A stretch of DNA of 64,000 nucleotides from Corynebacterium frankenforstense DSM 45800 (GTDB lineage: Bacteria; Actinomycetota; Actinomycetes; Mycobacteriales; Mycobacteriaceae), in the NCBI RefSeq assembly GCF_001941485.1, contig NZ_CP009247.1, positions 2,418,001 through 2,482,000 on the forward strand, given 5' to 3'. The notes beneath the pieces are model-generated. The model ran no database searches, was not told where the DNA came from, and was given only the letters and a program-made list of their open reading frames with translations. Below are positions 1 through 64,000 of this stretch, in pieces (positions within the stretch are counted from its first letter, which is position 1; the number at the start of each line of letters is the position of its first letter). The position numbers and the translations under genes are program-made.

Positions 1-204
1 CAGCGCGGCGGAGGTGGAGCGCGCCGGCGCGGGCCGCTGCGGCGGGTCGTCCTGGCCGAAGTAGCGGACCTCGAAGACGCGGGTGCAGTCGGAGCACTTC
101 CAGGCGAAGTCGCTCTCCTCGGCCGGGAAGAGCTGCTCGCCGGCGCACCACGGGCAGTACAGCGGGTGGTTGCGGTTCGGGTTCGGCTCGCGGCGCAGGC
201 TCAC
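1..204 (-). CDS. cysX: CysX-like small ferredoxin/zinc-ribbon protein (3' end cut by window edge)
   Basis: The reading frame opens with GTG at 204-202, overlapping the cysI stop codon as GTGA, and runs off the left edge, leaving 68 codons. The visible protein has two CxxC-type pairs (YCPWC near residue 18 and CSDC near residue 37), typical of a small Fe-S or zinc-ribbon protein. In corynebacterial sulfur-assimilation operons a small ferredoxin-like CysX lies directly after CysI and is thought to feed electrons to sulfite reductase. The position and the cysteine pairs support that role. The overlap implies translational coupling to cysI. The C terminus is not visible, so the metal centre cannot be settled. 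Confidence 0.8.
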   Translation of the reverse strand, partial: MSLRREPNPNRNHPLYCPWCAGEQLFPAEESDFAWKCSDCTRVFEVRYFGQDDPPQRPAPARSTSAAL

Positions 205-1889
205 TTGATGTCCTCCTCGTCGGCGCGCACGACCCACTCGCGGAACTGCTCGCCCTCGTGGCGCTGCTCCTTGAACCGGCCGACGACGCGGGTGACGTAG
301 TCGGCGAGCTCGTCGGCGATGACCTTGTGGCCCTTGAGCTTGCGGCCGAAGTTCGGGTCGAGGTTCATCGAGCCGCCGAGGTGGACCTGGAAGCCCTCGA
401 CGCGGTTGCCGTCGGCGTCGGTGACGGTCTGGCCCTTGAGCCCGATGTCGGAGACCTGCGTGCGGGCGCAGGAGTTCGGGCAGCCGTTGAGCGAGATCTT
501 CAGCGGCACGTCGAGGTCGCCGAGGCGCTCCTCGAGCTCGTCGACGAGCTCGATGGCGCGGGCCTTCGTGGTCACGTGGGCGAGCTTGCAGAACTCCAGG
601 CCGGTGCAGGAGATGATGCCGCGGCGGAACTCGGAGGGGTGGGCGTAGAGGCCGACCTCGTCGAGGGCCGCCGAGAGCTTGGTCAGGTCCTCGCGCTCGA
701 CGTCGAGGAAGAGCAGCTCCTTCTCCGGGGTGGTGCGGATGCGGGTGACGCCGAAGCGCTCGGCGACCTCCGCGATCCGGATCAGCTGCTCGCCACTGGT
801 GTGGCCGACGGTGGGCTTGACGCCCAGGTAGAACTTGCCGTCCTTCTGCGGGTAGGCGCCGATGTGGTCGCGGTAGCCGGGGTGGGTGCCCACGTCGGGG
901 CCGTCGATGAGCTTGCGGTGCAGGTACTCGTCCTCTAGGACCTGGCGGAACTTCTCGATGCCCCACTGGGCGACGAGGAACTTCAGGCGGGCGCGGTTGC
1001 GCAGGCGGCGGAAGCCGTAGTCGCGGAAGATGCCGGCCACGCCGGCCCAGACCTCGGCGACCTCCTCGAGCGGGACCCAGACGCCGAGCGACTTCGAGAG
1101 CATCGGGTTGGTCGACAGGCCGCCGCCGACGAAGCAGGCGAAGCCGGGGCCGTGCTCGGGGTGCACGGAGGCGACGAAGGAGATGTCCTGGATCTCGTGC
1201 GTGACGTCCTGGCGGGCGTGACCGGAGATGGCGGTCTTGAACTTGCGCGGCAGGTTGTCGAAGTCACCGCTGTGCAGGTACTTCTCCTGGATCTCGCGGA
1301 TGGCGGGGGTGCCGTCGATGATCTCCTCGGCGGCCACGCCGGCCACCGGCGAGCCGAGGATGACGCGCGGGACGTCGCCGCAGCCCATCATCGTCGACAG
1401 GCCGACGCTCTCGAGCTTCTCCCAGATCGCCGGGACGTTCTCGATCTCGATCCAGTGCAGCTGGATGTTCTGCCGGTCGGTGAAGTCGGCGGTCGAGCGG
1501 GCGTAGTCGCGCGAGATCTCGCCGACGGCGCGCAGCTTCTCCGGGCTGGCCAGGCCGCCGTCGAAGCGCACGCGCATCATGAAGTAGCGGTCCTGCAGCT
1601 CGGAGTTCTCGAGCTTGCTCGTGTACTCGCCGCCGAGGTCCTGGCGGCGCTGGGTGTAGATGCCGAGCCACTTGAAGCGCGGGGCGATGTCCTCCGGGGC
1701 GATCGAGTCGAAGCCCTGCTTGGAGTAGACGTCGATGACGCGCCGGCGCACGGCGAAGGCCGGGTCGGCCTGCTTGATCCGCTCGTCGTCGTTGAGCGGC
1801 TCGCGGCCGTCGATCTTCCACTGGCCCTCGGGCTTCTTCTTGCGCGGGGTGCGCTTGCGCTCTCGGACCTTGGTGGTGGTGGGTGCCAT
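201..1889 (-). CDS. cysI: Assimilatory sulfite reductase hemoprotein (ferredoxin-dependent)
   Basis: This is a siroheme/4Fe-4S sulfite reductase that reduces sulfite to sulfide in the cytoplasm. Two nitrite/sulfite reductase half-domains are recognisable. The cluster-binding cysteines appear as CTGLEFC (C-x5-C) followed by NGCPNSC (C-x3-C), the diagnostic siroheme/4Fe-4S arrangement. The sequence is very close to corynebacterial CysI along its whole length. The frame can be opened at 1937, but the ATG at 1889 has a GAGGAG Shine-Dalgarno 8 nt upstream and gives 562 residues, the size expected for the family, so I chose it. cysX follows with a GTGA overlap. McbR-type half sites lie upstream, consistent with repression when methionine or cysteine is plentiful. 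Confidence 0.95.
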   Translation of the reverse strand: MAPTTTKVRERKRTPRKKKPEGQWKIDGREPLNDDERIKQADPAFAVRRRVIDVYSKQGFDSIAPEDIAPRFKWLGIYTQRRQDLGGEYTSKLENSELQDRYFMMRVRFDGGLASPEKLRAVGEISRDYARSTADFTDRQNIQLHWIEIENVPAIWEKLESVGLSTMMGCGDVPRVILGSPVAGVAAEEIIDGTPAIREIQEKYLHSGDFDNLPRKFKTAISGHARQDVTHEIQDISFVASVHPEHGPGFACFVGGGLSTNPMLSKSLGVWVPLEEVAEVWAGVAGIFRDYGFRRLRNRARLKFLVAQWGIEKFRQVLEDEYLHRKLIDGPDVGTHPGYRDHIGAYPQKDGKFYLGVKPTVGHTSGEQLIRIAEVAERFGVTRIRTTPEKELLFLDVEREDLTKLSAALDEVGLYAHPSEFRRGIISCTGLEFCKLAHVTTKARAIELVDELEERLGDLDVPLKISLNGCPNSCARTQVSDIGLKGQTVTDADGNRVEGFQVHLGGSMNLDPNFGRKLKGHKVIADELADYVTRVVGRFKEQRHEGEQFREWVVRADEEDIK

Positions 1890-1945
1890 GGGTGCCGCTC
1901 CTCGGGGTGCGGAGACGTGTTCAGTGGGATGCGACACACCCTAGA

Positions 1946-1985
1946 AATACCGCTCGGTCTATTCAACCGTGAACCACATGGTCTA
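1946..1985 (-). promoter_or_regulatory. Two imperfect McbR-like sites upstream of cysI
   Basis: Read on the cysI strand, TAGAC followed six bases later by GTATT lies at 1961-1946, and TAGAC followed six bases later by GTTCA lies at 1985-1970. The McbR consensus known in C. glutamicum is TAGAC-N6-GTCTA. Each site has one perfect half and one half matching 3 of 5 bases. Their distance from the cysI start (about 55-95 bp) is right for a repressor site. The assignment is inference from the motif and the sulfur context. Confidence 0.45.
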
Positions 1986-2032
1986 TCGTTTCTTATACGC
2001 TCTGCGCAGGCATTTTAGGAGACACTAACACC

Positions 2033-2098
2033 GTGAATGAAACAGCTCACAGATGCGTTCTGAATGAAAACACGCCGTTTTTCCGCCCCGGGTGCTAA
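2033..2098 (+). CDS. Possible cysteine-containing leader peptide (21 codons)
   Basis: A GTG at 2033 is preceded by AGGAGA at 2017-2022 (10 nt spacing) and opens a 21-codon frame ending TGC-TAA at 2096-2098. The peptide would contain Cys at position 8 and Cys as its last residue. It lies on the fpr-remnant strand, with its stop 5 nt before the McbR operator. Short cysteine-bearing upstream ORFs that sense cysteinyl-tRNA supply are known upstream of actinobacterial sulfur genes, so a leader function is plausible. Two cysteines without a run is weak support, and it may be chance. Confidence 0.3.
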   Translation: MNETAHRCVLNENTPFFRPGC

Positions 2099-2103
2099 AT
2101 TTT

Positions 2104-2119
2104 TAGACAACCCAGTCTA
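2104..2119 (+). promoter_or_regulatory. McbR operator, perfect TAGAC-N6-GTCTA
   Basis: The sequence TAGACAACCCAGTCTA is an exact match to the C. glutamicum McbR consensus. It ends 15 bp before the ATG of the Fpr2-like ORF and lies in the divergent cysI/fpr interval. Bound repressor would block transcription or early elongation of the rightward gene and could also affect cysI. The motif is read directly; the regulator itself is not in this window. Confidence 0.8.
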
Positions 2120-2134
2120 GGAAAGGACCCCACG

Positions 2135-2596
2135 ATGACCGACGTCGCAGTACCCCGCGTCGCGGTCGTCGGTGCCGGACCGGCCGGCATCGTCGCCGCG
2201 GACAGGATCGCCCGAGCCCTGCCGCCGCTGTGTGTGGACCTCATCGACGCCCGCCCCGCCCCCGCCGGCCTGCTGCGCTGGTTCCGCACCGACCGCGTGC
2301 GCCTGCTGGGCAACGTCACCGTGGGCCGCGACGTCACCGCCGCCGAGTTGGCCTCGATTTACGACGCCGTGCTGAGCACCGTCCCCGGTGTCTCCGGCAC
2401 CCACGCCGACACCGCCGCGCTCCTGGACGCGCTCGGGCGCGTGGAGCCGGCGGGCGCCGGCGACCTGGCCGCCCTGCTCGACGAGCGCGGGCTGGCCCAC
2501 ACCACCTGGACCGCCGGGCCGGGCGAGGCCGTCGGCGGGCTCGCGGAGTGGCGCGAGCTCACGCGCCGCGCCACCGGCGTGCCCGTCTGCGTCTAG
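2135..2596 (+). CDS. Internally shortened Fpr2-like ferredoxin-NADP reductase remnant
   Basis: This 153-residue protein starts like a corynebacterial Fpr2, with an FAD-binding VAVVGAGPAGIVAAD loop and then a segment matching RLLGNVTVGRDVT and YDAVLST. After about residue 87 it jumps to the family's C-terminal end: ADTAALL corresponds to the usual SDAKETTEMLL segment, and LLDERGLAHTTW to FLDERKVAFTTW. About 300 residues, including the rest of the FAD domain and the NADPH domain, are missing; full Fpr2 is about 450 residues. An ATG with an AGGA-type ribosome site and an exact McbR operator remain. The divergent position beside cysI is that of fpr2 in C. glutamicum. Reductase activity is very unlikely. 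It could be a decayed gene kept in frame or a new small protein. Confidence 0.75.
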   Translation: MTDVAVPRVAVVGAGPAGIVAADRIARALPPLCVDLIDARPAPAGLLRWFRTDRVRLLGNVTVGRDVTAAELASIYDAVLSTVPGVSGTHADTAALLDALGRVEPAGAGDLAALLDERGLAHTTWTAGPGEAVGGLAEWRELTRRATGVPVCV

Positions 2597-2614
2597 GGCG
2601 GAGCCGCCCCGCGT

Positions 2615-5572
2615 CTAGTCCCTGCGGGTCGCCTCGTCGAGCAGGTAGAGCACGTGCTCGAAGTCGCGGCCCGTGACCTGCTCCATGCCCACCTCGCAGG
2701 TGCGGTTGGCCGAGACGTAGGCGTCGACGGCCATGTCCGCCTCCGCCGACTCGAGGCCGGCCCGCTCGTCGCGGGTGGCCGCCTCGAGCAGCTCGGGGTG
2801 CAGCAGGCCGCGGTCGCCGGCCGCGCCGCAGCACGCCGCGCCGTGCGGGACGAACGCGTCCGTGGCCGCGAAGCGCGCGACGTCGACAAGCTCGTCGGCC
2901 AGCCCCATGTGCTGCAGCGAGCAGTTCGGGTGCACGGCCACGCGCCCGGCGCGGTGGGTGACCTCGAGGGCGGGCACGAGCTCGTCGTGCGCCCACTCGA
3001 CGGCGTCGAGCACGCGGACCTCACCGAACTGCTCGGCGAGCTCGCCGTCGAGCTGGCCGGGGATCTCGTCGAGGATGTTGTGCGTGCAACTGGCGGCGTC
3101 GACGACGACGGGCAGGCGGCCGTGGTCCGACCAGCGGATCAGGTCGCGGGCGAGCTGCTCGGACATGTACTTCTTCGCGGGCTTGTAGCCCTTGGAGGAG
3201 AACGGCGTCGCGCAGCAGGAGCCGGCGACGTCGTCGGGGATGACCACGGGGCGCCCGGCGCGCGCGGAGAGGTCCACCAGCGTCTGGGCCAGTGACTTCT
3301 CCCCGTTGGAGCGGCCGAACATGCGGTTGATGCAGGCCGGGAAGTAGACGGCGGCCGCGCCCTGGGACTCGGTGTCGGGCAGGCTCGCGTCGGCGGCGGG
3401 CGGCAGGCCGTTCTCCGCCGAGGGCATCAGGTCGGTGGCCACGACCTTGCGGGCCAGCGAGGTGATGCCGGAGACGAGCGCGGTGCCGGCCGGCTTGCCG
3501 AGCACCCGGGTGACGATGTCGGCGGCGCCGAGCCCGGTGCGGGCGGCGGCCTCGACGGTCTCCCAGCGCTTGGCCAGCGCCAGGGCGATGCGGTCGGCGG
3601 TCTCGGTGGCCTCGAGCGCGCGGAACTGCTTCATCATCGCGCCGGTGTCGATGGAGATCGGGCAGGCGATCGCGCAGGTGCCGTCGGCGGCGCACATGTC
3701 GACGGCGTCGTAGCCGTAGTCGGCGTGCAGCGCGTCGAGGACCGGGGAACCCTCGGGCTGGCGGGCCATCTCGCGGCGCAGGGCGATGCGCTGGCGCGGG
3801 GTGACGGTGACGTGGCGCGAGGGACAGATCGACTCGCAGAAGCCGCACTCGATGCAGGCGTTGGCCACCTCCTCGATGCGCGGGTAGCTCTTGAAGTCGC
3901 GCATGGCGATCTCGTCGTCGAGGCTGAGCTTGGTGCCCGGGTTGAGCACGCCGTGCGGGTCGAGCAGCTTCTTGACCCGCCAGAACAGCTCGTAGATGTG
4001 GTCGCCCCACTCGCGGCGCACGAACGGCGCCATGTTGCGGCCGGTGCCGTGCTCGGCCTTCATCGAGCCGTCGTACTTGTCCAGGATCAGCTCGGAGAAG
4101 GCCTGCATGAAGCGGGCGTACTCGTCGCGGGCAGCCTCGTCCTCGAAGTTGGGGGTGAGGAAGAAGTGCAGGTTGCCGTAGGCGGCGTGGCCCATGACCA
4201 TCGGCGGGTAGCCGAAGGAGGTCAAGAGGTCCATCAGGTCCTTCGACGCGGCGCCGACCTCGGCCGGCGGGCAGCAGGCGTCCTCGGTGAGCAGCGCGGA
4301 GCCGTCGGGGCGCGTCGTCGAGAAGAGCGGCATGAGCCCGCTGCGAATCTCCCAGGCCTGGTCCATGGAGACCTTGTCGTACATGAACTCCAGCGGGCTG
4401 GTCAGCTCCGCGTCGGCGAGCACCTCGCGCACCGCGGCGATCTTCTCCTCGAGCTCCTCCTCGTCGCGGCCGGCGACCTCGACGAGCAGCGCGGAGTCGT
4501 CGTCGGAGAGGTCGGCCCAGGACTCTTCGGCGCCGGCGAAGTTGCCGACGGACTCGCGCAGCACCGGGGAGACGAGCAGCTCGCAGGCGGCGGCGCCGGC
4601 CTTGACGATGTCCGCGACGTAGCCGGCGGCCAGGTCGAGGCGCGGCAGCATCACCCAGGTCACGGCGCGCCTGGTGGGCAGCTCGAGGGTGCGCAGGCGC
4701 GCCTCGTCGATGCAGCCGAGGATGCCCTCGGAGCCGACCATGAGGCGGCCGAGGATCTTGACGGGCAGGTCCTCGTCGAGGAAGGCGTCCAGGCGCAGGC
4801 CGTTGGTGTTGCGGATGGAGAACTTGCGGCGCAGGCGGGCCACGAGCTTCTCGTCGGCGCGGATCTCGTCGCGCAGGGCGGCCAGGCCGGCGTGGATCTC
4901 CGGCTCGGCGGCGGCCAGCTTCGCGTCCGCGTCCGGCTCGCCGGTGTCGACGACGGTGCCGGAGGCGAGCACGAGGCGCACGGACTCGAGGCTGTGGTAG
5001 CTGTCCTGCTCCGGCGGGCAGCGCATGCCGCCGGAGTTGTTGGAGAGGATGCCGCCGATGGTGGCCACGGACTCGCTGGCCGGGTCCGGGGCGAAGCGGC
5101 GCCCGGAGCGGGCGAGGACGGCCTGCACGTTGCGCAGGACCTCGCCGGGGCGCACGCGCAGCACCGTGCCCTCGAGGACCATGCCGCGGAAGTGGTGGCG
5201 CATGTCCACGAGGATCTCGTCGGTCTGCACCTGGCCGTTGAGCGAGGAGCCGCCGCCGCGGAAGGTGAGGTGGCGGCCGGTGCCGCGCGTGTAGTTGATC
5301 AGCTTGACCAGGTCGTCGGTGGTCTCCGGGGTGACCACCACCTGGGGCAGGATGCGGTAGGGCGAGGCGTCGGTGGCGTAGCGGACCAGGTCGATCGCCC
5401 GGTGGAGGACCTTGTCCTCGCCCAGCAGGCGGATCAGGTCGCCCTTGAGGGGCTCGGGCGTGCCGGCGGCCATGTGGTCGGGCACGCGGTCGGGGAACTC
5501 GGTCCTGCCGTCCAGCTGGCGGACGTCGGGGCGCGCGATGCGGTGGGGGTTCTTCGCGGCGATGGGGCTCAT
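2615..5572 (-). CDS. YdiJ-like FAD-linked oxidase fused to Fe-S/CCG subunit (D-2-hydroxyacid dehydrogenase type)
   Basis: The 985-residue protein fuses a GlcD-like half and a GlcF-like half. The N-terminal half has an FAD_binding_4 fold (GGGSSLNGQ, SVATIGGILSNNSGG) followed by an FAD-oxidase C-terminal domain. A dicluster 4Fe-4S ferredoxin domain follows (CIECGFCESICP, then CAADGTCAIACP), and the C-terminal third carries CCG-type motifs (GSCCATPF, GAACCGAAGDRG). This order and length match E. coli YdiJ, which oxidises D-2-hydroxyglutarate; D-lactate is another possible substrate, and the sequence does not decide. The frame extends upstream, but ATG 5572 begins just before conserved sequence and has TACCCT 6 nt upstream, which suggests leaderless transcription. 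It ends convergently with the Fpr remnant. Confidence 0.85.
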   Translation of the reverse strand: MSPIAAKNPHRIARPDVRQLDGRTEFPDRVPDHMAAGTPEPLKGDLIRLLGEDKVLHRAIDLVRYATDASPYRILPQVVVTPETTDDLVKLINYTRGTGRHLTFRGGGSSLNGQVQTDEILVDMRHHFRGMVLEGTVLRVRPGEVLRNVQAVLARSGRRFAPDPASESVATIGGILSNNSGGMRCPPEQDSYHSLESVRLVLASGTVVDTGEPDADAKLAAAEPEIHAGLAALRDEIRADEKLVARLRRKFSIRNTNGLRLDAFLDEDLPVKILGRLMVGSEGILGCIDEARLRTLELPTRRAVTWVMLPRLDLAAGYVADIVKAGAAACELLVSPVLRESVGNFAGAEESWADLSDDDSALLVEVAGRDEEELEEKIAAVREVLADAELTSPLEFMYDKVSMDQAWEIRSGLMPLFSTTRPDGSALLTEDACCPPAEVGAASKDLMDLLTSFGYPPMVMGHAAYGNLHFFLTPNFEDEAARDEYARFMQAFSELILDKYDGSMKAEHGTGRNMAPFVRREWGDHIYELFWRVKKLLDPHGVLNPGTKLSLDDEIAMRDFKSYPRIEEVANACIECGFCESICPSRHVTVTPRQRIALRREMARQPEGSPVLDALHADYGYDAVDMCAADGTCAIACPISIDTGAMMKQFRALEATETADRIALALAKRWETVEAAARTGLGAADIVTRVLGKPAGTALVSGITSLARKVVATDLMPSAENGLPPAADASLPDTESQGAAAVYFPACINRMFGRSNGEKSLAQTLVDLSARAGRPVVIPDDVAGSCCATPFSSKGYKPAKKYMSEQLARDLIRWSDHGRLPVVVDAASCTHNILDEIPGQLDGELAEQFGEVRVLDAVEWAHDELVPALEVTHRAGRVAVHPNCSLQHMGLADELVDVARFAATDAFVPHGAACCGAAGDRGLLHPELLEAATRDERAGLESAEADMAVDAYVSANRTCEVGMEQVTGRDFEHVLYLLDEATRRD

Positions 5573-5759
5573 ATGACGAGGGTAGAATCGCGGGGGTGGC
5601 CGCGCGTAGTGTGCTGAGGCTCGCCTATCCGCAAGATGGGGGTGGCGCGGGGGTGCGGGTCGGGCGACCGCGGCGGTGCGGACGGGACGCCGGCGACGAT
5701 GGCGCGGATCAGGGTTTTCCCCGATGACCGGTGGCGCGGCGCCCGGTAGGATCGGTGAC

Positions 5760-6371
5760 GTGACCCCGCAGAACTCCAGGACCCCGGAGGTCCGGCTCTC
5801 CGACGCCGACCGCTCGGCCGCCATGTCCGCGCTCGGCCGCGCGATGGCCGAGGGGCGTCTGGACCTGACCGAATACGACTCCCGCTGCCAGGCGGCCGCC
5901 GCCGCGCAGGTGCGCCGCGAACTCGACGTGCTCTTCACCGACCTGCCGCGCAGCGTCTTCCGCGCCGGCGACGCCGGCGAGGCCGTCTACTCCGCGAGCG
6001 AGATCGCCGCCGCCCGCAAGCGCGGCCGGCATCCCCGGGCCGCGGCGCTGATGCTCAGCGCCGTCGCCGCGATCAGCGGCACGGTCGTCGGCGCCGCCGT
6101 CCCCGGTGTGGCCGGCGCGACGATCCTCGGGGTCGCGCTCGCGCTGGTGCCCGTGGTCTTCATCCTGCTCTACGTGGCCAAGGTCGGCCCGGACTCCTGG
6201 TACGCCCCCTCACCGGCACAGCTGGAACGGGAGCGCCTGCGCGAGATCTACTCCGCCGAGCGGCTGCGCACCGCGGAGAAGCGTGCCGAGCAGCGCCGCA
6301 GGCGCGAGGAGCTGACGGACCAGGCGATGGGGATCGCCCAGAACTTCCTCGGCAGCCGGGGGCAGCAGTAG
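5760..6371 (+). CDS. DUF1707 membrane protein
   Basis: The 203-residue protein begins with a DUF1707 domain (about residues 9-60; VRLSDADRSAAMSALGRAMA and GRLDLTEYDSRC), a short actinobacterial helical domain seen at the N terminus of many small membrane proteins. Two hydrophobic segments follow (about 85-135), then a charged, Arg/Glu-rich coiled-coil-like tail. The GTG start at 5760 has TAGGAT exactly 7 nt upstream, a leaderless layout; an upstream ATG at 5724 has no ribosome site. The function is unknown; a signalling or envelope-stress adaptor role is only a guess. Confidence 0.75.
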   Translation: MTPQNSRTPEVRLSDADRSAAMSALGRAMAEGRLDLTEYDSRCQAAAAAQVRRELDVLFTDLPRSVFRAGDAGEAVYSASEIAAARKRGRHPRAAALMLSAVAAISGTVVGAAVPGVAGATILGVALALVPVVFILLYVAKVGPDSWYAPSPAQLERERLREIYSAERLRTAEKRAEQRRRREELTDQAMGIAQNFLGSRGQQ

Positions 6372-6380
6372 GAGGAGCCG

Positions 6381-6560
6381 GTGACCGGCGCGGCGGGGGT
6401 GGAGCCGGCGGTCGGCGGCGCGGGGGGGAAAGAGCCGGTGGTCGACGGCGCGGGGGTGGAGCCGGGGGAAGAACCGGAGGAAGAACCGGAGGAAGAAGCA
6501 GATCAGCCGAAAGAACGATGTTGGATTCAGGGTCTTCTCGACCCCCGTTTTTGCGTCTAA
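6381..6560 (+). CDS. Possible 59-residue acidic low-complexity protein
   Basis: Ten bases after the DUF1707 stop, a GTG at 6381 is preceded by AGGAGG at 6370-6375. The frame stays open for 59 codons to TAA at 6558-6560. The peptide repeats GAGVEP-type units, then becomes strongly acidic (PGEEPEEEPEEE) and ends with two cysteines (ERCWIQGLL and DPRFCV). The ribosome site and the spacing favour translation from the upstream transcript. The low complexity and the absence of any recognisable relative argue against it. Its stop codon overlaps the hmuO DtxR box. Confidence 0.35.
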   Translation: MTGAAGVEPAVGGAGGKEPVVDGAGVEPGEEPEEEPEEEADQPKERCWIQGLLDPRFCV

Positions 6561-6576
6561 GGTAAGCCTCATCTAC
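6558..6576 (+). promoter_or_regulatory. DtxR box upstream of hmuO
   Basis: The 19 bases TAAGGTAAGCCTCATCTAC match the DtxR consensus TTAGGTTAGGCTAACCTAA at 13 positions. It sits about 27 bp before the hmuO ATG, where bound repressor would block transcription. DtxR repression of hmuO by iron is established in C. diphtheriae. The match here is read by eye. Confidence 0.75.
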
Positions 6577-6602
6577 CAACGGATGGACCGGAAGGATCCG
6601 AG

Positions 6603-7274
6603 ATGACCAGCACGACCCTGCGCTCACTTGCGAGCGACCTGCGCACGAGCACCACCGAGGCACACTCCGACGCCGAGAACGCCGGTTTCATGGGCGCCCT
6701 CGTCGGCGGCACCCTGCCCGTGGCCGCGCTGGCCGACTACACCGCGCAGCTGCAGCGCGTCTACACCGCGCTCGAGAAGGCCGTACGCACGGTCGCCGCC
6801 CGCGACTCGCGGCTGACCAGCCTGGCGGACCCCCGGCTGGAACGCCACGCCGCGATCGCCGCGGATATGACCGCGATGGCCGGGGTGAACTGGCGCAGCG
6901 AGCTGCCGGAGGGCGCGGCCACCCGGGCCTACGTCGCCCACCTCGAGGAGCTGGCCGCGGCCGGCGACGCGGCGCGCCTCGTCGCCCACCACTACGTGCG
7001 CTACCTCGGCGACATGTCCGGCGGGCAGATCATCGCCCGCAAGATGCACCAGGCCTACGGCCTGGGCGCCGAGGCGACGACCTTCTACGACTTCTCCGCG
7101 GTGGGCAAGATCAAGCCCTACCGCGACGGCTACCGCGAGCGCCTCGACCGCCTCGATCTCGACGACCGCGAGTACCGGGCGGCGGTCAAGGAGGCCTCGC
7201 TGGCCTTCGCGCTCAACCACGCGGTCTTCGCCGAGCTCGGCGAACGCCACCTGGTTCACAGCGCCCGGGCCTGA
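6603..7274 (+). CDS. hmuO: Heme oxygenase HmuO
   Basis: This cytoplasmic enzyme cleaves heme to biliverdin, CO and iron and serves host-heme iron acquisition. The 223-residue protein aligns along its length with C. diphtheriae HmuO (215 residues). The proximal heme ligand is His21 in TTEAHSDAENAGF, and the distal helix has LVAHHYVRYLGDMSGGQ with the conserved glycine-rich GDMSGG kink. The C-terminal FALNHAVFAELGE segment is also typical. The ATG is preceded by GGAAGGA. The DtxR box upstream indicates iron repression. No reductase or heme-uptake genes lie next to it in this window, so its electron donor is elsewhere. Confidence 0.95.
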   Translation: MTSTTLRSLASDLRTSTTEAHSDAENAGFMGALVGGTLPVAALADYTAQLQRVYTALEKAVRTVAARDSRLTSLADPRLERHAAIAADMTAMAGVNWRSELPEGAATRAYVAHLEELAAAGDAARLVAHHYVRYLGDMSGGQIIARKMHQAYGLGAEATTFYDFSAVGKIKPYRDGYRERLDRLDLDDREYRAAVKEASLAFALNHAVFAELGERHLVHSARA

Positions 7275-7400
7275 TGCCCCACTCCTGATGCCCCACCCCT
7301 GACGGCCCTACCCTGATTCCGCCACGGCGCGCACCGACCACCGCAAGAAATGCTGCGACCGGCTCCCGCGCGGGCGTCGTCACGTGGCACGATAGGTCCC

Positions 7401-8711
7401 GTGAGTACCAAGAAGCAGAAGAACACGTCCGCCGAGACCGCCGAGAGCGCGCAGCCCGCACAGGCCGCGAAGCCCGCCCGGCGGCGTCGGCCGCGGCGCG
7501 AGTTCGACCAGTCGGAGAAGCTCAAGGACGTCCTCTACGAGATCCGCGGGCCGATCGCCGCCGAGGCCGAGCGGCTCGAGCAGGAGGGTCACCGCATCCT
7601 CAAGCTCAACACCGGTAACCCGGCGCTCTTCGGCTTCGAGGCCCCGGACGTCATCGTGCGCGACATGATCGCCGCGCTGCCGACCTCGCAGGGCTACTCC
7701 AACTCCAAGGGCATCATCCCGGCGCGCCGCGCCATCGTGACCCGCTACGAGCTCATCGACGGCTTCCCGCACTTCGACGTCGACGACGTCTTCCTGGGCA
7801 ACGGCGTCTCCGAGCTGATCACCATGGTCACCCAGGCGCTGCTCAACGACGGCGACGAGGTACTGATCCCGATGCCGGACTACCCGCTGTGGACCGCGGC
7901 GACCACGCTGGCCGGCGGCAAGGCCGTCCACTACCTCTGCGACGAGGAGGACGACTGGAACCCCTCCATCGAGGACATCCGCGCCAAGGTCAACGAGAAG
8001 ACCAAGGCCATCGTGGTGATCAACCCGAACAACCCGACCGGCGCGGTCTACTCGAAGGAGGTCCTGGAGAAGATCGTCCAGGTCGCCCGCGAGTACGACC
8101 TGCTCATCCTCGCCGACGAGATCTACGACCGCATCCTCTACGACGACGCGCAGCACGTCTCGATCGCCACGCTGGCCCCGGACCTTCTGACCATCACGTT
8201 CAACGGCCTGTCCAAGGCCTACCGCGTGGCCGGCTACCGCTCCGGCTGGATGGTGCTCACCGGCCCGAAGGACCACGCGGGCGGCTTCATCGAGGGCCTC
8301 GAGCTGCTCGCCGGCACCCGCCTGTGCCCGAACGTGCCGGCCCAGCACGCCATCCAGGTCGCCCTCGGCGGGCGCCAGTCCATCTACGACCTGACCAGCG
8401 AGATGGGTCGCCTGACCCGCCAGCGCGACGTGACCTACGAGAAGCTCAACGCGATCCCGGGCGTCAGCTGCGTCAAGCCGCGCGGCGCGCTCTACGCCTT
8501 CCCGAAGCTGGACCTCGAGGTCTACGACATCCACGACGACACCCAGCTGATGCTGGACCTGCTGCGCCGCGAGAAGATCCTGCTGGTCCAGGGCACCGGC
8601 TTCAACTGGCCGACGCCGGACCACTTCCGCGTGGTCATGCTGCCGTGGGTCTCCGAGCTCGACGCCGCCATCGAGCGGCTGGGCAACTTCCTGGCGAGCT
8701 ACAAGCAGTAG
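7401..8711 (+). CDS. alaT: PLP-dependent aminotransferase, AlaT/AspC type
   Basis: The 436-residue class I/II aminotransferase has all fold-type I landmarks: INPNNPTGAVYS, the Asp in ILADEIYDRILYD that contacts the PLP nitrogen, and the Schiff-base lysine in NGLSKAYRVAGYRSGW. It resembles corynebacterial AlaT, which transfers amino groups between alanine/glutamate and pyruvate/2-oxoglutarate. The first ~35 residues are a Lys/Arg- and Ala-rich extension before the conserved FDQSEKLKDVLYEI start. GTG 7401 is chosen because the upstream frame (from 7350) shows no ribosome site. The substrate assignment is inferred from the family. Confidence 0.85.
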   Translation: MSTKKQKNTSAETAESAQPAQAAKPARRRRPRREFDQSEKLKDVLYEIRGPIAAEAERLEQEGHRILKLNTGNPALFGFEAPDVIVRDMIAALPTSQGYSNSKGIIPARRAIVTRYELIDGFPHFDVDDVFLGNGVSELITMVTQALLNDGDEVLIPMPDYPLWTAATTLAGGKAVHYLCDEEDDWNPSIEDIRAKVNEKTKAIVVINPNNPTGAVYSKEVLEKIVQVAREYDLLILADEIYDRILYDDAQHVSIATLAPDLLTITFNGLSKAYRVAGYRSGWMVLTGPKDHAGGFIEGLELLAGTRLCPNVPAQHAIQVALGGRQSIYDLTSEMGRLTRQRDVTYEKLNAIPGVSCVKPRGALYAFPKLDLEVYDIHDDTQLMLDLLRREKILLVQGTGFNWPTPDHFRVVMLPWVSELDAAIERLGNFLASYKQ

Positions 8712-8826
8712 CGGCGGGGCGGGCACCCGAGGCCCACGACGGCTGCGCGGCGGCGCGGGCGGGGTTATCGTGACCGCGGACCCACCCGCCGCCGAGAGCG
8801 GCAGCCCCGGACCCCCGAAAGGCCAG

Positions 8827-9915
8827 ATGATGTCCCGCTTCCTGCCCCGCGCGAAGAGCACCAAGAGCACGAAGAACACCGTGCGCACCACCGCCGCCGT
8901 CCTGGCGGCCTGTTCCCTGGCGCTGACCGGCTGCTCGAACGACGAGGGCGGCGACGGCGAGGCCGAGCCGACCACGGAGTCGCAGGAGGAGAACCTGGTC
9001 GGCGCCGGCGAGATGCTCGGCGACACCTTCGACCTGCAGGCCCACCGCGGCGGCCGCGGCGAGTGGACGGAGAACTCCTCCGGCGCCTTCTCCGAGGCCC
9101 TCATGGCCGGGGTGACCACCCTGGAGCTCGACGTGGTCCTCTCCGCCGACGGCGTGCCCGTCGTCTGGCACGACCCGGAGATCGACCCCGAGAAGTGCGA
9201 GGACACCCAGCCGGTCACCGAGGGCGACGAGCAGTTCCCCTACGTGGGCAAGCTCGTCCACGAGCTGACCTACGAGCAGCTGCAGACCCTCAACTGCAAC
9301 AAGCAGCTCGAGGACTTCCCCGACGCCGAGCACCCGCACGCCAACTCGCTGATCCGCCTCGAGGACGTCTTCGACGTCGCCGCCGGCGAGCCCGAGGTCC
9401 GCTTCAACATCGAGACGAAGATCGAGGCCGAGGAGCCGGAGAAGTCGGCCAGCCCGCAGGAGTTCGTCGACGCGATCGTGCCCGTGCTCCAGGAGCGCGA
9501 CGTGGTCGACCGGGCGACGATCCAGTCCTTCGACTGGCGCTCCCTGCCCCTGGTCCACGAGGCCGAGCCGAAGCTGATGACGGTCCTGCTCTGGGACGAC
9601 ACCACCTGGAAGCCGGACTCCGTGTGGACCGGCGACGTGGACTTCGACGCCGTCGACGGCGACATCACCCAGGCCGCCGCGCAGCTCAACGCCGGGGCGC
9701 TCTCCCCCGAGTACGAGCTCGTCGACGAGGACCTCGTCGCCCGCGCCCACGCCTCCGGCCTGCCGGTGATCCCGTGGACGGTCAACGAGGCCGCCGACAT
9801 GCAGAAGATGATCGACCTCGGCGTCGACGGCATCATCACCGACTACCCGACGCGCCTGAAGGGCATCCTCGACGAGCGCGGCATCACCTACCTGCCGGGC
9901 GGGGCCCGGCAGTAG
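8827..9915 (+). CDS. Secreted glycerophosphodiester phosphodiesterase lipoprotein
   Basis: The 362-residue protein begins with a basic N region, a hydrophobic core and the lipobox ALTGC, so it should be anchored to the outer face of the membrane. The GDPD catalytic signature is present: QAHRGGRGEWTENSSGAF (HR and EN), LELDVVLSADGVPVVWHD (ExD and H) and FNIETKIE. Such enzymes release sn-glycerol-3-phosphate from glycerophosphodiesters for phosphate and carbon scavenging. The ATG at 8827 (MM start) has AAAGG upstream and gives a proper signal peptide; an in-frame GTG at 8770 would bury it. It appears to be transcribed alone or with alaT. Confidence 0.88.
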   Translation: MMSRFLPRAKSTKSTKNTVRTTAAVLAACSLALTGCSNDEGGDGEAEPTTESQEENLVGAGEMLGDTFDLQAHRGGRGEWTENSSGAFSEALMAGVTTLELDVVLSADGVPVVWHDPEIDPEKCEDTQPVTEGDEQFPYVGKLVHELTYEQLQTLNCNKQLEDFPDAEHPHANSLIRLEDVFDVAAGEPEVRFNIETKIEAEEPEKSASPQEFVDAIVPVLQERDVVDRATIQSFDWRSLPLVHEAEPKLMTVLLWDDTTWKPDSVWTGDVDFDAVDGDITQAAAQLNAGALSPEYELVDEDLVARAHASGLPVIPWTVNEAADMQKMIDLGVDGIITDYPTRLKGILDERGITYLPGGARQ

Positions 9916-9939
9916 CCGACGGTTCTGCGGCTCAGCGAC

Positions 9940-10407
9940 TCAACGCCGCCACCACAGCCACCACCGGCGCCTGGGTCGGCTTCGATTGACGACGTCGCGC
10001 CCCTCGACGTCGGCGCGCACCCGCGGCGCGGGCGGGTGCGCCGCGCGCCACTCGCCGAGCAGCTCGTCGACGTCGACCGTGTGCACGGGCAGGTTGGGCC
10101 CGTCGCCGACGCCCTGGCGGATCACCTCGGCGACCTGGCGGTTGAAGCCGGACGCGAGCTCGCGGACCTCGGCCTCCGTGGCACAGGTGCGGGCCTTTCC
10201 CGCCAGACGCTCGCGCTCCTTGCGCAGCCGCAGCGCCGGCGGCAGCAGCGCCTCACGGTCGACGTCCTCGGCGGCCAGGCGCCGGCTCAGCCAGGTGTCC
10301 GGCCCGCGGCGCACGGGCAACGGCTTGCCCGCGCCGGGCAGGTCGTCGAAGTCACCGCGCTCCTGCGCCTCCCGGATGCGTCGCTCCACGAACGTCTCGA
10401 AGCTCAT
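9940..10407 (-). CDS. DUF1992 (DnaJ-homologue C28-type) domain protein
   Basis: The 155-residue protein opens with MSFETFVERRIREAQERGDF, then DDLPGAGKPL, the signature of the DUF1992 domain found in bacteria and in animal DNAJC28. The middle is a charged helical segment, and the C terminus is Arg/Trp rich. Its biochemical role is not known. The ATG at 10407 is chosen because the domain begins there. It lies 26 nt after the ugd stop and is probably the last gene of a dcd-ugd-DUF1992 transcript. Confidence 0.8.
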   Translation of the reverse strand: MSFETFVERRIREAQERGDFDDLPGAGKPLPVRRGPDTWLSRRLAAEDVDREALLPPALRLRKERERLAGKARTCATEAEVRELASGFNRQVAEVIRQGVGDGPNLPVHTVDVDELLGEWRAAHPPAPRVRADVEGRDVVNRSRPRRRWWLWWRR

Positions 10408-10433
10408 CCCGGCCGGCTTGCGCGGGGGCGTCG

Positions 10434-11780
10434 TCAATTCAACGCACGCCCCAGGGCGGCGACGGTCCAGCCCTCGGCGCGCCACGCGTCGGCGTCGAGC
10501 ACGTTGCGGGCGTCGATGATCACGCGCTCGTCGACGAGCTCACCCGTGGCGGCGGGGTCGAGGTCGCGGAACTGGCGCCACTCGGTGGCCAGCACGACGA
10601 CCTCGGCGCCCTGGAGGGCCTCCTCGACGCTGCCGGCGTAGCCGAGCGTGGGGAAGACGCGCGCGGCGTTGGCCATGGCCTGCGGGTCGTAGACGCTCAC
10701 GGAGGCGCCGGCCAGGGAGAGGGAACCGGCGACGTTGAGCGCCGGGGAGTCGCGCACGTCGTCGGAGTTCGGCTTGAAGGCCGCCCCCAGCACGCACACG
10801 CGGCGGCCGATCAGCCGCCCGCCGGTCAGCTCGCGGGTCAGCTCGACGACGCGCTCGCGGCGGCGCTGGTTGATCGCGTCGACCTCGCGCAGGAAGGTCA
10901 GGGCCTGGTCCACGCCGAGCTCGCCGGCGCGCGCCATGAAGGCGCGGATGTCCTTGGGCAGGCAGCCGCCGCCGAAGCCGAGGCCCGCGCCGAGGAACTT
11001 CCGGCCGATGCGGTCGTCGACGCCGATGGCGTCGGCGAGCCGGGTCACGTCGGCGCCGGTGGCCTCGCAGATCTCGGAGACAGCGTTGATGAAGCTGATC
11101 TTGGTGGCCAAAAACGCGTTCGCGGAGACCTTGACCAGCTCGGCGGTCGGCAGGTTCATCTCGAAGAACGGGGTGCCCTCGTCCAGCGGGCGGGCGTAGA
11201 TCTCCCGGGCGGTCTCCACGGCGGTGCTCGGGCGGTCGGTCCGGTGGCCGACGACGATGCGGTCCGGGGTGATGGTGTCCTTGACCGCGTAGCCCTCACG
11301 GAGGAACTCCGGGTTCCAGGCGATCTCGACCTCCGCGCCCCTGCCGGCCTCGGCGGCCAGGGCGTCGACGCGCTCCTGCAGCTCGACGGCGGTGCCCACG
11401 GGCACGGTCGACTTGCCGAGCACCAGGTGGCGGCCCTCCAGGCGCGGCACCAGGTCGTCGAGCACCGCGTGGACGTAGGTCAGGTCCGCGGCGTAGCTGC
11501 CGCGCTGCTGCGGGGTGCCCACCGCCAGGAAGTGCACCGTGGCGTGCCCGGCGGCCTCGGCGTAGTCCGTGGTGAAGCGCAGCCGGCCGGACTCCATGGT
11601 GCGCTCGAGGACCTCGGGCAGGCCGGGCTCGAAGAACGGGACCCGACCGTCGCTGAGCGCCTCGATCTTGGCGGGGTCGACGTCGACGCCGAGGACGTCG
11701 TGGCCGAGCTCGGCCATGCACGCCGCGTGGGTCGCCCCGAGATAACCGGTACCGATGACAGTCATCTTCATGACAGTCAT
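10434..11780 (-). CDS. ugd: UDP-glucose 6-dehydrogenase
   Basis: The enzyme oxidises UDP-glucose twice with NAD to UDP-glucuronate, a precursor of envelope glycans. The 448-residue protein shows the N-terminal Rossmann loop (VIGTGYLGATHA), the central dimerisation helix region and the catalytic cysteine in LGFGGGCLPKDIRAF, plus the C-terminal LGAAFKPNSDDVRDSP NAD/UDP-binding segment. Length and motif order are normal. ATG 11780 has a GGAGG-type site; ATGs at codons 4 and 6 are possible alternatives. It follows dcd by 40 nt and precedes the DUF1992 gene. Confidence 0.93.
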   Translation of the reverse strand: MTVMKMTVIGTGYLGATHAACMAELGHDVLGVDVDPAKIEALSDGRVPFFEPGLPEVLERTMESGRLRFTTDYAEAAGHATVHFLAVGTPQQRGSYAADLTYVHAVLDDLVPRLEGRHLVLGKSTVPVGTAVELQERVDALAAEAGRGAEVEIAWNPEFLREGYAVKDTITPDRIVVGHRTDRPSTAVETAREIYARPLDEGTPFFEMNLPTAELVKVSANAFLATKISFINAVSEICEATGADVTRLADAIGVDDRIGRKFLGAGLGFGGGCLPKDIRAFMARAGELGVDQALTFLREVDAINQRRRERVVELTRELTGGRLIGRRVCVLGAAFKPNSDDVRDSPALNVAGSLSLAGASVSVYDPQAMANAARVFPTLGYAGSVEEALQGAEVVVLATEWRQFRDLDPAATGELVDERVIIDARNVLDADAWRAEGWTVAALGRALN

Positions 11781-11819
11781 GTCTACCCCCTCCCCCGCCG
11801 GGCCGCAGCGCGAGCGGGG

Positions 11820-12383
11820 TCAGTCGAAGTTGAGGTAGTACTTCGAGGGCGTCGGGCCGCGCTGGTTCTGGTACTTCGAGCCCAACGAGGCGGAGCCGTA
11901 GGGCACCTCGGCCGGCGAGGACATCTTGAAGATCGCCAGCTGGCCGACCTTCATGCCCGGGTAGAGCACGATCGGCAGGTTGGCCACGTTGGACAGCTCC
12001 AGGGTGATGAAGCCGGAGAAGCCCGGGTCGATGAAGCCCGCCGTGGAGTGGGTCAGCAGGCCGAGGCGGCCCAGCGAGGACTTGCCCTCGAGGCGGCCGG
12101 CCAGGTGCGGCGGCAGGGTGAAGCACTCGAGGGTGGAGGCGAGCACGAACTCGCCGGGGTGGAGCACGAAGGAGTCGCCCTCGGCCACCTCGACCGGGGT
12201 GGTCAGCTCCGACATCCTCCGCTTGGGGTCGATGTGGGTGTAGCGGGAGTTGTTGAAGACCCGGAAGAACCTGTCGAGACGCACGTCAACGCTGGACGGC
12301 TGGATGAGCTCCGGGTCGAAGGGCTCGATGCCCAGGTCCCCGGACTCGATCGCGGAGCGGATGTCATGGTCGGAGAGAAGCAC
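11820..12383 (-). CDS. dcd: dCTP deaminase
   Basis: Dcd makes dUTP (or dUMP in bifunctional members) for thymidylate synthesis. The trimeric-dUTPase-like motifs are clear: [34 protein letters not shown] (split around the catalytic Glu of the GFIDPGFSG region) and [13 protein letters not shown] at the C terminus. I place the start at GTG 12383, giving 187 residues beginning VLLSDHDIR like the MLLSDGDIRKAI of C. glutamicum. TACCAT lies exactly 7 nt upstream, a leaderless layout. An ATG at 12392 adds three residues, and the longer frame to 12512 reads through the tRNA and is rejected. Confidence 0.93.
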
Positions 12384-12446
12384 GTCCCCCATGGTAGCGA
12401 CCGGGTTTCCCCGAGGGGTCGGCGCGGTGTTAAGGTGTACGCCAGT

Positions 12447-12520
12447 GCCGATGTAGTTCAATGGCAGAACATCAGCTTCCCAAGCTGAATACGCGGGTTC
12501 GATTCCCGTCATCGGCTCCA
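12447..12520 (+). tRNA. tRNA-Gly (CCC anticodon)
   Basis: The 74-nt cloverleaf has a GCCGATG/CATCGGC acceptor stem, discriminator T and an encoded CCA end. The D arm contains TAGTTCAATGGCAGAAC, the anticodon stem is TCAGC/GCTGA around the loop TTCCCAA (anticodon CCC), and the T arm is GCGGG-TTCGATT-CCCGT. All stems pair by eye. A strong terminator follows 4 bases later. Confidence 0.97.
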
Positions 12521-12523
12521 GAT

Positions 12524-12561
12524 CGAAACCCCTGGACCGGGCCTCCGGTTCAGGGGTTTCG
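12524..12561 (+). terminator. Terminator after tRNA-Gly
   Basis: The arms CGAAACCCCTG (12524-12534) and CAGGGGTTTCG (12551-12561) are an 11-bp perfect inverted repeat. The loop can extend pairing (GACCGG/CCGGTT). It has no long T-run on either side, but the position just after the tRNA fits. Confidence 0.75.
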
Positions 12562-12652
12562 TGTGATTCGGGGTGCTTCGGGTGCCCCGGGACGCGTGAT
12601 CGCGGTCCGGCCTTCGTCCTCGGGGCGGTCTCGGGGTGTTCCTGAGGCTCAG

Positions 12653-14347
12653 TTAGCGGTTCTCACCGGAGCCCGGGTTCTGCTGACCCTGGGGGCCCCG
12701 GGGGAACTGCGGGTCCTGCTGCTGACCCGGCTGCGGCCGGCCGAACTGCGGGCCCTGCGGCCCCTGCGGGAACTGGCCCTGCCGGGGCTGCTGGAACGGA
12801 CCCGACTGCGGGAACTGACCCGACTCCGGCTGCTGCGGCCGGCCGAACGGGCCCGACTGCGGGAACTGCGGCCCCTGCGGGAACTGACCCGACTGCGGCT
12901 GCTGAGGGAACTGGCCCTGCTGCGGGAACTGACCCGACTGCGGCTGCTGCGGCTGCTGCGGCTGCTGGAAGCGGTTCTGCTGCGGCTGGCCGAACTGGCC
13001 CGGCGCCTGGAACTGGTTCTGCGGCTGCTGGAACTGCGGCTGCGGGATCTCCTCGCGGATCTTGCCCTGGAACCAGGCGCGGGTCTCCGCCATGGACAGC
13101 ATGATGATCAGCGCGATCGCGTAGAAGAGCGCGAACAGGGCCGTCCAGGACATCCGGAAGTTGGTGAAGAGGAGCGCCATCAGGGCGCCGCAGACGATGG
13201 GGGCCGTCGAGGCGATGAGGGCCCAGTTGTTCAGCTCGCTGCGGCCGCGCAGCACCAGCAGAGCCAGCGCCAGCGCGTGGAGGCAGAGCCCGAAGCAGAG
13301 GGCGAACGAGACGGGGATGGCGGCCAGGAGCGCGCTCCCGGTGAACGCGTCCGAGATACCGAAGATGTCCGACTGCCCGGAGTCGAAGGCGGCGTAGACG
13401 AGGCCCGGCAGGATGAAGATGCCGAGCAGGGCGACCACGAATCCGCCGAGGGCGGTGTAGACGATCGCCTTCGGCAGCCCGGGCAGCTGGGCGAGCCGCT
13501 CCTTGAAGGTGGCGGCCGGCTCCTCGGCGTCCCGGAGCCGGTACTGCTTCGGGGGCTGCTGCGGCGTCGGCGCCTGCGGCTGCTGGTTCTGCTGCTGGAA
13601 CTGCGGGCCCTGCTGGCCGGGCTGGCCCGGCTGACCGGGCTGACCGGGCTGGCCGAAGTTCGGGGCCTGCTGGTTCTGCGGGCCGTGCGGACCCTGCGGC
13701 CCCTGCGGGCCGGCCTGGCCCGGCTGCTGGAACAGCGGGGCCTGCGGGGCGTCGTGGTCCTTGTCGCCCTCGGGGGCCTTGTGATCCTTGTGGTCCTTGA
13801 GGTCCGGCTCAGCGTGCGCGCCCGGCTTGTCCGCGGGGGCGTCGTCGACGCGCACCTTGGTGGTCTCCGCCTCGGAGAGCGGGACGGCCGTGGAACCGGC
13901 GGAGTCGTCCGACTCACCCAGGCTGTCCACCGTGCCCGGCTCGTTCACCTTGCCCAGGTCATCCAGCTTGTCGTGCTCGTTCACCTTGCCCAGGTCGTCC
14001 GCCTTGCCCGGCTCGTTCGCCTCGACCGGGGCGAACGGCGCGGCGGGAGCGGCCGGTGCGGCCGGCACGTCACGGTGGCCCGAGCCTGAGGCGGCGAGCT
14101 CGTGCAGCGCCGGAATGTCGATGGGCGTGGCCTCGGGGTCATTCAGGCGGGCGTCGTGGAGGTGACGCAGCTGCGGGTCGGAGAAAATGGTGCGGGCCGT
14201 GGAGACCTCGTCGACCTGCGGCGAGTCAGGTCCGGCACCCTCCTGGCGGAGGGTCTCCAGGCGCGCCGTGAGCTGGGCGCCGAGCTCCTCACAGCTCGCC
14301 TCCCGGTTCAGCCCGAGAGAGGCGTAGAGGTCGTAGTGCTGAGACAT
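12653..14347 (-). CDS. J-domain-like, four-helix membrane protein with long Q/P/G-rich tail
   Basis: The 564-residue protein has four parts. Residues 1-75 look like a degenerate J-domain ([20 protein letters not shown] and a later [14 protein letters not shown]) without an HPD triad. Residues ~75-270 are acidic and low complexity, with repeated [12 protein letters not shown] units and Q/P/G repeats. About 290-435 carry four hydrophobic segments. The last ~125 residues are Gln/Pro/Phe-rich repeats (FPQQGQFPQ type). ATG 14347 has GAGGA 8-9 nt upstream and gives the J-like start; the longer frame from 14449 lacks support. The function is unknown; a membrane scaffold is possible. The long antisense open frames here arise from the repeats. 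Confidence 0.75.
12690..13050. repeat. Degenerate CTG-rich tandem repeats encoding the Q/P-rich tail
   Basis: Units resembling GGAACTGACCCGACTGCGG recur through this stretch with variation; a shorter block of the same kind lies at about 13550-13740. They encode Gln-Phe-Pro-Gln and Gly-Gln-Pro units of the membrane protein tail. Such arrays vary in copy number by slippage. Confidence 0.7.
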
Positions 14348-14456
14348 AATGGTTCCTCGTGGATTCTGACGTCGGTTGAGGCCCGCCCCGTGAGGCGGCG
14401 CTGTGCGGTAACGATACCGACCACCATCGACCGCTGCAGTCTCCCCCACCCAACTA

Positions 14457-14486
14457 AACGGGGAGCACTCTCCGGTGCTCCCCGTT
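14457..14486 (-). terminator. Terminator after the VanW-family gene
   Basis: AACGGGGAGCA (14457-14467) and TGCTCCCCGTT (14476-14486) form an 11-bp perfect hairpin with an 8-base loop. It lies 40 bp after the stop of the gene ending at 14526 on the minus strand and before the next minus-strand gene. Confidence 0.75.
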
Positions 14487-14525
14487 CATCTCCCCGAGTC
14501 CTCTCCCCGTCGTCTCCCCCGGCGG

Positions 14526-16247
14526 CTAGCTGCAGCGGACGATCGGCTGCGGGTCGTAGACCGTCGTCTGGGTCTCCCGCGAGATCTCGTTGCCGGACAG
14601 GTCCCGGATGATGCGGGTGTCCGAGGTGGTGAAGCCCGGCGCGCCCGAGGACGGCGAGCAGTCCGGGCCGGAGACCTGCTGCTCGTGCGGGCTGGTCTGC
14701 GCCCAGCGGCCGCCGTTGACCGACTCGACATCGACCTGCTTGACGCCCTTGAGGCGCACCGTCACGCTGTCGCCGCCGACCGAGGTCTCGATGCGCACCG
14801 GGTACTGGCTGGTGTTGCGGAAGACCAGGTCGATCGCGCCCTCGTAGACGGTGGCCTCGCGGCCGGCCGGGTAGCGGGAGATGTAGTAGCTGTGCGGGGT
14901 GTGCGCCACGTCCTCCATGCCCGCGAAGTAGGCCGCGTTGTAGAGGGTGGTGGCGAACTGGGAGATGCCGCCGCCGACGGCCTTGCCGGCGCGGCCGTCG
15001 ATGATGATGCCGCCCTCGACGTAGCCCTGCGCGGTGCCGCGCGGGCCGGTGTAGCCGTTGAGCGAGAAGGTGTCGCCCGGCGCGACGATCGCGCCGTCGA
15101 CCTGGGAGGCGACCCGGCGGATGTTCTGCCCCGAGGTGTCGGAGAAACCGCCGGTGGTGAACTCACCGACGACGTCGTCGAACGTCGCCTTCTCCGCCAT
15201 CTCGGTGGTGAAGGTGGCCGGCTCGTCCTTGTAGACCGCGTCGAACTCGCGGTCCTCGTCGCCGGTGATGCGTCCGGGCAGCCCCTCGAGGGTGGCGTCC
15301 CAGTCCACGGAGACACCGTCCGAGTGCGGGGTGATGTCGCGGGTGTCGCCGACGAAGCGGATCTGCGCGTTGCGCTGCGGCTGCTCGCTCTCGTCCAGGC
15401 CCTCGGCGAGGATGCCGCGGGCGGCCTCGACGTTGACCTCCTCGACCAGGCGGTCGCCGTCCGGGCGGAAGGTGACCACCTCGCCCATGCGCTCGACGGG
15501 CAGCACGCCGTCGATGTCCTCGCGCCCGTGGGCGGTCACCGGCGCCGAGACGGCCTTGGCGGCCGGTCCGTCGGCGGCCTCCTTCACGGCGTCCTCGCCG
15601 ATGGCCGGCCCGGTCACGTCCGCGGGCACCTCGACGCCCTCGGGGTCGGCCCAGCCGGTGACCATGGCCTCGCGCAGCTGCTCGCGGTCGACCTGCTGGC
15701 CGTCGACCGGCTCGTCGACGTTGACCCGGCCGCCGTCCACGTTGACCCGGCCGTCGACCGGCTCGCGGGTCAGCCCGGTGACCACGCGGCGCAGCGCGGG
15801 CTGGAACCGCGCGTCGTCGACCTCGCTGACGATGTCCACCTCGTAGGTGGTGAACAGCCCGCGCAGGCGGGTCAGCGGGTTGGCGGACTGCTCGCCGGCG
15901 GCGGCGACGGTCGCGGCCCAGTCCGGGCCCACGCCGGCCTCGGCGGGGGTGAAGCGTTCCTTCATCTCCCCGGCCGTCACGCTCACCGGGCGCACGGCCA
16001 GGCCGCCGAGCTCGCTCTCGAGCGTGCGGCGCGCCTCGTCCTGGCTCATGCCGCCGATGGCCACCCCGCCGACGGTCGCGCCGCGGGGCACGTTGTCGCG
16101 GGTCGCCAGGTAGTCGGCGACGTAGACGATCGCGGCGATGAGGAAGAGACCGACGAGCACGCCGGCGGTGACCTTCACCCAGCGGCCGGAACCGGAGTCG
16201 TCGCGGTCGTCGCGCACGTGATCGTCCAGGGAATACGAGTCTGTCAC
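14526..16247 (-). CDS. VanW-family membrane-anchored peptidoglycan-associated protein
   Basis: The 573-residue protein has a short acidic cytoplasmic head, one membrane segment (about residues 25-47; VTAGVLVGLFLIAAIVYV) and a large outside part. The outside part contains repeated peptidoglycan-binding-4-type modules (GVAIGGMSQDEARRTL, then a second around ITGEFTTGG) and a VanW domain near the C terminus (NIRRVASQVDGAIVAPGD, GGGISQFATTLYNAAYFAGM). VanW proteins accompany cell-wall enzymes, but their activity is not defined. GTG 16247 has TAGGGT exactly 7 nt upstream, suggesting leaderless transcription. A terminator follows at 14457-14486. Confidence 0.85.
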   Translation of the reverse strand: MTDSYSLDDHVRDDRDDSGSGRWVKVTAGVLVGLFLIAAIVYVADYLATRDNVPRGATVGGVAIGGMSQDEARRTLESELGGLAVRPVSVTAGEMKERFTPAEAGVGPDWAATVAAAGEQSANPLTRLRGLFTTYEVDIVSEVDDARFQPALRRVVTGLTREPVDGRVNVDGGRVNVDEPVDGQQVDREQLREAMVTGWADPEGVEVPADVTGPAIGEDAVKEAADGPAAKAVSAPVTAHGREDIDGVLPVERMGEVVTFRPDGDRLVEEVNVEAARGILAEGLDESEQPQRNAQIRFVGDTRDITPHSDGVSVDWDATLEGLPGRITGDEDREFDAVYKDEPATFTTEMAEKATFDDVVGEFTTGGFSDTSGQNIRRVASQVDGAIVAPGDTFSLNGYTGPRGTAQGYVEGGIIIDGRAGKAVGGGISQFATTLYNAAYFAGMEDVAHTPHSYYISRYPAGREATVYEGAIDLVFRNTSQYPVRIETSVGGDSVTVRLKGVKQVDVESVNGGRWAQTSPHEQQVSGPDCSPSSGAPGFTTSDTRIIRDLSGNEISRETQTTVYDPQPIVRCS

Positions 16248-16283
16248 GCGCTCAACCCTAGCGACCCGCGTACCCGGAGGTCA

Positions 16284-16323
16284 CACCGTGCACCCGCGGA
16301 TCTGCACCGTGCACCCGCGGATC
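16284..16323. repeat. 19-bp direct repeat between GH3 and VanW genes
   Basis: CACCGTGCACCCGCGGATC occurs at 16284-16302 and again at 16305-16323. The second copy reaches the 3' end of the GH3 gene. Each copy contains the palindrome CCGCGG. It may be a slippage duplication; no regulator can be named. Confidence 0.7.
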
Positions 16324-16324
16324 C

Positions 16325-17482
16325 TCAGCCGCGGGCCGCCGCCGCGCGCAGCTGGTCGAGCGTGATGCCGCCGTCGGCGACGGCCGCGGCGACCAGGTCG
16401 ACCGCCTCGTCGAGGCCCTCCCCGGAGGACCACAGCACCCGGTCCGCCCCCGCGACCAGGGCGCGGGCGGCGGCCTGGGGCGGGGTGGCCCGCTCGGAGA
16501 CGGCCGCCATACCGGACAGGTCGTCGGTGTAGATCGGGCCCTCGAAGGGCACCCCGCCGGGGTAGGCGCCCGAGCGCAGCAGCCGGTAGGCCGCCGGGTC
16601 GAGGCTGGCGGGGGTGTCCCCCGAGGTCAGCCCCGGCACGCTGAGATGGCCGACCATGACCCCGGTGCCCTGCGGGGCGGCGGCGACCGCCGGGCCGAAG
16701 GCGGCCAGGTCCAGGTGCTCCAGCTCGCCCAGCGGCGGGGTCACCGCGGGGCCCTCGTGGGTGTCGCCGCTGGCCGCGCCGTGGCCGGGGAAGTGCTTGT
16801 AGACGGGCCGCACCCCGGCGTCCGTGAGCCCCGCGGCGAAGGCCTGCGCGCCCTGCGCGGCCGCGGCGGGGTCGGTGCCGAAGGCGCGGTCGCCGATGAT
16901 GTCCAGCCCGGCGGTGTCGACGTCGACGAGCGGGGCGTAGTCGGTGTCGATGCCGCGGGCGCGCAGCCGGGTGCCCAGCTCGAAGGCGACCCGGCGGACC
17001 TCGTCCGGCCCGGCGGCGGCCAGCTCGCGGGGGGCGGGGATGCCGCCGAGGACGTCCGCGTGGCGCTGCACGCGCCCGCCCTCGAAGTCGATGGAGACCT
17101 CAAAGTCCTCGCCGAACTCGGCACGCAGGGCGTGGATGTCGCGGCCCGGCTCGGTGAGCAGCCCCGGGTCCGACCAGCTGACCACGAAGATGCCGCCGGC
17201 CCCGGCGGCGAGCGCCGCGCGCGCGGAGTCATAGTCGGTGACGCCGACGACCATCAGCGAGGCCGCCAGCCGGCGCGCCTCGGCGTCGGCCTCCTCGGCC
17301 TTCTTCGCCGCCTCGGCCTCCGCGGCCTCCGCGTCGGCGGGGGCCGTCGACGCAGGCGCCGACGCCGGCGGCGACGCAGCCGAGGGGGCGGACGGGGCGT
17401 CGGAAATTGAGCCGGTGGAACACGCGGTGAGCAGCGCGCACGCCAGGACGGCGGCGACGGCGGACACGCGGCGGGCGGGCAC
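16325..17482 (-). CDS. GH3-family beta-N-acetylhexosaminidase-like lipoprotein
   Basis: The 385-residue protein starts with a signal peptide ending in the lipobox LLTAC, then an Ala/Ser/Glu-rich linker (about 27-65), then a single GH3 N-terminal (NagZ-type) barrel. Visible motifs are VSIDFEGGRVQR, DYAPLVDVDT, the KHFPGHGAASGDTHEGP His/Asp loop and YTDDLSGMAA bearing the likely nucleophile Asp. NagZ-type enzymes remove N-acetylglucosamine from muropeptides; being lipid-anchored outside, this one probably acts on wall fragments. GTG 17482 follows GAGGAG. It lies upstream of the VanW gene on the same strand, though the latter seems to have its own promoter. Confidence 0.85.
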   Translation of the reverse strand: MPARRVSAVAAVLACALLTACSTGSISDAPSAPSAASPPASAPASTAPADAEAAEAEAAKKAEEADAEARRLAASLMVVGVTDYDSARAALAAGAGGIFVVSWSDPGLLTEPGRDIHALRAEFGEDFEVSIDFEGGRVQRHADVLGGIPAPRELAAAGPDEVRRVAFELGTRLRARGIDTDYAPLVDVDTAGLDIIGDRAFGTDPAAAAQGAQAFAAGLTDAGVRPVYKHFPGHGAASGDTHEGPAVTPPLGELEHLDLAAFGPAVAAAPQGTGVMVGHLSVPGLTSGDTPASLDPAAYRLLRSGAYPGGVPFEGPIYTDDLSGMAAVSERATPPQAAARALVAGADRVLWSSGEGLDEAVDLVAAAVADGGITLDQLRAAAARG

Positions 17483-17622
17483 GGCGGCTCCTCTCGGTGG
17501 GGCGTGGACGGGGAGGCGGAACGGTCCCGAACCTACCCCGCCGGGACGTAGACTGGCGGCACAACCGTCCGTGCACGGAAACGGGCGGACCCCGGAAGCT
17601 ACCCGACCTCGGGAGGAAGACC

Positions 17623-18129
17623 GTGAACCCCGGCCCAGCAGAAACCACCATGCTCATCGCCTTCGACGGCTCGGACGAGTCGCGCCGGGCGCTGACCTAC
17701 GCCGCGCGCCTGCTCGCGCCGCGGCATGTGGAGATCATCACCGCCTGGGAGCCGATGTACCGCCAGGCCGCGCGCGCCAGCTCCATGACCGGCAACCACC
17801 AGGGCGACTGGCCGGACACCGCCGAGGCCGACGACCCCGCCTACGGCCATGCCCGCGACACCTGCCGCGCCGGCGTGGCGCTCGCCGAGGAGCTCGGCCT
17901 GCACGCCCGGGCCCACCTCGTCGAGTCGGCGACCTCGACCTGGTCGGCGATCCTGGACGCCGCTGGCGAGCTGCGCCCCGACGTCATCGTCGCCGGTGCG
18001 CGCGGGATCAGCGGGCTGCGCGCCCTGTGGCAGACCTCCGTGACCGACGCGCTGCTGAAGAACTCCGAGGTGCCGCTGTTCATCGTCCCGCCCGAGGAGG
18101 ACGACGCGGACGACGACGCGGACGAATAG
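17623..18129 (+). CDS. Universal stress protein (single UspA domain)
   Basis: The 168-residue protein is one UspA domain: MLIAFDGSDESRRAL at the N terminus and IVAGARGISGLRALWQTSVTDALLKNSEVPLFIVP at the end (quoted only as landmarks), including the ATP-binding G-x2-G-x9-G(S/T)-like region, here GARGISG with later SVTDALL. The C terminus is very acidic (DDADDDADE). GTG 17623 has GGGAGGA upstream and is chosen over the longer frame. The family acts in stress and dormancy responses in the cytoplasm; its partner is not evident. Confidence 0.85.
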   Translation: MNPGPAETTMLIAFDGSDESRRALTYAARLLAPRHVEIITAWEPMYRQAARASSMTGNHQGDWPDTAEADDPAYGHARDTCRAGVALAEELGLHARAHLVESATSTWSAILDAAGELRPDVIVAGARGISGLRALWQTSVTDALLKNSEVPLFIVPPEEDDADDDADE

Positions 18130-18157
18130 GCCCGCCCGCGCTGCTAAGGTTGCGGGC

Positions 18158-18355
18158 ATGGCCCTCGAATCCGACTCCCTCAACCGCCGCTCCGTCGGTC
18201 CCGCGCTGGCGAGCGCGGTCGTCGGCGTCGCCCTCGGGGTGGTCGCCGTGATGGGCGTCGCCATGTTCACCGGCGCCGACTCGGTCCCCCAGGGCGAGGC
18301 CGTGACCGCGGACAACGCGCTGCTCGGCGGACCGGAGTACGGCTCGCGCGACTGA
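18158..18355 (+). CDS. DUF2613 small membrane protein
   Basis: The 65-residue protein has one hydrophobic segment (VGPALASAVVGVALGVVAV, about 13-38) and ends with GGPEYGSRD, the conserved C-terminal feature of mycolata DUF2613 proteins. TAAGGT lies exactly 7 nt before the ATG, pointing to a leaderless transcript. It precedes aftD by 4 nt and may be cotranscribed and coupled to it. The function is unknown. Confidence 0.8.
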   Translation: MALESDSLNRRSVGPALASAVVGVALGVVAVMGVAMFTGADSVPQGEAVTADNALLGGPEYGSRD

Positions 18356-18359
18356 CGCG

Positions 18360-21300
18360 ATGGCCTCTGCGGCCCTGAACCCGGCGCGCCCGCGGCACGC
18401 CCTGCCCACCCCCTGGCACGCCCTGCCCGCCCCCTGGCGCGCGCACGTCATCGGCTGGCTGGTCCTCGCCGCCCTAGTGCTGCTCCAGCAGCCGGGGCTG
18501 ACCGCCGCCGACACCAAACACGACCTCGCCGTCGACCCCGGCGGCTTCCTCGCCCGCGCACTCGACGCGTGGACGGACACCTTCACCCTCGGCCAGCTGC
18601 AGAACCAGGCCTACGGCTACCTCTTCCCGCAGGGCCTCTTCTTCTGGCTGACCGACCGGCTGCCCGACTGGCTCGCCCAGCGCGCCTGGTGGCTGCTCGT
18701 GCTCGCCGTCGGCTACTCCGGCATGCTCGCCCTGCTGCGCCGGCTGGGTGTGCGCGGCACGCCCGCGCAGGTCGCCGGCGCCGTCGCCTTCGTCGCCGCC
18801 CCGCGCGTGCTGACGACGCTGACCGCGATCTCTTCGGAGACCTGGCCGGTCATGCTCGCCCCCTGGGTGGTCTTCGCGCTGCTCGGCCGCCCCGGCTGGC
18901 GCGCGGGCGCGGCCGCCGCCCTGCCCGTCGCGCTGATGGGCGCGGTCAACGCCACCGCGACACTCGCCGCCTGCGTGCCCGGCGCGGTGGTGCTGTTGTG
19001 GCGCCTGATTGACGACGCCGCATCGCGTCGCCGTCTGGGCGCCACCGCGGCGACGTGGGCGGCGGGATCTGTGCTGGTCAGCCTCTGGTGGCTGATCCCG
19101 CTGCTGGTGCTCGGCCGGTACGCGCCGCCGTTCACCGACTTCATCGAGTCCGCCGGGGTGACCACCCGCTGGCTCAACCCGGCGGAGATCCTGCGCGGGA
19201 CCACCAGCTGGACCCCCTTCGTCGACACCGAACGCCGCGCCGGCTTCGCGCTGGTCAGCGAGCCCGTCTTCGTGGTCGTCACCCTCGCCGTGGCCGCCGC
19301 GGGGCTCATCGGGCTGCGCTGCGTGCCCCGGCGGGTGCGCGCGCCGTGGCTGCTGATGCTCGCCTGCGGGCTCGTCGTGCTGGGGCTCGGCCACGGCCCG
19401 CTGGGCGACTGGTGGGTCGGCCTGCTCGACGGGGCGCTCGCGCCCTTGCGCAACCTGCACAAGTTCGATCCCCTGGTGCGCGTGCCGCTGGCCGTCGGCG
19501 TGGCCTTCCTGGTCGAGCGCCTGGCCGCGGGGCGGGGGCTGCGCGGGGTGCGGGGGCCGCGGTCGTCAGCGCCGCAGCGGACGGCGGCACTGGTGCTGGT
19601 CGCGGGGATGCTCGCCGCCTCGGCCGCGCCGGCGCTCTCCGGACGGCTGCTGCCGCGCGGCGCCTACGAGGAGGTCCCCGACTACTGGCCGCAGGCCGCC
19701 GCGTTCCTCGACACCCTCGAGACGCGCACGCTGGTCTACCCGCCCAGCCCCTTCGCCCGCCAGGAGTGGGGCTGGACCCGCGACGAGCCCATCCAGCCGC
19801 TGGCCGACAACCCCTGGGCGGTGCGCGACGCGATCCCGCTGGTCGACCCGGAGGCCATCCGCGGCCTCGACGGGCTGGACGCCGCGCTGCGCGCCGACCC
19901 CGAGGCCGCCGCCCGGGCGCTCGGCTCGTTCGGGATCGGCGCGGTGCTGGTGCGCCACGACCTCGACGACCCGCGCACCCGCGACGACGCCGCCGCCGTC
20001 GCCGACCTGCTTCCCGGCGAGGTGCACACCTTCGGCGACGGCGAGGTCGAGGTGCACGTCCTCGACGCCCGGGCCGGCATGCGGCTGATCGACAGCGAGC
20101 CGGTGCGCGTCGCCGGCGGCGGGGAGGCGCTGCCGCTGCTCGACGCCGCGGGCGGCCCGGCGGTGCGCCGGCTGGTCCCCGGCGACGCCGAGGTGGTCAC
20201 CGACACCCCGCAGCTGGTCGCGCGCAACTACGGCGAGGTCCGCGACGCGACCTCCGCGGCGCTGTCCGACCGCGCCGAGGGCGCGGACGTGCGCAACCCG
20301 GTGCCCGACTACCCCTCGACGGGCCCGCGCACCCGGGTGGTCGAGCACGGCGGCCACGTCGCCGCCTCCTCCTCGGCGGCGGACGCGACGAGCTTCGGCG
20401 GGGCGGACCCGGCGCGCTCGGCGACCGCGGCCGTCGACGGCGACCCGCAGACCGCCTGGTGGCCCGCCCCCGGCCGCGGGGCCGGCGAGTTCCTCGAGGT
20501 CACCCCGGACCAGCCGGACGGCGAGGTGACGGTGACGGCCACCGCGGACACGACCGTCGAGGTCGCCGCGGGCGACCGGCGCCTGGACGTCACGCTGCGC
20601 GCGGGCGTGCCGCGCACCGTGCGCGTCGGCGCGGGGGTGCCCGTGCGCGTGGAGCTGACCGAGCGCGTCGGGATCAGCGAGCTTTCCGCCGGGGTGCAGC
20701 GCGCGATCGAGGTGCCGGACACCTCCCCGGACGTGCGGGCCTTCTTCTTCCAGCGCCTGGCCCCGGACCCCGGCGCCGTGCGCCGGGTCTTCACCGCCCC
20801 GCGTCAGATGACCGTCACCGTCCGCGCCGCCGGTGCGGCCGAGGTGCTCGTCGACGGCCGGGCGGTCCCCCGCGGCGGGACCGTGGACCTCGATGCGGGC
20901 ACCCATCTCGTCGAGACCGACGCGGACTGGGTGGAGCTGGCCGAGCCGGGCTTCACCGCCTCGCCGGAGCAGCACGTCGAGGCCCTCGGCGGCGGGGCCG
21001 GCGGCCCGGTGGAGATCGCCCCGGCCGACCACGAGCGGTGGCTGCTGACCGGGCGCTCGGCGAACCCCGGCCTGCGCGCGGGTGTGGCCGGCCGCGAGCT
21101 GGAGCCGGCGGTGCTCGACGCGGGCATGCAGGCCTTCCGGGTGCCGGCGGGCGTGGGCGGCACCGTGGAGTTCTCCTTCGCCGGGCAGCCGGCCTACCGG
21201 GCCGGGCTCCTCGGCGGCGGCGCGGTCGCGGCGCTGACCCTGGTGGGGCTCGTCCTGGCCCTGGCGCGAGGGGCGGAGGCCCCTCGCACCGCGTCGGCCG

Positions 21301-21782
21301 TGCGCAACGCGCCGGACGTGCGCACGACGGTGACCACCGGGGCGTCGTCAATCGGGCGGAAGTGGGCCGGCTTCGGGGTGGTCACACTCGCGGCGGTGCT
21401 CGTCGGCGGTGTCGCCGGCGCGGGCGCGGCCCTGGTCGCGTGGGTGGTGCACAGGTTCACGCGGATCCGGCCGACGTGGCTGGTCGCGGGCGCGCTAGGG
21501 GCGGGCCCGGCGTGGCTCGCGCGTGCCCCCTGGCCGCCCGGCGCGCACGGGCTCTACGCCGGCGACTCGGCGCTGCTGGCCGGGGCGGTCCTGGCGGCGG
21601 TGCTCGCGGCGGCGCTGCCAGTCGAGGACGGGCTGCTCGATGAGCGCGTGCGAGACGCCGGAGACGGCCAACGAGACGACGAGCGTGACGGCCAGCACGG
21701 GCCAGAAGCCGCCGGTGAAGGTGCCGATGCCGGTCAGCGGGAAGACGGCGCCGAGCACCGCGACGTGCCAGAGGAACAGTGA
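18360..21782 (+). CDS. aftD: Arabinofuranosyltransferase AftD-type GT-C protein with run-on C terminus
   Basis: AftD adds alpha-(1->3) arabinofuranose branches to arabinogalactan and lipoarabinomannan at the outer membrane face. This 1140-residue protein has about ten N-terminal membrane segments (to ~residue 440), with NLHKFDPLVRVPL in the conserved DUF3367/GT-C region, a large extracellular beta-rich region (~450-940) and further C-terminal membrane segments up to about residue 1085. The last ~50 residues are charged (AGDGQRDDERDGQ) and antisense to the acyltransferase gene, so the natural stop seems lost. The stop at 21782 lies 288 bp inside the opposite gene. It follows the DUF2613 gene by 4 nt. 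Confidence 0.85.
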   Translation: MASAALNPARPRHALPTPWHALPAPWRAHVIGWLVLAALVLLQQPGLTAADTKHDLAVDPGGFLARALDAWTDTFTLGQLQNQAYGYLFPQGLFFWLTDRLPDWLAQRAWWLLVLAVGYSGMLALLRRLGVRGTPAQVAGAVAFVAAPRVLTTLTAISSETWPVMLAPWVVFALLGRPGWRAGAAAALPVALMGAVNATATLAACVPGAVVLLWRLIDDAASRRRLGATAATWAAGSVLVSLWWLIPLLVLGRYAPPFTDFIESAGVTTRWLNPAEILRGTTSWTPFVDTERRAGFALVSEPVFVVVTLAVAAAGLIGLRCVPRRVRAPWLLMLACGLVVLGLGHGPLGDWWVGLLDGALAPLRNLHKFDPLVRVPLAVGVAFLVERLAAGRGLRGVRGPRSSAPQRTAALVLVAGMLAASAAPALSGRLLPRGAYEEVPDYWPQAAAFLDTLETRTLVYPPSPFARQEWGWTRDEPIQPLADNPWAVRDAIPLVDPEAIRGLDGLDAALRADPEAAARALGSFGIGAVLVRHDLDDPRTRDDAAAVADLLPGEVHTFGDGEVEVHVLDARAGMRLIDSEPVRVAGGGEALPLLDAAGGPAVRRLVPGDAEVVTDTPQLVARNYGEVRDATSAALSDRAEGADVRNPVPDYPSTGPRTRVVEHGGHVAASSSAADATSFGGADPARSATAAVDGDPQTAWWPAPGRGAGEFLEVTPDQPDGEVTVTATADTTVEVAAGDRRLDVTLRAGVPRTVRVGAGVPVRVELTERVGISELSAGVQRAIEVPDTSPDVRAFFFQRLAPDPGAVRRVFTAPRQMTVTVRAAGAAEVLVDGRAVPRGGTVDLDAGTHLVETDADWVELAEPGFTASPEQHVEALGGGAGGPVEIAPADHERWLLTGRSANPGLRAGVAGRELEPAVLDAGMQAFRVPAGVGGTVEFSFAGQPAYRAGLLGGGAVAALTLVGLVLALARGAEAPRTASAVRNAPDVRTTVTTGASSIGRKWAGFGVVTLAAVLVGGVAGAGAALVAWVVHRFTRIRPTWLVAGALGAGPAWLARAPWPPGAHGLYAGDSALLAGAVLAAVLAAALPVEDGLLDERVRDAGDGQRDDERDGQHGPEAAGEGADAGQREDGAEHRDVPEEQ

Positions 21783-22709
21783 GTAGCTCCACCGGCCGGC
21801 CAGGCGCAGCGGCGCGGTGGCGATGAGGTCGGAAGGCCGCGGGGCCAGCGCGTAGGGCACGACGATCAGCGCGGCGAAGAGCGCGCCGGCGGCGATCCGC
21901 GCGCTGAACTCGCCGGGTGAGGGGTGCTCGAGGCCCAGCGGGCCGAACCACTCGCGCCCGGCGGCCCAGGCGACGACCATCGCCGCGGCCCAGTAGAGCC
22001 CCCGCGGGGCGGCGAGGCGCGCGACGCGGGCGCGGGCGACGGGGCGCCCGGCGAGCCAGCTCTCGGCCTCGGCGGCCAGCAGACCGACGGCGAACCAGGG
22101 CGCGTAACTGGGCGGCCAGATCTGCAGGTTGACCGCGCCGTCGGCGGCGGCGACGAAGGGCAGCCACGGCCACGCGGAGAGCACCGCCGTGAGTACCAGG
22201 ACGCCCGCCACGCGCGCCCGGCGGCGGGTCAGGCGGCCGACCGTGAGCGCGAGCAACGGCAGGACCAGGTAGAAGGCGACCTCCACGCACAGCGACCACA
22301 TGTGGGTCAGCCCGCCGATCAGGCCGTCGGGCACGTAGATCTGGGTCATCGTCAGCTGGGCGAGGGCCTGGAGCGGCGAGGCGCCGAAGGCCTCGGGCAG
22401 CCAGAGCAGGACCGCCAGCGCGCAGACGAGGTAGGCCGGGGCGATGCGGGCGATGCGCCGGCGGTAGTAGCGGCCGAAGCGGCGGTCGGTGCGGTGGCGG
22501 CGCCACAGCAGGAACGCCGAGAGCGCGTAGAAGACGGCGACGAAGAAGTCGAAGCGGGCGGTCAGCGCGCCGAAGTGGCTCGCCGGGTCCACGCCGGTCT
22601 GGAAGGCGACGTGGGTGACCACCACCCCCGCGGCGGCCACGGCGCGCAGGCCCTCGAGGGACTCGACGAAGCGGCGTGCGTAGGATTGGCCCGAGATAAC
22701 CTCGCTCAC
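21495..22709 (-). CDS. Acyltransferase family 3 (OafA/YrhL-like) membrane protein
   Basis: The 404-residue protein has about ten membrane helices and the family landmarks: RFVESLEGLRAVAAAGVVVTH (R and H of the R-x10-H motif) near the start, then a second arginine-rich loop (RRHRTDRRFGRYYRRR). Such enzymes O-acylate sugars of envelope polysaccharides or lipids. The recognisable sequence ends near HALIEQPVLDWQ; the final ~38 Arg-rich residues are antisense to aftD. Start GTG 22709 has TACCCT exactly 7 nt upstream, a leaderless layout. Only 29 bp separate it from the divergent DUF3068 gene. The acyl acceptor is unknown, but aftD adjacency suggests arabinan or a mannan. Confidence 0.85.
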   Translation of the reverse strand: MSEVISGQSYARRFVESLEGLRAVAAAGVVVTHVAFQTGVDPASHFGALTARFDFFVAVFYALSAFLLWRRHRTDRRFGRYYRRRIARIAPAYLVCALAVLLWLPEAFGASPLQALAQLTMTQIYVPDGLIGGLTHMWSLCVEVAFYLVLPLLALTVGRLTRRRARVAGVLVLTAVLSAWPWLPFVAAADGAVNLQIWPPSYAPWFAVGLLAAEAESWLAGRPVARARVARLAAPRGLYWAAAMVVAWAAGREWFGPLGLEHPSPGEFSARIAAGALFAALIVVPYALAPRPSDLIATAPLRLAGRWSYSLFLWHVAVLGAVFPLTGIGTFTGGFWPVLAVTLVVSLAVSGVSHALIEQPVLDWQRRREHRRQDRPGQQRRVAGVEPVRAGRPGGTREPRRARP

Positions 22710-22738
22710 CTGCGCCAGGGTACTGGAAGGAGGCGCCC

Positions 22739-23974
22739 GTGGGACTCGTGGGACAGCCGGGGACGCGGCGGCGCGCCGCCCTGGCGACCCTGGCGGCCGT
22801 GCTCGTGCTGCTGCTGGTCGGCGACGTCGCCCCGCGCGTGGTGCTGTACCTGATGTACGACCTCGAGGTCGGGGTGAGCCGCAGCGTGCGCTCCGTGGAC
22901 CCCGACGCCCGGGTCGTGGACGCCGAAGAGCTCGCCGACTCGGCGGAGGCGCCCGGCGAGCTGGCCCGCACGGTGGAGCTCGCGGTGGACCGGACCGTGG
23001 ACTACACCGCCGCGCGCACCGACCCCGACGACGCGGAGACCGAGGGCGACGGTGCGCTGGCCGACGCGCGCAGCGAGGTCACCGCCGACGGCGAGCTGCT
23101 CGCCCGGGTGCACGACCGGGCGGTGCTCGAGCGCGACTCGACCTTCCCCTCGGCCTACCCGACCAGCCGCGTCGGCGTCGAGATCCCGGCGGCCGGGGTG
23201 GACCAGGAGACGGGCGACTTCGTGCGCGAGGGGCTGACCCACGACTTCCCGGTCGAGGCCGAGAAGCGCTCCTACCAGTACTTCGACCCGTGGCTGATGG
23301 AGACGACCTACCTCGACTACCGCGGCAAGGCGCCGGCCGACCCGGCCGAGGAGTCGATGCTCACCCACGTCTACGGCCAGCGCGTGGCCGGCCACCGGCT
23401 GACCGACACCCTCGCCGCGCTCGGCGAGGACCGCGCCGAGGCCGCCGGGCAGCTCGCGGTGCGCGGCCCGGCCCGGCGCTTCTACGACGCCGGGCAGCTC
23501 GGCGAGCGCGGGCTGGCCCCGGACGCCGAGGTCACCCTCGAGCCCTACTACGCCGTCGACCGCGAGGTGAAGGTCGAGCCGCAGTCCGGGCGCATCGTGG
23601 ACGTCGCCGAGCGCGTGCGCGTCTACCTGGCCGCCGCCGAGGACCCCGCCGAGTACGCCGACGCCACCGTGGCCGGCGCGGACCCGGAGGGCTCGGGCGA
23701 GGCCGTGCGCGCCCCGGGCGGGCCGCGGGCCGTCGAGCAGATCGGCGGCTCCGCGACGCGCACCGTCGACGCGCGCACGCTGCTGGCCGCCGAGACGCAC
23801 TGGGACGACGACTCGCGTGCGGCCGCCCGCGACGAGGCGCGCCGCACGATCGACACCCGCCGCGCGCTGGCCGCGCTGGCGTGGGTGTGCCGCGTGCTCA
23901 CCCTCGTGGTGGTCGGCCTGGGGGTGGCCGCGTTCATCCGGCGCGGGCGGGCGGCGGATCCGGCGCGGCGATGA
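22739..23974 (+). CDS. DUF3068 (PorA-family annotated) membrane-anchored protein
   Basis: The 411-residue protein has an N-terminal membrane segment (ALATLAAVLVLLLVGDVAP, about 14-35), a long extracytoplasmic part and a C-terminal membrane segment (ALAALAWVCRVLTLVVVGLGV, split; about 378-400) ending in Arg-rich residues. This matches DUF3068, an actinobacterial family sometimes labelled porin PorA, though it is unrelated to the 45-residue C. glutamicum PorA. GTG 22739 has GGAGG upstream. Its stop overlaps the next gene's ATG as ATGA, so the two are probably coupled partners. Confidence 0.8.
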   Translation: MGLVGQPGTRRRAALATLAAVLVLLLVGDVAPRVVLYLMYDLEVGVSRSVRSVDPDARVVDAEELADSAEAPGELARTVELAVDRTVDYTAARTDPDDAETEGDGALADARSEVTADGELLARVHDRAVLERDSTFPSAYPTSRVGVEIPAAGVDQETGDFVREGLTHDFPVEAEKRSYQYFDPWLMETTYLDYRGKAPADPAEESMLTHVYGQRVAGHRLTDTLAALGEDRAEAAGQLAVRGPARRFYDAGQLGERGLAPDAEVTLEPYYAVDREVKVEPQSGRIVDVAERVRVYLAAAEDPAEYADATVAGADPEGSGEAVRAPGGPRAVEQIGGSATRTVDARTLLAAETHWDDDSRAAARDEARRTIDTRRALAALAWVCRVLTLVVVGLGVAAFIRRGRAADPARR

Positions 23975-25533
23975 GCCGGCGCGACGCCCTCGCCGTGGCG
24001 GCCGTGGCCGCCTGGTGCACGCTGCTTGTCGGCGCCGTCCTGCTGCCCTTCGCCGCGCCCGGGGTGCTCGCCCACCGCGACATGCTGGTGCTCGACTCGC
24101 CGGCGCTGACGGCCGGCGCCTTCGGCTTCGGCGACCTCCCGGCGCGCAACGCGCCCCAGGACGGCCTGCTCGCCCTGGCCGGACTCGTGCTGCCGGCCTC
24201 CTGGCTGGCCCGCGGGATCCTCGCCGCCGGGGCCGTGGCCGGGGCCGGCGGGGCGGTCGCGCTCGTGCGCCACGTCGGCGGCGGGCCCGTGGCCGCGGCG
24301 GCCGGCGCCACGCTCACGCTGCTCAACCCCGCGGTGGTCGAGCGCCTGCTGCAGGGCCACTGGTCGCTGGCGGTCGCCGGCTGGCTCCTGCCCGCGATCG
24401 CCTGGGCGGGCCTGTCCGGGCGCACGGGGCTCGCGTGGGCCGGCATGGTGCCGGCCGCGCTGACCCCGACGGGCGCGCTGCTCGGCGGGCTCGTCGGCGG
24501 GCTGACCGTGCGGCGCGGCGGCGCCGGTGCCGGTGCCCGTGCCGGCGGCGCGAAGAAGCCCGGCGATGCGACGCTGACCTGGGCGCTGGCGGGCGCGCTG
24601 TGCCTGCCGTGGCTGGTGCCGGCCGCGTGGGCGGCGCTTGACGGGGCGGGTGCGGGCACGGCGACGGCGGCCTCGGCGGCGGCCTTCGCCCCGCGCGCCG
24701 AGGCGCACCTGGGCACCGGCGGCACGCTGCTGAGCCTGGGCGGGATCTGGAACGCCGGCGCCGCCCCGGACTCGCGGGCCGCCGGCTTCGGACTGTTCGG
24801 CCTGGCGCTGACCCTGCTCTGCCTGCTCGGCCGGCGCGCGGTGGCCCGCCCCCTGTGGGTGGCCGCGGGAGTCGGTCTCGTCATTCCGCTGGCCGCGTGG
24901 CTGGTGCCCGGCTGGTTCGCCTGGGCGGTGGCCACCGTGCCCGGGGCGGGCCTTGTGCGCGACGCCCACAAGTTCGTGCTGCTGGCCGTGCCGGCGCTCG
25001 TGGCCGGGCTCGGCGGGCTCAGCCGGCTGGGCGCCCGCGAGCGCTGGGCGTGGCTGGCGCTCGTGCTCGTCGTGGTCCAGGCCCTCGACTTCCCCGCCGC
25101 GCTGCGCCGCCTGGCGCCGGTGCCGGACCCGGTGCCCGCCGTCGCGCGGGAGATTTCCGACGGTCGCGACGTGCTGGTGGCCGGTGCCACCGGCCTGGTG
25201 CCGGTGGACGGGGTGCCCACCGTCGACTACTGGGACAAGGCCCTGCCCACGGTGGCCGCGGGGCGGCTGGTGGTCGACGGGGTGACCGTGGACGAGCCCT
25301 CGGCGCGCTGGTCGGCGGCCGATCAGGCGTGGCGGGCCGGGGACCTGGACGCGCTGGCGCAGCTGGGCGTCGGCTGGGTCATCGACCGCGACGGCGGGGT
25401 GCTCGCACAGACGACGGCGCCCGCCGCCCCGGTGTGGCCGAAGGTGGCGGGCGTCGTGTTGACCGTGCTGTGGGCCGCGGCGGCGCCGGCGGCGTTCACC
25501 GCCCGGCGCCTGCGGGTCACAGGGCGTTCTTGA
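23971..25533 (+). CDS. GT-C-like multi-pass membrane protein beside aftD
   Basis: The 520-residue protein has about eleven hydrophobic segments. A short first outside loop carries HRDMLVLDSP, acidic as in GT-C glycosyltransferases. Later it has LLQGHWSLAVAGWLLP and RDAHKFVLLAVPALVAGL, the latter strikingly like AftD's NLHKF region. The C-terminal part (about 370-490) is a soluble loop with DYWDKALP, followed by a last helix. I infer a polyprenyl-phospho-sugar-dependent glycosyltransferase or an accessory of one. The start overlaps the DUF3068 stop (ATGA). The 3' end overlaps ushA by 17 bp convergently. Substrate unknown. Confidence 0.7.
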   Translation: MSRRDALAVAAVAAWCTLLVGAVLLPFAAPGVLAHRDMLVLDSPALTAGAFGFGDLPARNAPQDGLLALAGLVLPASWLARGILAAGAVAGAGGAVALVRHVGGGPVAAAAGATLTLLNPAVVERLLQGHWSLAVAGWLLPAIAWAGLSGRTGLAWAGMVPAALTPTGALLGGLVGGLTVRRGGAGAGARAGGAKKPGDATLTWALAGALCLPWLVPAAWAALDGAGAGTATAASAAAFAPRAEAHLGTGGTLLSLGGIWNAGAAPDSRAAGFGLFGLALTLLCLLGRRAVARPLWVAAGVGLVIPLAAWLVPGWFAWAVATVPGAGLVRDAHKFVLLAVPALVAGLGGLSRLGARERWAWLALVLVVVQALDFPAALRRLAPVPDPVPAVAREISDGRDVLVAGATGLVPVDGVPTVDYWDKALPTVAAGRLVVDGVTVDEPSARWSAADQAWRAGDLDALAQLGVGWVIDRDGGVLAQTTAPAAPVWPKVAGVVLTVLWAAAAPAAFTARRLRVTGRS

Positions 25534-27613
25534 GCTGGTCGATGAAGGGGGCGGCCTGCGGGAACTGCTCGGACAGGCGGTCGAGCGCGCCCGGCAGGGC
25601 ACCCGGCACGCCCGGCAGCAGGAAGGCCAGCAGGGCGGTGACCAGGGCGCCCAGGCCGAGCAGGCCGCCGAGCACGCCGCCGACGATCTTGCCGGACTCG
25701 GACGAGCCGGAGGAGCCGGAGGAGCCGTCGTCGCCGGAGCCGGGCTCACCGGGCTTGTCGTCGCCGGAGCCGTCGATCTCGGTGAGCGAGCCGAGCGGGG
25801 CGGAGACCTCGGTGCCGGCGTCGGTGGTGACGGTCAGCTCGGTCTCGGCGGTGGCGTCCTCGGGCAGGGTCAGGGTGACGGAGGCCTTGCCGGCCTCACC
25901 GTGGCCGGGCTCGCCCAGGTCCGGGTCAATGTCGGCCTCGACCTCGGTGTCGCCGACGCGGACGGTGACCTTCTTGGCCGGGTCGTCGACGGAGTAGATC
26001 AGGCTGGACAGCTCGACGGTGATCTCCTCGCCGGCGGCGGCCTTCTCCGGCAGGTGCACGGAGACGTTGGACTGGCCGGCGCGCGGGGCGGCGTCCTCGT
26101 TGTCGCGCAGGTAGGAGACGAAGGCCTCGATGTCCATCAGGCCGGTGGCGGCCAGCTCGGAGCCCTCGGCCAGCGCGGAGAAGGAGTCGCCGCCCTCGAG
26201 CAGGAAGGTGGAGCCGGCGACGACGTACTCGCGCCCGGGATCGAGCGGCTCGCCGTCGACGGTCACGGACTTGATGCGCTCGCCCGCCGGGGCCTCGACG
26301 TCGTAGACGTAGGAGACGTTGTCGGAGACGCCCAGGGAGAGCACGGGACGCTCGCCGCCGTCCTTCCACTGCTGCTCCAGGGCCTTCTTGAACTGCTCAC
26401 CGGTCAGGCGGGTGTAGGTGATCTCGTTGCCGAAGGGCTGCACGGCGAAGGCCTCGGCGTAGGTGACCTCGCCGGCGTCGAGGTCGTCGCGCACGCCGCC
26501 GGCGTTCATCACGCCGATGTCGGCGGTCACCGAGGTCTTGTTGGAGATGGCCCAGCGCGCCGCGTCGGCCAGGAAGTTGTTGGCGGTGGACTCCACGCCG
26601 CGGTTGGAGCCCGGGTCGCCGCCGGCGTTGACGCCGCGGGTCAGCGGGGCGTCGATCTCGGCGACGACCTTGGCGCCCTCCTCCTCGGCGGCCTCCTCAG
26701 CACCCTTGACGGTGGCCTCGATCGCCGGGTCGGGGTTGCCGCAGGCGTTGATGGCCGCGGCGTCGAGCAGCTCGGCGGAGTCGACGGTCAGGGTGTCGGA
26801 CTCGCGGTCGTAGCTGAAGTCGACGGAGTTGAGGTACTGCGAGTAGCTGCCGGCCTGCATGACCAGCGGCACGCCCTCGGGGCGGTCGAGGTTCGGCTCG
26901 ACGGGCTGGTGGGTGTGGCCGGCGAAGACGACGTCGACGTTCTCGGAGAAGGCGGCCGGGTCGGTGACGCCCTCGTGGAAGAGGCCGACGACGACGTCGG
27001 CCTCGCCGGACTCGGTCAGCTCGTCGGCGACCTTGTTGGTCGCGGCGACCGGGTCGGTGAACTCGATGCCCTCGATGCCGCCGGGCGAGACCAGGTTCGG
27101 CATGTCGTCGGTGACGGTGCCGACGTAGGCGACCTTCACGCCGTCGAGATCGACGATCTTGTAGGAGGCCAGCTCGGTGCCCTCGGCGTTGGCACCCAGG
27201 TAGTCCCAGTCGGCGGCCGGCTCAATGCGGTCCTTCAGGTCCGCGTAGCCCTTGTCGAACTCGTGGTTGCCCACCGCGGAGACCTCGAGGCCCATCTGGT
27301 TGAGGGTCTCGATGGCCGGCTCGTCCTCGAGCAGCGCGGAGGCGTAGGGCGAGCCGCCCACCAGGTCGCCGGAGGCGACGAAGGAGGACGGCAGGTCGCC
27401 GGCCTCCTTGTCGACGGCGCACTTGAGCATCGCGGCGCCGGGGTCGGACTTGTTGGCGGCGAAGTGGCCGTGGAAGTCGGTGATGTTGGAGATGTGGAAG
27501 CGGGCGGACCCGTTCTCCTCCTCCTGGGCACCGGCGGGGACGACCAGTCCGAGCGTGCTCACGGAGAGCACGGTCAGGGCGGCCAGACCGCGGCGCGGGA
27601 TGCGGTGGGACAT
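25517..27613 (-). CDS. ushA: Secreted UshA-type UDP-sugar hydrolase/5'-nucleotidase with C-terminal membrane anchor
   Basis: The enzyme hydrolyses UDP-sugars and nucleotides outside the cell to scavenge phosphate and nucleosides. The 698-residue protein has a signal peptide (cleavage near VPAGAQ), then a metallophosphoesterase domain (NITDFHGHF, VGNHEFDKG, VFAGHTHQP) and a 5'-nucleotidase C-terminal domain (MNAGGVRDD, NEITYTRLTGEQF). Unlike soluble UshA it carries an additional beta domain, a Gly/Ser/Asp linker and a hydrophobic anchor (KIVGGVLGGLLGLGALV). The ATG has AAGGAG 7 nt upstream. The gene is monocistronic by layout. Phosphate-starvation control is known in C. glutamicum but no box was identified here. 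Confidence 0.9.
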   Translation of the reverse strand: MSHRIPRRGLAALTVLSVSTLGLVVPAGAQEEENGSARFHISNITDFHGHFAANKSDPGAAMLKCAVDKEAGDLPSSFVASGDLVGGSPYASALLEDEPAIETLNQMGLEVSAVGNHEFDKGYADLKDRIEPAADWDYLGANAEGTELASYKIVDLDGVKVAYVGTVTDDMPNLVSPGGIEGIEFTDPVAATNKVADELTESGEADVVVGLFHEGVTDPAAFSENVDVVFAGHTHQPVEPNLDRPEGVPLVMQAGSYSQYLNSVDFSYDRESDTLTVDSAELLDAAAINACGNPDPAIEATVKGAEEAAEEEGAKVVAEIDAPLTRGVNAGGDPGSNRGVESTANNFLADAARWAISNKTSVTADIGVMNAGGVRDDLDAGEVTYAEAFAVQPFGNEITYTRLTGEQFKKALEQQWKDGGERPVLSLGVSDNVSYVYDVEAPAGERIKSVTVDGEPLDPGREYVVAGSTFLLEGGDSFSALAEGSELAATGLMDIEAFVSYLRDNEDAAPRAGQSNVSVHLPEKAAAGEEITVELSSLIYSVDDPAKKVTVRVGDTEVEADIDPDLGEPGHGEAGKASVTLTLPEDATAETELTVTTDAGTEVSAPLGSLTEIDGSGDDKPGEPGSGDDGSSGSSGSSESGKIVGGVLGGLLGLGALVTALLAFLLPGVPGALPGALDRLSEQFPQAAPFIDQLKNAL

Positions 27614-27686
27614 GAAGGCTCCTTAGGTTCTGCGGCGGCCCCGGTCCGGGGCACCCTCATGTTTTTCATAGCCGCGGTTCAGGACA

Positions 27687-27699
27687 CTTGCAGCGCAAG
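27687..27699. promoter_or_regulatory. Small perfect inverted repeat upstream of ushA
   Basis: CTTGC-AGC-GCAAG lies 74 bp upstream of the ushA ATG, in an AT-richer patch. It could be an operator or a hairpin terminator of the GT4 gene region. Nothing in the sequence names the regulator. Confidence 0.3.
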
Positions 27700-27780
27700 A
27701 AAAGGGAATTCACCGCCGCGTCACGCGGGCGAAACCCACCGGTCACCGCGCCGCGCCCGGCGCCGCGGCCGGCCCCGGCG

Positions 27781-28923
27781 TCACCGCGCGATCTCGGCGA
27801 GCAGCTCCTCGAAGGCCGCGCCGGTGTCCGCCCAGGAGAAGCCGGCGGCCCACGCACGCGCACGCTCGCCCATCGCGGCGCGCACCGCGTCGTCGTCAAG
27901 CAATGAACGCACGGCGGCGGTGAACGCGCGCGGGTCGTCGGGCTCGACGAGCACGCCGGTGCGGCCGTGGTCGATCGAGTCGCGCAGCCCGCCGGAGGCG
28001 GCGTAACCGACGGTGGGCACGCCGTGCTGGGCGGCCTCGACGACGGCCAGGCCCCAGCCCTCGGCGGCCGAGGGCATCAGGTGCAGCGCCGCGCCGGCGA
28101 GGATGCGGTGCTTTGTAGCCTCGTCGACCTGGCCGTGGAAGACCACGCGGTCCTCCACGCCGAGGTCGCGGGCGTGCTCGCGCAGGCGCGGGCCCCACCA
28201 GCCGGAGCCGATGACGTCGAGGACCACCCCGGGCAGCTCGGCGACGGCGGCCATGGCGTGCTCGATGCGCTTGTGCGGCACCAGGCGCGACAGCGTCACC
28301 ACGCGCACGGGGGCGTCGGGCACGGGGGCGGTCGCCGGTGGGGCGTCGGTGTCGGCGCCGGTGCCGACGTCGGGGACCTCGAGCGGGTCGACGCCGTTGG
28401 CGACGATGCGGATGCGGCCCGGGTCCACGCCGAGTTCGACGAGCTGGCCACGGCTGGAGGCGGAGACGGTCACGTAGGGCGCGCCGCGGTAGACGCGCGG
28501 GGCCAGCCACGACTCGAGCCACCAGCCCAGCCTGCCGATGACGGGCCCGGCGACCGGCCACTGCGCGCGGTGGCAGTGGTGGGTCAAAAGCACGGTGGGG
28601 CGGCCGGCGAAGACGCGGGCGAAGAACGGGATGCCGTTCTGCGTGTCCACCACGGCATCGACGTCCCTGAGGGGCCCGAGGCCGAGGCGCCCGGCGAGCA
28701 TCGCGACGGCGGCGCGGACGTAGACGGTGTAGCGCCCGCCGGCGCGCGAGAAGGTCATGCCGTCGCGGACCTCGCGGCGGGCCGCGCCCGGGTAGACGGC
28801 GGTTTGGTAGACGACCTCGTGGCCGTGGCGCGCGAGATACGCCCCGACGCGTTCGAGGTAGCGCTCGGAGCCGCCGCCCTGGGGGTGGGCGGTGTCGCGC
28901 CAGCACAACAGCAGGATCTTCAT
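27781..28923 (-). CDS. Family 4 glycosyltransferase
   Basis: The 380-residue GT-B enzyme begins KILLLCWRDTAHPQGGGSERYLE, quoted in part for the glycine-rich acceptor loop (PQGGGSE), and carries VVTLSRLVPHKRIEH and the donor-binding EGWGLAVVEA (E-x7-E), all standard for GT4. It probably transfers a sugar from a nucleotide-sugar donor to a lipid-linked or phenolic acceptor at the inner membrane face. ATG 28923 has GGGAGG 6 nt upstream. It is divergent from the methyltransferase gene by 48 bp, suggesting a shared control region. The specific substrate cannot be told. Confidence 0.85.
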   Translation of the reverse strand: MKILLLCWRDTAHPQGGGSERYLERVGAYLARHGHEVVYQTAVYPGAARREVRDGMTFSRAGGRYTVYVRAAVAMLAGRLGLGPLRDVDAVVDTQNGIPFFARVFAGRPTVLLTHHCHRAQWPVAGPVIGRLGWWLESWLAPRVYRGAPYVTVSASSRGQLVELGVDPGRIRIVANGVDPLEVPDVGTGADTDAPPATAPVPDAPVRVVTLSRLVPHKRIEHAMAAVAELPGVVLDVIGSGWWGPRLREHARDLGVEDRVVFHGQVDEATKHRILAGAALHLMPSAAEGWGLAVVEAAQHGVPTVGYAASGGLRDSIDHGRTGVLVEPDDPRAFTAAVRSLLDDDAVRAAMGERARAWAAGFSWADTGAAFEELLAEIAR

Positions 28924-28971
28924 GTGGCCTCCCAGCCTAACCGGCGCGCGCGCCGCACTAGCCTGGCGGTC

Positions 28972-29760
28972 ATGGACCTGCCCCACACCCGCGCGCGGGC
29001 CACGCTGCCGCGCGCGCTCGCCCTGCTGCGCGACGTCCGCGTCGAGCAGACCGACCCCGCGCGCTTCTACGGCCACCTCGCCGAGGACACCGCGGGGCTT
29101 CTCGGCTGCCTGGTCGCCGACGCCTCCGGTTCGATTGACGACGCCGCGCCCGCCCTGCGTGGGGCGCGCGTGCTCGACGTGGGCGGGGGCCCGGGATACT
29201 TCGCCGAGGCCTTCGCCCGGCGCGGGGCGCACTACGTCGGGCTCGAACCGGACGCCGGGGAGATGGCGGCCGCGGGCATCCGGGTGGCGGCCTCGGTGCG
29301 CGGCGCCGGCGAGGCGCTGCCCTTCCGCGACGGCGCCTTCGACGTCGTCTACTCCTCGAACGTCGCCGAGCACGTGCCGGACCCGTGGGCGATGGGCTCC
29401 GAGATGCTGCGGGTGACCCGCCCCGGCGGGCTGACGGTTCTCAGCTACACGGTGTGGCTGGGCCCCTTCGGCGGACACGAGACGGGGCTGTGGGAGCACT
29501 ACGTCGGCGGCGACTTCGCGCGCGAGCGCTACACGCGCCGGCACGGCCACGAGCCGAAGAACGTCTTCGGCCGCTCGCTCTTCGCCGTCTCGTGCGCGGA
29601 CGGGCTGCGCTGGGCGCGCCCGGTGGCCGACTCGGGGGCGGCCGAGGTCGTCGGCCTATTCCCGCGCTACCACCCGCGCTGGGCGTGGTGGGTCACGCGG
29701 GTGCCGGGGCTGCGGGAGTTCCTGGTGAGCAATCTGGTCATCGTGCTGCGCAAGTCCTAG
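28972..29760 (+). CDS. Class I SAM-dependent methyltransferase
   Basis: The 262-residue protein shows the SAM-binding motif I ARVLDVGGGPGYFAEAF, an acidic post-I region (YVGLEPD), EALPFRDGAFDVVYSS (motif II) and LRVTRPGGLTVLSY (motif III), i.e. a Methyltransf_11 fold. The last third holds aromatic residues (RWAWWVTRVPG) and may bind a lipid or quinone-like substrate. TAGCCT lies exactly 7 nt before the ATG, so the mRNA is probably leaderless. It diverges from the GT4 gene; the pair may modify the same glycan or glycolipid, which is inference. Confidence 0.85.
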   Translation: MDLPHTRARATLPRALALLRDVRVEQTDPARFYGHLAEDTAGLLGCLVADASGSIDDAAPALRGARVLDVGGGPGYFAEAFARRGAHYVGLEPDAGEMAAAGIRVAASVRGAGEALPFRDGAFDVVYSSNVAEHVPDPWAMGSEMLRVTRPGGLTVLSYTVWLGPFGGHETGLWEHYVGGDFARERYTRRHGHEPKNVFGRSLFAVSCADGLRWARPVADSGAAEVVGLFPRYHPRWAWWVTRVPGLREFLVSNLVIVLRKS

Positions 29761-29823
29761 ACGCCCGGGTGCGGGCGCGCTAACCTCGCCGACGTACCTG
29801 ACCGTCGTCCGGGGAGGACCACC

Positions 29824-30039
29824 GTGCGCCAGGCCCCGAACATCATCGCGTGGCTGCTCATCGCCGCGGTGTGGCTCTGCGCGCCGTTCACCGGCGACCA
29901 GGCCCCGCAGGCCATGAACTGGGCGCATGCGGCGCTGACCACGGTGGCGATCGTCGTCGGCGGCGTGGTCGCCGCGCGCCGGCGGGCCTGGCTGCTGCTG
30001 GCCGCCGCGATCCTGACCGCCTTCGCCTGGCCGATGTAG
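29824..30039 (+). CDS. Small two-helix membrane protein
   Basis: The 71-residue protein has two or three hydrophobic stretches (IIAWLLIAAVWLCAPF, AALTTVAIVVGGVVAA, AWLLLAAAILTAFAWPM), separated by a short GDQAPQAMNW loop. GTG 29824 has GGGGAGGA upstream. It resembles short SPW-repeat-like proteins in layout, but I cannot assign a family. It may be cotranscribed with the methyltransferase gene 60 bp upstream. Confidence 0.65.
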   Translation: MRQAPNIIAWLLIAAVWLCAPFTGDQAPQAMNWAHAALTTVAIVVGGVVAARRRAWLLLAAAILTAFAWPM

Positions 30040-30074
30040 CTCCCCGGCGTCGGCGCGTCACGCCGGACGCCGCA

Positions 30075-30103
30075 TTAGACACGGCCCAATTAAACACGGC
30101 CCA
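30075..30103. repeat. Tandem 15-bp repeat upstream of the YwiC-like gene
   Basis: TTAGACACGGCCCA (30075-30088) and TTAAACACGGCCCA (30090-30103) repeat with a 15-bp period and one mismatch. They lie 40-68 bp before the leaderless GTG at 30143, where an activator or repressor would bind. They are AT-richer than their surroundings. Confidence 0.6.
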
Positions 30104-30142
30104 CCCGGTTTCAAACTTTCGGATGATGCTAGGCTCAGGGCC

Positions 30143-31015
30143 GTGAACACCGCAGAGACGACCCGACACCACCCCGGAACCCGCAGGAAGCGGCGCCACG
30201 GCATCTCGCCGTGGCTGCCCAACCAGCACGGCGCGTGGGCGATGCTGATCTCCCCGGCGGTGGTCGGCACGATCGCCGCGGTGGTCCACTTCGTCCGCGC
30301 GGACGCGCCGGCCCGCGCGCTCGCGGTGCTGCTCGCCGTGCTCGTGGCCTGGTTCTTCGGCTACGGCGCGTTCTTCGCCTTCGGGCTGACGGCCAAGGCG
30401 CGCACCCCGGAGCGGCGCAGGCAGTACGTCACCCCGGTCTACGTCTACGGCGCGGTCGCCGGCGTCGCCGGGCTCCTCGCCCTCGCCCTACAGCCCCAGC
30501 TGGCCTGGTGGGCGCTCTTCTTCGGCCCGCTCATCGCGGTCGCCTGCGTGGAGACGCTGCTCGGCCGGCCGCGCTCGACGCTCTCGGGGGTCTCGACGAC
30601 GATCGCCTCCGCGCTGCTGGTGCCGGTGCTCGTGCAGGTCGGCGCCCACGGCACGCTCGGGGAGGTCCCGCGCACGGCGTGGTTGGGCACGGTGGTGCTG
30701 GCCATGTTCTTCTCCGGGGCGGTGACCTACGTGAAGTCGATGATCCGGGAGAAGGGCAACCGGCGCTACCTCGCCGCCTCCATCGGCTACCACGCGGTGG
30801 CCCTGCTGGTCACGGTCGCGCTGATCGCCTGGCTGCGCCCGATGTGGCCGGCCGGCGTGCTGCTGACCGCGGCGATGGTCTGGGCGCTGGCTCGCTCCTG
30901 GTGGTACCCGCACCGCGCCGCCGGCGGCGAGAAGTTCACGCCCAAGCAGGTCGGCCTGCGCGAGAACCCGCCGCTGCTGCTGGTCTGCGTCGGCGCGCTC
31001 TGCGCGGCGTTGTAG
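30143..31015 (+). CDS. YwiC-like family membrane protein
   Basis: The 290-residue protein has a basic N-terminal head, then WLPNQHGAWAMLISPAVVG, the hallmark of the YwiC-like family, and about eight membrane helices; GPLIAVACVETLL and a YVKSMIREKGNRRY cytoplasmic loop are also visible. In Bacillus ywiC lies near nitrate-respiration genes, but its function is unknown. GTG 30143 has TAGGCT exactly 7 nt upstream, a leaderless layout. It is convergent with pckG, and a bidirectional terminator separates them. Confidence 0.85.
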   Translation: MNTAETTRHHPGTRRKRRHGISPWLPNQHGAWAMLISPAVVGTIAAVVHFVRADAPARALAVLLAVLVAWFFGYGAFFAFGLTAKARTPERRRQYVTPVYVYGAVAGVAGLLALALQPQLAWWALFFGPLIAVACVETLLGRPRSTLSGVSTTIASALLVPVLVQVGAHGTLGEVPRTAWLGTVVLAMFFSGAVTYVKSMIREKGNRRYLAASIGYHAVALLVTVALIAWLRPMWPAGVLLTAAMVWALARSWWYPHRAAGGEKFTPKQVGLRENPPLLLVCVGALCAAL

Positions 31016-31030
31016 AGACCCGCGCACGCG

Positions 31031-31062
31031 GAGACCCCGCCCCCACGCGGGGACGGGGTCTC
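31031..31062. terminator. Bidirectional terminator between YwiC-like gene and pckG
   Basis: GAGACCCCG (31031-31039) and CGGGGTCTC (31054-31062) form a 9-bp perfect hairpin in the 68-bp convergent interval. It would serve both genes. Confidence 0.75.
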
Positions 31063-31083
31063 AGATCCGAGTGGCGGGCAGGC

Positions 31084-32904
31084 CTACTTGGCGCTCTCGA
31101 TGCGCTCCTTGAGCTTGCCGAACTCGTCCCAGACCTCCTGCGGGACGTGCTTGCCCAGGAAGGTCAGGTACTCCTGGTTGTCCTCGAGGTCGGCCTCCCA
31201 CTTCTCGGCCGGGGCGGTCAGGCAGGACTTGACCTCCTCGACGGTGGTGTCCAGGCCCTCGAGGTCGAGGTCCTCGGCGCGGGCGGTGTGGCCGACCACG
31301 GTCTCGTCGGCGCCGACGCGACCCTCGATGCGGTCGACGATCCACTTCAGCACGCGGGAGTTGTCGCCGAAGCCGGGCCAGATGATCTTGCCGTTCTCGT
31401 CCTTGCGGAACCAGTTGACCAGGAAGATCGCCGGCAGCTTGTCGCCGCCGCGCTTGCCCATGTCGATCCAGTTCTGCAGGTACTCACCGGCGTTGTAGCC
31501 CATGAACGGCAGCATGGCCATCGGGTCGTGGCGCAGGGTGCCCACGGCACCCTCGGCGGCGGCGGTCTGGCCGGAGGACAGCAGCGCACCGATCATGGTG
31601 CCGTGCTGCCAGCTGTGGGCCTGGGTGACCAGCGGGACGGTGTCGGGGCGGCGACCACCGAAGAGGATGGCGTCGATCTTGACGCCCTTCCAGTCGTCGT
31701 ACTCCGGGGCGGCCGTCGGGCACTGCTTGATCGGCACGCAGTAGCGGGAGTTCGGGTGGGCGGCCTTCTCGCTGGAGTCCGGGGTCCAGTCGTTGCCCTT
31801 CCAGTCGATGAGGTGGTCGGGGGCCTCGCCCATGCCCTCCCACCAGACGTCGCCGTCGTCGGTGAGCGCGACGTTGGTGAACAGGGTGTTGCCCGGCTCC
31901 ATGGTCTTCATGGCGATCGGGTTGGAGTTGTAGTCGGTGCCCGGGGCGACGCCGAAGAAGCCGTTCTCCGGGTTGACGGCGTAGAGGCCGTCCTCACGCA
32001 GGTGCAGCCAGGCGATGTCGTCGCCGACGACCTCGGCGCTCCAGCCCTCGATGGACGGGGTGATCATGGCCAGGTTGGTCTTGCCGCAGGCCGACGGGAA
32101 GGCGCCGGTGACGTGGTAGACCTTGCCCTCCGGGCTGGTGAGCTTCAGGATGAGCATGTGCTCGGCCATCCAGCCCTCCTCCTTGGCCATCACGGAGGCG
32201 ATACGCAGCGCGTAGCACTTCTTGGCCAGGATGGCGTTGCCGCCGTAGCCGGAGCCGTAGGACCAGATCTCCTTGGTCTCGGGGAACTGGGTGATGTACT
32301 TGGTGTCGTTGCACGGCCAGGCGACGTCCTCCTCGCCGGGCTCGAGCGGGGCACCCACGGAGTGGTAGCAGTGGACGAACTCGCCGTCCTTGCCGATCTT
32401 GTCCAGGGCCTCGGAGCCCATGCGGGTCATGATGGACATCGAGAGCACGACGTAGGCGGAGTCGGTCAGCTGGACGCCGAGCTTGGGCTCCGGGTCGCTG
32501 ATCGGGCCCATGCAGAAGGGCACGACGTACATGGTGCGTCCGTGCATGGAGCCCTTGTACTTGTCGAGCATCTCCTCCTTCATCGCCTGCGGCGGGGCCC
32601 AGTTGTTGGTCGGGCCGGCCTGGTCCTCGGTCTCGGTGCAGATGAAGGTGCGGGACTCGACGCGGGCGACGTCGGACGGGTTCGAGCGGGCGAGGAAGCT
32701 GTTCGGGCGCTTCTCCTCGTTCAGCCGGATGAGGGTGCCGGCCTCGACGAGCTCGGTGGTCAGTCGGTCCCACTCCTCACGGGAACCGTCGGCGAAGACG
32801 ACCTTCTCCGGCTCGAAGAGCTCGACCGCGTCAGCGATCCACTCGAGCAGCTTCTCGTTCTCGGTGGGAGCCGGGCCGACCAGGCCCTTGATCTCAGTGG
32901 CCAT
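31084..32904 (-). CDS. pckG: Phosphoenolpyruvate carboxykinase (GTP)
   Basis: The cytoplasmic enzyme converts oxaloacetate and GTP to PEP, CO2 and GDP, the first step of gluconeogenesis. The 606-residue protein is nearly collinear with C. glutamicum PckG (610 residues). The GTP-class P-loop with its reactive cysteine reads [13 protein letters not shown], and the metal/substrate sites include [20 protein letters not shown] (as landmarks), VGDDIAW and NWFRKDENG. The upstream 126-bp interval holds an inverted TACTC-AA-GAGTA at 32953-32964 overlapping a likely -10, a possible operator. Confidence 0.97.
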
Positions 32905-33030
32905 ACTTAAACTCCTGGTTCAGGGTCACGTCTTTTCGGATCTGCACGTACATACTCAAGAGTAATGATCCGTGTGTGATCGCGCCGCCCGCTGAACGTG
33001 GCCACGACAAATATCACTTTTGGACGTCTG

Positions 33031-33402
33031 TCATGGGCCGGAAACCCAGAACCAACGGCGGTTTCCTGCGGGATCGTCCACCGATGTCGTACCACTTTCG
33101 GGGGTATGCGGTGGTCCCGCTTCGTCGGACGTGAGATTTCCGACGTCGTGCGGGTCACCGTCGGCGGGCCCGGCGACGAAGACGAAGGGACGGCCCCGCG
33201 CGTCGACGACGGTGGCGTGGTCGGCCACACCGTCGCCGTCGAGGTCGGCGACGACGGCGAGCGTGTCCCCGGCGCCGGGCAGCCCGGCGACCACCGAGCC
33301 GCCCGGCTCGCCCACGGCCCCCGGCCCGCCGGAGTCGGCCGCGGCGCCGGTGCCGACCGTGGCGCCCGGGTCGCCGAGGAGGAACTCCCACCACCCGGTC
33401 AT
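33031..33402 (-). CDS. Small Asp-rich DUF6802-like protein
   Basis: The 123-residue protein contains VVADLDGDGVADHATVVDARG, quoted as two parts: a calcium-loop-like DLDGDGVADH followed by a beta strand. The pattern resembles the DUF6802 proteins of mycolata, where DxDxDG loops repeat. The N terminus is Trp-rich (GWWEFLLGD) and no signal peptide is visible. ATG 33402 has GGAGG 6 nt upstream and overlaps the previous stop as ATGA, so it is coupled to the 436-residue gene. Calcium binding is inference. Confidence 0.65.
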   Translation of the reverse strand: MTGWWEFLLGDPGATVGTGAAADSGGPGAVGEPGGSVVAGLPGAGDTLAVVADLDGDGVADHATVVDARGRPFVFVAGPADGDPHDVGNLTSDEAGPPHTPESGTTSVDDPAGNRRWFWVSGP

Positions 33403-34709
33403 CCGGCACCTCCGCCCGTGACCCCGGTGCCGCGGCGGCGCAGCCAGCGCACCCCGGCACCGGCCGGGCCGGCGGGCCCGGTGGACGCCGCCGGCCCGGT
33501 GGACCGGGCGCGGGCCCGCAGGTCCTCCACGGCGCGCACCAGACCGGCCCGCCCGCGCCGGCGGTGGGCCGTCAGCCCCCGCACGGCACCGATGAGCAGC
33601 CCCGCGAGCACGGCGGCCAGCACGCCCGCGCCCGCCCCCAGCGTGCGCCCGACGGCCAGGCCCGCCCCGACGGCGGCGGGCAGGGCGACCAGCAGCGCCT
33701 CACCCAGCGCCCCGCGCAGTTCGGCCTCACGCCGCGCTGGGACGCCGGACCGTGCCTCCGAGGCGACCCCGGCGAGGATGCGGTGACCGGACTCCGGGTC
33801 GCCGGCGGCGAGCGCGCGGACGAGCTCCCGGTCGAGTCCTGCCAGCCGGCGCCGGGTGACCACCCCGGCCGCGGTCCGCCAGGCCCGCCCGTCGGGTGCG
33901 GGAGGAAGAGGAGCGGCCAGGCGCGCGACGAGGTCGCCCTCCGCGACGTGCTCGCCGGGGACGCCCGCCGGCAAAGCCGCGGTGGAGTAGACCGCGCGCC
34001 CCTCCCCCGCCGCGGCGAGTGCCGCGTGATCGGCGGGCGTCCACCCGCCGGGCGGGGCGACGGCGACGAGCACCGCCGCGCCCGGACCGGCGACCTCCAC
34101 CCCTCCCGCGCGCAGGCGCGCGGCCACCCGGCGGCAGGCCTGCGCGTCAGGGCCGGCCACGGCGACCGCCGCACCACCGGCGACGGAGGCGGTGACGGAA
34201 CCGGCGGCGCCGGCACCGCGGGCGTCGTCAATCTCTCCCGGGGAAAGGGAGGCCAATTCCTGCAGCGGGGCGGCGAGGCGGGGCAGGCGGTGGGCCAGGG
34301 CCCGCAGCTCGCCGGCGAGGATGCGCGCCCGGGTCGCCAGGAGCGCGGCGGGGTCCACGCCGGCGGCGAGCGCCGCGCGGGCCTCGGCGGCGGAGTCCAC
34401 CACGCAGAACAGCTGCGGCCCGCAGGCCAGGCGCGCGGCGGTCCCGGGCGGCAGCGGGCCGGGGTGGACGAGCACGACGGCGTCGACACCCGCACCGACG
34501 ACGGGCCAGGCCGGGCGGGCGCAGCCGAACTCGGCGGCCACCGCGGCCAGCTCAGGCTGAGCGGCGGCGTCGAGCGTCGTGAGCGCCGTGCGCGGCGGGC
34601 CGGTCAGCGCGTGCAGGACGTCGGTGAGCGCCGCGGCGGCCGGGCAGCCCAGCGGGCGGGCGGCCACCCAGTCGGCGACCGCCGCGAAGATCGGCGGCGT
34701 CTCGGCCAC
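33399..34709 (-). CDS. Unknown Ala-rich protein with C-terminal membrane hairpin
   Basis: The 436-residue protein is very alanine-rich. An N-terminal soluble part (about 1-300) has alternating beta strands such as [32 protein letters not shown] and [20 protein letters not shown]. It looks like a nucleotide-binding fold of the dynamin/GTPase type whose P-loop has been lost. About 340-385 holds two hydrophobic segments ([31 protein letters not shown]), then a basic tail. It sits between pckG and trmB, as an uncharacterised gene does in C. glutamicum. The family assignment is a guess. Confidence 0.55.
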
Positions 34710-34758
34710 GGTGCTCCCCCTCCCCCGGCACCCCGTGCGTTGCCCGCATCGTCCCCCG

Positions 34759-34830
34759 CGCCCGCCCGGCGCGCAACCGCTGCGCCCGCCCGGGACGCAA
34801 CCGCCGCGGCCGCCCGGGGCGCAACCACCC
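34759..34830. repeat. Three 24-bp tandem repeats upstream of trmB
   Basis: Units at 34759-34782, 34783-34806 and 34807-34830 share CGCCCGCCCGG and GCGCAACC cores with a few changes. They lie in the divergent interval between the unknown 436-residue gene and the trmB promoter. They may be slippage repeats or a multi-site operator. Confidence 0.65.
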
Positions 34831-34864
34831 CACCCGCCGCAACCGACGTCACGGGAGAGATGAA

Positions 34865-34893
34865 TTGAAGTTCACGGGACCTACGGGAACAAT
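34865..34893 (+). promoter_or_regulatory. trmB promoter (-35 TTGAAG, 17 bp, -10 AACAAT)
   Basis: TTGAAG at 34865-34870 and AACAAT at 34888-34893 are separated by 17 bp, and the ATG at 34901 follows 7 bases after the -10. The layout matches a sigma-70-type promoter giving a leaderless trmB mRNA. It also decides the start codon over the TTG at 34865 and the ATG at 34892, both of which fall inside the promoter. Confidence 0.6.
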
Positions 34894-34900
34894 GAGGCCA

Positions 34901-35728
34901 ATGACCACCCCCGACACGACCGGCCGCGGCGTCGGCGAGCTGCCCGCCGGGCGGCCCCCGCAGACCGAGTTCCACGACGGTCTGGACTACCCGCGCCTGG
35001 GCACCGTCTCCTTCCGACGCGGCACGCTGACCGACAACCAGCAGGCCCTCTGGCAGGAGCGCTTCCCCGAGCTGGGCACCGTGCTCACCGAGGACTCCGG
35101 TCCGATCGACTACGACGCCTGGTTCGGACGCACCGACGCGCCGACCGTCCTCGAGATCGGCTCCGGCACCGGCACCTCCACCGTCGCCATGGCGCTGGCG
35201 GAACCGGGCACCAACGTCATCGCCGCCGAGCTCTACAAGCCCGGCCTGGCCAAGATGCTCGGCAACCTGACGCGCAACGGGGTCGACAACATCCGCATGG
35301 TCCGCGGCGACGGCATCGAGGTGCTCGCCCGCATGATCCCGCCGGCGTCGCTCACCGGCGTGCGCGTCTTCTTCCCGGACCCCTGGCCCAAGGCCCGCCA
35401 CCACAAGCGGCGCATCATCCAGTCCGGCCCGCTGCACCTGATCGCCACCCGGCTGAAGCCCGGCGGCGTGCTGCACGTGGCCACCGACCACGCCGACTAC
35501 GCGGAGTGGATAGCCGAGCTCGTCGACGTCGAGCCGCTGCTGGAGTACCAGGGCTGGCCCTGGCCGGAGTGCCCGATCCTGACCGACCGGCAGGTCATCA
35601 CCAAGTTCGAGGGTCGCGGTCACCGCCTCGAGCACGAGATCACGGAGTTCCTGTGGCGCCGCACGGACGCGCCCGCGGCGACCGACGCGGCGTCGGAAAG
35701 CGACCGGGAAGAAGGCGATGCGCGATAA
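34901..35728 (+). CDS. trmB: tRNA (guanine-N7)-methyltransferase
   Basis: TrmB methylates G46 in the tRNA variable loop. The 275-residue protein has the SAM-binding motif [16 protein letters not shown], a post-[20 protein letters not shown], and the family signature [17 protein letters not shown], followed by [13 protein letters not shown]. It matches the C. glutamicum protein from [15 protein letters not shown] onward. Its stop overlaps the next start as TAATG, so it is coupled to the NYN gene. The C terminus adds an acidic tail. Confidence 0.93.
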
Positions 35729-36411
35729 TGACGCACATGAACGCAGGCACCCACGAGCACGCCACCGTCCACCCCTACCGTGAGGGCGCCGAGCCCGGAC
35801 CGGACGGGCTGCTGCTGGTCTGGGACGCGCCGAACCTCGACATGGGCCTCGGCGCGATCCTCGGCGGGCGGCCCACCTCCGTGCACCGGCCGCGCTTCGA
35901 CGCCGTCGGCCGCTGGCTCGTCGCCCGTGCGGCGCGCCTCGGCGCGGAGACCGGCGGGCAGGTCCTGCCGGAGGCCACCGTGTTCACCAACGTCACCCCG
36001 GGCGCGGCGGAGAACGTCCGCCCCTGGGTCGAGGCGCTGCGCAACATCGGCTTCGCCGTCTTCGCCAAGCCGAAGACCACCGACGACTCCGACGTCGACC
36101 CCGACATGCTCGCCCACATCCGGCGCCGCCACGACGAGGGCACGCTGCGCGGGCTCGTCGTCGCCTCCGCCGACGGGCAGAACTTCCGCGGGCTCATCGA
36201 CGAGCTGACCGACGAGGGCCTGCCCGTCACCGTCCTCGGCTTCCACGAGCACGCCGCCTGGGCCGTGCACGCGGAGAACTTCGACTTCGTCGACCTCGAG
36301 GACATCGACGGCGTCTTCCGCGAGCCCCTGCCGCGCGTCAACCTGGACAACCTGCCCGAGGGCGGCGCCTGGCTGCAGCCGTTCCGCCCGCTCACCGCTC
36401 TCACCGACTAG
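35728..36411 (+). CDS. NYN (PIN-like) domain protein
   Basis: The 227-residue protein has a NYN/LabA-like nuclease fold: the first acidic site in LLLVWDAPNLDMG, a second in TTDDSDVDPDM and a third in GLVVASADGQNF, then FHEHAAWAVHAENFDFVDLEDI. Such domains are metal-dependent RNases or RNA-binding modules. ATG 35728 overlaps the trmB stop (TAATG), with GAAGAAGG just upstream, which suggests cooperation with tRNA or RNA processing. It is followed 15 bp later by cmpL1, an arrangement also found in C. glutamicum. Confidence 0.85.
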   Translation: MTHMNAGTHEHATVHPYREGAEPGPDGLLLVWDAPNLDMGLGAILGGRPTSVHRPRFDAVGRWLVARAARLGAETGGQVLPEATVFTNVTPGAAENVRPWVEALRNIGFAVFAKPKTTDDSDVDPDMLAHIRRRHDEGTLRGLVVASADGQNFRGLIDELTDEGLPVTVLGFHEHAAWAVHAENFDFVDLEDIDGVFREPLPRVNLDNLPEGGAWLQPFRPLTALTD

Positions 36412-36426
36412 ACCCGGGAGGAGACC

Positions 36427-38814
36427 ATGTTCCACGCCTGGGGGCGTTTCGCCTACCGCCACCGTCGCCTCGTCCCGGTGGTCGTCGTCGCGCTCATCGC
36501 GCTGCTCTACCTGACCTTCGGCATGCGCCTGGACGACCGGCTCAGCCAGGAGGGCTGGGAGGACCCGGGCGCCGACTCGACCGTCGGCGCGCAGATCGAG
36601 CAGGAGACCTTCGGCCGCGACAACAGCGGCGACGTCATCCTGCTCTATTCGGCGGACCCGGGCGTGCTCTCCCGCGAAGACACCAGCTCCGAGATCGCCG
36701 GGCAGATCGAGCGGATCGAGTCGGCCCACCCCGACCAGATCGAGTCGGTGACCAGCTACTTCAACGGCCACAACCGGCAGCTGATCAACGAGGACGGCAC
36801 CGCCGCCTTCGCCGCGGTCTCCCTGCGCGGCGACGGCGAGCAGACCCTGAAGGACTTCCGCGCGATCGAGGACGACCTGCGCGGCCAGGACCTGCCCGAC
36901 GGCGTCGAGCTGCAGGTCGCGGGCGCGACCGCCGTGGCCGACTCGCTGGACGAGGGCATGGCCGCCGACGTCCAGCGCGCCGAGCTGGTCGCCCTGCCCG
37001 TGGTCGGCGTGCTGCTCATCCTCGTCTTCGGCTCCGTGGTCGCCGCCGCGATGCCGCTGATCGTCGGCGTGCTCTCCATCCTCGGCTCGCTGGGCGTGCT
37101 CTCCGCGCTCGCCGGCGTCGCCCAGGTCAACGTCTTCGCCCAGTCCGTGGTCACCCTGCTGGGCCTGGGCCTGGCCATCGACTACGGGCTGTTCATGGTC
37201 TCCCGCTTCCGCGAGGAGCTGGACAAGGGCCAGCCGGTGCCGCAGGCCGTGGCCACCACCACCGCCACCGCGGGGCAGACCGTGGTCTTCTCCGCGGGCA
37301 TGGTCGCCGTGGCCCTGTCGGGCCTGATGGTCTTCCCGCAGGCCTTCCTGAAGTCCGTGGCCTACGGCGCGATCTCCGCGGTCGGCCTGGCCGCGCTGCT
37401 CTCGGTGACCGTGCTGCCGGCGGTCTTCGGCATGATCGGCACCAACATCGACCGCCTGTCGGTGCGGCGCACCGCGCGCACGGCCCGCCGCCTCGAGGAC
37501 ACGGTCTGGTGGCGCCTGCCCGCCTGGGCGATGCGCCACGCCAAGGCCGTCACCGTCGGCGTGGCCGGCGTGCTCGTCGCGCTCGCGATCCCGGTCGTGG
37601 GCATCACCTTCGGCGGCATCAACGAGACCTATCTGCCGCCGGACAACGACACGCGCACCGCGCAGGCCGCCTTCGACGAGGAGTTCCCCCAGTTCCGCAC
37701 CGAGCCGGTCAAGCTCGTCGTCGACGGCGCCGACAACCGGCAGCTCGCCGAGGTCTACCGCCAGGCCGCCACCGTGCCGAACCTGACCGGGCGCTTCTCC
37801 GCCTCGCCGACCGAGGACGGCACCACCGTGCTCTCCGCCGGCGTGACCGACCGCTCCCACAACGAGCAGGTGGTCGACGACCTCCGCGCCATCGACGCCC
37901 CCGAGGGCGTGGACGTCTACGTCGCAGGCACCCCGGCGATGGAGATCGAGTCCATCGAGGCGCTCTTCGACAAGCTGCCCTGGATGGCGCTCTACATCGT
38001 CGCGGCGACCTTCCTGCTCATGGCGCTGGTCTTCGGTTCGCTGATCCTGCCGGCCAAGGCCGTGATCATGACGCTGCTGGGCCTGGGCGCCACGCTCGGC
38101 GTGCTGACGCTGATGTTCGTCGACGGCCTCGGCGGCGGCCTGTTCAACTTCACCCCGGGCCCGCTGATGAGCCCGGTGCTGGTGCTCATCATCGCCATCG
38201 TCTACGGCCTGTCCACCGACTACGAGGTCTTCCTCGTCTCCCGCATGGTCGAGGCCAGACACCGCGGCGAGACGACCGACACCTCGATCAAGTTCGGCAC
38301 CGCCCACACCGGCTCCATCATCACCGCCGCCGCGCTGATCATGATCGTCGTCGCCGGCGCCTTCGGCTTCTCCGAGATCGTGATGATGAAGTACATCGCC
38401 TTCGGCATGATCGCCGCGCTGCTGCTCGACGCCACCGTCATCCGCATGATGCTCGTGCCCGCCGTGATGCACCTGCTGCGCGAAGACAACTGGTGGGCGC
38501 CCGGCTGGGTGCGCGCCGTCTACCGCCGCATGGGCCACGGCGAGGCGGTGGCCTCCGAGCGCGCCGTCGCGCGTGAGGGCGGGGTCGACGGTGCCGACGG
38601 TGCCGCCGGGCGTGCCGGTGCGGCGTCGCGTGACGACGCCGCGGTGCTTGACGACGCCGCGCCCGTCGCCGAGGGCGGTGAGCTCGCCGTCTCCGCGGCC
38701 GTGCCGCGCGACTCCCACGAGGCCGCCCGCGGTGGGCGCACCACCGACCAGGACTCGAGCCTCGTGCCCTTCGACGAGCTGATGCGCCGCCTCGGCAAAG
38801 AGGACCGGGACTAG
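36427..38814 (+). CDS. cmpL1: MmpL-family trehalose monomycolate transporter CmpL1
   Basis: The 795-residue RND/MmpL protein has twelve predicted membrane helices and two outside porter domains. The proton-relay Asp-Tyr pairs appear as LGLAIDYGLFMVSRFREEL in helix 4 and IVYGLSTDYEVFLVSRM in helix 10, as in MmpL3, which flips or exports trehalose monomycolate for outer-membrane building. The C-terminal tail (about 705-795) is cytoplasmic and low complexity (DGADGAAGRAGAASRDDA). GGGAGGA precedes the ATG. Synteny with the mycolate cluster supports CmpL1 rather than another paralogue. Confidence 0.92.
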   Translation: MFHAWGRFAYRHRRLVPVVVVALIALLYLTFGMRLDDRLSQEGWEDPGADSTVGAQIEQETFGRDNSGDVILLYSADPGVLSREDTSSEIAGQIERIESAHPDQIESVTSYFNGHNRQLINEDGTAAFAAVSLRGDGEQTLKDFRAIEDDLRGQDLPDGVELQVAGATAVADSLDEGMAADVQRAELVALPVVGVLLILVFGSVVAAAMPLIVGVLSILGSLGVLSALAGVAQVNVFAQSVVTLLGLGLAIDYGLFMVSRFREELDKGQPVPQAVATTTATAGQTVVFSAGMVAVALSGLMVFPQAFLKSVAYGAISAVGLAALLSVTVLPAVFGMIGTNIDRLSVRRTARTARRLEDTVWWRLPAWAMRHAKAVTVGVAGVLVALAIPVVGITFGGINETYLPPDNDTRTAQAAFDEEFPQFRTEPVKLVVDGADNRQLAEVYRQAATVPNLTGRFSASPTEDGTTVLSAGVTDRSHNEQVVDDLRAIDAPEGVDVYVAGTPAMEIESIEALFDKLPWMALYIVAATFLLMALVFGSLILPAKAVIMTLLGLGATLGVLTLMFVDGLGGGLFNFTPGPLMSPVLVLIIAIVYGLSTDYEVFLVSRMVEARHRGETTDTSIKFGTAHTGSIITAAALIMIVVAGAFGFSEIVMMKYIAFGMIAALLLDATVIRMMLVPAVMHLLREDNWWAPGWVRAVYRRMGHGEAVASERAVAREGGVDGADGAAGRAGAASRDDAAVLDDAAPVAEGGELAVSAAVPRDSHEAARGGRTTDQDSSLVPFDELMRRLGKEDRD

Positions 38815-38817
38815 GGC

Positions 38818-39834
38818 GTGACCGCGGAGCACGGTCCGCTGCGGCTGCTGCGCAACCCGTGGGTGCGCGTGGCCGTCGTCGCGGTGCTGCTGGCCGCCCT
38901 GGCGTGGGCCCTGCAGTCGAACACCGACGTCATCGAGAAGGGCGTGCACCACGTGCGCGAGGCCGACGGGCGCTGGATCGCCCTCGGCGTGCTCGCCCTG
39001 GCCGCCGCCATGTACGCGCAGGCCGAGATGATGGTCGTCCTGCTGCGCGGGGCGGGCGTGCGCGTCGGCCGGTGGGCGGCGAACATGCTGGGCCTGGCCG
39101 CCAACGCCTGGTCGGCCTCCCTGCCGGGTGGGCCGGCCGTCTCCGCGACGATGATCTTCCTGCGCCAGAAGGCCTGGGGCGCGGGTTCCGTGGTCGCCGC
39201 CTGGTACCTGGTCATCTCCGGCGTGCTCGCCGGGGCGGGCATGGCGGTGCTCGGCCTGTGCGCGGTGCTCTTCCTCGACGCCTCGATCAACCCGCTGACG
39301 CTGATCAGCTCGATCGCGGTGCTCGTGGCGCTGGTGGCCGCCTTCCGCTGGCTCGGCCGGCACCCGCCGACCGTGCGGCGGTGGGTCGAGGCGGTGCTGC
39401 GGCGCTTCAACCGGCTCACCCGCGCGCCCGAGGACCGCTGGGTGGACAAGTTCCGCGAGCTGGTCGACCAGCTCGGCGCCGTCGACGTGCCGCCGCGCAC
39501 GCTGGGGCTGGCGCTCTTCTGGGCGATCGCGAACTGGTGCCTCGAGATCGCCTGCCTCTACGCCTGCCTGATCTCGGTCGGCGTCGAGCCGACGCTCTCC
39601 GGCACGGTGCTGGCCTTCCTGCTGGCCAAGCTCGTCGGCCAGGCGCAGATCACCCCGGGCGGGCTGGGCCCGGTCGACGTGGCGATGGTCTCGCTGCTGG
39701 TGCCGCTGGCCCAGATCCCCTCGGCCCCCGCGGTCGGCGGCGTCTTCGTCTTCCGCGCGCTCAGCTTCGTCGGCCTGGCCGCCGTGGGCTGGCTCGTCTT
39801 CTTCGTCGAGTGGCTGCTGGGCCGGCGCGACTGA
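38818..39834 (+). CDS. YbhN/UPF0104-type (lysylphosphatidylglycerol synthase TM-like) membrane protein
   Basis: The 338-residue protein has about eight membrane helices. It shows the family feature NAWSASLPGGPAVSATMIFLRQ, quoted as the PGG loop, and AKLVGQAQITPGGLGPVDVAM near the C terminus, typical of the flippase-like domain shared with LPG synthases. It probably moves or holds a polyprenyl- or phospholipid. GTG 38818 lies 3 nt after the cmpL1 stop, so the two are cotranscribed, suggesting a role in mycolate or glycolipid transport (inference). Confidence 0.82.
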   Translation: MTAEHGPLRLLRNPWVRVAVVAVLLAALAWALQSNTDVIEKGVHHVREADGRWIALGVLALAAAMYAQAEMMVVLLRGAGVRVGRWAANMLGLAANAWSASLPGGPAVSATMIFLRQKAWGAGSVVAAWYLVISGVLAGAGMAVLGLCAVLFLDASINPLTLISSIAVLVALVAAFRWLGRHPPTVRRWVEAVLRRFNRLTRAPEDRWVDKFRELVDQLGAVDVPPRTLGLALFWAIANWCLEIACLYACLISVGVEPTLSGTVLAFLLAKLVGQAQITPGGLGPVDVAMVSLLVPLAQIPSAPAVGGVFVFRALSFVGLAAVGWLVFFVEWLLGRRD

Positions 39835-39880
39835 GCTCCCGGACTTCCGGCGCGCGCCGCGGTGGGCCACAATGGAGGGC

Positions 39881-40258
39881 ATGCAGAAGAAGCTGAACCT
39901 CCCCGCCATCGCCGGGGACATCGTCGCGATCGGGGTCTTCGCGCTCCTGGCGCGCATCGCCCACCAGTCCGAGGACATGCCGCTGAGCTTCGCCGGCTGG
40001 CTGTCCACCCTGTGGCCCTTCGCCCTCGGCGTCGCGCTCGGCTGGGGCGTGGCCGCGCTGACCGGCCGCAACGGCCGGCGCGTGCGCTCCGGCGGGCTGA
40101 TGGTCTGGCTGATCACCGTCGTGTGCGGCCTGACCATCTGGGGCGTCAAGCACGGCGCGGTGCCGCACTGGTCCTTCATGATCGTCGCCGGCACCATGTC
40201 CGCGCTGCTCATGCTCGGCTGGCGCGGGGTCGCCTCCGCCGTCGAGGCGCGCCGCTAG
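39881..40258 (+). CDS. DUF3054 membrane protein
   Basis: The 125-residue protein has four membrane helices (IAGDIVAIGVFALLARIAH, LWPFALGVALGWGVAAL, GLMVWLITVVCGLTIWG, FMIVAGTMSALLMLGW), the pattern of DUF3054, a family common in actinobacteria and of unknown function. ATG 39881 has CACAAT exactly 7 nt upstream, suggesting a leaderless transcript; ATG 39872 is an alternative giving three more residues. It lies 46 bp after the YbhN-like gene. Confidence 0.8.
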   Translation: MQKKLNLPAIAGDIVAIGVFALLARIAHQSEDMPLSFAGWLSTLWPFALGVALGWGVAALTGRNGRRVRSGGLMVWLITVVCGLTIWGVKHGAVPHWSFMIVAGTMSALLMLGWRGVASAVEARR

Positions 40259-40335
40259 GCGGCGGCCCGGGCGCGCCGCAGAGGGGCACCGCCGAAGGGG
40301 CCGCCGAGGGGCACCGCCGAGGGGCGCCCGGGAAC

Positions 40336-40370
40336 GCAAAACCCGGCCCACGCGGGGGCGCGGACCGGGT
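40336..40370 (-). terminator. Terminator after the 28-residue peptide gene
   Basis: On the minus strand ACCCGG (40370-40365) pairs with CCGGGT (40346-40341), with further GC pairing inside, and is followed by TTTT. It lies 17 bp after the peptide stop, so the gene has its own terminator. Confidence 0.65.
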
Positions 40371-40386
40371 CATCGGGGGTTCAAGC

Positions 40387-40473
40387 TCAGCTGACCAGGT
40401 GGATGAGCTGGTTGAAGATCATGACGACGTAGTTGACGAGATCGCCGACGATGTCGATGGCGCTGCTGATCAC
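40387..40473 (-). CDS. 28-residue amphipathic peptide, PorA/PorH- or PSM-like in shape
   Basis: A GTG at 40473 has a perfect AGGAGG 6 nt upstream and opens 28 codons ending at TGA 40389-40387. The peptide reads MISSAIDIVGDLVNYV then VMIFNQLIHLVS. Polar residues fall at 4, 7, 11, 14, 21, 25 and 28, the 3/4 spacing of one helical face, and all other faces are hydrophobic. No signal peptide, cysteine or charge cluster is present. It is bounded by a likely -10 (TACGAT, 40590-40585), a ~100-nt leader and a terminator, so it looks like a stand-alone expressed gene. Short secreted helical porins (PorA, PorH) are known in corynebacteria, but I see no direct match. Confidence 0.65.
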   Translation of the reverse strand: MISSAIDIVGDLVNYVVMIFNQLIHLVS

Positions 40474-40584
40474 GGGGAGCCTCCTCGGGAAAAAACGGTG
40501 TTGCTTGGCTGGCGGGACCGGGCCGGGCCGGGCTCATAGAGACCGGCCCACCGGAGCGGCGCGGACCCGCGCCACAGATGCTCA

Positions 40585-40590
40585 ATCGTA
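40585..40590 (-). promoter_or_regulatory. Possible -10 of the small peptide gene
   Basis: On the minus strand TACGAT in the context GCGGATACGATTGAG stands out from very GC-rich surroundings about 110 bp upstream of the peptide start. No clear -35 is seen. The implied ~100-nt leader contains runs able to pair (GGGCCGG/CCGGCCC type). Confidence 0.35.
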
Positions 40591-40685
40591 TCCGCGGCGC
40601 GCGGCGTTACCCGGGCGACGCACCGAGGGGTCGTCACCGGGAGCGACACACCCGCCGCCGGGTCACCGCCGGGGCCGCCGGACGG

Positions 40686-42289
40686 TCACAGCGGCGAGAT
40701 CGTGTGCTTCTTCGGCAGGTCGCGGGTGTCCTTGTCCGCGAGCTGGCGCAGCGCCCGACGCAGGGCGATGCGCGTCTCGTGCGGCTGGATCATCGCGTCG
40801 AGGAAGCCGCGCTCAGCGGCGACGTACGGGCTGGTCATGTTCTGGTCGTAGAAGTCCATGAACATCTTCTTCATCATCTCCCGCTGCTCCGGCGGAGCCG
40901 CGGCGATGCGCTTGCCCTGGATCATCACGGCGGCGGCCGCCGAGCCCATCACGGCGATCTGCGCGGTCGGCCAGGCCAGGTTGATGTCGCCGGTGAGGTT
41001 CTTCGAGCCCATCACCGCGTACGCGCCGCCGTAGGCCTTGCGCACGATCAGCGCGACCTTCGGCACGGTCGCCTCGACCACGGCGAAGGCGAGCTTCGCG
41101 CCGCGGTGGATCAGACCGGCCTCCTCCTGGGCCACGCCCGGCAGGTAGCCCGGGGTGTCCACGACGAAGATCAGCGGGATGTTGTAGGCGTCGCAGATGC
41201 GGATGAAGCGCGCCCCCTTGTCCGCGGCGTCGGCGTCGATGCAGCCGGCGTACTGCAGCGGCTGGTTGGCCACGAAGCCGACGGTGCGGCCGTCGACACG
41301 CCCCAGCGCGCAGATCAGGTTCTGGGCGTAGCCCTCCTGGATCTCGATGAGCTCGTCGTCGTCACCGAGCTGCGCGAGCAGCTCCATCATGTCGTAGCCG
41401 GCGTTCGTGTCGTCCGGCATGAACGAGTCGAGCTCCACGGCGTCGGCGATCTCCTCGTCGGAGGGCGCCGGCAGCACGGGCGGGTCGTCGAAGCAGGTCG
41501 AGGGCAGGTGCGCGAGCAGGTCGCGGACCATCTCGAGGGCGTCCTCCTCGCTCTCGGCGACGAGCGAGACGTTGCCGTTCTGCTCCTGGCGCCGGGCGCC
41601 GCCGAGCTCGGCCGAGGAGATCGCCTCGCCGGTGACCTCCTTGATGACGGCCGGGCCGGTGACGTACATCTCGGTCTCGCCGTCGACGGCGATGACGAAG
41701 TCGGTGGTCACCGGGGCGTAGACGGCGCCGCCGGCGCACTTGCCCAGCATCACGGAGATCTGCGGGCTGCGCCCGGACAACGGCAGCTGACGCCGCGCGA
41801 TCTCCGAGTACATCGCCAGCGAGGTCACGGCGTCCTGGATGCGCGCGCCGCCGGAGTCCTGGATGCCGATGACCGGGCAGCCGATCTTGATGGCCATGTC
41901 CATCACCTCGACGACCTTGCGGCCGAAGGTGACGCCCACCGAGCCGCCGTAGACGGTCTTGTCGTGGGCGTAGACGGCCACGGGGCGACCGTCCACGCGG
42001 GCGAAGCCGGTGACCACGCCGTCGGAGTAGTAGGCGTCGGCTACCCCCGGGGTCTTGGCCAGGGCACCGATCTCGGTGAAGGAGCCCTCGTCGACGAGCG
42101 CGGCGATGCGCTGGCGCGGGGTGGTGCGCCCGGCCTCGTCACGCTTCGTGCGGGAGCGCTCGCTGCCCGGGTCCTGCGCCCGGGCCAGGCGGGCCTCCAG
42201 GTCGGCGATCTTGCCGGCCGTCGTGCTCAGGTCAGGTTCCGCGGCCGCGGCGGCCTCCGCCGCCTTCGCGGTGGACTCTGCGGACTCTG

Positions 42290-42293
<4 letters not shown>
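40686..42293 (-). CDS. accD3: Acyl-CoA carboxylase beta subunit AccD3
   Basis: The carboxyltransferase subunit works with a biotinylated alpha subunit and AccD2/AccE to carboxylate the C16-18 acyl-CoA that Pks13 condenses into corynomycolate. The 535-residue protein has both crotonase-like halves with oxyanion features IQDSGGARIQDAV and GKCAGGAVYAP in the first and FVVDTPGYLPGVAQE and AYGGAYAVMGSKNL in the second. A 25-residue Ala/Glu-rich head precedes KIADLEARL. GTG 42293 overlaps the pks13 stop as GTGA, so translation is coupled. The synteny is that of C. glutamicum accD3. Confidence 0.93.
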
Positions 42294-47296
<5,003 letters not shown>

Positions 47297-47482
47297 TGCG
47301 GCTCCGCCTCGGGCGTCATCCATTGAGCGGGTGTCCTCCGTGTCCGTCGTGTGTTGCGGGGTGGCCGGCGGGCCACGTCCTGATGTTGATGGTACTAACC
47401 CCCGTTATCGCACGGGCGCCCGGCGGCCGTGACATTCCGGAGGTCACGGGGCCGGGCGCCGGTGCGGTCGCGGGGTGCTTCC

Positions 47483-49336
47483 TCAGCCGCGCTCCGCGAG
47501 GTAGCGCTTGGCCGCCACGCGGCGGGCGATCTTGGCCGAGGAGCTGCGGGCGATGGTGCCCGGGTCCTGGACGCGCACCTCGGTGGGCGCCACGCCGTGG
47601 GTGTGGCTGACCGCGGCGCGGATGGCGCCCACGGCGGCGGCGTCGCCGGCCGGGTCGGCGTCGTCGGCGCGCTCGGCGAGCACGATGAGCTCCTCGACGT
47701 CCTCGCCGGGCACCGAGAAGGCCGCCACGGCGTCGGAGTTGACCTGGTCGGTGGCCGCGCCGACGGTGTACTCGATGTCCTGCGGGTAGTGGTTGCGGCC
47801 GGCGACGACGATGAGGTCCTTCAGGCGGCCGGTGATGTAGACCTCGCCGTCGACGACGGCACCGAGGTCGCCGGTGGCCATCCAGCCCCCGTCCGGGGCG
47901 TCGGCCGCGTGGCCGCCCTCGTCGAGGCGGCCGGCCAGGGTGTTGTCGAAGGTCGCGGCGGTGTCCTCCGGGCGGTCGAGGTAGCCGGCGGCGGCGTTCT
48001 CGCCGTGGGTCCACAGCTCGCCGATGGTGCCGTCGGCGACCTCGGTGCGGGTCTCCGGGTCCACGACGATCAGGCGCTGCGGCTCGACGACCTGACCGTT
48101 GGAGATGAAGGTCACGCCGTTCTCGGCGTCGCGGTCGACGAACTCGACGCGGCCCTCGGCCAGCGCGTCGCGGTCGAAGCGGGAGATGACCGGGCGCTCC
48201 GGGTTCTGCGGCGTGGTCACCAGCAGCGAGGCCTCGGCCAGGCCGTAGGAGGGACGCAGCACGCTGCGCTCCAGGCCGTAGGGGGTGAACGCCTCGATGA
48301 AGGACTCGATGGAGCGCTCAGTGACCGGCTCGGAGCCGACGATGATGCCGTCGAGCGCGCTCAGGTCGAGCGACTCGCCCTCGGCGGGCATGCCGTAGCG
48401 CACGGCCAGCTCCAGGGCGAAGTTCGGCACCACGGTGTAGACGTTGACGTCGCCGTCCTCGCCCTCGGTGCGGTCGAGCTGGCGGATCCAGCGGCCGGGG
48501 CGCTGGATGAAGTCGCGCGGGGCCATGATCTCGTTCTGCAGGCCGAGGATGGTCACGAAGGCGGCCAGGATGATGCCCATGTCGTGGTGCAGCGGGATCC
48601 AGGCGACCAGGCGCAGCGGGGTCTTCAGCTGGGCGGCGCGGAAGATCTGCAGCACGTTGGTCAGGATCGAGCGGTTGGTCAGCTGCACGCCGGCCGGGGT
48701 GCGCGTCGAACCGGAGGTGTACTGCAGGAAGGCGGGCAGGTCGACCGGGGCGGCCGGCGGCTCGATCCCGGCCGCGGCGGCGAGCTCGGCGGGGTTCTTC
48801 CAGGCCTCGGCCAGCGAGTCCGGCAGGGCGTCGACGGCGATGATGCGCGGGCGCTCCGGGCCGGGGCGGTCGGCGAAGTAGGCGCGCACGGCGCGCGCGG
48901 AGGCCGAGTTGGTCAGCACCACGGAGGGCTTCGAGTCGTCGAAGACGGCGCGCAGGTGCTCGGCGTGGCCCGGCTCGTTGGGGTCGTAGAGCGGCACGGG
49001 GATCAGGCCCGCGTAGAGGGCTCCCATGAAGGAGAAGATGTACTCCGGGGAGTTGCCGGCCAGGATGGCGACGCGGTCACCGGGGCCGGCGACCTGCTGG
49101 AGGCGCCCGGCGACGGCCTTGATGCGGGTGTTGACCTGGGTGCGGGTGTACTCGGTGGCGGTGCCCTCGAGGCTCTCCGAGAAGTCCCAGGCGCGCAGGA
49201 CCACGCGGTCCCCTCCCCCGGCCGCGACGTCGGCCTGGTAGAGCAGCTCGCCGAGTCCGGCCAGCGTCAGCTGCGGGACGAGGGTGATCTCACCCTTCTC
49301 GTTGAAGAACCGGCCCATTGCCGCGGTCAGATCCAT
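47483..49336 (-). CDS. fadD32: Long-chain fatty-acid-AMP ligase FadD32
   Basis: FadD32 adenylates the meromycolic chain and loads it on the N-terminal ACP of Pks13. The 617-residue protein has the adenylate-forming P-loop-like LQYTSGSTRTPAGV, the IPLHHDMGII motif and the acceptor motif GEVYITGRLKDLIVVAGRN, split around TGD (MATGDLG). FAAL-type insertion sequence is present between the large and small domains. ATG 49336 has AAGGAGA 6 nt upstream; a longer frame to 49489 is rejected. pks13 follows after 186 bp on the same strand. Confidence 0.94.
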   Translation of the reverse strand: MDLTAAMGRFFNEKGEITLVPQLTLAGLGELLYQADVAAGGGDRVVLRAWDFSESLEGTATEYTRTQVNTRIKAVAGRLQQVAGPGDRVAILAGNSPEYIFSFMGALYAGLIPVPLYDPNEPGHAEHLRAVFDDSKPSVVLTNSASARAVRAYFADRPGPERPRIIAVDALPDSLAEAWKNPAELAAAAGIEPPAAPVDLPAFLQYTSGSTRTPAGVQLTNRSILTNVLQIFRAAQLKTPLRLVAWIPLHHDMGIILAAFVTILGLQNEIMAPRDFIQRPGRWIRQLDRTEGEDGDVNVYTVVPNFALELAVRYGMPAEGESLDLSALDGIIVGSEPVTERSIESFIEAFTPYGLERSVLRPSYGLAEASLLVTTPQNPERPVISRFDRDALAEGRVEFVDRDAENGVTFISNGQVVEPQRLIVVDPETRTEVADGTIGELWTHGENAAAGYLDRPEDTAATFDNTLAGRLDEGGHAADAPDGGWMATGDLGAVVDGEVYITGRLKDLIVVAGRNHYPQDIEYTVGAATDQVNSDAVAAFSVPGEDVEELIVLAERADDADPAGDAAAVGAIRAAVSHTHGVAPTEVRVQDPGTIARSSSAKIARRVAAKRYLAERG

Positions 49337-49525
49337 CGCTTCTCCTTTTGGGCTCGTGGCCGAGCCCCTCGGTCGGTGTCGGGGTCCACGGGGCAGATCG
49401 CGCCCCTCGGCCGATTTATTACTTTGACGAAGAAAATAGCATGTGGCCCACCGCAATGTCCGGGAACCCCGGCGCCCGGCGCGTTCCATACCGGGCCGGG
49501 TTCAGCGCCCTTCCGGGCACCCGGG

Positions 49526-50452
49526 TCAGGAGTCGATGAGACCCTGCGCCCAGCCGATGAGCCACTGGTCGGTGGTGGTGCCGGGCACCACGTGCTCGTT
49601 GTAGGCGTAGAGCGCGTGGACGCCGTTGGCCTCCACGAGCTCGCGGGCGCGGCCGAGGGCGTTGCCGACGTCGCGCGGGGCGTCGCAGATGCCGTCGTCC
49701 GGGGCGCAGATGTCCATGGTGCGGTCGTTGAGCTCGCCGAAGCCGCCGACGCGCTCGCCGCGCATCGTCGCGCCCGGCACGATCGGCTGGACCAGCTTGC
49801 TCAGCGGCGCCAGCGCCACCTCGGCGCCCACGCCGGAGACCTGGGTGCCGGGCACCACGCCCACGCCGGGCACGCGCCGGCCGTCGGCGACGACGGCCGC
49901 GCCGCGCACCCGCTCGGCGGGGATGATCCCCTGGCCGGTGCCGATCTCGGCGACGACGTCGCCGACGATGACCGCGCCCTGGGAGAAGCCGGCGAGCACG
50001 AAGTCGGTCTGCGGGCACTGGTCGTGGGTGAGCTTGAGCTCGCCCTTGAGCTTGGCCGTGCCCTCCTGACGGGACTCGTCGTAGCTCATCTCGTGGTCGG
50101 CGTTGATGTTGCGGAACTGCGCGGTGTACGGCAGCGTCCACACCTTGACCTGGTCCTCGGGGTAGCGCTCCTGCAGGGGCGCGGAGACCTTGAGCATGAA
50201 GGACTCCGGGTTGGCCTGCGGGTGGATCGGGTCGTCGTCCGGGGCCGACTCCCAGGTGCCGGGCGCGGAGATGAACTCCACCGCCGGGCACCAGTCGGGC
50301 TGGCCGGGCGTGTCGCCCTCGCCGAGGGTCTCCGTGGGCTGCGGGCCGGTCCCCGGCCCGTCGGCCTCACGGGTGTTCTGCCACCGCACCACCCCGGCGC
50401 CGATGAGCAGCACCACGGCGATGACGGCGATGACCGTCAGAGTCTTTCTCAT
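49526..50452 (-). CDS. Cutinase-family envelope lipase (Rv3802c-like)
   Basis: The 308-residue protein has one N-terminal membrane/signal segment (TLTVIAVIAVVLLIGAGVV), then a cutinase/alpha-beta hydrolase with nucleophile elbow LAGFSQGAVIVGDV, catalytic Asp region APDDGICDAP and His in AYNEHVVPGTT. Cysteines DWCPAV, HDQCPQ, DICAPDDGICD probably form disulfides. M. tuberculosis Rv3802c, in the same locus, is an essential envelope phospholipase/thioesterase linked to mycolate metabolism. The start is 3 nt after the DUF732 lipoprotein gene, so the two form an operon upstream of fadD32. Confidence 0.88.
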   Translation of the reverse strand: MRKTLTVIAVIAVVLLIGAGVVRWQNTREADGPGTGPQPTETLGEGDTPGQPDWCPAVEFISAPGTWESAPDDDPIHPQANPESFMLKVSAPLQERYPEDQVKVWTLPYTAQFRNINADHEMSYDESRQEGTAKLKGELKLTHDQCPQTDFVLAGFSQGAVIVGDVVAEIGTGQGIIPAERVRGAAVVADGRRVPGVGVVPGTQVSGVGAEVALAPLSKLVQPIVPGATMRGERVGGFGELNDRTMDICAPDDGICDAPRDVGNALGRARELVEANGVHALYAYNEHVVPGTTTDQWLIGWAQGLIDS

Positions 50453-50455
50453 GGG

Positions 50456-51013
50456 TCAGCAGTATTCCGCACGCGCGGTGTCGACGAGTAACTGCGCAGC
50501 GTCCTGCTGGTCCAGGTCGGTCTTTTTCTGCTCGACGAGCTGGCCGGCCACGGCCTCGGCCGTCACCCGGCCGCCGTCCTCGTTGTCCTCGGCGCAGACG
50601 GTGCGCGCCAGCCCGACGAGCTGGTCGGCGTCGTCGGCGGTGCGGATGCCCTTCTCGTCGAGGGCCTTCAGGTAGTCGCCCTCGGCCGGGTCGGCGGCGG
50701 GCGCCCCGCTGGGCACCTCGTCGACCTCACGGGCGCCGAGGTCGCCCTCGGCCTCGTCGCCGCCGCGGTGGGACCCGGACTTCTGCGACGTCGTCTCCGA
50801 CGCGCCGTCCTTGTCCTTGTCCTTGTCGTTCTTGTCCTTGTCGTTCTTGTCCTTGTCGCCGTTGTCGGTCGCGGAGGTCGAGGCCTCCGGGGCACCGGTG
50901 GCGTCGGAGTGCTCGACGGTGGCCTCGCCGCCGCAGGCGGCGAGGGTCAGGCAACCGGCGGCGCACAGGGCCGCAAACGTGCGGCGCGCGGGCTTCGTCA
51001 ATCGTAGGGACAC
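50456..51013 (-). CDS. DUF732-type lipoprotein with Asp-Lys repeat
   Basis: The 185-residue protein begins with a signal peptide and lipobox (CLTLAACGG), then a low-complexity spacer, with DKDKNDKDKNDK repeats at about 55-70, and a C-terminal DUF732 domain in which TVCAED and the final AEYC supply the conserved cysteine pair. GTG 51013 has AGGAGG 7 nt upstream and lies 2 nt after the cop1 stop, so it is cotranscribed with it and with the downstream lipase. Its function is unknown; outer-surface location is inferred. Confidence 0.82.
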   Translation of the reverse strand: MSLRLTKPARRTFAALCAAGCLTLAACGGEATVEHSDATGAPEASTSATDNGDKDKNDKDKNDKDKDKDGASETTSQKSGSHRGGDEAEGDLGAREVDEVPSGAPAADPAEGDYLKALDEKGIRTADDADQLVGLARTVCAEDNEDGGRVTAEAVAGQLVEQKKTDLDQQDAAQLLVDTARAEYC

Positions 51014-51015
51014 GC

Positions 51016-52935
51016 TCAGTCCTCCTTGACCACGCCGTTGGACTGCGAGATCCGGCCGTGCTCGAAGGAGACGGACTCGCCGCCGCCGGGCAGGTTCTTG
51101 TGGTCCTCGGTCGGGTAGCCGTACTTGCCCTGCTCCCACTGGTGCTTGCCCCAGGCGTCGAAGATGCCGCCGTAGCGGATGAAGTGGGCGCCGGTGTCCG
51201 GCGACCAGTAGATGTTGCCGTTCTCGAACTCCTGGAAGGCGCCGCCCTTGATCAGGTACTCGTTGCTCTTCGGGAAGCCCAGCTCGCTGCCCGGGCCGTC
51301 CATCTCGCCGTACTTCTTCGCGATCAGGCCGCGCACCCAGTAGTTCTTGCCGGCCTTGTCGCGCACGAGGTAGCCGCCCTGGAAGGCCTGGATGATGCCG
51401 CCGTCGCGCTCGACCGGCTCACCGGTCGGGTAGCCCAGGTCACCCTTCTCGTAGCCGGTGGTGCCCCAGTGGCGGAACATGTCGCCCGGGATGGCGTGGG
51501 CGCCGGTCTCGGGGGTCCAGTAGATCGAGCCGTGCTCGAAGTGGACGAAGCGGCCCACCCCGTCCGGGGCCGTGAGCTCGCCGGTCTTGGGGAAGCCCAG
51601 CCAGGAGTTCGCACCGCCGAGCTCGGCGTAGCGGGCGTTGATCGCGCCGAAGAGGGCGTGGGCGCCGGTGTCCGGGGACCAGTAGGCGGTGCCGCCGCGG
51701 AAGTCCTGGGCCTTGCCGCCCTCGCCGGCGTCGTACTCGTTGTTCACGCAGGAGCCGATCACGCCGCCGCGGGTGGCCTCGGCGATGGCGCCGACGGGGG
51801 CGCAGTCCGCGCCGCGGCCCTCCTCCGGCACGCCGAGGGTCTCGGCGATGTAGGGCCAGGCCTGGGTCATCTCGAACTGCCAGTACTCCCAGGAGTGCAC
51901 GCCGGAGGGGCGGAAGTGCACGACCGGCTCCACGCCGGCGGCCTTGGCGCGGTTGACGAAGGTCTCGCTGGTCATGCGCGAGATGACCTCGAGGCCCATG
52001 CCGGCCAGGTTGCCCTGGGCGCGGCCCAGCGCGTCCTCCTTGCCGCTGCCTGCGGAGACGTAGACGGTCTTGCCCTTCAGGGCCTCGATGCCCAGCTTCG
52101 GGTCGTGGTCGATCCAGGCCTGGGAGCCGTCCGGGCCCCACATGGCGGTGGTGTTGTAGCCGCCGGCGTCGGTCTGGGCGGCGCGGATGGCCGTGGGCAT
52201 GCCCGGGCTGGTGGTGTCCAGGTAGCCGGAGAAGGAGCCGACGAACTTGAACATCTCCGGGTTGCGCTCGGCCAGGTTGACCGCCGCGGTGCCGCCCATG
52301 GAGATGCCGACCACGGCGCGCTCGCCGTTGGAGCGGTAGCCGTTGCGCAGCACCGGGATCAGCTCGTCGATGAGGAAGGTCTCCCACATGTAGTGCTTGC
52401 CGTTGTCCGGCTCCAGCCAGTCGGAGTAGAAGGAGGACTCGCCGCCGACGGGCAGGATCACGTTGACGTTCTTGTCCGCGTAGAACTGCTCGATGTTGGT
52501 GTCGATGGTCCAGCCGCTGTGGTCCTCGCGGGCGCGCAGGCCGTCGAGCGCCCAGACCTCCGGGAAGGTGGCCTCGGGGTTGGTGTGCCAGTCGCGGGCC
52601 AGCAGCATCTGGACCTGGATCGGCTTGTCCGGCATGGCGGCGGACTTGATGTAGATCGCGATGCGGCGGTTGGTCAGCCAGTCGACGTGGTCGATCGAGA
52701 CGCCCTCGGGCAGCCCCTCGATCTGCGGGTACTCCGTGCGCACCGGGGAGCGCTCCGGCTCGCCGCCGCTCGGCGCGATGGAGTCGGTCAGGCTGCTGCC
52801 GCTGGAACCGGGGATCGCGGACTGCGCACCCGCCACGGGGGCGAGAGCGGCCGCGGTCGCCAGGCTCACCGGGATGGCGGTGGCGGCGAGGAAGAGGGAA
52901 CGTCGCCAGGAGGCGCGGTGGAGCTTGTCACGCAT
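51016..52935 (-). CDS. cop1: Trehalose corynomycolyl transferase with LGFP repeats (Cop1/PS1-like)
   Basis: The enzyme moves mycolates between trehalose molecules or onto arabinogalactan outside the cell. The 639-residue protein has a signal peptide (cleaved near VAGAQS), an antigen-85-type esterase domain (about 60-380; nucleophile in [15 protein letters not shown], His in [11 protein letters not shown]) and about four LGFP repeats after residue 410 (for example [10 protein letters not shown] and LGYPTGEPV), which bind the wall. The layout is that of C. glutamicum Cop1 (PS1, about 657 residues). ATG 52935 has AAGGA. The DUF732 gene follows directly. Confidence 0.94.
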
Positions 52936-53108
52936 GAGCTGTCCTTAAAGTGTCTTTCGCTGGTGTCCGCTTGGGTGGTCTGCCCCGTGCGCGGGCGTGC
53001 GCGCACGTCGACTCGCGACCCGTCGTGGCGGTGCGGCCCCGGAGGTTCCCCTCCTCCGGGACGTCGCCTGTCCGGATCCGGGTCAGGGCCCGGTCCGCTA
53101 GGTCGCCA

Positions 53109-53129
53109 TCAAGTTTAAGTACAACTTGA
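53109..53129. promoter_or_regulatory. 21-bp palindrome upstream of cop1
   Basis: TCAAGTT (53109-53115) and AACTTGA (53123-53129) are perfect inverted arms around a 7-base spacer TAAGTAC. It lies 174 bp upstream of cop1, in the only AT-rich patch there, and looks like the binding site of a dimeric repressor or MarR/TetR-type regulator. The regulator is unknown. Confidence 0.5.
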
Positions 53130-53198
53130 GAGTTTGGGAAGTGACACGCGGAGGAAACCGCAAGAACTTCTGCATGCGAAAGGCGCCGGCACGCGAAA

Positions 53199-53229
53199 GG
53201 CGCCGCCGCCCCGGGGGGACGACGGCGCC
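53199..53229 (-). terminator. Terminator after cmtA
   Basis: GGCGCCG (53199-53205) and CGGCGCC (53223-53229) form a stem with GC-rich loop, followed on the minus strand by TTTCGC. It lies about 40 bp after the cmtA stop. Confidence 0.6.
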
Positions 53230-53267
53230 TGGGCACCGGCGGCGGACGGCGGAGCCGCCCGGCGCGG

Positions 53268-54296
53268 TCAGTGCGCGTTCATGACGTCGAGCACGCGGCC
53301 CTTCGTCTTGTTCATCTGGTCGCCGAAGTTGGCCCAGTTGTGCAGGCCGGTCTCCGGGTAGTCCGCGGTGAAGTTGATGCCCTGGGCACGGGCCTTGGCG
53401 TCCCACGCCTGGGTGGACACGCGCGAGGCGGCCTCGAGCGCGGCGCCGGAGGCCTGGTGCTCCGGCAGGTAGCCGGCGTCCTGCGGGCCGGCGACACCGG
53501 TGGCGGCGGAGATGTAGACGTCCGTGTTACGCAGGCCCTCCATGTTCAGGAACGGGTCGTTCTCGAAGCGGCGGGGGCTGAGCACCGAGCCGTACATGTT
53601 GTTCAGGTTGTACAGACCGGCGTCGAGCAGCGCGGCGCGCATCATGGTCTGCCAACCCGGCATCGTGGTGGTCAGGTAGCCGGAGAAGGACAGGGCCTGG
53701 CGGTACTGCTGCGGGTGCTTGGCGGCGAGGGTCAGCGCGGCGGTGCCGCCCATCGACAGACCCAGGATCGAGTTGTTGTCGCGGGCCACGCCGAAGTTGC
53801 CCTCGAGGTAGGCCGGCAGCTCGGAGGTCAGGAAGGTCTCCCACTGGTAGTTGACCGGGTTCTCCAGGTCGTAGGTGGCCGGGCCGTTCCAGTCCGCGTA
53901 GAAGGAGGCCGCGCCGCCGACCGGCATCACGAGGGTGATGTTGCTGTCCGCGTAGGTCGCGGCGGCGTTGGTGTCCACCAGCCAGGCGTTGGAGACCTCG
54001 GTGGCGCGCAGGCCGTCGAGCATGTAGAGGCCGGCGTTGCCGCCGCGGCCGGAGGGCTGGATCTGGACGGCGATGTTGCGGCCCATCGCGTCGGACCAGA
54101 CGTCACAGCGCTGGACCCAGAAGCCCACGCCGTCCCAGTCGCAGGTGCCGGTGGCGTCCGGGCGCAGCCAGTCACGGTTGCCCTGGGCCTGGGCGACGCC
54201 GCCCCCGGCGACCATGAGACCGGCCGCCGTGGCGAGCGCGGCGACGCCGGCGACGGTCTTGCGACCGGCGTGGCGCAGAGTGCTCAGTACAGACAT
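53268..54296 (-). CDS. cmtA: Trehalose corynomycolyl transferase, single-domain (CmtA/CmtB type)
   Basis: The 342-residue protein has a signal peptide (cleaved after VAQAQ) and one antigen-85-type domain without LGFP repeats. The nucleophile Ser is in ILGLSMGGTAALTLA, the Glu/Asp region around ALSFSGYLTTT, and the catalytic His in ETGLHNWANFGDQM. It transfers mycolates among trehalose or to arabinogalactan and complements Cop1. ATG 54296 has AAGGAG upstream. A -10 TATACT lies 170 bp before the start. The A/B subtype is assigned only by neighbourhood. Confidence 0.9.
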   Translation of the reverse strand: MSVLSTLRHAGRKTVAGVAALATAAGLMVAGGGVAQAQGNRDWLRPDATGTCDWDGVGFWVQRCDVWSDAMGRNIAVQIQPSGRGGNAGLYMLDGLRATEVSNAWLVDTNAAATYADSNITLVMPVGGAASFYADWNGPATYDLENPVNYQWETFLTSELPAYLEGNFGVARDNNSILGLSMGGTAALTLAAKHPQQYRQALSFSGYLTTTMPGWQTMMRAALLDAGLYNLNNMYGSVLSPRRFENDPFLNMEGLRNTDVYISAATGVAGPQDAGYLPEHQASGAALEAASRVSTQAWDAKARAQGINFTADYPETGLHNWANFGDQMNKTKGRVLDVMNAH

Positions 54297-54467
54297 TCTG
54301 GGATTCTCCTTGGTTCGGCGATCCGCCCTCGATCGGCGGCGGGAACCCGACTGGTGCCGGGCGTCCCCCGCTCCATCGGCGGAACTCGGTGCGGTGTTAC
54401 ACGTGGCTGAGCCCCGCGGCCTGGCGCGCCGGGTGACCGGCGCCGGCCGGGGGATTGTTTGGTTGGC

Positions 54468-54473
54468 AGTATA
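54468..54473 (-). promoter_or_regulatory. -10 of the cmtA promoter (TATACT)
   Basis: On the minus strand TATACT is a near-perfect -10, and TTTTCT lies 17 bases upstream as a weak -35. It would give a leader of about 165 nt before the cmtA ATG. The region 54480-54550 is AT-rich, as strong corynebacterial promoters are. Confidence 0.6.
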
Positions 54474-54588
54474 GGGCAGCTCCCAGCACGAGAAAAGTTG
54501 AATTTTATCTTCCCGTGACCGTTTTGTGACTTAACCAGGGGGTTACCCGTACCGGCGCGCCGCTTTCCGACGCCGCGCGGGGCGCGCT

Positions 54589-56583
54589 TCAGCGCGCCCA
54601 GCGAGCGGCCATCGGGTCACCGTCGGTGTGTACCTCGACCGGCCACGCGACCCGCGGCCGCTCCCCTGCGGCAGCGTCGGGGAGCCCGGCGGCGGCGTCG
54701 GAGCCGACGTCGAGGTAGGTCCGCGGGTCGGGGTCGAGCTGCAGCGTGCGCCCGCCGGTCAGTGCGAAGCGGACGTTGGCCCGGAAGCGCTGCGCGCTCA
54801 TCGGCTCGCGGTAGGAGGCGAGCAGCTCCGCGATCTCCGCGTCGCGCAGGGCCGCGCGCGCGGCGCGGGTCTCGTCGGCGTCGACGAAGTGCGGCAGGAT
54901 CTCCAGGTCCGCCCCGCCGTCGGCGAGCTGCCACTCCGCCGGGAGGTACTTGTCGTGGCCCACGCGCCCCTCGGGGATCTCCGGCTGACGCGCCGCCAGC
55001 GGCGTGGCCAGGCCCACCGTGTCGAGCACGCGCACGTCCAACGGGACATTCATGCTGGTCATCCCGAGGTTGAGCATGTAGAGCGTCGTCGGGGCCCCGG
55101 CCAGGTCCCGCGGCGTGCCGTCCGCGCCGTCGGTGCGCGGGACGGTGACCCAGTCGTAGCCGCGGCCCCCGTCCACCGTGATCTGCATGACCTGCGCGTC
55201 ATTTTCGCTGCGGGCCTCGGCGACCGCCCCAGGGAAGCCCTGCATCGAGCCGATGGCCAGGAAGTCCTCCGCGCACCGCGGCGGGTCACCCGGCTCGCGG
55301 CCCGAGACGGTGGTCCAGAAGGCGCGTTCGTCGACGATCTCGAGCTCCCCGTCCGCCTCCGGGAGCTCCCAACGGTGACCCGCGAGCACGACGACGAGCG
55401 CCCAGACGGCGAGGCCCGTGCAGGCCAGTCCGGTGGCGAGCACGCCGAGCCGGTCCGGGCGGTCCCGGTCGAGGACGGGGACGACGGCCACGGGCAGCAG
55501 CGCGGCGAAGAGCGGCAGCAGCCACATCCGGCCGTGCATGAAGTCGCCGCCGACGCGCAGCACATAGGCACCGTGCAGCGCCGCGCACGCGAGCACCACA
55601 CCGACGGCGACGGCCGGGCGGCGCGCGGCGGCGCGCCGCGCCCACGCCGCACGGACACCGCGGGCGGGGACCGACGCGGCGTCGGCAATTTCACGCCGGC
55701 CGCGCGCCCGTACGGCGAACCAGGCGCCGAGGGCGATGAGCACCAGCGCCGGCAGCCACAGCTGGTAGGCGACGATGAAGTCGCGGGCGTAGTCGAGGCC
55801 GGAGCCCCAGTCGGAGCCCGAGGCGCTCTTGGCCACGGCCGTGTGCGGGGTGAGCAGGCCGTAGTAACCCATGCGGAAGATCTGGTAGGCCACCGGCAGC
55901 GGCAACCCGCAGGCCAGCACGAGCAGCACGCGGCGCCAGTTCGCGGCGGCGATCAGGAGCAGCAGGCCGACCACGCCGCCGTAGAGGGCGAGCTCGGGGC
56001 GCACCAGCCAGCTCAGCCCCGCCCAGCAGGCGAGCACGCCGACCAGGCGCGCGGACGCCCCGGCGCGGGTGGCCCAGCGGGCGAGCAGCCACCACAGCAC
56101 GCCGAGCCAGGCCAACGAGAGACCCCACTCGAGGCCGGAGGTGGCGAAGTCGCGGGCCGGCGGCAGCGCGAGGTAGACCACGAGGCCGGCGGGGACGAGC
56201 ACGAGACCGGCACGGCCGGCGCCGGCGCCGCGGTACATCCGAGCGGCGCCGAGGGCGGCGAAGAGGACGCCTAGGACCGTCAGCGCGAGCGCGAGGGCGG
56301 TGGCGACGCGCTCGAGGCGCCAGTCGGTGACCTCGGCGCCGGCCCAGATGAGGTACTGCCACAGCACCGAGGTGTTGGTCTCCACCCGCTCGCCGGCGTT
56401 GAAGACCGGCCCGTTGCCGGCCATGAGGTTGCGCACCGTGCGCAGGACGATGAGGCCGTCGTCGCTCATCCAGCGCCGGACGTACCCGCCCCAGAACATC
56501 AGCGCGGCGGCGAGCACGCCGGAGGCGGTCGCCGTCGCGGCGGTCAGCGGGACCGCGGTGCGCCGGCCCGGACGGTGCTTCAC
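54589..56583 (-). CDS. aftB: Terminal beta-(1->2)-arabinofuranosyltransferase AftB
   Basis: AftB adds the final beta-(1->2) arabinofuranose to arabinan using decaprenyl-phospho-arabinose. The 664-residue GT-C protein has about ten membrane helices (to ~residue 420) with the acidic first loop RRWMSDDGLIVLRTVRN, and a periplasmic C-terminal part with LGMTSMNVPLDV and GVATP-like strands. GTG 56583 overlaps the ubiA stop as GTGA. The family, the neighbours and the length match the mycobacterial Rv3805c gene. Confidence 0.92.
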   Translation of the reverse strand: MKHRPGRRTAVPLTAATATASGVLAAALMFWGGYVRRWMSDDGLIVLRTVRNLMAGNGPVFNAGERVETNTSVLWQYLIWAGAEVTDWRLERVATALALALTVLGVLFAALGAARMYRGAGAGRAGLVLVPAGLVVYLALPPARDFATSGLEWGLSLAWLGVLWWLLARWATRAGASARLVGVLACWAGLSWLVRPELALYGGVVGLLLLIAAANWRRVLLVLACGLPLPVAYQIFRMGYYGLLTPHTAVAKSASGSDWGSGLDYARDFIVAYQLWLPALVLIALGAWFAVRARGRREIADAASVPARGVRAAWARRAAARRPAVAVGVVLACAALHGAYVLRVGGDFMHGRMWLLPLFAALLPVAVVPVLDRDRPDRLGVLATGLACTGLAVWALVVVLAGHRWELPEADGELEIVDERAFWTTVSGREPGDPPRCAEDFLAIGSMQGFPGAVAEARSENDAQVMQITVDGGRGYDWVTVPRTDGADGTPRDLAGAPTTLYMLNLGMTSMNVPLDVRVLDTVGLATPLAARQPEIPEGRVGHDKYLPAEWQLADGGADLEILPHFVDADETRAARAALRDAEIAELLASYREPMSAQRFRANVRFALTGGRTLQLDPDPRTYLDVGSDAAAGLPDAAAGERPRVAWPVEVHTDGDPMAARWAR

Positions 56584-57563
56584 AGTGCGGGGACGAGGTA
56601 GACGGCAACGGCCATGCACGCGATCCAGGCCAGCGCCAGGGTCTGCAGCACGCGGTCGGTCAGCGCCAGCTCGTCGGGCGCGCCGCCGTCACCGCGGTCG
56701 ACGTCCGCGGCGTAACGCAGGATCGCGATGGTGAACGGCACCATCGAGACCTGGTACCAGATGCCGGCGGCCCCGGAGGCCTGCCCGGCCATCTCGAAGC
56801 CCCACAGCGAGTAGGCGATGACCACGGCGGTGGCGGCCAGCGTCCACACGAAGCGCAGGTAGGTCGGGGTGTAGCCCTGCAAGGCCTTGCGGATCTTGGC
56901 GCCGGTGCGCTCGGAGAGCAGCAGCTCGGAGTAGCGCTTGCCCGAGGCCATGAACAGCGAGCCGAACGCCATGACCAGCAGGAACCACTGCGACAGCGAG
57001 ATGCCCGCGGCCACACCACCGGCCATCGCGCGCAGCATGAACCCGGAGGAGACCAGCGCGATGTCGATGACGGGCTGGTGCTTCCAGCCGAAGCAGTAGC
57101 CCAGCTGCAGGCCGATGTAGACGGCGACGACCAGGGCCAGCTGCGCGCCCGCCGTGGCGAGGAAGGACAGGCCCACCGCGCCGACGATCAGGACGACGGC
57201 CATCGCGTACGCCAGGCCGACCGGCAGGACGCCGGCGGCGATCGGGCGGAAACGCTTGGTCGGGTGGGCGCGGTCGGCCTCGACGTCGCGGGCGTCGTTG
57301 ATCAGGTAGATCGACGAGGCCGCCAGGCAGAAGACGACGAAGGCCAGGGCGACGTCCGCGAGGGTGCGCGGGTCGGTCAGGGCGTCCGCGCCGGCGGCCG
57401 CGGGGGCGGCGACGACGAGGACGTTCTTGACCCACTGCTTCGGGCGCAGCGCCTTGACCATGCCCTCGGCGAGGTTGCGCGGGGGCCGGCGCTTCTTCCT
57501 GGTGTCGACGCCCTCGGTGTGGGGCTCGGAGTCGAAGATCCGCTGCTCTGGCTGATGTGTCAC
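56580..57563 (-). CDS. ubiA: Decaprenyl-phosphate phosphoribosyltransferase (UbiA family)
   Basis: The enzyme joins decaprenyl phosphate and PRPP to give decaprenyl-phospho-5-phosphoribose, the first step to the arabinose donor. The 327-residue protein has nine membrane helices and the two Asp-rich loops of the UbiA superfamily: LINDARDVEADRAHPTKRF, quoted as NDxxDxxxD, and a second loop at SGKRYSELL (SGKR-Y). GTG 57563 overlaps the PAP2 stop as GTGA. The N-terminal 30 residues are charged and cytoplasmic. Confidence 0.93.
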   Translation of the reverse strand: MTHQPEQRIFDSEPHTEGVDTRKKRRPPRNLAEGMVKALRPKQWVKNVLVVAAPAAAGADALTDPRTLADVALAFVVFCLAASSIYLINDARDVEADRAHPTKRFRPIAAGVLPVGLAYAMAVVLIVGAVGLSFLATAGAQLALVVAVYIGLQLGYCFGWKHQPVIDIALVSSGFMLRAMAGGVAAGISLSQWFLLVMAFGSLFMASGKRYSELLLSERTGAKIRKALQGYTPTYLRFVWTLAATAVVIAYSLWGFEMAGQASGAAGIWYQVSMVPFTIAILRYAADVDRGDGGAPDELALTDRVLQTLALAWIACMAVAVYLVPAL

Positions 57564-58108
57564 CTTGTCCGTGCCTTCCTGTCGGCTTGTGCGTCGACGG
57601 CGCTGACCGCCTTGGCGGTCGCCGCCCCGATCGCGGCCCCGACGGCCGTGTCGACGGGGAAGTGCACGCCGAGCACCATGCGCGAGACCATCATCACGGG
57701 CACGCCGAGAAGCGGCAACCGGTTGCCGGTCAGCTCGGCGACCGAGACGAGCGCCGCGGTGGTCGAGGTGGCGTGCGAGGAGGGGAACGACAGTTTAGAG
57801 GGGGTGCCCACGCCGACGGAAATCCGCGGGTCGTCCGGGCGCGGCCGGCGCACGACGCGCTTGAGCGCGACGCTGGCGGCGTGCGCGAGGAAGGCCGAGG
57901 CCCCCACGCGCAGCCAGGCGCGGCGGCGCGGCGCGTCGAGGGCGGCGCCGGCGGCCGAGAGCCCCAGCCAGCCGAGCGCGTGCTCGCCGAAGTGGGAGAG
58001 CCCGCGGGCGGTGGGCAGCACGCCGGGGACGTCGGCCACGGCCCCCTGCAGGGCGACCAGGGCGTCGCTCTCGCGGGCGCGCAGCTTCTTCAGGTCGATC
58101 AGGCTCAC
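57560..58108 (-). CDS. PAP2 phosphatase (decaprenylphosphoryl-5-phosphoribose phosphatase)
   Basis: The 182-residue PAP2 protein should remove the 5-phosphate from decaprenyl-phosphoribose before epimerisation to the arabinose donor (Rv3807c role). Motifs are complete: C1 LKRVVRRPRPDDP, C2 FPSSHATSTT (PSSH variant of PSGH) and C3 SRMVLGVHFPVD. There are about four membrane segments. GTG 58108 overlaps the glfT2 stop as GTGA, and the stop overlaps ubiA, so it is translated as part of the chain. The substrate is inferred from the locus. Confidence 0.9.
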   Translation of the reverse strand: MSLIDLKKLRARESDALVALQGAVADVPGVLPTARGLSHFGEHALGWLGLSAAGAALDAPRRRAWLRVGASAFLAHAASVALKRVVRRPRPDDPRISVGVGTPSKLSFPSSHATSTTAALVSVAELTGNRLPLLGVPVMMVSRMVLGVHFPVDTAVGAAIGAATAKAVSAVDAQADRKARTR

Positions 58109-60123
58109 CGGAAGATCCTCCCCCAGGCGGTGCGGCTGGTCAGCTCGGGCGCGGCGGCGCGGTACTGGGCGCGCAGGCGGTCGAAGTTCTCGCGCAGCTC
58201 CCGGTGCAGCGCGAAGGTCTCCTTGACCAGCTTCTTGGCCAGGTCGCGGTCGCGCTTGCGGAAGACGACGTTCTTGCCGTCGGCGGTGGTCACCGTGGCG
58301 CCGTCGACGCGCGAGAGGGAGAACCAGCGGGCCTCGTCCTTGGCGAGATTGAGCTGGGGCACCTCGTGGGCGGCCGGGTCGGCGGGCTTGAGCGAGTGGG
58401 CCACGCCCTTGAGCAGCCACGGGATCTTCTTGATCTTGGCCAGGCGCCCGCCGATGTTCTGGGTGGGCACGCCGGGCGCGCCGGTGGCGCGCGGCAGGGC
58501 GGAGGCGGCCGGCAGCTTCTGGGCGTCCGGGTACTCCGAGCGGATCTTGTTGATGCGCGGCAGGGAGGACTCGAGGATGTCGAAGAGCCGGTCCGGGCCG
58601 GCCAGGAAGTCGCGCATGGCCTCCAGCTGGATGGCCAGCGTCGAGTACTCCAGGCACATGGCGTGCTTGAAGGTGGTCTTGCGCAGCGAGCGGATGATGC
58701 CGTCGACTCCGCCGTCGTGGTGCAGGGCGGCGACGATCAGGCGGTTGCGCAGGTGGAAGTAGGCCTGCCAGTCGATCGCGTCGTCCTTGTCGGCCCAGGA
58801 CATGTGCCAGATGGCCACGCCGGGCCAGGTGGCGGTCTCGAAGCCGCGCCGGGCGGCGCGCAGCGAGTACTCGGTGTCGTCCCACTTGATGAACAGCGGC
58901 AGCGGCTGGCCGGTGGTCTCCGCGACGACGCGCGGGAACAGGCACATCCACCAGCCGTTGTAGTCGACCTCGATGCGGCGGTGCAGGTCGCGCGAGTTCG
59001 GCACCTCGGGGCGGTCGCCCGGCTTGCCGAGGTCGTTCATCGGGTTGCGGGAGAAGTCGTGGTCGTAGTGGACGTGCGGGGCCGGGCCCCACATGAAGTC
59101 GCCGCGGTTGACCACCTCGCCCATGGTGCGCAGCTCGGCGCGGTTGAGCAGATTGAGCATCTGCCCGCCGATGATGGTCGGGCGCGCGGAGTAGCGGGCG
59201 ACCTGGACGGCGCGCAGGATCGAGTCCGGCTCGATGGCGATGTCGTCGTCCATGTAGAGGATGTAGGGGCTGCCGTGGTCGGCCTCGCCCTCGCCGTCGA
59301 CGCCGCCGAGGGCCTCGAACATGATGCGCGAATAGCCGCCGGAGCCGCCCAGGTTGCCCTGGCGGAACTCGTGGAAGCGCTCGCCGAAGTGGGCGGTGAT
59401 CTCCGCGTAGCCGGGCTCGTCGGCCGGGTGACGGTCGCCCTGGTCGGGCATGAGCACCGCGTCGATGATCTCGTCGACCTCGGGGTCGGCGGCCAGGGCC
59501 TCGAGGGCGGCCACCGCGTCGGTCGGGCGGTTGAAGGTCGGGATGCCGACGGTCACGCGGCGCTCGAAGGGGCCGACCTGGGTGCCGTCGGGCATGGTCT
59601 GCGGGCCGGGGGCGACCGGGGCGTACCAACCGCCGTCGGAGAGGGTGACCTCCGTCTCCGCGGTGACGTCGAACCAGTACCAGCCGCCGTCCTCGAAGGG
59701 CGCGAGCGTGAGCTCGAAGGCGGCGGTGCCGTCGGTGACCACGGCGGCGTCGACGGCGATGCGCCCGCCGTCGGGCCGCGAGCGGTAGACGTCGATGCGC
59801 GCGGTGCCGGCGACCTCGAGCTTGAGGATCACGCTGTCGAGCTGGGAGTAGCGGCGCCAGTAGGAGGCCGGGAAGGCGTTGAAGTAGGTCTCGAAGCTGA
59901 GCTCGTCGCCGGCCGGGACGGTCACGGAGAGGCGGTCGGGGAAGCGCACCCGCCCGCCCGAGGAGTCGGTCTCCATCAGGTAGAGGGTGCGCACGTCGCC
60001 GGGCTCGCCGAGCCGCGGCAGCAGGAGGCGCTGCAGCTTTTCGACGGCGCGGCCGACGGCCTGAGCCGCGGCCTCGGTGGCGCGGTCGGCCGACTGCGGG
60101 GTGCTGGAAGCGGATTCGCTCAC
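58105..60123 (-). CDS. glfT2: Galactofuranosyltransferase GlfT2
   Basis: GlfT2 elongates the galactan of arabinogalactan with alternating beta-(1->5)/(1->6) galactofuranose from UDP-Galf. The 672-residue protein has an N-terminal beta domain, a GT-A core with RVTVGIPTFNRPTDAV and the metal-binding YILYMDDDIAIEPDS (DDD), and a C-terminal helical domain, all collinear with Rv3808c. The catalytic base region KWDDTEYSLRAARRG is present. GTG 60123 is the start. It is the first gene of the glfT2-pap2-ubiA-aftB chain. Confidence 0.95.
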   Translation of the reverse strand: MSESASSTPQSADRATEAAAQAVGRAVEKLQRLLLPRLGEPGDVRTLYLMETDSSGGRVRFPDRLSVTVPAGDELSFETYFNAFPASYWRRYSQLDSVILKLEVAGTARIDVYRSRPDGGRIAVDAAVVTDGTAAFELTLAPFEDGGWYWFDVTAETEVTLSDGGWYAPVAPGPQTMPDGTQVGPFERRVTVGIPTFNRPTDAVAALEALAADPEVDEIIDAVLMPDQGDRHPADEPGYAEITAHFGERFHEFRQGNLGGSGGYSRIMFEALGGVDGEGEADHGSPYILYMDDDIAIEPDSILRAVQVARYSARPTIIGGQMLNLLNRAELRTMGEVVNRGDFMWGPAPHVHYDHDFSRNPMNDLGKPGDRPEVPNSRDLHRRIEVDYNGWWMCLFPRVVAETTGQPLPLFIKWDDTEYSLRAARRGFETATWPGVAIWHMSWADKDDAIDWQAYFHLRNRLIVAALHHDGGVDGIIRSLRKTTFKHAMCLEYSTLAIQLEAMRDFLAGPDRLFDILESSLPRINKIRSEYPDAQKLPAASALPRATGAPGVPTQNIGGRLAKIKKIPWLLKGVAHSLKPADPAAHEVPQLNLAKDEARWFSLSRVDGATVTTADGKNVVFRKRDRDLAKKLVKETFALHRELRENFDRLRAQYRAAAPELTSRTAWGRIFR

Positions 60124-60248
60124 GGTGCTCAGTCTCGCCTTTCGGGTCGGGGGTCGGCGGGCGCGGGTGGGACGGGCGACCCTTCCGCGCGGTGTACCTC
60201 GTTAAAGGGTAGCCGCTGGCGCGGCGCGCACCGTCATCAAACACGCCG

Positions 60249-60284
60249 CGACCCCCGGTGCCGCGGTGAGCGGCCCGGGGGTCG
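60249..60284 (-). terminator. Terminator-like hairpin after the 81-residue gene
   Basis: CGACCCCCGG (60249-60258) and CCGGGGGTCG (60275-60284) form a 10-bp perfect stem. A GGGGTCG heptad repeats after it (60277-60299), and a second inverted repeat GTCGAA-GGC-TTCGAC lies at about 60296-60310. The hairpins lie between the glfT2 promoter region and the 3' end of the small gene. Confidence 0.6.
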
Positions 60285-60338
60285 GGGGTCGGGGGTCGAA
60301 GGCTTCGACTTCGCCGGCGGGTGCCGGGGTGCTGCGGA

Positions 60339-60584
60339 TCAGGCCGCGAGGGCCGCGCAGTCGTTCTCGACGGAGTGCAGGACGTGGACGTCGGCCATGC
60401 CGGCACGGTCGGCCAGGCGGGCGACGGCCTCGCGCTCGATGAGCACGGTCCGGAACATCGTCACCGCGTCCTTCTTGGCCTCGACGGTTTCATCCAGCAC
60501 GCGGTCCACGAGCTGCGCGCCGAGGTCGTCGTCGAAGCGGGCGTGCAGGTCCTCTCGGAGGCTGTTGATGAGAGTGTTGGACAT
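60339..60584 (-). CDS. Three-helix-bundle dimerisation-type small protein
   Basis: The 81-residue protein looks all-helical and has no signal peptide. INSLREDLHARFDDDLGAQL, LVDRVLDETVEAKKDAVTM and FRTVLIEREAVARLADRA follow the actinobacterial pattern (LxxRF, then Vxx-DE, then F-VLxER-A--L) of three-helix-bundle dimerisation proteins. ATG 60584 has AAGGAG about 11 nt upstream; the in-frame GTG 60593 is too near that site. The gene has its own terminator and a remarkable upstream cluster of 11-bp-spaced GTTAAC sites. Its role is unknown; a regulatory adaptor is a guess. Confidence 0.7.
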   Translation of the reverse strand: MSNTLINSLREDLHARFDDDLGAQLVDRVLDETVEAKKDAVTMFRTVLIEREAVARLADRAGMADVHVLHSVENDCAALAA

Positions 60585-60631
60585 GTTGGTCACCGCTCCT
60601 TTCGTTGTGGTTAATTCTGCGGTGTTGCTTT

Positions 60632-60801
60632 GTTAACTTACCGTTAACCTAGCGGGTGAAGTCCAGCCGGTCAAGCATTTCCGTCGAACTTCTCCGGAAA
60701 ACTTTCGCTTCCGGCCGGTCACCCGGTGAGAACTTCTCGTTCCCTCTCCGTTAACCTGGTGTTCACTTTAACCGACGGCCATAGGTTAACGCAAGGTTAA
60801 C
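60632..60801 (-). promoter_or_regulatory. Three pairs of GTTAAC sites with 11-bp period
   Basis: GTTAAC starts at 60632 and 60643; GTTAAC at 60750 with GTTCAC at 60761; and GTTAAC at 60785 and 60796. Each pair has exactly 11 bp between starts, one helical turn, the spacing typical of tandem OmpR/PhoB-family response regulator sites such as MtrA or PhoP. Several copies extend to AGGTTAACG. The cluster lies 48-217 bp upstream of the three-helix gene. AGGTTA is also a DtxR half site, so iron control is an alternative. Confidence 0.6.
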
Positions 60802-60912
60802 TTTGCAGGTGAGGTGCGTTCGCCCGTCTCCGCGCCATATGGCTCACGTCACATGCGTCCCGTTCACCCCGGATCACGCCCCCTCCCCCGGCGTCGACCC
60901 CACGAGACGCCG

Positions 60913-60943
60913 AAGGGGCACAGGCCCGCGGCCCGTGCCCCTT
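60913..60943. terminator. Terminator after glf
   Basis: AAGGGGCAC (60913-60921) and GTGCCCCTT (60935-60943) form a 9-bp perfect stem around a GC-rich loop. It lies 86 bp after the glf stop and could also act for transcripts from the other side. Confidence 0.7.
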
Positions 60944-61028
60944 CCCTGTCCCCCTGGGGAACGCCGACAGCGCCCCCGGACCGGCGCCGACGCCCCGTTC
61001 CCCGGGAGGGCGCCGAAGGCGTCCTGCC

Positions 61029-62354
<1,326 letters not shown>

Positions 62355-62505
62355 TCAAGAAAAATCCGTCACACGAGTATCAATCACCACTTTTATCAAC
62401 TACTATCGTCAGCGGTTTCATCTAGCCTCAGCTTTCACAGCTGTACCGGGCCGCGGCGCCGCGCGGGCCCGGAGCACCAGACCCGACCCTCTACCAGGAG
62501 CTTCC

Positions 62506-64000
62506 GTGCATCAACGTCGCCGACTCACCATGAAGAGGCACCGCCCGACACTCGCGGTCGTCTCTTCCGTAGCCCTGCTCGCCGCCGCCGTCTTCGGCGG
62601 CAACCAGGTCCTCAACACCCAGTCCGACGGCTCCGGCCCGGTGGACGTGCTCAACGTCTCCGAGTCCTTCGCCGACGGCGACAACGTCGCCGTCGACGAC
62701 GCCGCCATCAACGCCCAGGGCGGCGAGGGCGAGCGCACCGTCAAGGAGTTCACCCGCGACGAGGAATTCAGCATGTTCGCGCTGACCTGGGAGGGTCCGC
62801 GCGACGTCGCCGCCTACGTGCGCGCCGAGATCGACGGCCAGTGGGGCCCCTGGCACGACCTCGAGCCGATCGGCGAGACCGCCGGCGACAAGCACGGCAC
62901 CGAGCTGATCTACGTCGAGCCGACCCACAAGGTGCAGGTCTCCACCGCCGGCGTCGACCTCCTCGGCGGAGCGGCTGACGGAGCGGCTGACGGAGCGGCT
63001 GGCGCCGCTCCTGGGGAAGAAAATGCGGCCGACGGCGCGGCTGACGCCGCTCCCGAGGGCGACGAGAACGCAGAGAACGCCGAGCCGGAGCAGACCGCGC
63101 CCGCGCGGGACGCCGAGCCCGCCGCGCCCGCGTCGGACGACGCGGCGTCGGAAAGCGACGGGGACGACCGTGACGCCGGCGGCGCGGCGCCGATGCCGGC
63201 GGACTACGCGGGCATCCGCCCGGTCGCCGAGACCGAGGACACCTCGGCCACCGACGCCGAGGACCTCTCGGCCGTCTTCATCGACGGCAACGCGCAGGCG
63301 GGCATCGCCCCGACCGCGGAGACCGACGGCATGCCGAGCATCGTCTCGCGCGGCGGCTGGGGCGCCAACGAGAGCAAGCGCTGCATGAGCCCGCAGATCG
63401 ACGACCACGTCTCGGCGCTGACCATCCACCACACCGCGGGCTCCAACAACTACTCCCGCGCCCAGGCCGCCGCCCAGGTGCGCGGCATCTACAACTACCA
63501 CGCGGTCACCCTGGGATGGTGCGACATCGGATACAACGCGCTGGTGGACAAGTACGGCACCATCTACGAGGGCCGCTACGGCGGACTGACCAAGGCCGTC
63601 CAGGGCGCCCACGCCGGCGGGTTCAACCAGAACACCTGGGGCATCTCGATGATCGGCGACTACACCTCGACCACCCCGCCGGAGGCGACCATCGAGGCCG
63701 TCGGCAAGCTGGCCGGCTGGCGCGCCGCCGTGGCCGGCTTCGACCCCACGGGCCGCTCCACGCACTACTCCGAGGGCACCAGCTACACGAAGTACCCCGC
63801 GGGCACCCCGGTCACCCTGCCGAACATCTTCGCCCACCGCGACGTCGGCCGGACCACCTGCCCGGGCGACGCCGGCTACGCGCAGATGGACCGCATCCGT
63901 CAGCTCGCCAAGGCGCAGTACAGCGCCATCAAGGGCGGGGCGACCGGCGCGGAGCAGTCCACCTCGACGACCACCTCGCCGGGCACCTCGGACCAGACCT
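62506..64000 (+). CDS. Secreted PGRP-type N-acetylmuramoyl-L-alanine amidase (3' end beyond window)
   Basis: The frame from GTG 62506 (AGGAG 5 nt upstream) is open to the window end, 498 codons. It has a signal peptide (LAVVSSVALLAAAVFGGNQV region), an N-terminal beta domain (about 80-150; EFSMFALTWEGP, WGPWHDLEP), an Ala/Asp/Glu-rich linker (about 155-240, with three 12-bp repeats encoding AADG near 62967) and a PGRP/amidase_2 domain: SRGGWGANESKRC, LTIHHTAGSNNY, QGAHAGGFNQNTWG and FAHRDVGRTTCPGD supply the zinc His, His and Cys ligands. A Ser/Thr tail begins. The mycobacterial counterpart beside glf is Rv3811. The enzyme cleaves peptidoglycan amide bonds. Confidence 0.9.
   Translation, partial: MHQRRRLTMKRHRPTLAVVSSVALLAAAVFGGNQVLNTQSDGSGPVDVLNVSESFADGDNVAVDDAAINAQGGEGERTVKEFTRDEEFSMFALTWEGPRDVAAYVRAEIDGQWGPWHDLEPIGETAGDKHGTELIYVEPTHKVQVSTAGVDLLGGAADGAADGAAGAAPGEENAADGAADAAPEGDENAENAEPEQTAPARDAEPAAPASDDAASESDGDDRDAGGAAPMPADYAGIRPVAETEDTSATDAEDLSAVFIDGNAQAGIAPTAETDGMPSIVSRGGWGANESKRCMSPQIDDHVSALTIHHTAGSNNYSRAQAAAQVRGIYNYHAVTLGWCDIGYNALVDKYGTIYEGRYGGLTKAVQGAHAGGFNQNTWGISMIGDYTSTTPPEATIEAVGKLAGWRAAVAGFDPTGRSTHYSEGTSYTKYPAGTPVTLPNIFAHRDVGRTTCPGDAGYAQMDRIRQLAKAQYSAIKGGATGAEQSTSTTTSPGTSDQT

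Follow-up and report, generated by a model that had tools for sequence, protein, structure and literature searches.

The open reading frame (ORF) at 40387-40473 of the window, by which we mean the whole stretch of 64,000 nucleotides of Corynebacterium frankenforstense DSM 45800 DNA that was analysed, is a real gene. On its evolutionary signature it is translated, and its product of 28 residues, MISSAIDIVGDLVNYVVMIFNQLIHLVS, is probably a small membrane component, as judged from sequence. Our preferred reading, held tentatively and at somewhat less than an even chance, is that this mini-protein would be a PorA-like peptide of the mycomembrane, mycoloylated near its N-terminus and assembling into cation-selective pores. 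Its main rival, close behind, would make the peptide an accessory of the inner membrane. Conservation in relatives bears out the preliminary description in so far as this is an authentic amphipathic mini-protein, easy to overlook and encoded in the mycolate locus.

The gene and its neighbourhood

The ORF, its coordinates and its 28-residue product had been given exactly in the preliminary description, as had the perfect AGGAGG before it; the start codon is GTG, not ATG (Table 1). The gene had also been credited with its own terminator and a likely promoter. The terminator stands in part: the hairpin directly behind the gene is strong (-35.4 kcal/mol, z -3.5, equal stability in 0 of 200 shuffles) and carries UUUU, but a strict terminator scan, which needs five Ts, does not call it. 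The promoter lacks support: a sigma-70 scan finds none for the mini-protein gene in this genome.

Table 1. Positions in the window of the mini-protein gene, its signals and the neighbouring genes
Feature	Position	Strand	Evidence and remarks
28-aa mini-protein gene	40387..40473	minus	ORF list; GTG start at 40473, stop 40387-40389
Shine-Dalgarno AGGAGG	40480..40485	minus	6 nt before GTG start codon
Terminator-like hairpin with UUUU	40337..40371	minus	Folding, z -3.5; directly behind mini-protein gene
accD3, acyl-CoA carboxylase subunit	40686..42293	minus	Pfam Carboxyl_trans 2.3e-148; directly upstream of mini-protein
pks13-type mycolate condensase	42290..47323	minus	ORF list; name from the C. 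glutamicum locus order given in PMC7775120
fadD32-type fatty acyl-AMP ligase	47483..49489	minus	NCBIfam FadD32_Coryne above cut-off
DUF3054 gene	39872..40258	plus	Pfam DUF3054 2.2e-25; convergent with mini-protein gene
Flippase-like integral membrane protein	38818..39834	plus	TIGR00374 above cut-off
MmpL3/CmpL1-like trehalose monomycolate exporter	36427..38814	plus	Best NCBIfam TrhMmycExpMmpL3 5.2e-221, below curated cut-off

In 116 of 126 relatives the mini-protein gene starts 12-222 bp behind the accD3 stop and shares its strand; nine loci have accD3 farther away (0.7-19 kb), and in one the fetched stretch showed no accD3. Among the 116 that directly follow accD3, 25 start no more than 40 bp from its stop codon, and there read-through from accD3 is the simpler source of a transcript. 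DUF3054 was found in 88 of the 126 loci, some stretches being too short to reach it, and it is always convergent. Seven loci have 5-19 kb between accD3 and the mini-protein gene. DUF3054 lies at most 281 bp from the peptide in five of these, 544 bp from it in one, and in the last the stretch did not show it. Since DUF3054 is still near the peptide in such far loci, the mini-protein gene is not merely a tail of accD3.

In five genomes (L140-L144) the separation from accD3 is 13-19 kb. The insert of L141, the one far locus typed in detail, consists mostly of polysaccharide-synthesis genes, including those for a sugar transferase, glycosyltransferases, a Wzy-like ligase and a polysaccharide exporter, and surface-polysaccharide clusters may use the gap between accD3 and DUF3054 as a site of integration. 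Elsewhere (L146:1293-6185) a frame of 1,631 residues with repeated DUF7507/DUF11 domains lies between accD3 and the mini-protein gene.

The neighbourhood is where an inner-membrane accessory finds most of what speaks for it. The amphipathic helix would then bind, and so tether or regulate, a partner at the membrane that takes part in making or exporting mycolates, namely the AccD3/Pks13/FadD32 complex, the MmpL3-like exporter, the flippase-like protein or DUF3054. The gene sits between condensation genes and exporter genes, the 25 loci with a start so close to accD3 fit such a role, and small membrane regulators of about 28 residues are known in bacteria. The seven far loci argue against it. 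We regard this reading as possible, with less confidence than we have in the pore.

Conservation and coding signature

A first tblastn-type search (E<=1) gave matches in 70 of 151 Corynebacterium genomes, and an accD3 match lay beside the peptide in 29 of 30 fetched loci, the window's own counted. The profile A1, made from 28 of these 30 (leaving out a 69-residue reading, L022, and L030, which is identical to L029), had hits at E<=0.1 in 126 of the 242 Corynebacterium genomes, one copy each apart from three weak second matches. Loci were fetched for all 126 genomes, and six of the 132 in the set are second loci of the same genomes. Conservation of the frame in close relatives had been named as a test in the preliminary description; frame, start and residues are kept in these 126 genomes. 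A start codon is present in 126 of 126 relatives (117 ATG, 7 TTG, 2 GTG). A Shine-Dalgarno-like site of at least four bases precedes it in 120 of the 126, own genome included, a count that leans upward because the choice of start favours those with such a site. Over 48 disjoint close pairs, pN is 0.075 and pS 0.249, with pN below pS in 45; by this comparison the family is under purifying selection.

The same data bear on a reading in which there would be no gene at all, only an RNA element or an ORF that arose by chance in the 3' untranslated region of accD3. The position of the ORF between accD3 and a terminator-like hairpin would suit it, but the coding signature, with the start codons and Shine-Dalgarno-like sites, makes it so very unlikely that we give it hardly any weight. 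An RNA element was rejected because no Rfam family reached its gathering score in 40100-40900, the sole match being sub-threshold (19.1 bits, gathering 70). A leader peptide or attenuator was rejected as well: the next downstream gene, DUF3054, is convergent, so the ORF cannot be its leader peptide.

The relatives yield 112 distinct peptides of this form, called form A, which are 26-39 residues long bar one 69-residue reading. Asp7 is present in all 112, and position 11 is either Asp (63) or Glu (49) without exception. Ser3 is found in 109, and 110 have Leu (103) or Ile (7) at position 2, directly before it. The polar face runs through positions 4-7-11-14-18-21-25; 106 peptides have Asn, Gly or Ser at position 14, position 18 is mostly Trp or Met, and Asn is commonest at position 21 (76 of 112). 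None of the 112 contains Cys, 60 have neither Lys nor Arg, and 102 are net negative.

Amphipathicity, as claimed earlier, is beyond chance. The window peptide has a helical moment of 0.467 against a shuffle mean of 0.138, with a moment as high in 0 of 20,000 shuffles, and all 104 distinct 22-residue cores exceed their shuffles (p<0.05, 500 shuffles each). The family mean hydrophobicity profile peaks at 100 degrees; the word helix is used here from periodicity alone. The polar positions first listed (4, 7, 11, 14, 21, 25, 28) are correct, but the statement that all else is hydrophobic was inexact, as Ser3, Gly10, Tyr15 and Gln22 of the window peptide are likewise not hydrophobic.

Public protein sets hold 85 proteins matching at E<=0.1. 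Most relatives are unnamed; those with a name are called hypothetical protein or similar (for example in C. mycetoides, C. auris, C. maris, C. hesseae, C. confusum, C. cystitidis), and one carries an apparently spurious transporter name.

Distribution and the form in C. glutamicum

Ten genomes have a diverged peptide of 25-27 residues, form B, in the same slot between accD3 and DUF3054, so that either form is found in 136 of the 242 Corynebacterium genomes (126 form A, 10 form B). The form-B search matched 12 of the 242 at E<=1, and the matches in G128 and G206, which look like chance, were dismissed. The form-B consensus is MTIIAxLxGIDIFSxxLxYxQGFLSY (alignment A3, nine rows, from nine of the ten loci; L165, with no ATG and no clear Shine-Dalgarno site, was left out). 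DUF3054 is present in all ten loci and the start is ATG in nine. Upstream, accD3 is no more than about 220 bp away in eight loci and about 0.7 kb away in one; in the tenth the stretch showed no accD3. Ser25, near the form-B end, is invariant. The N-terminal Leu-Ser-Ser is absent and the helical moment weaker (0.235 for the C. glutamicum peptide). Comparison of the two forms by hhalign gives a probability of 6% (P 0.006), which leaves their orthology unproven by profile and suggested only by position and a shared Ser-x-Ile-Asp-Ile element.

One of the form-B genomes, G178, is very probably C. glutamicum ATCC 13032. Behind its groEL2 are a PorH of 57 residues and a PorA of 45, which match NCBIfam PorH and PorA and have the published C. 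glutamicum sizes (PMC12632848). Its form-B ORF begins 57 bp after accD3 and has a long perfect hairpin behind it, as read by eye. In the gene list of PMC7775120, cg3176 and cg3177 are adjacent at this place with nothing between them.

The window's pks13-type part (43000-47323) has matches in 226 of the 242 genomes of the genus. A peptide is present in 136 of these 226, and neither form occurs in any of the 16 genomes without a Pks13 match (Fisher P 9e-7, a nominal value that is too strong as species are not independent). Three of the 16 are less than 90% complete, and two of the 16, G145 and G214, retain a strong AccD3 match, so that Pks13 may be missing there through assembly gaps. Given kinship and such gaps, the association is weak evidence. 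No copy was detected in 90 of the 226 Pks13-positive genomes, and the peptide therefore seems dispensable for making mycolates.

Across 301 genomes of the family (31 genera), the only matches outside the genus were three weak ones inside frames of 188-407 residues, taken as chance. Eighty titled accD3-type loci comprise 34 with form A, five with tentative diverged forms (recognised by pattern or weak profile score), three with form B and 38 with none, where none means nothing in the stretch downstream of accD3 (at most 5 kb, less in some), so that a displaced copy could escape. The 38 are 27 from Corynebacterium and 11 from the Rhodococcus group. An AccD3 tree of 73 rows (72 of the 80 named loci and the window) has the peptide missing from the Rhodococcus-group rows and from the basal corynebacterial clades (C. 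urealyticum, C. falsenii, C. glyciniphilum, C. xerosis). Within a single derived clade it is widespread and seems to have been lost several times, among others in the closest relatives of the window AccD3, and form B is one clade within this range. L074, L108, L109 and L111 have what may be highly diverged relatives about 0.8-2.5 kb behind accD3; these keep the Ser, Asp, Asp/Glu spacing and are too weak for membership.

Relation to known small proteins and proposed function

The mini-porin-like shape proposed in the preliminary description holds in so far as the peptide is tiny, acidic, helical and amphipathic, with a Leu-Ser-Ser element and no signal peptide by eye, but it falls outside the PorA and PorH families. 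PorA (NCBIfam NF033925; C. glutamicum PorA, PorACj, PorACur) is likewise tiny and amphipathic, with few Lys or Arg and a Leu-Ser element, Leu14-Ser15 being invariant in 11 of 11 rows. Ser15 of C. glutamicum PorA is the mycoloylated residue (PMC12632848), and in a modelled PorA-MytC complex it lies between two helices (PMC11927696), so that the mini-protein resembles a PorA reduced to the Ser and one helix. The mini-protein is, however, mostly shorter than the 37-45 residues of PorA and has two constrained acids in its hydrophobic helix. PorH (NCBIfam NF033938), mycoloylated at Ser56 in C. glutamicum (PMC12632848), is also small and acidic with an amphipathic stretch, and 7 of 11 rows end in Leu/Phe-Ser-Ser, comparable to the invariant Ser25 of form B, but its length is about 50-72 residues. 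With either family, profile similarity is lacking. Comparison with the PorA and PorH profiles by hhalign gives probabilities of 0.3-1.5%, and none of four mini-proteins (the window peptide, the form B of L169, L003 and L006) matches in an NCBIfam scan in which C. glutamicum PorA (83.5 bits) and PorH score above cut-off. The locus is different too: porH and porA are found behind groEL2, between it and ppk2 in published accounts, whereas the mini-protein gene is behind accD3. On these grounds, membership of the PorA/PorH families was ruled out.

The window genome itself (L162) has two ORFs of 72 residues behind groEL2, called porH- and porA-like from position and appearance; they are longer than the 57 and 45 residues of C. 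glutamicum and less hydrophobic. Behind groEL2 of L182 the porH/porA pair is followed by another PorH-like ORF, which suggests duplication of a porin gene.

Beyond the porins, Pfam, NCBIfam and PHROG give no weighty match for the mini-protein (two weak, chance-like hits, E 0.07-0.08), a PDB sequence search returned none at E<=10, and a full-text literature search met no description of the gene in the passages of main text consulted. AccE-type epsilon subunits of actinobacterial acyl-CoA carboxylases are also small and linked to a carboxylase gene, but they are larger than the mini-protein and soluble, and its hydrophobic, amphipathic character sets it apart from them by description. The likeness to phenol-soluble modulins in the preliminary description does not survive. 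These and delta-haemolysin are short amphipathic helices with no signal peptide, but they are Lys-containing secreted peptides, cationic or near-neutral, unlike a family that is acidic and mostly poor in Lys and Arg. A toxic or signalling peptide, whether a type I toxin, a secreted amphipathic peptide or a modulin-like factor, would be short, hydrophobic and amphipathic as the mini-protein is. We nevertheless consider it improbable, given the acidic charge, the usual single copy in a fixed chromosomal slot over many species, and the lack of a meaningful Pfam, PHROG or Rfam match. A type I toxin would have an antisense RNA antitoxin overlapping or beside it; in 40100-40900 no Rfam family attains its gathering score.

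Composition also weighs on the inner-membrane accessory. Typical inner-membrane or anionic-lipid-binding helices are unlike a net-negative mini-protein free of Lys and Arg, so the charge counts of form A speak against a helix of that type, and the constraint on Ser3 is left unexplained.

In the pore reading, the gene would be encoded and co-transcribed with the mycolate-condensation genes fadD32-pks13-accD3, and its product, like PorA and PorH, would leave the cytoplasm with no cleaved signal. A corynomycolate would be attached to Ser3, whose Leu/Ile-Ser-Ser/Thr setting resembles the mycoloylated Leu-Ser15 of PorA, and would anchor the N-terminus in the mycomembrane. Residues 5-25 would form one amphipathic helix, and several copies would pack with the polar face inward. 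Asp7 and Asp/Glu11 would then be acidic rings lining a small channel, and with two acids one turn apart the lumen would be cation-selective. Known mini-porins of 37 and 40 residues are described as forming homo-oligomeric channels, the latter having heptad amphipathic helices (PMC5944148, PMC3792995). Counting against a pore are the length of 28 residues, below the 37 of the shortest pore former named in PMC5944148, the lack of detectable PorA/PorH homology, the form B without Leu-Ser-Ser, and the three of 112 peptides in which Ser3 is missing. In the C. glutamicum O-mycoloylome, Table 1 has no entry recognisable as the mini-protein (PMC11066868). That study used trypsin (PMC11066868), and there is no tryptic site in 60 of the 112 distinct form-A peptides, the window's included, or in the C. 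glutamicum form-B peptide. So short a product with no such site would hardly be detected by trypsin-based proteomics, and the O-mycoloylome would miss a Lys/Arg-free peptide whose ORF is not in the database searched.

All this evidence up to the pore step would be shared by a peptide with a structural or assembly role that does not itself conduct and that would be mycoloylated and embedded in the surface like ProtX, a C. glutamicum mycomembrane protein linked to the cell wall (PMC12632848). Such a peptide would stabilise the membrane or help assemble other outer-membrane proteins. We think it unlikely, as the conserved polar face and the two constrained acids suggest a lumen or partner interface rather than a passive anchor.

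The wider proposal, that these peptides are an undescribed family of mycomembrane channel formers, mostly of 25-39 residues, encoded with the mycolate-condensation genes and present in C. glutamicum, is possible but rather doubtful. If it is true, many of these channel formers would fall below the 37 residues of the smallest pore former in the literature consulted, the synthesis of outer-membrane lipid would also supply a lipidated pore for the same membrane, and the C. glutamicum member could have been overlooked, having no Lys or Arg for trypsin. The mini-protein bears on the passage of solutes across the mycolate outer membrane and on how tiny signal-less proteins reach that membrane, and the positional counterpart in C. 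glutamicum makes both questions testable. Whatever its function, 136 of 242 Corynebacterium genomes carry a gene that, bar one apparently spurious name in public protein sets, is called hypothetical or left unnamed.
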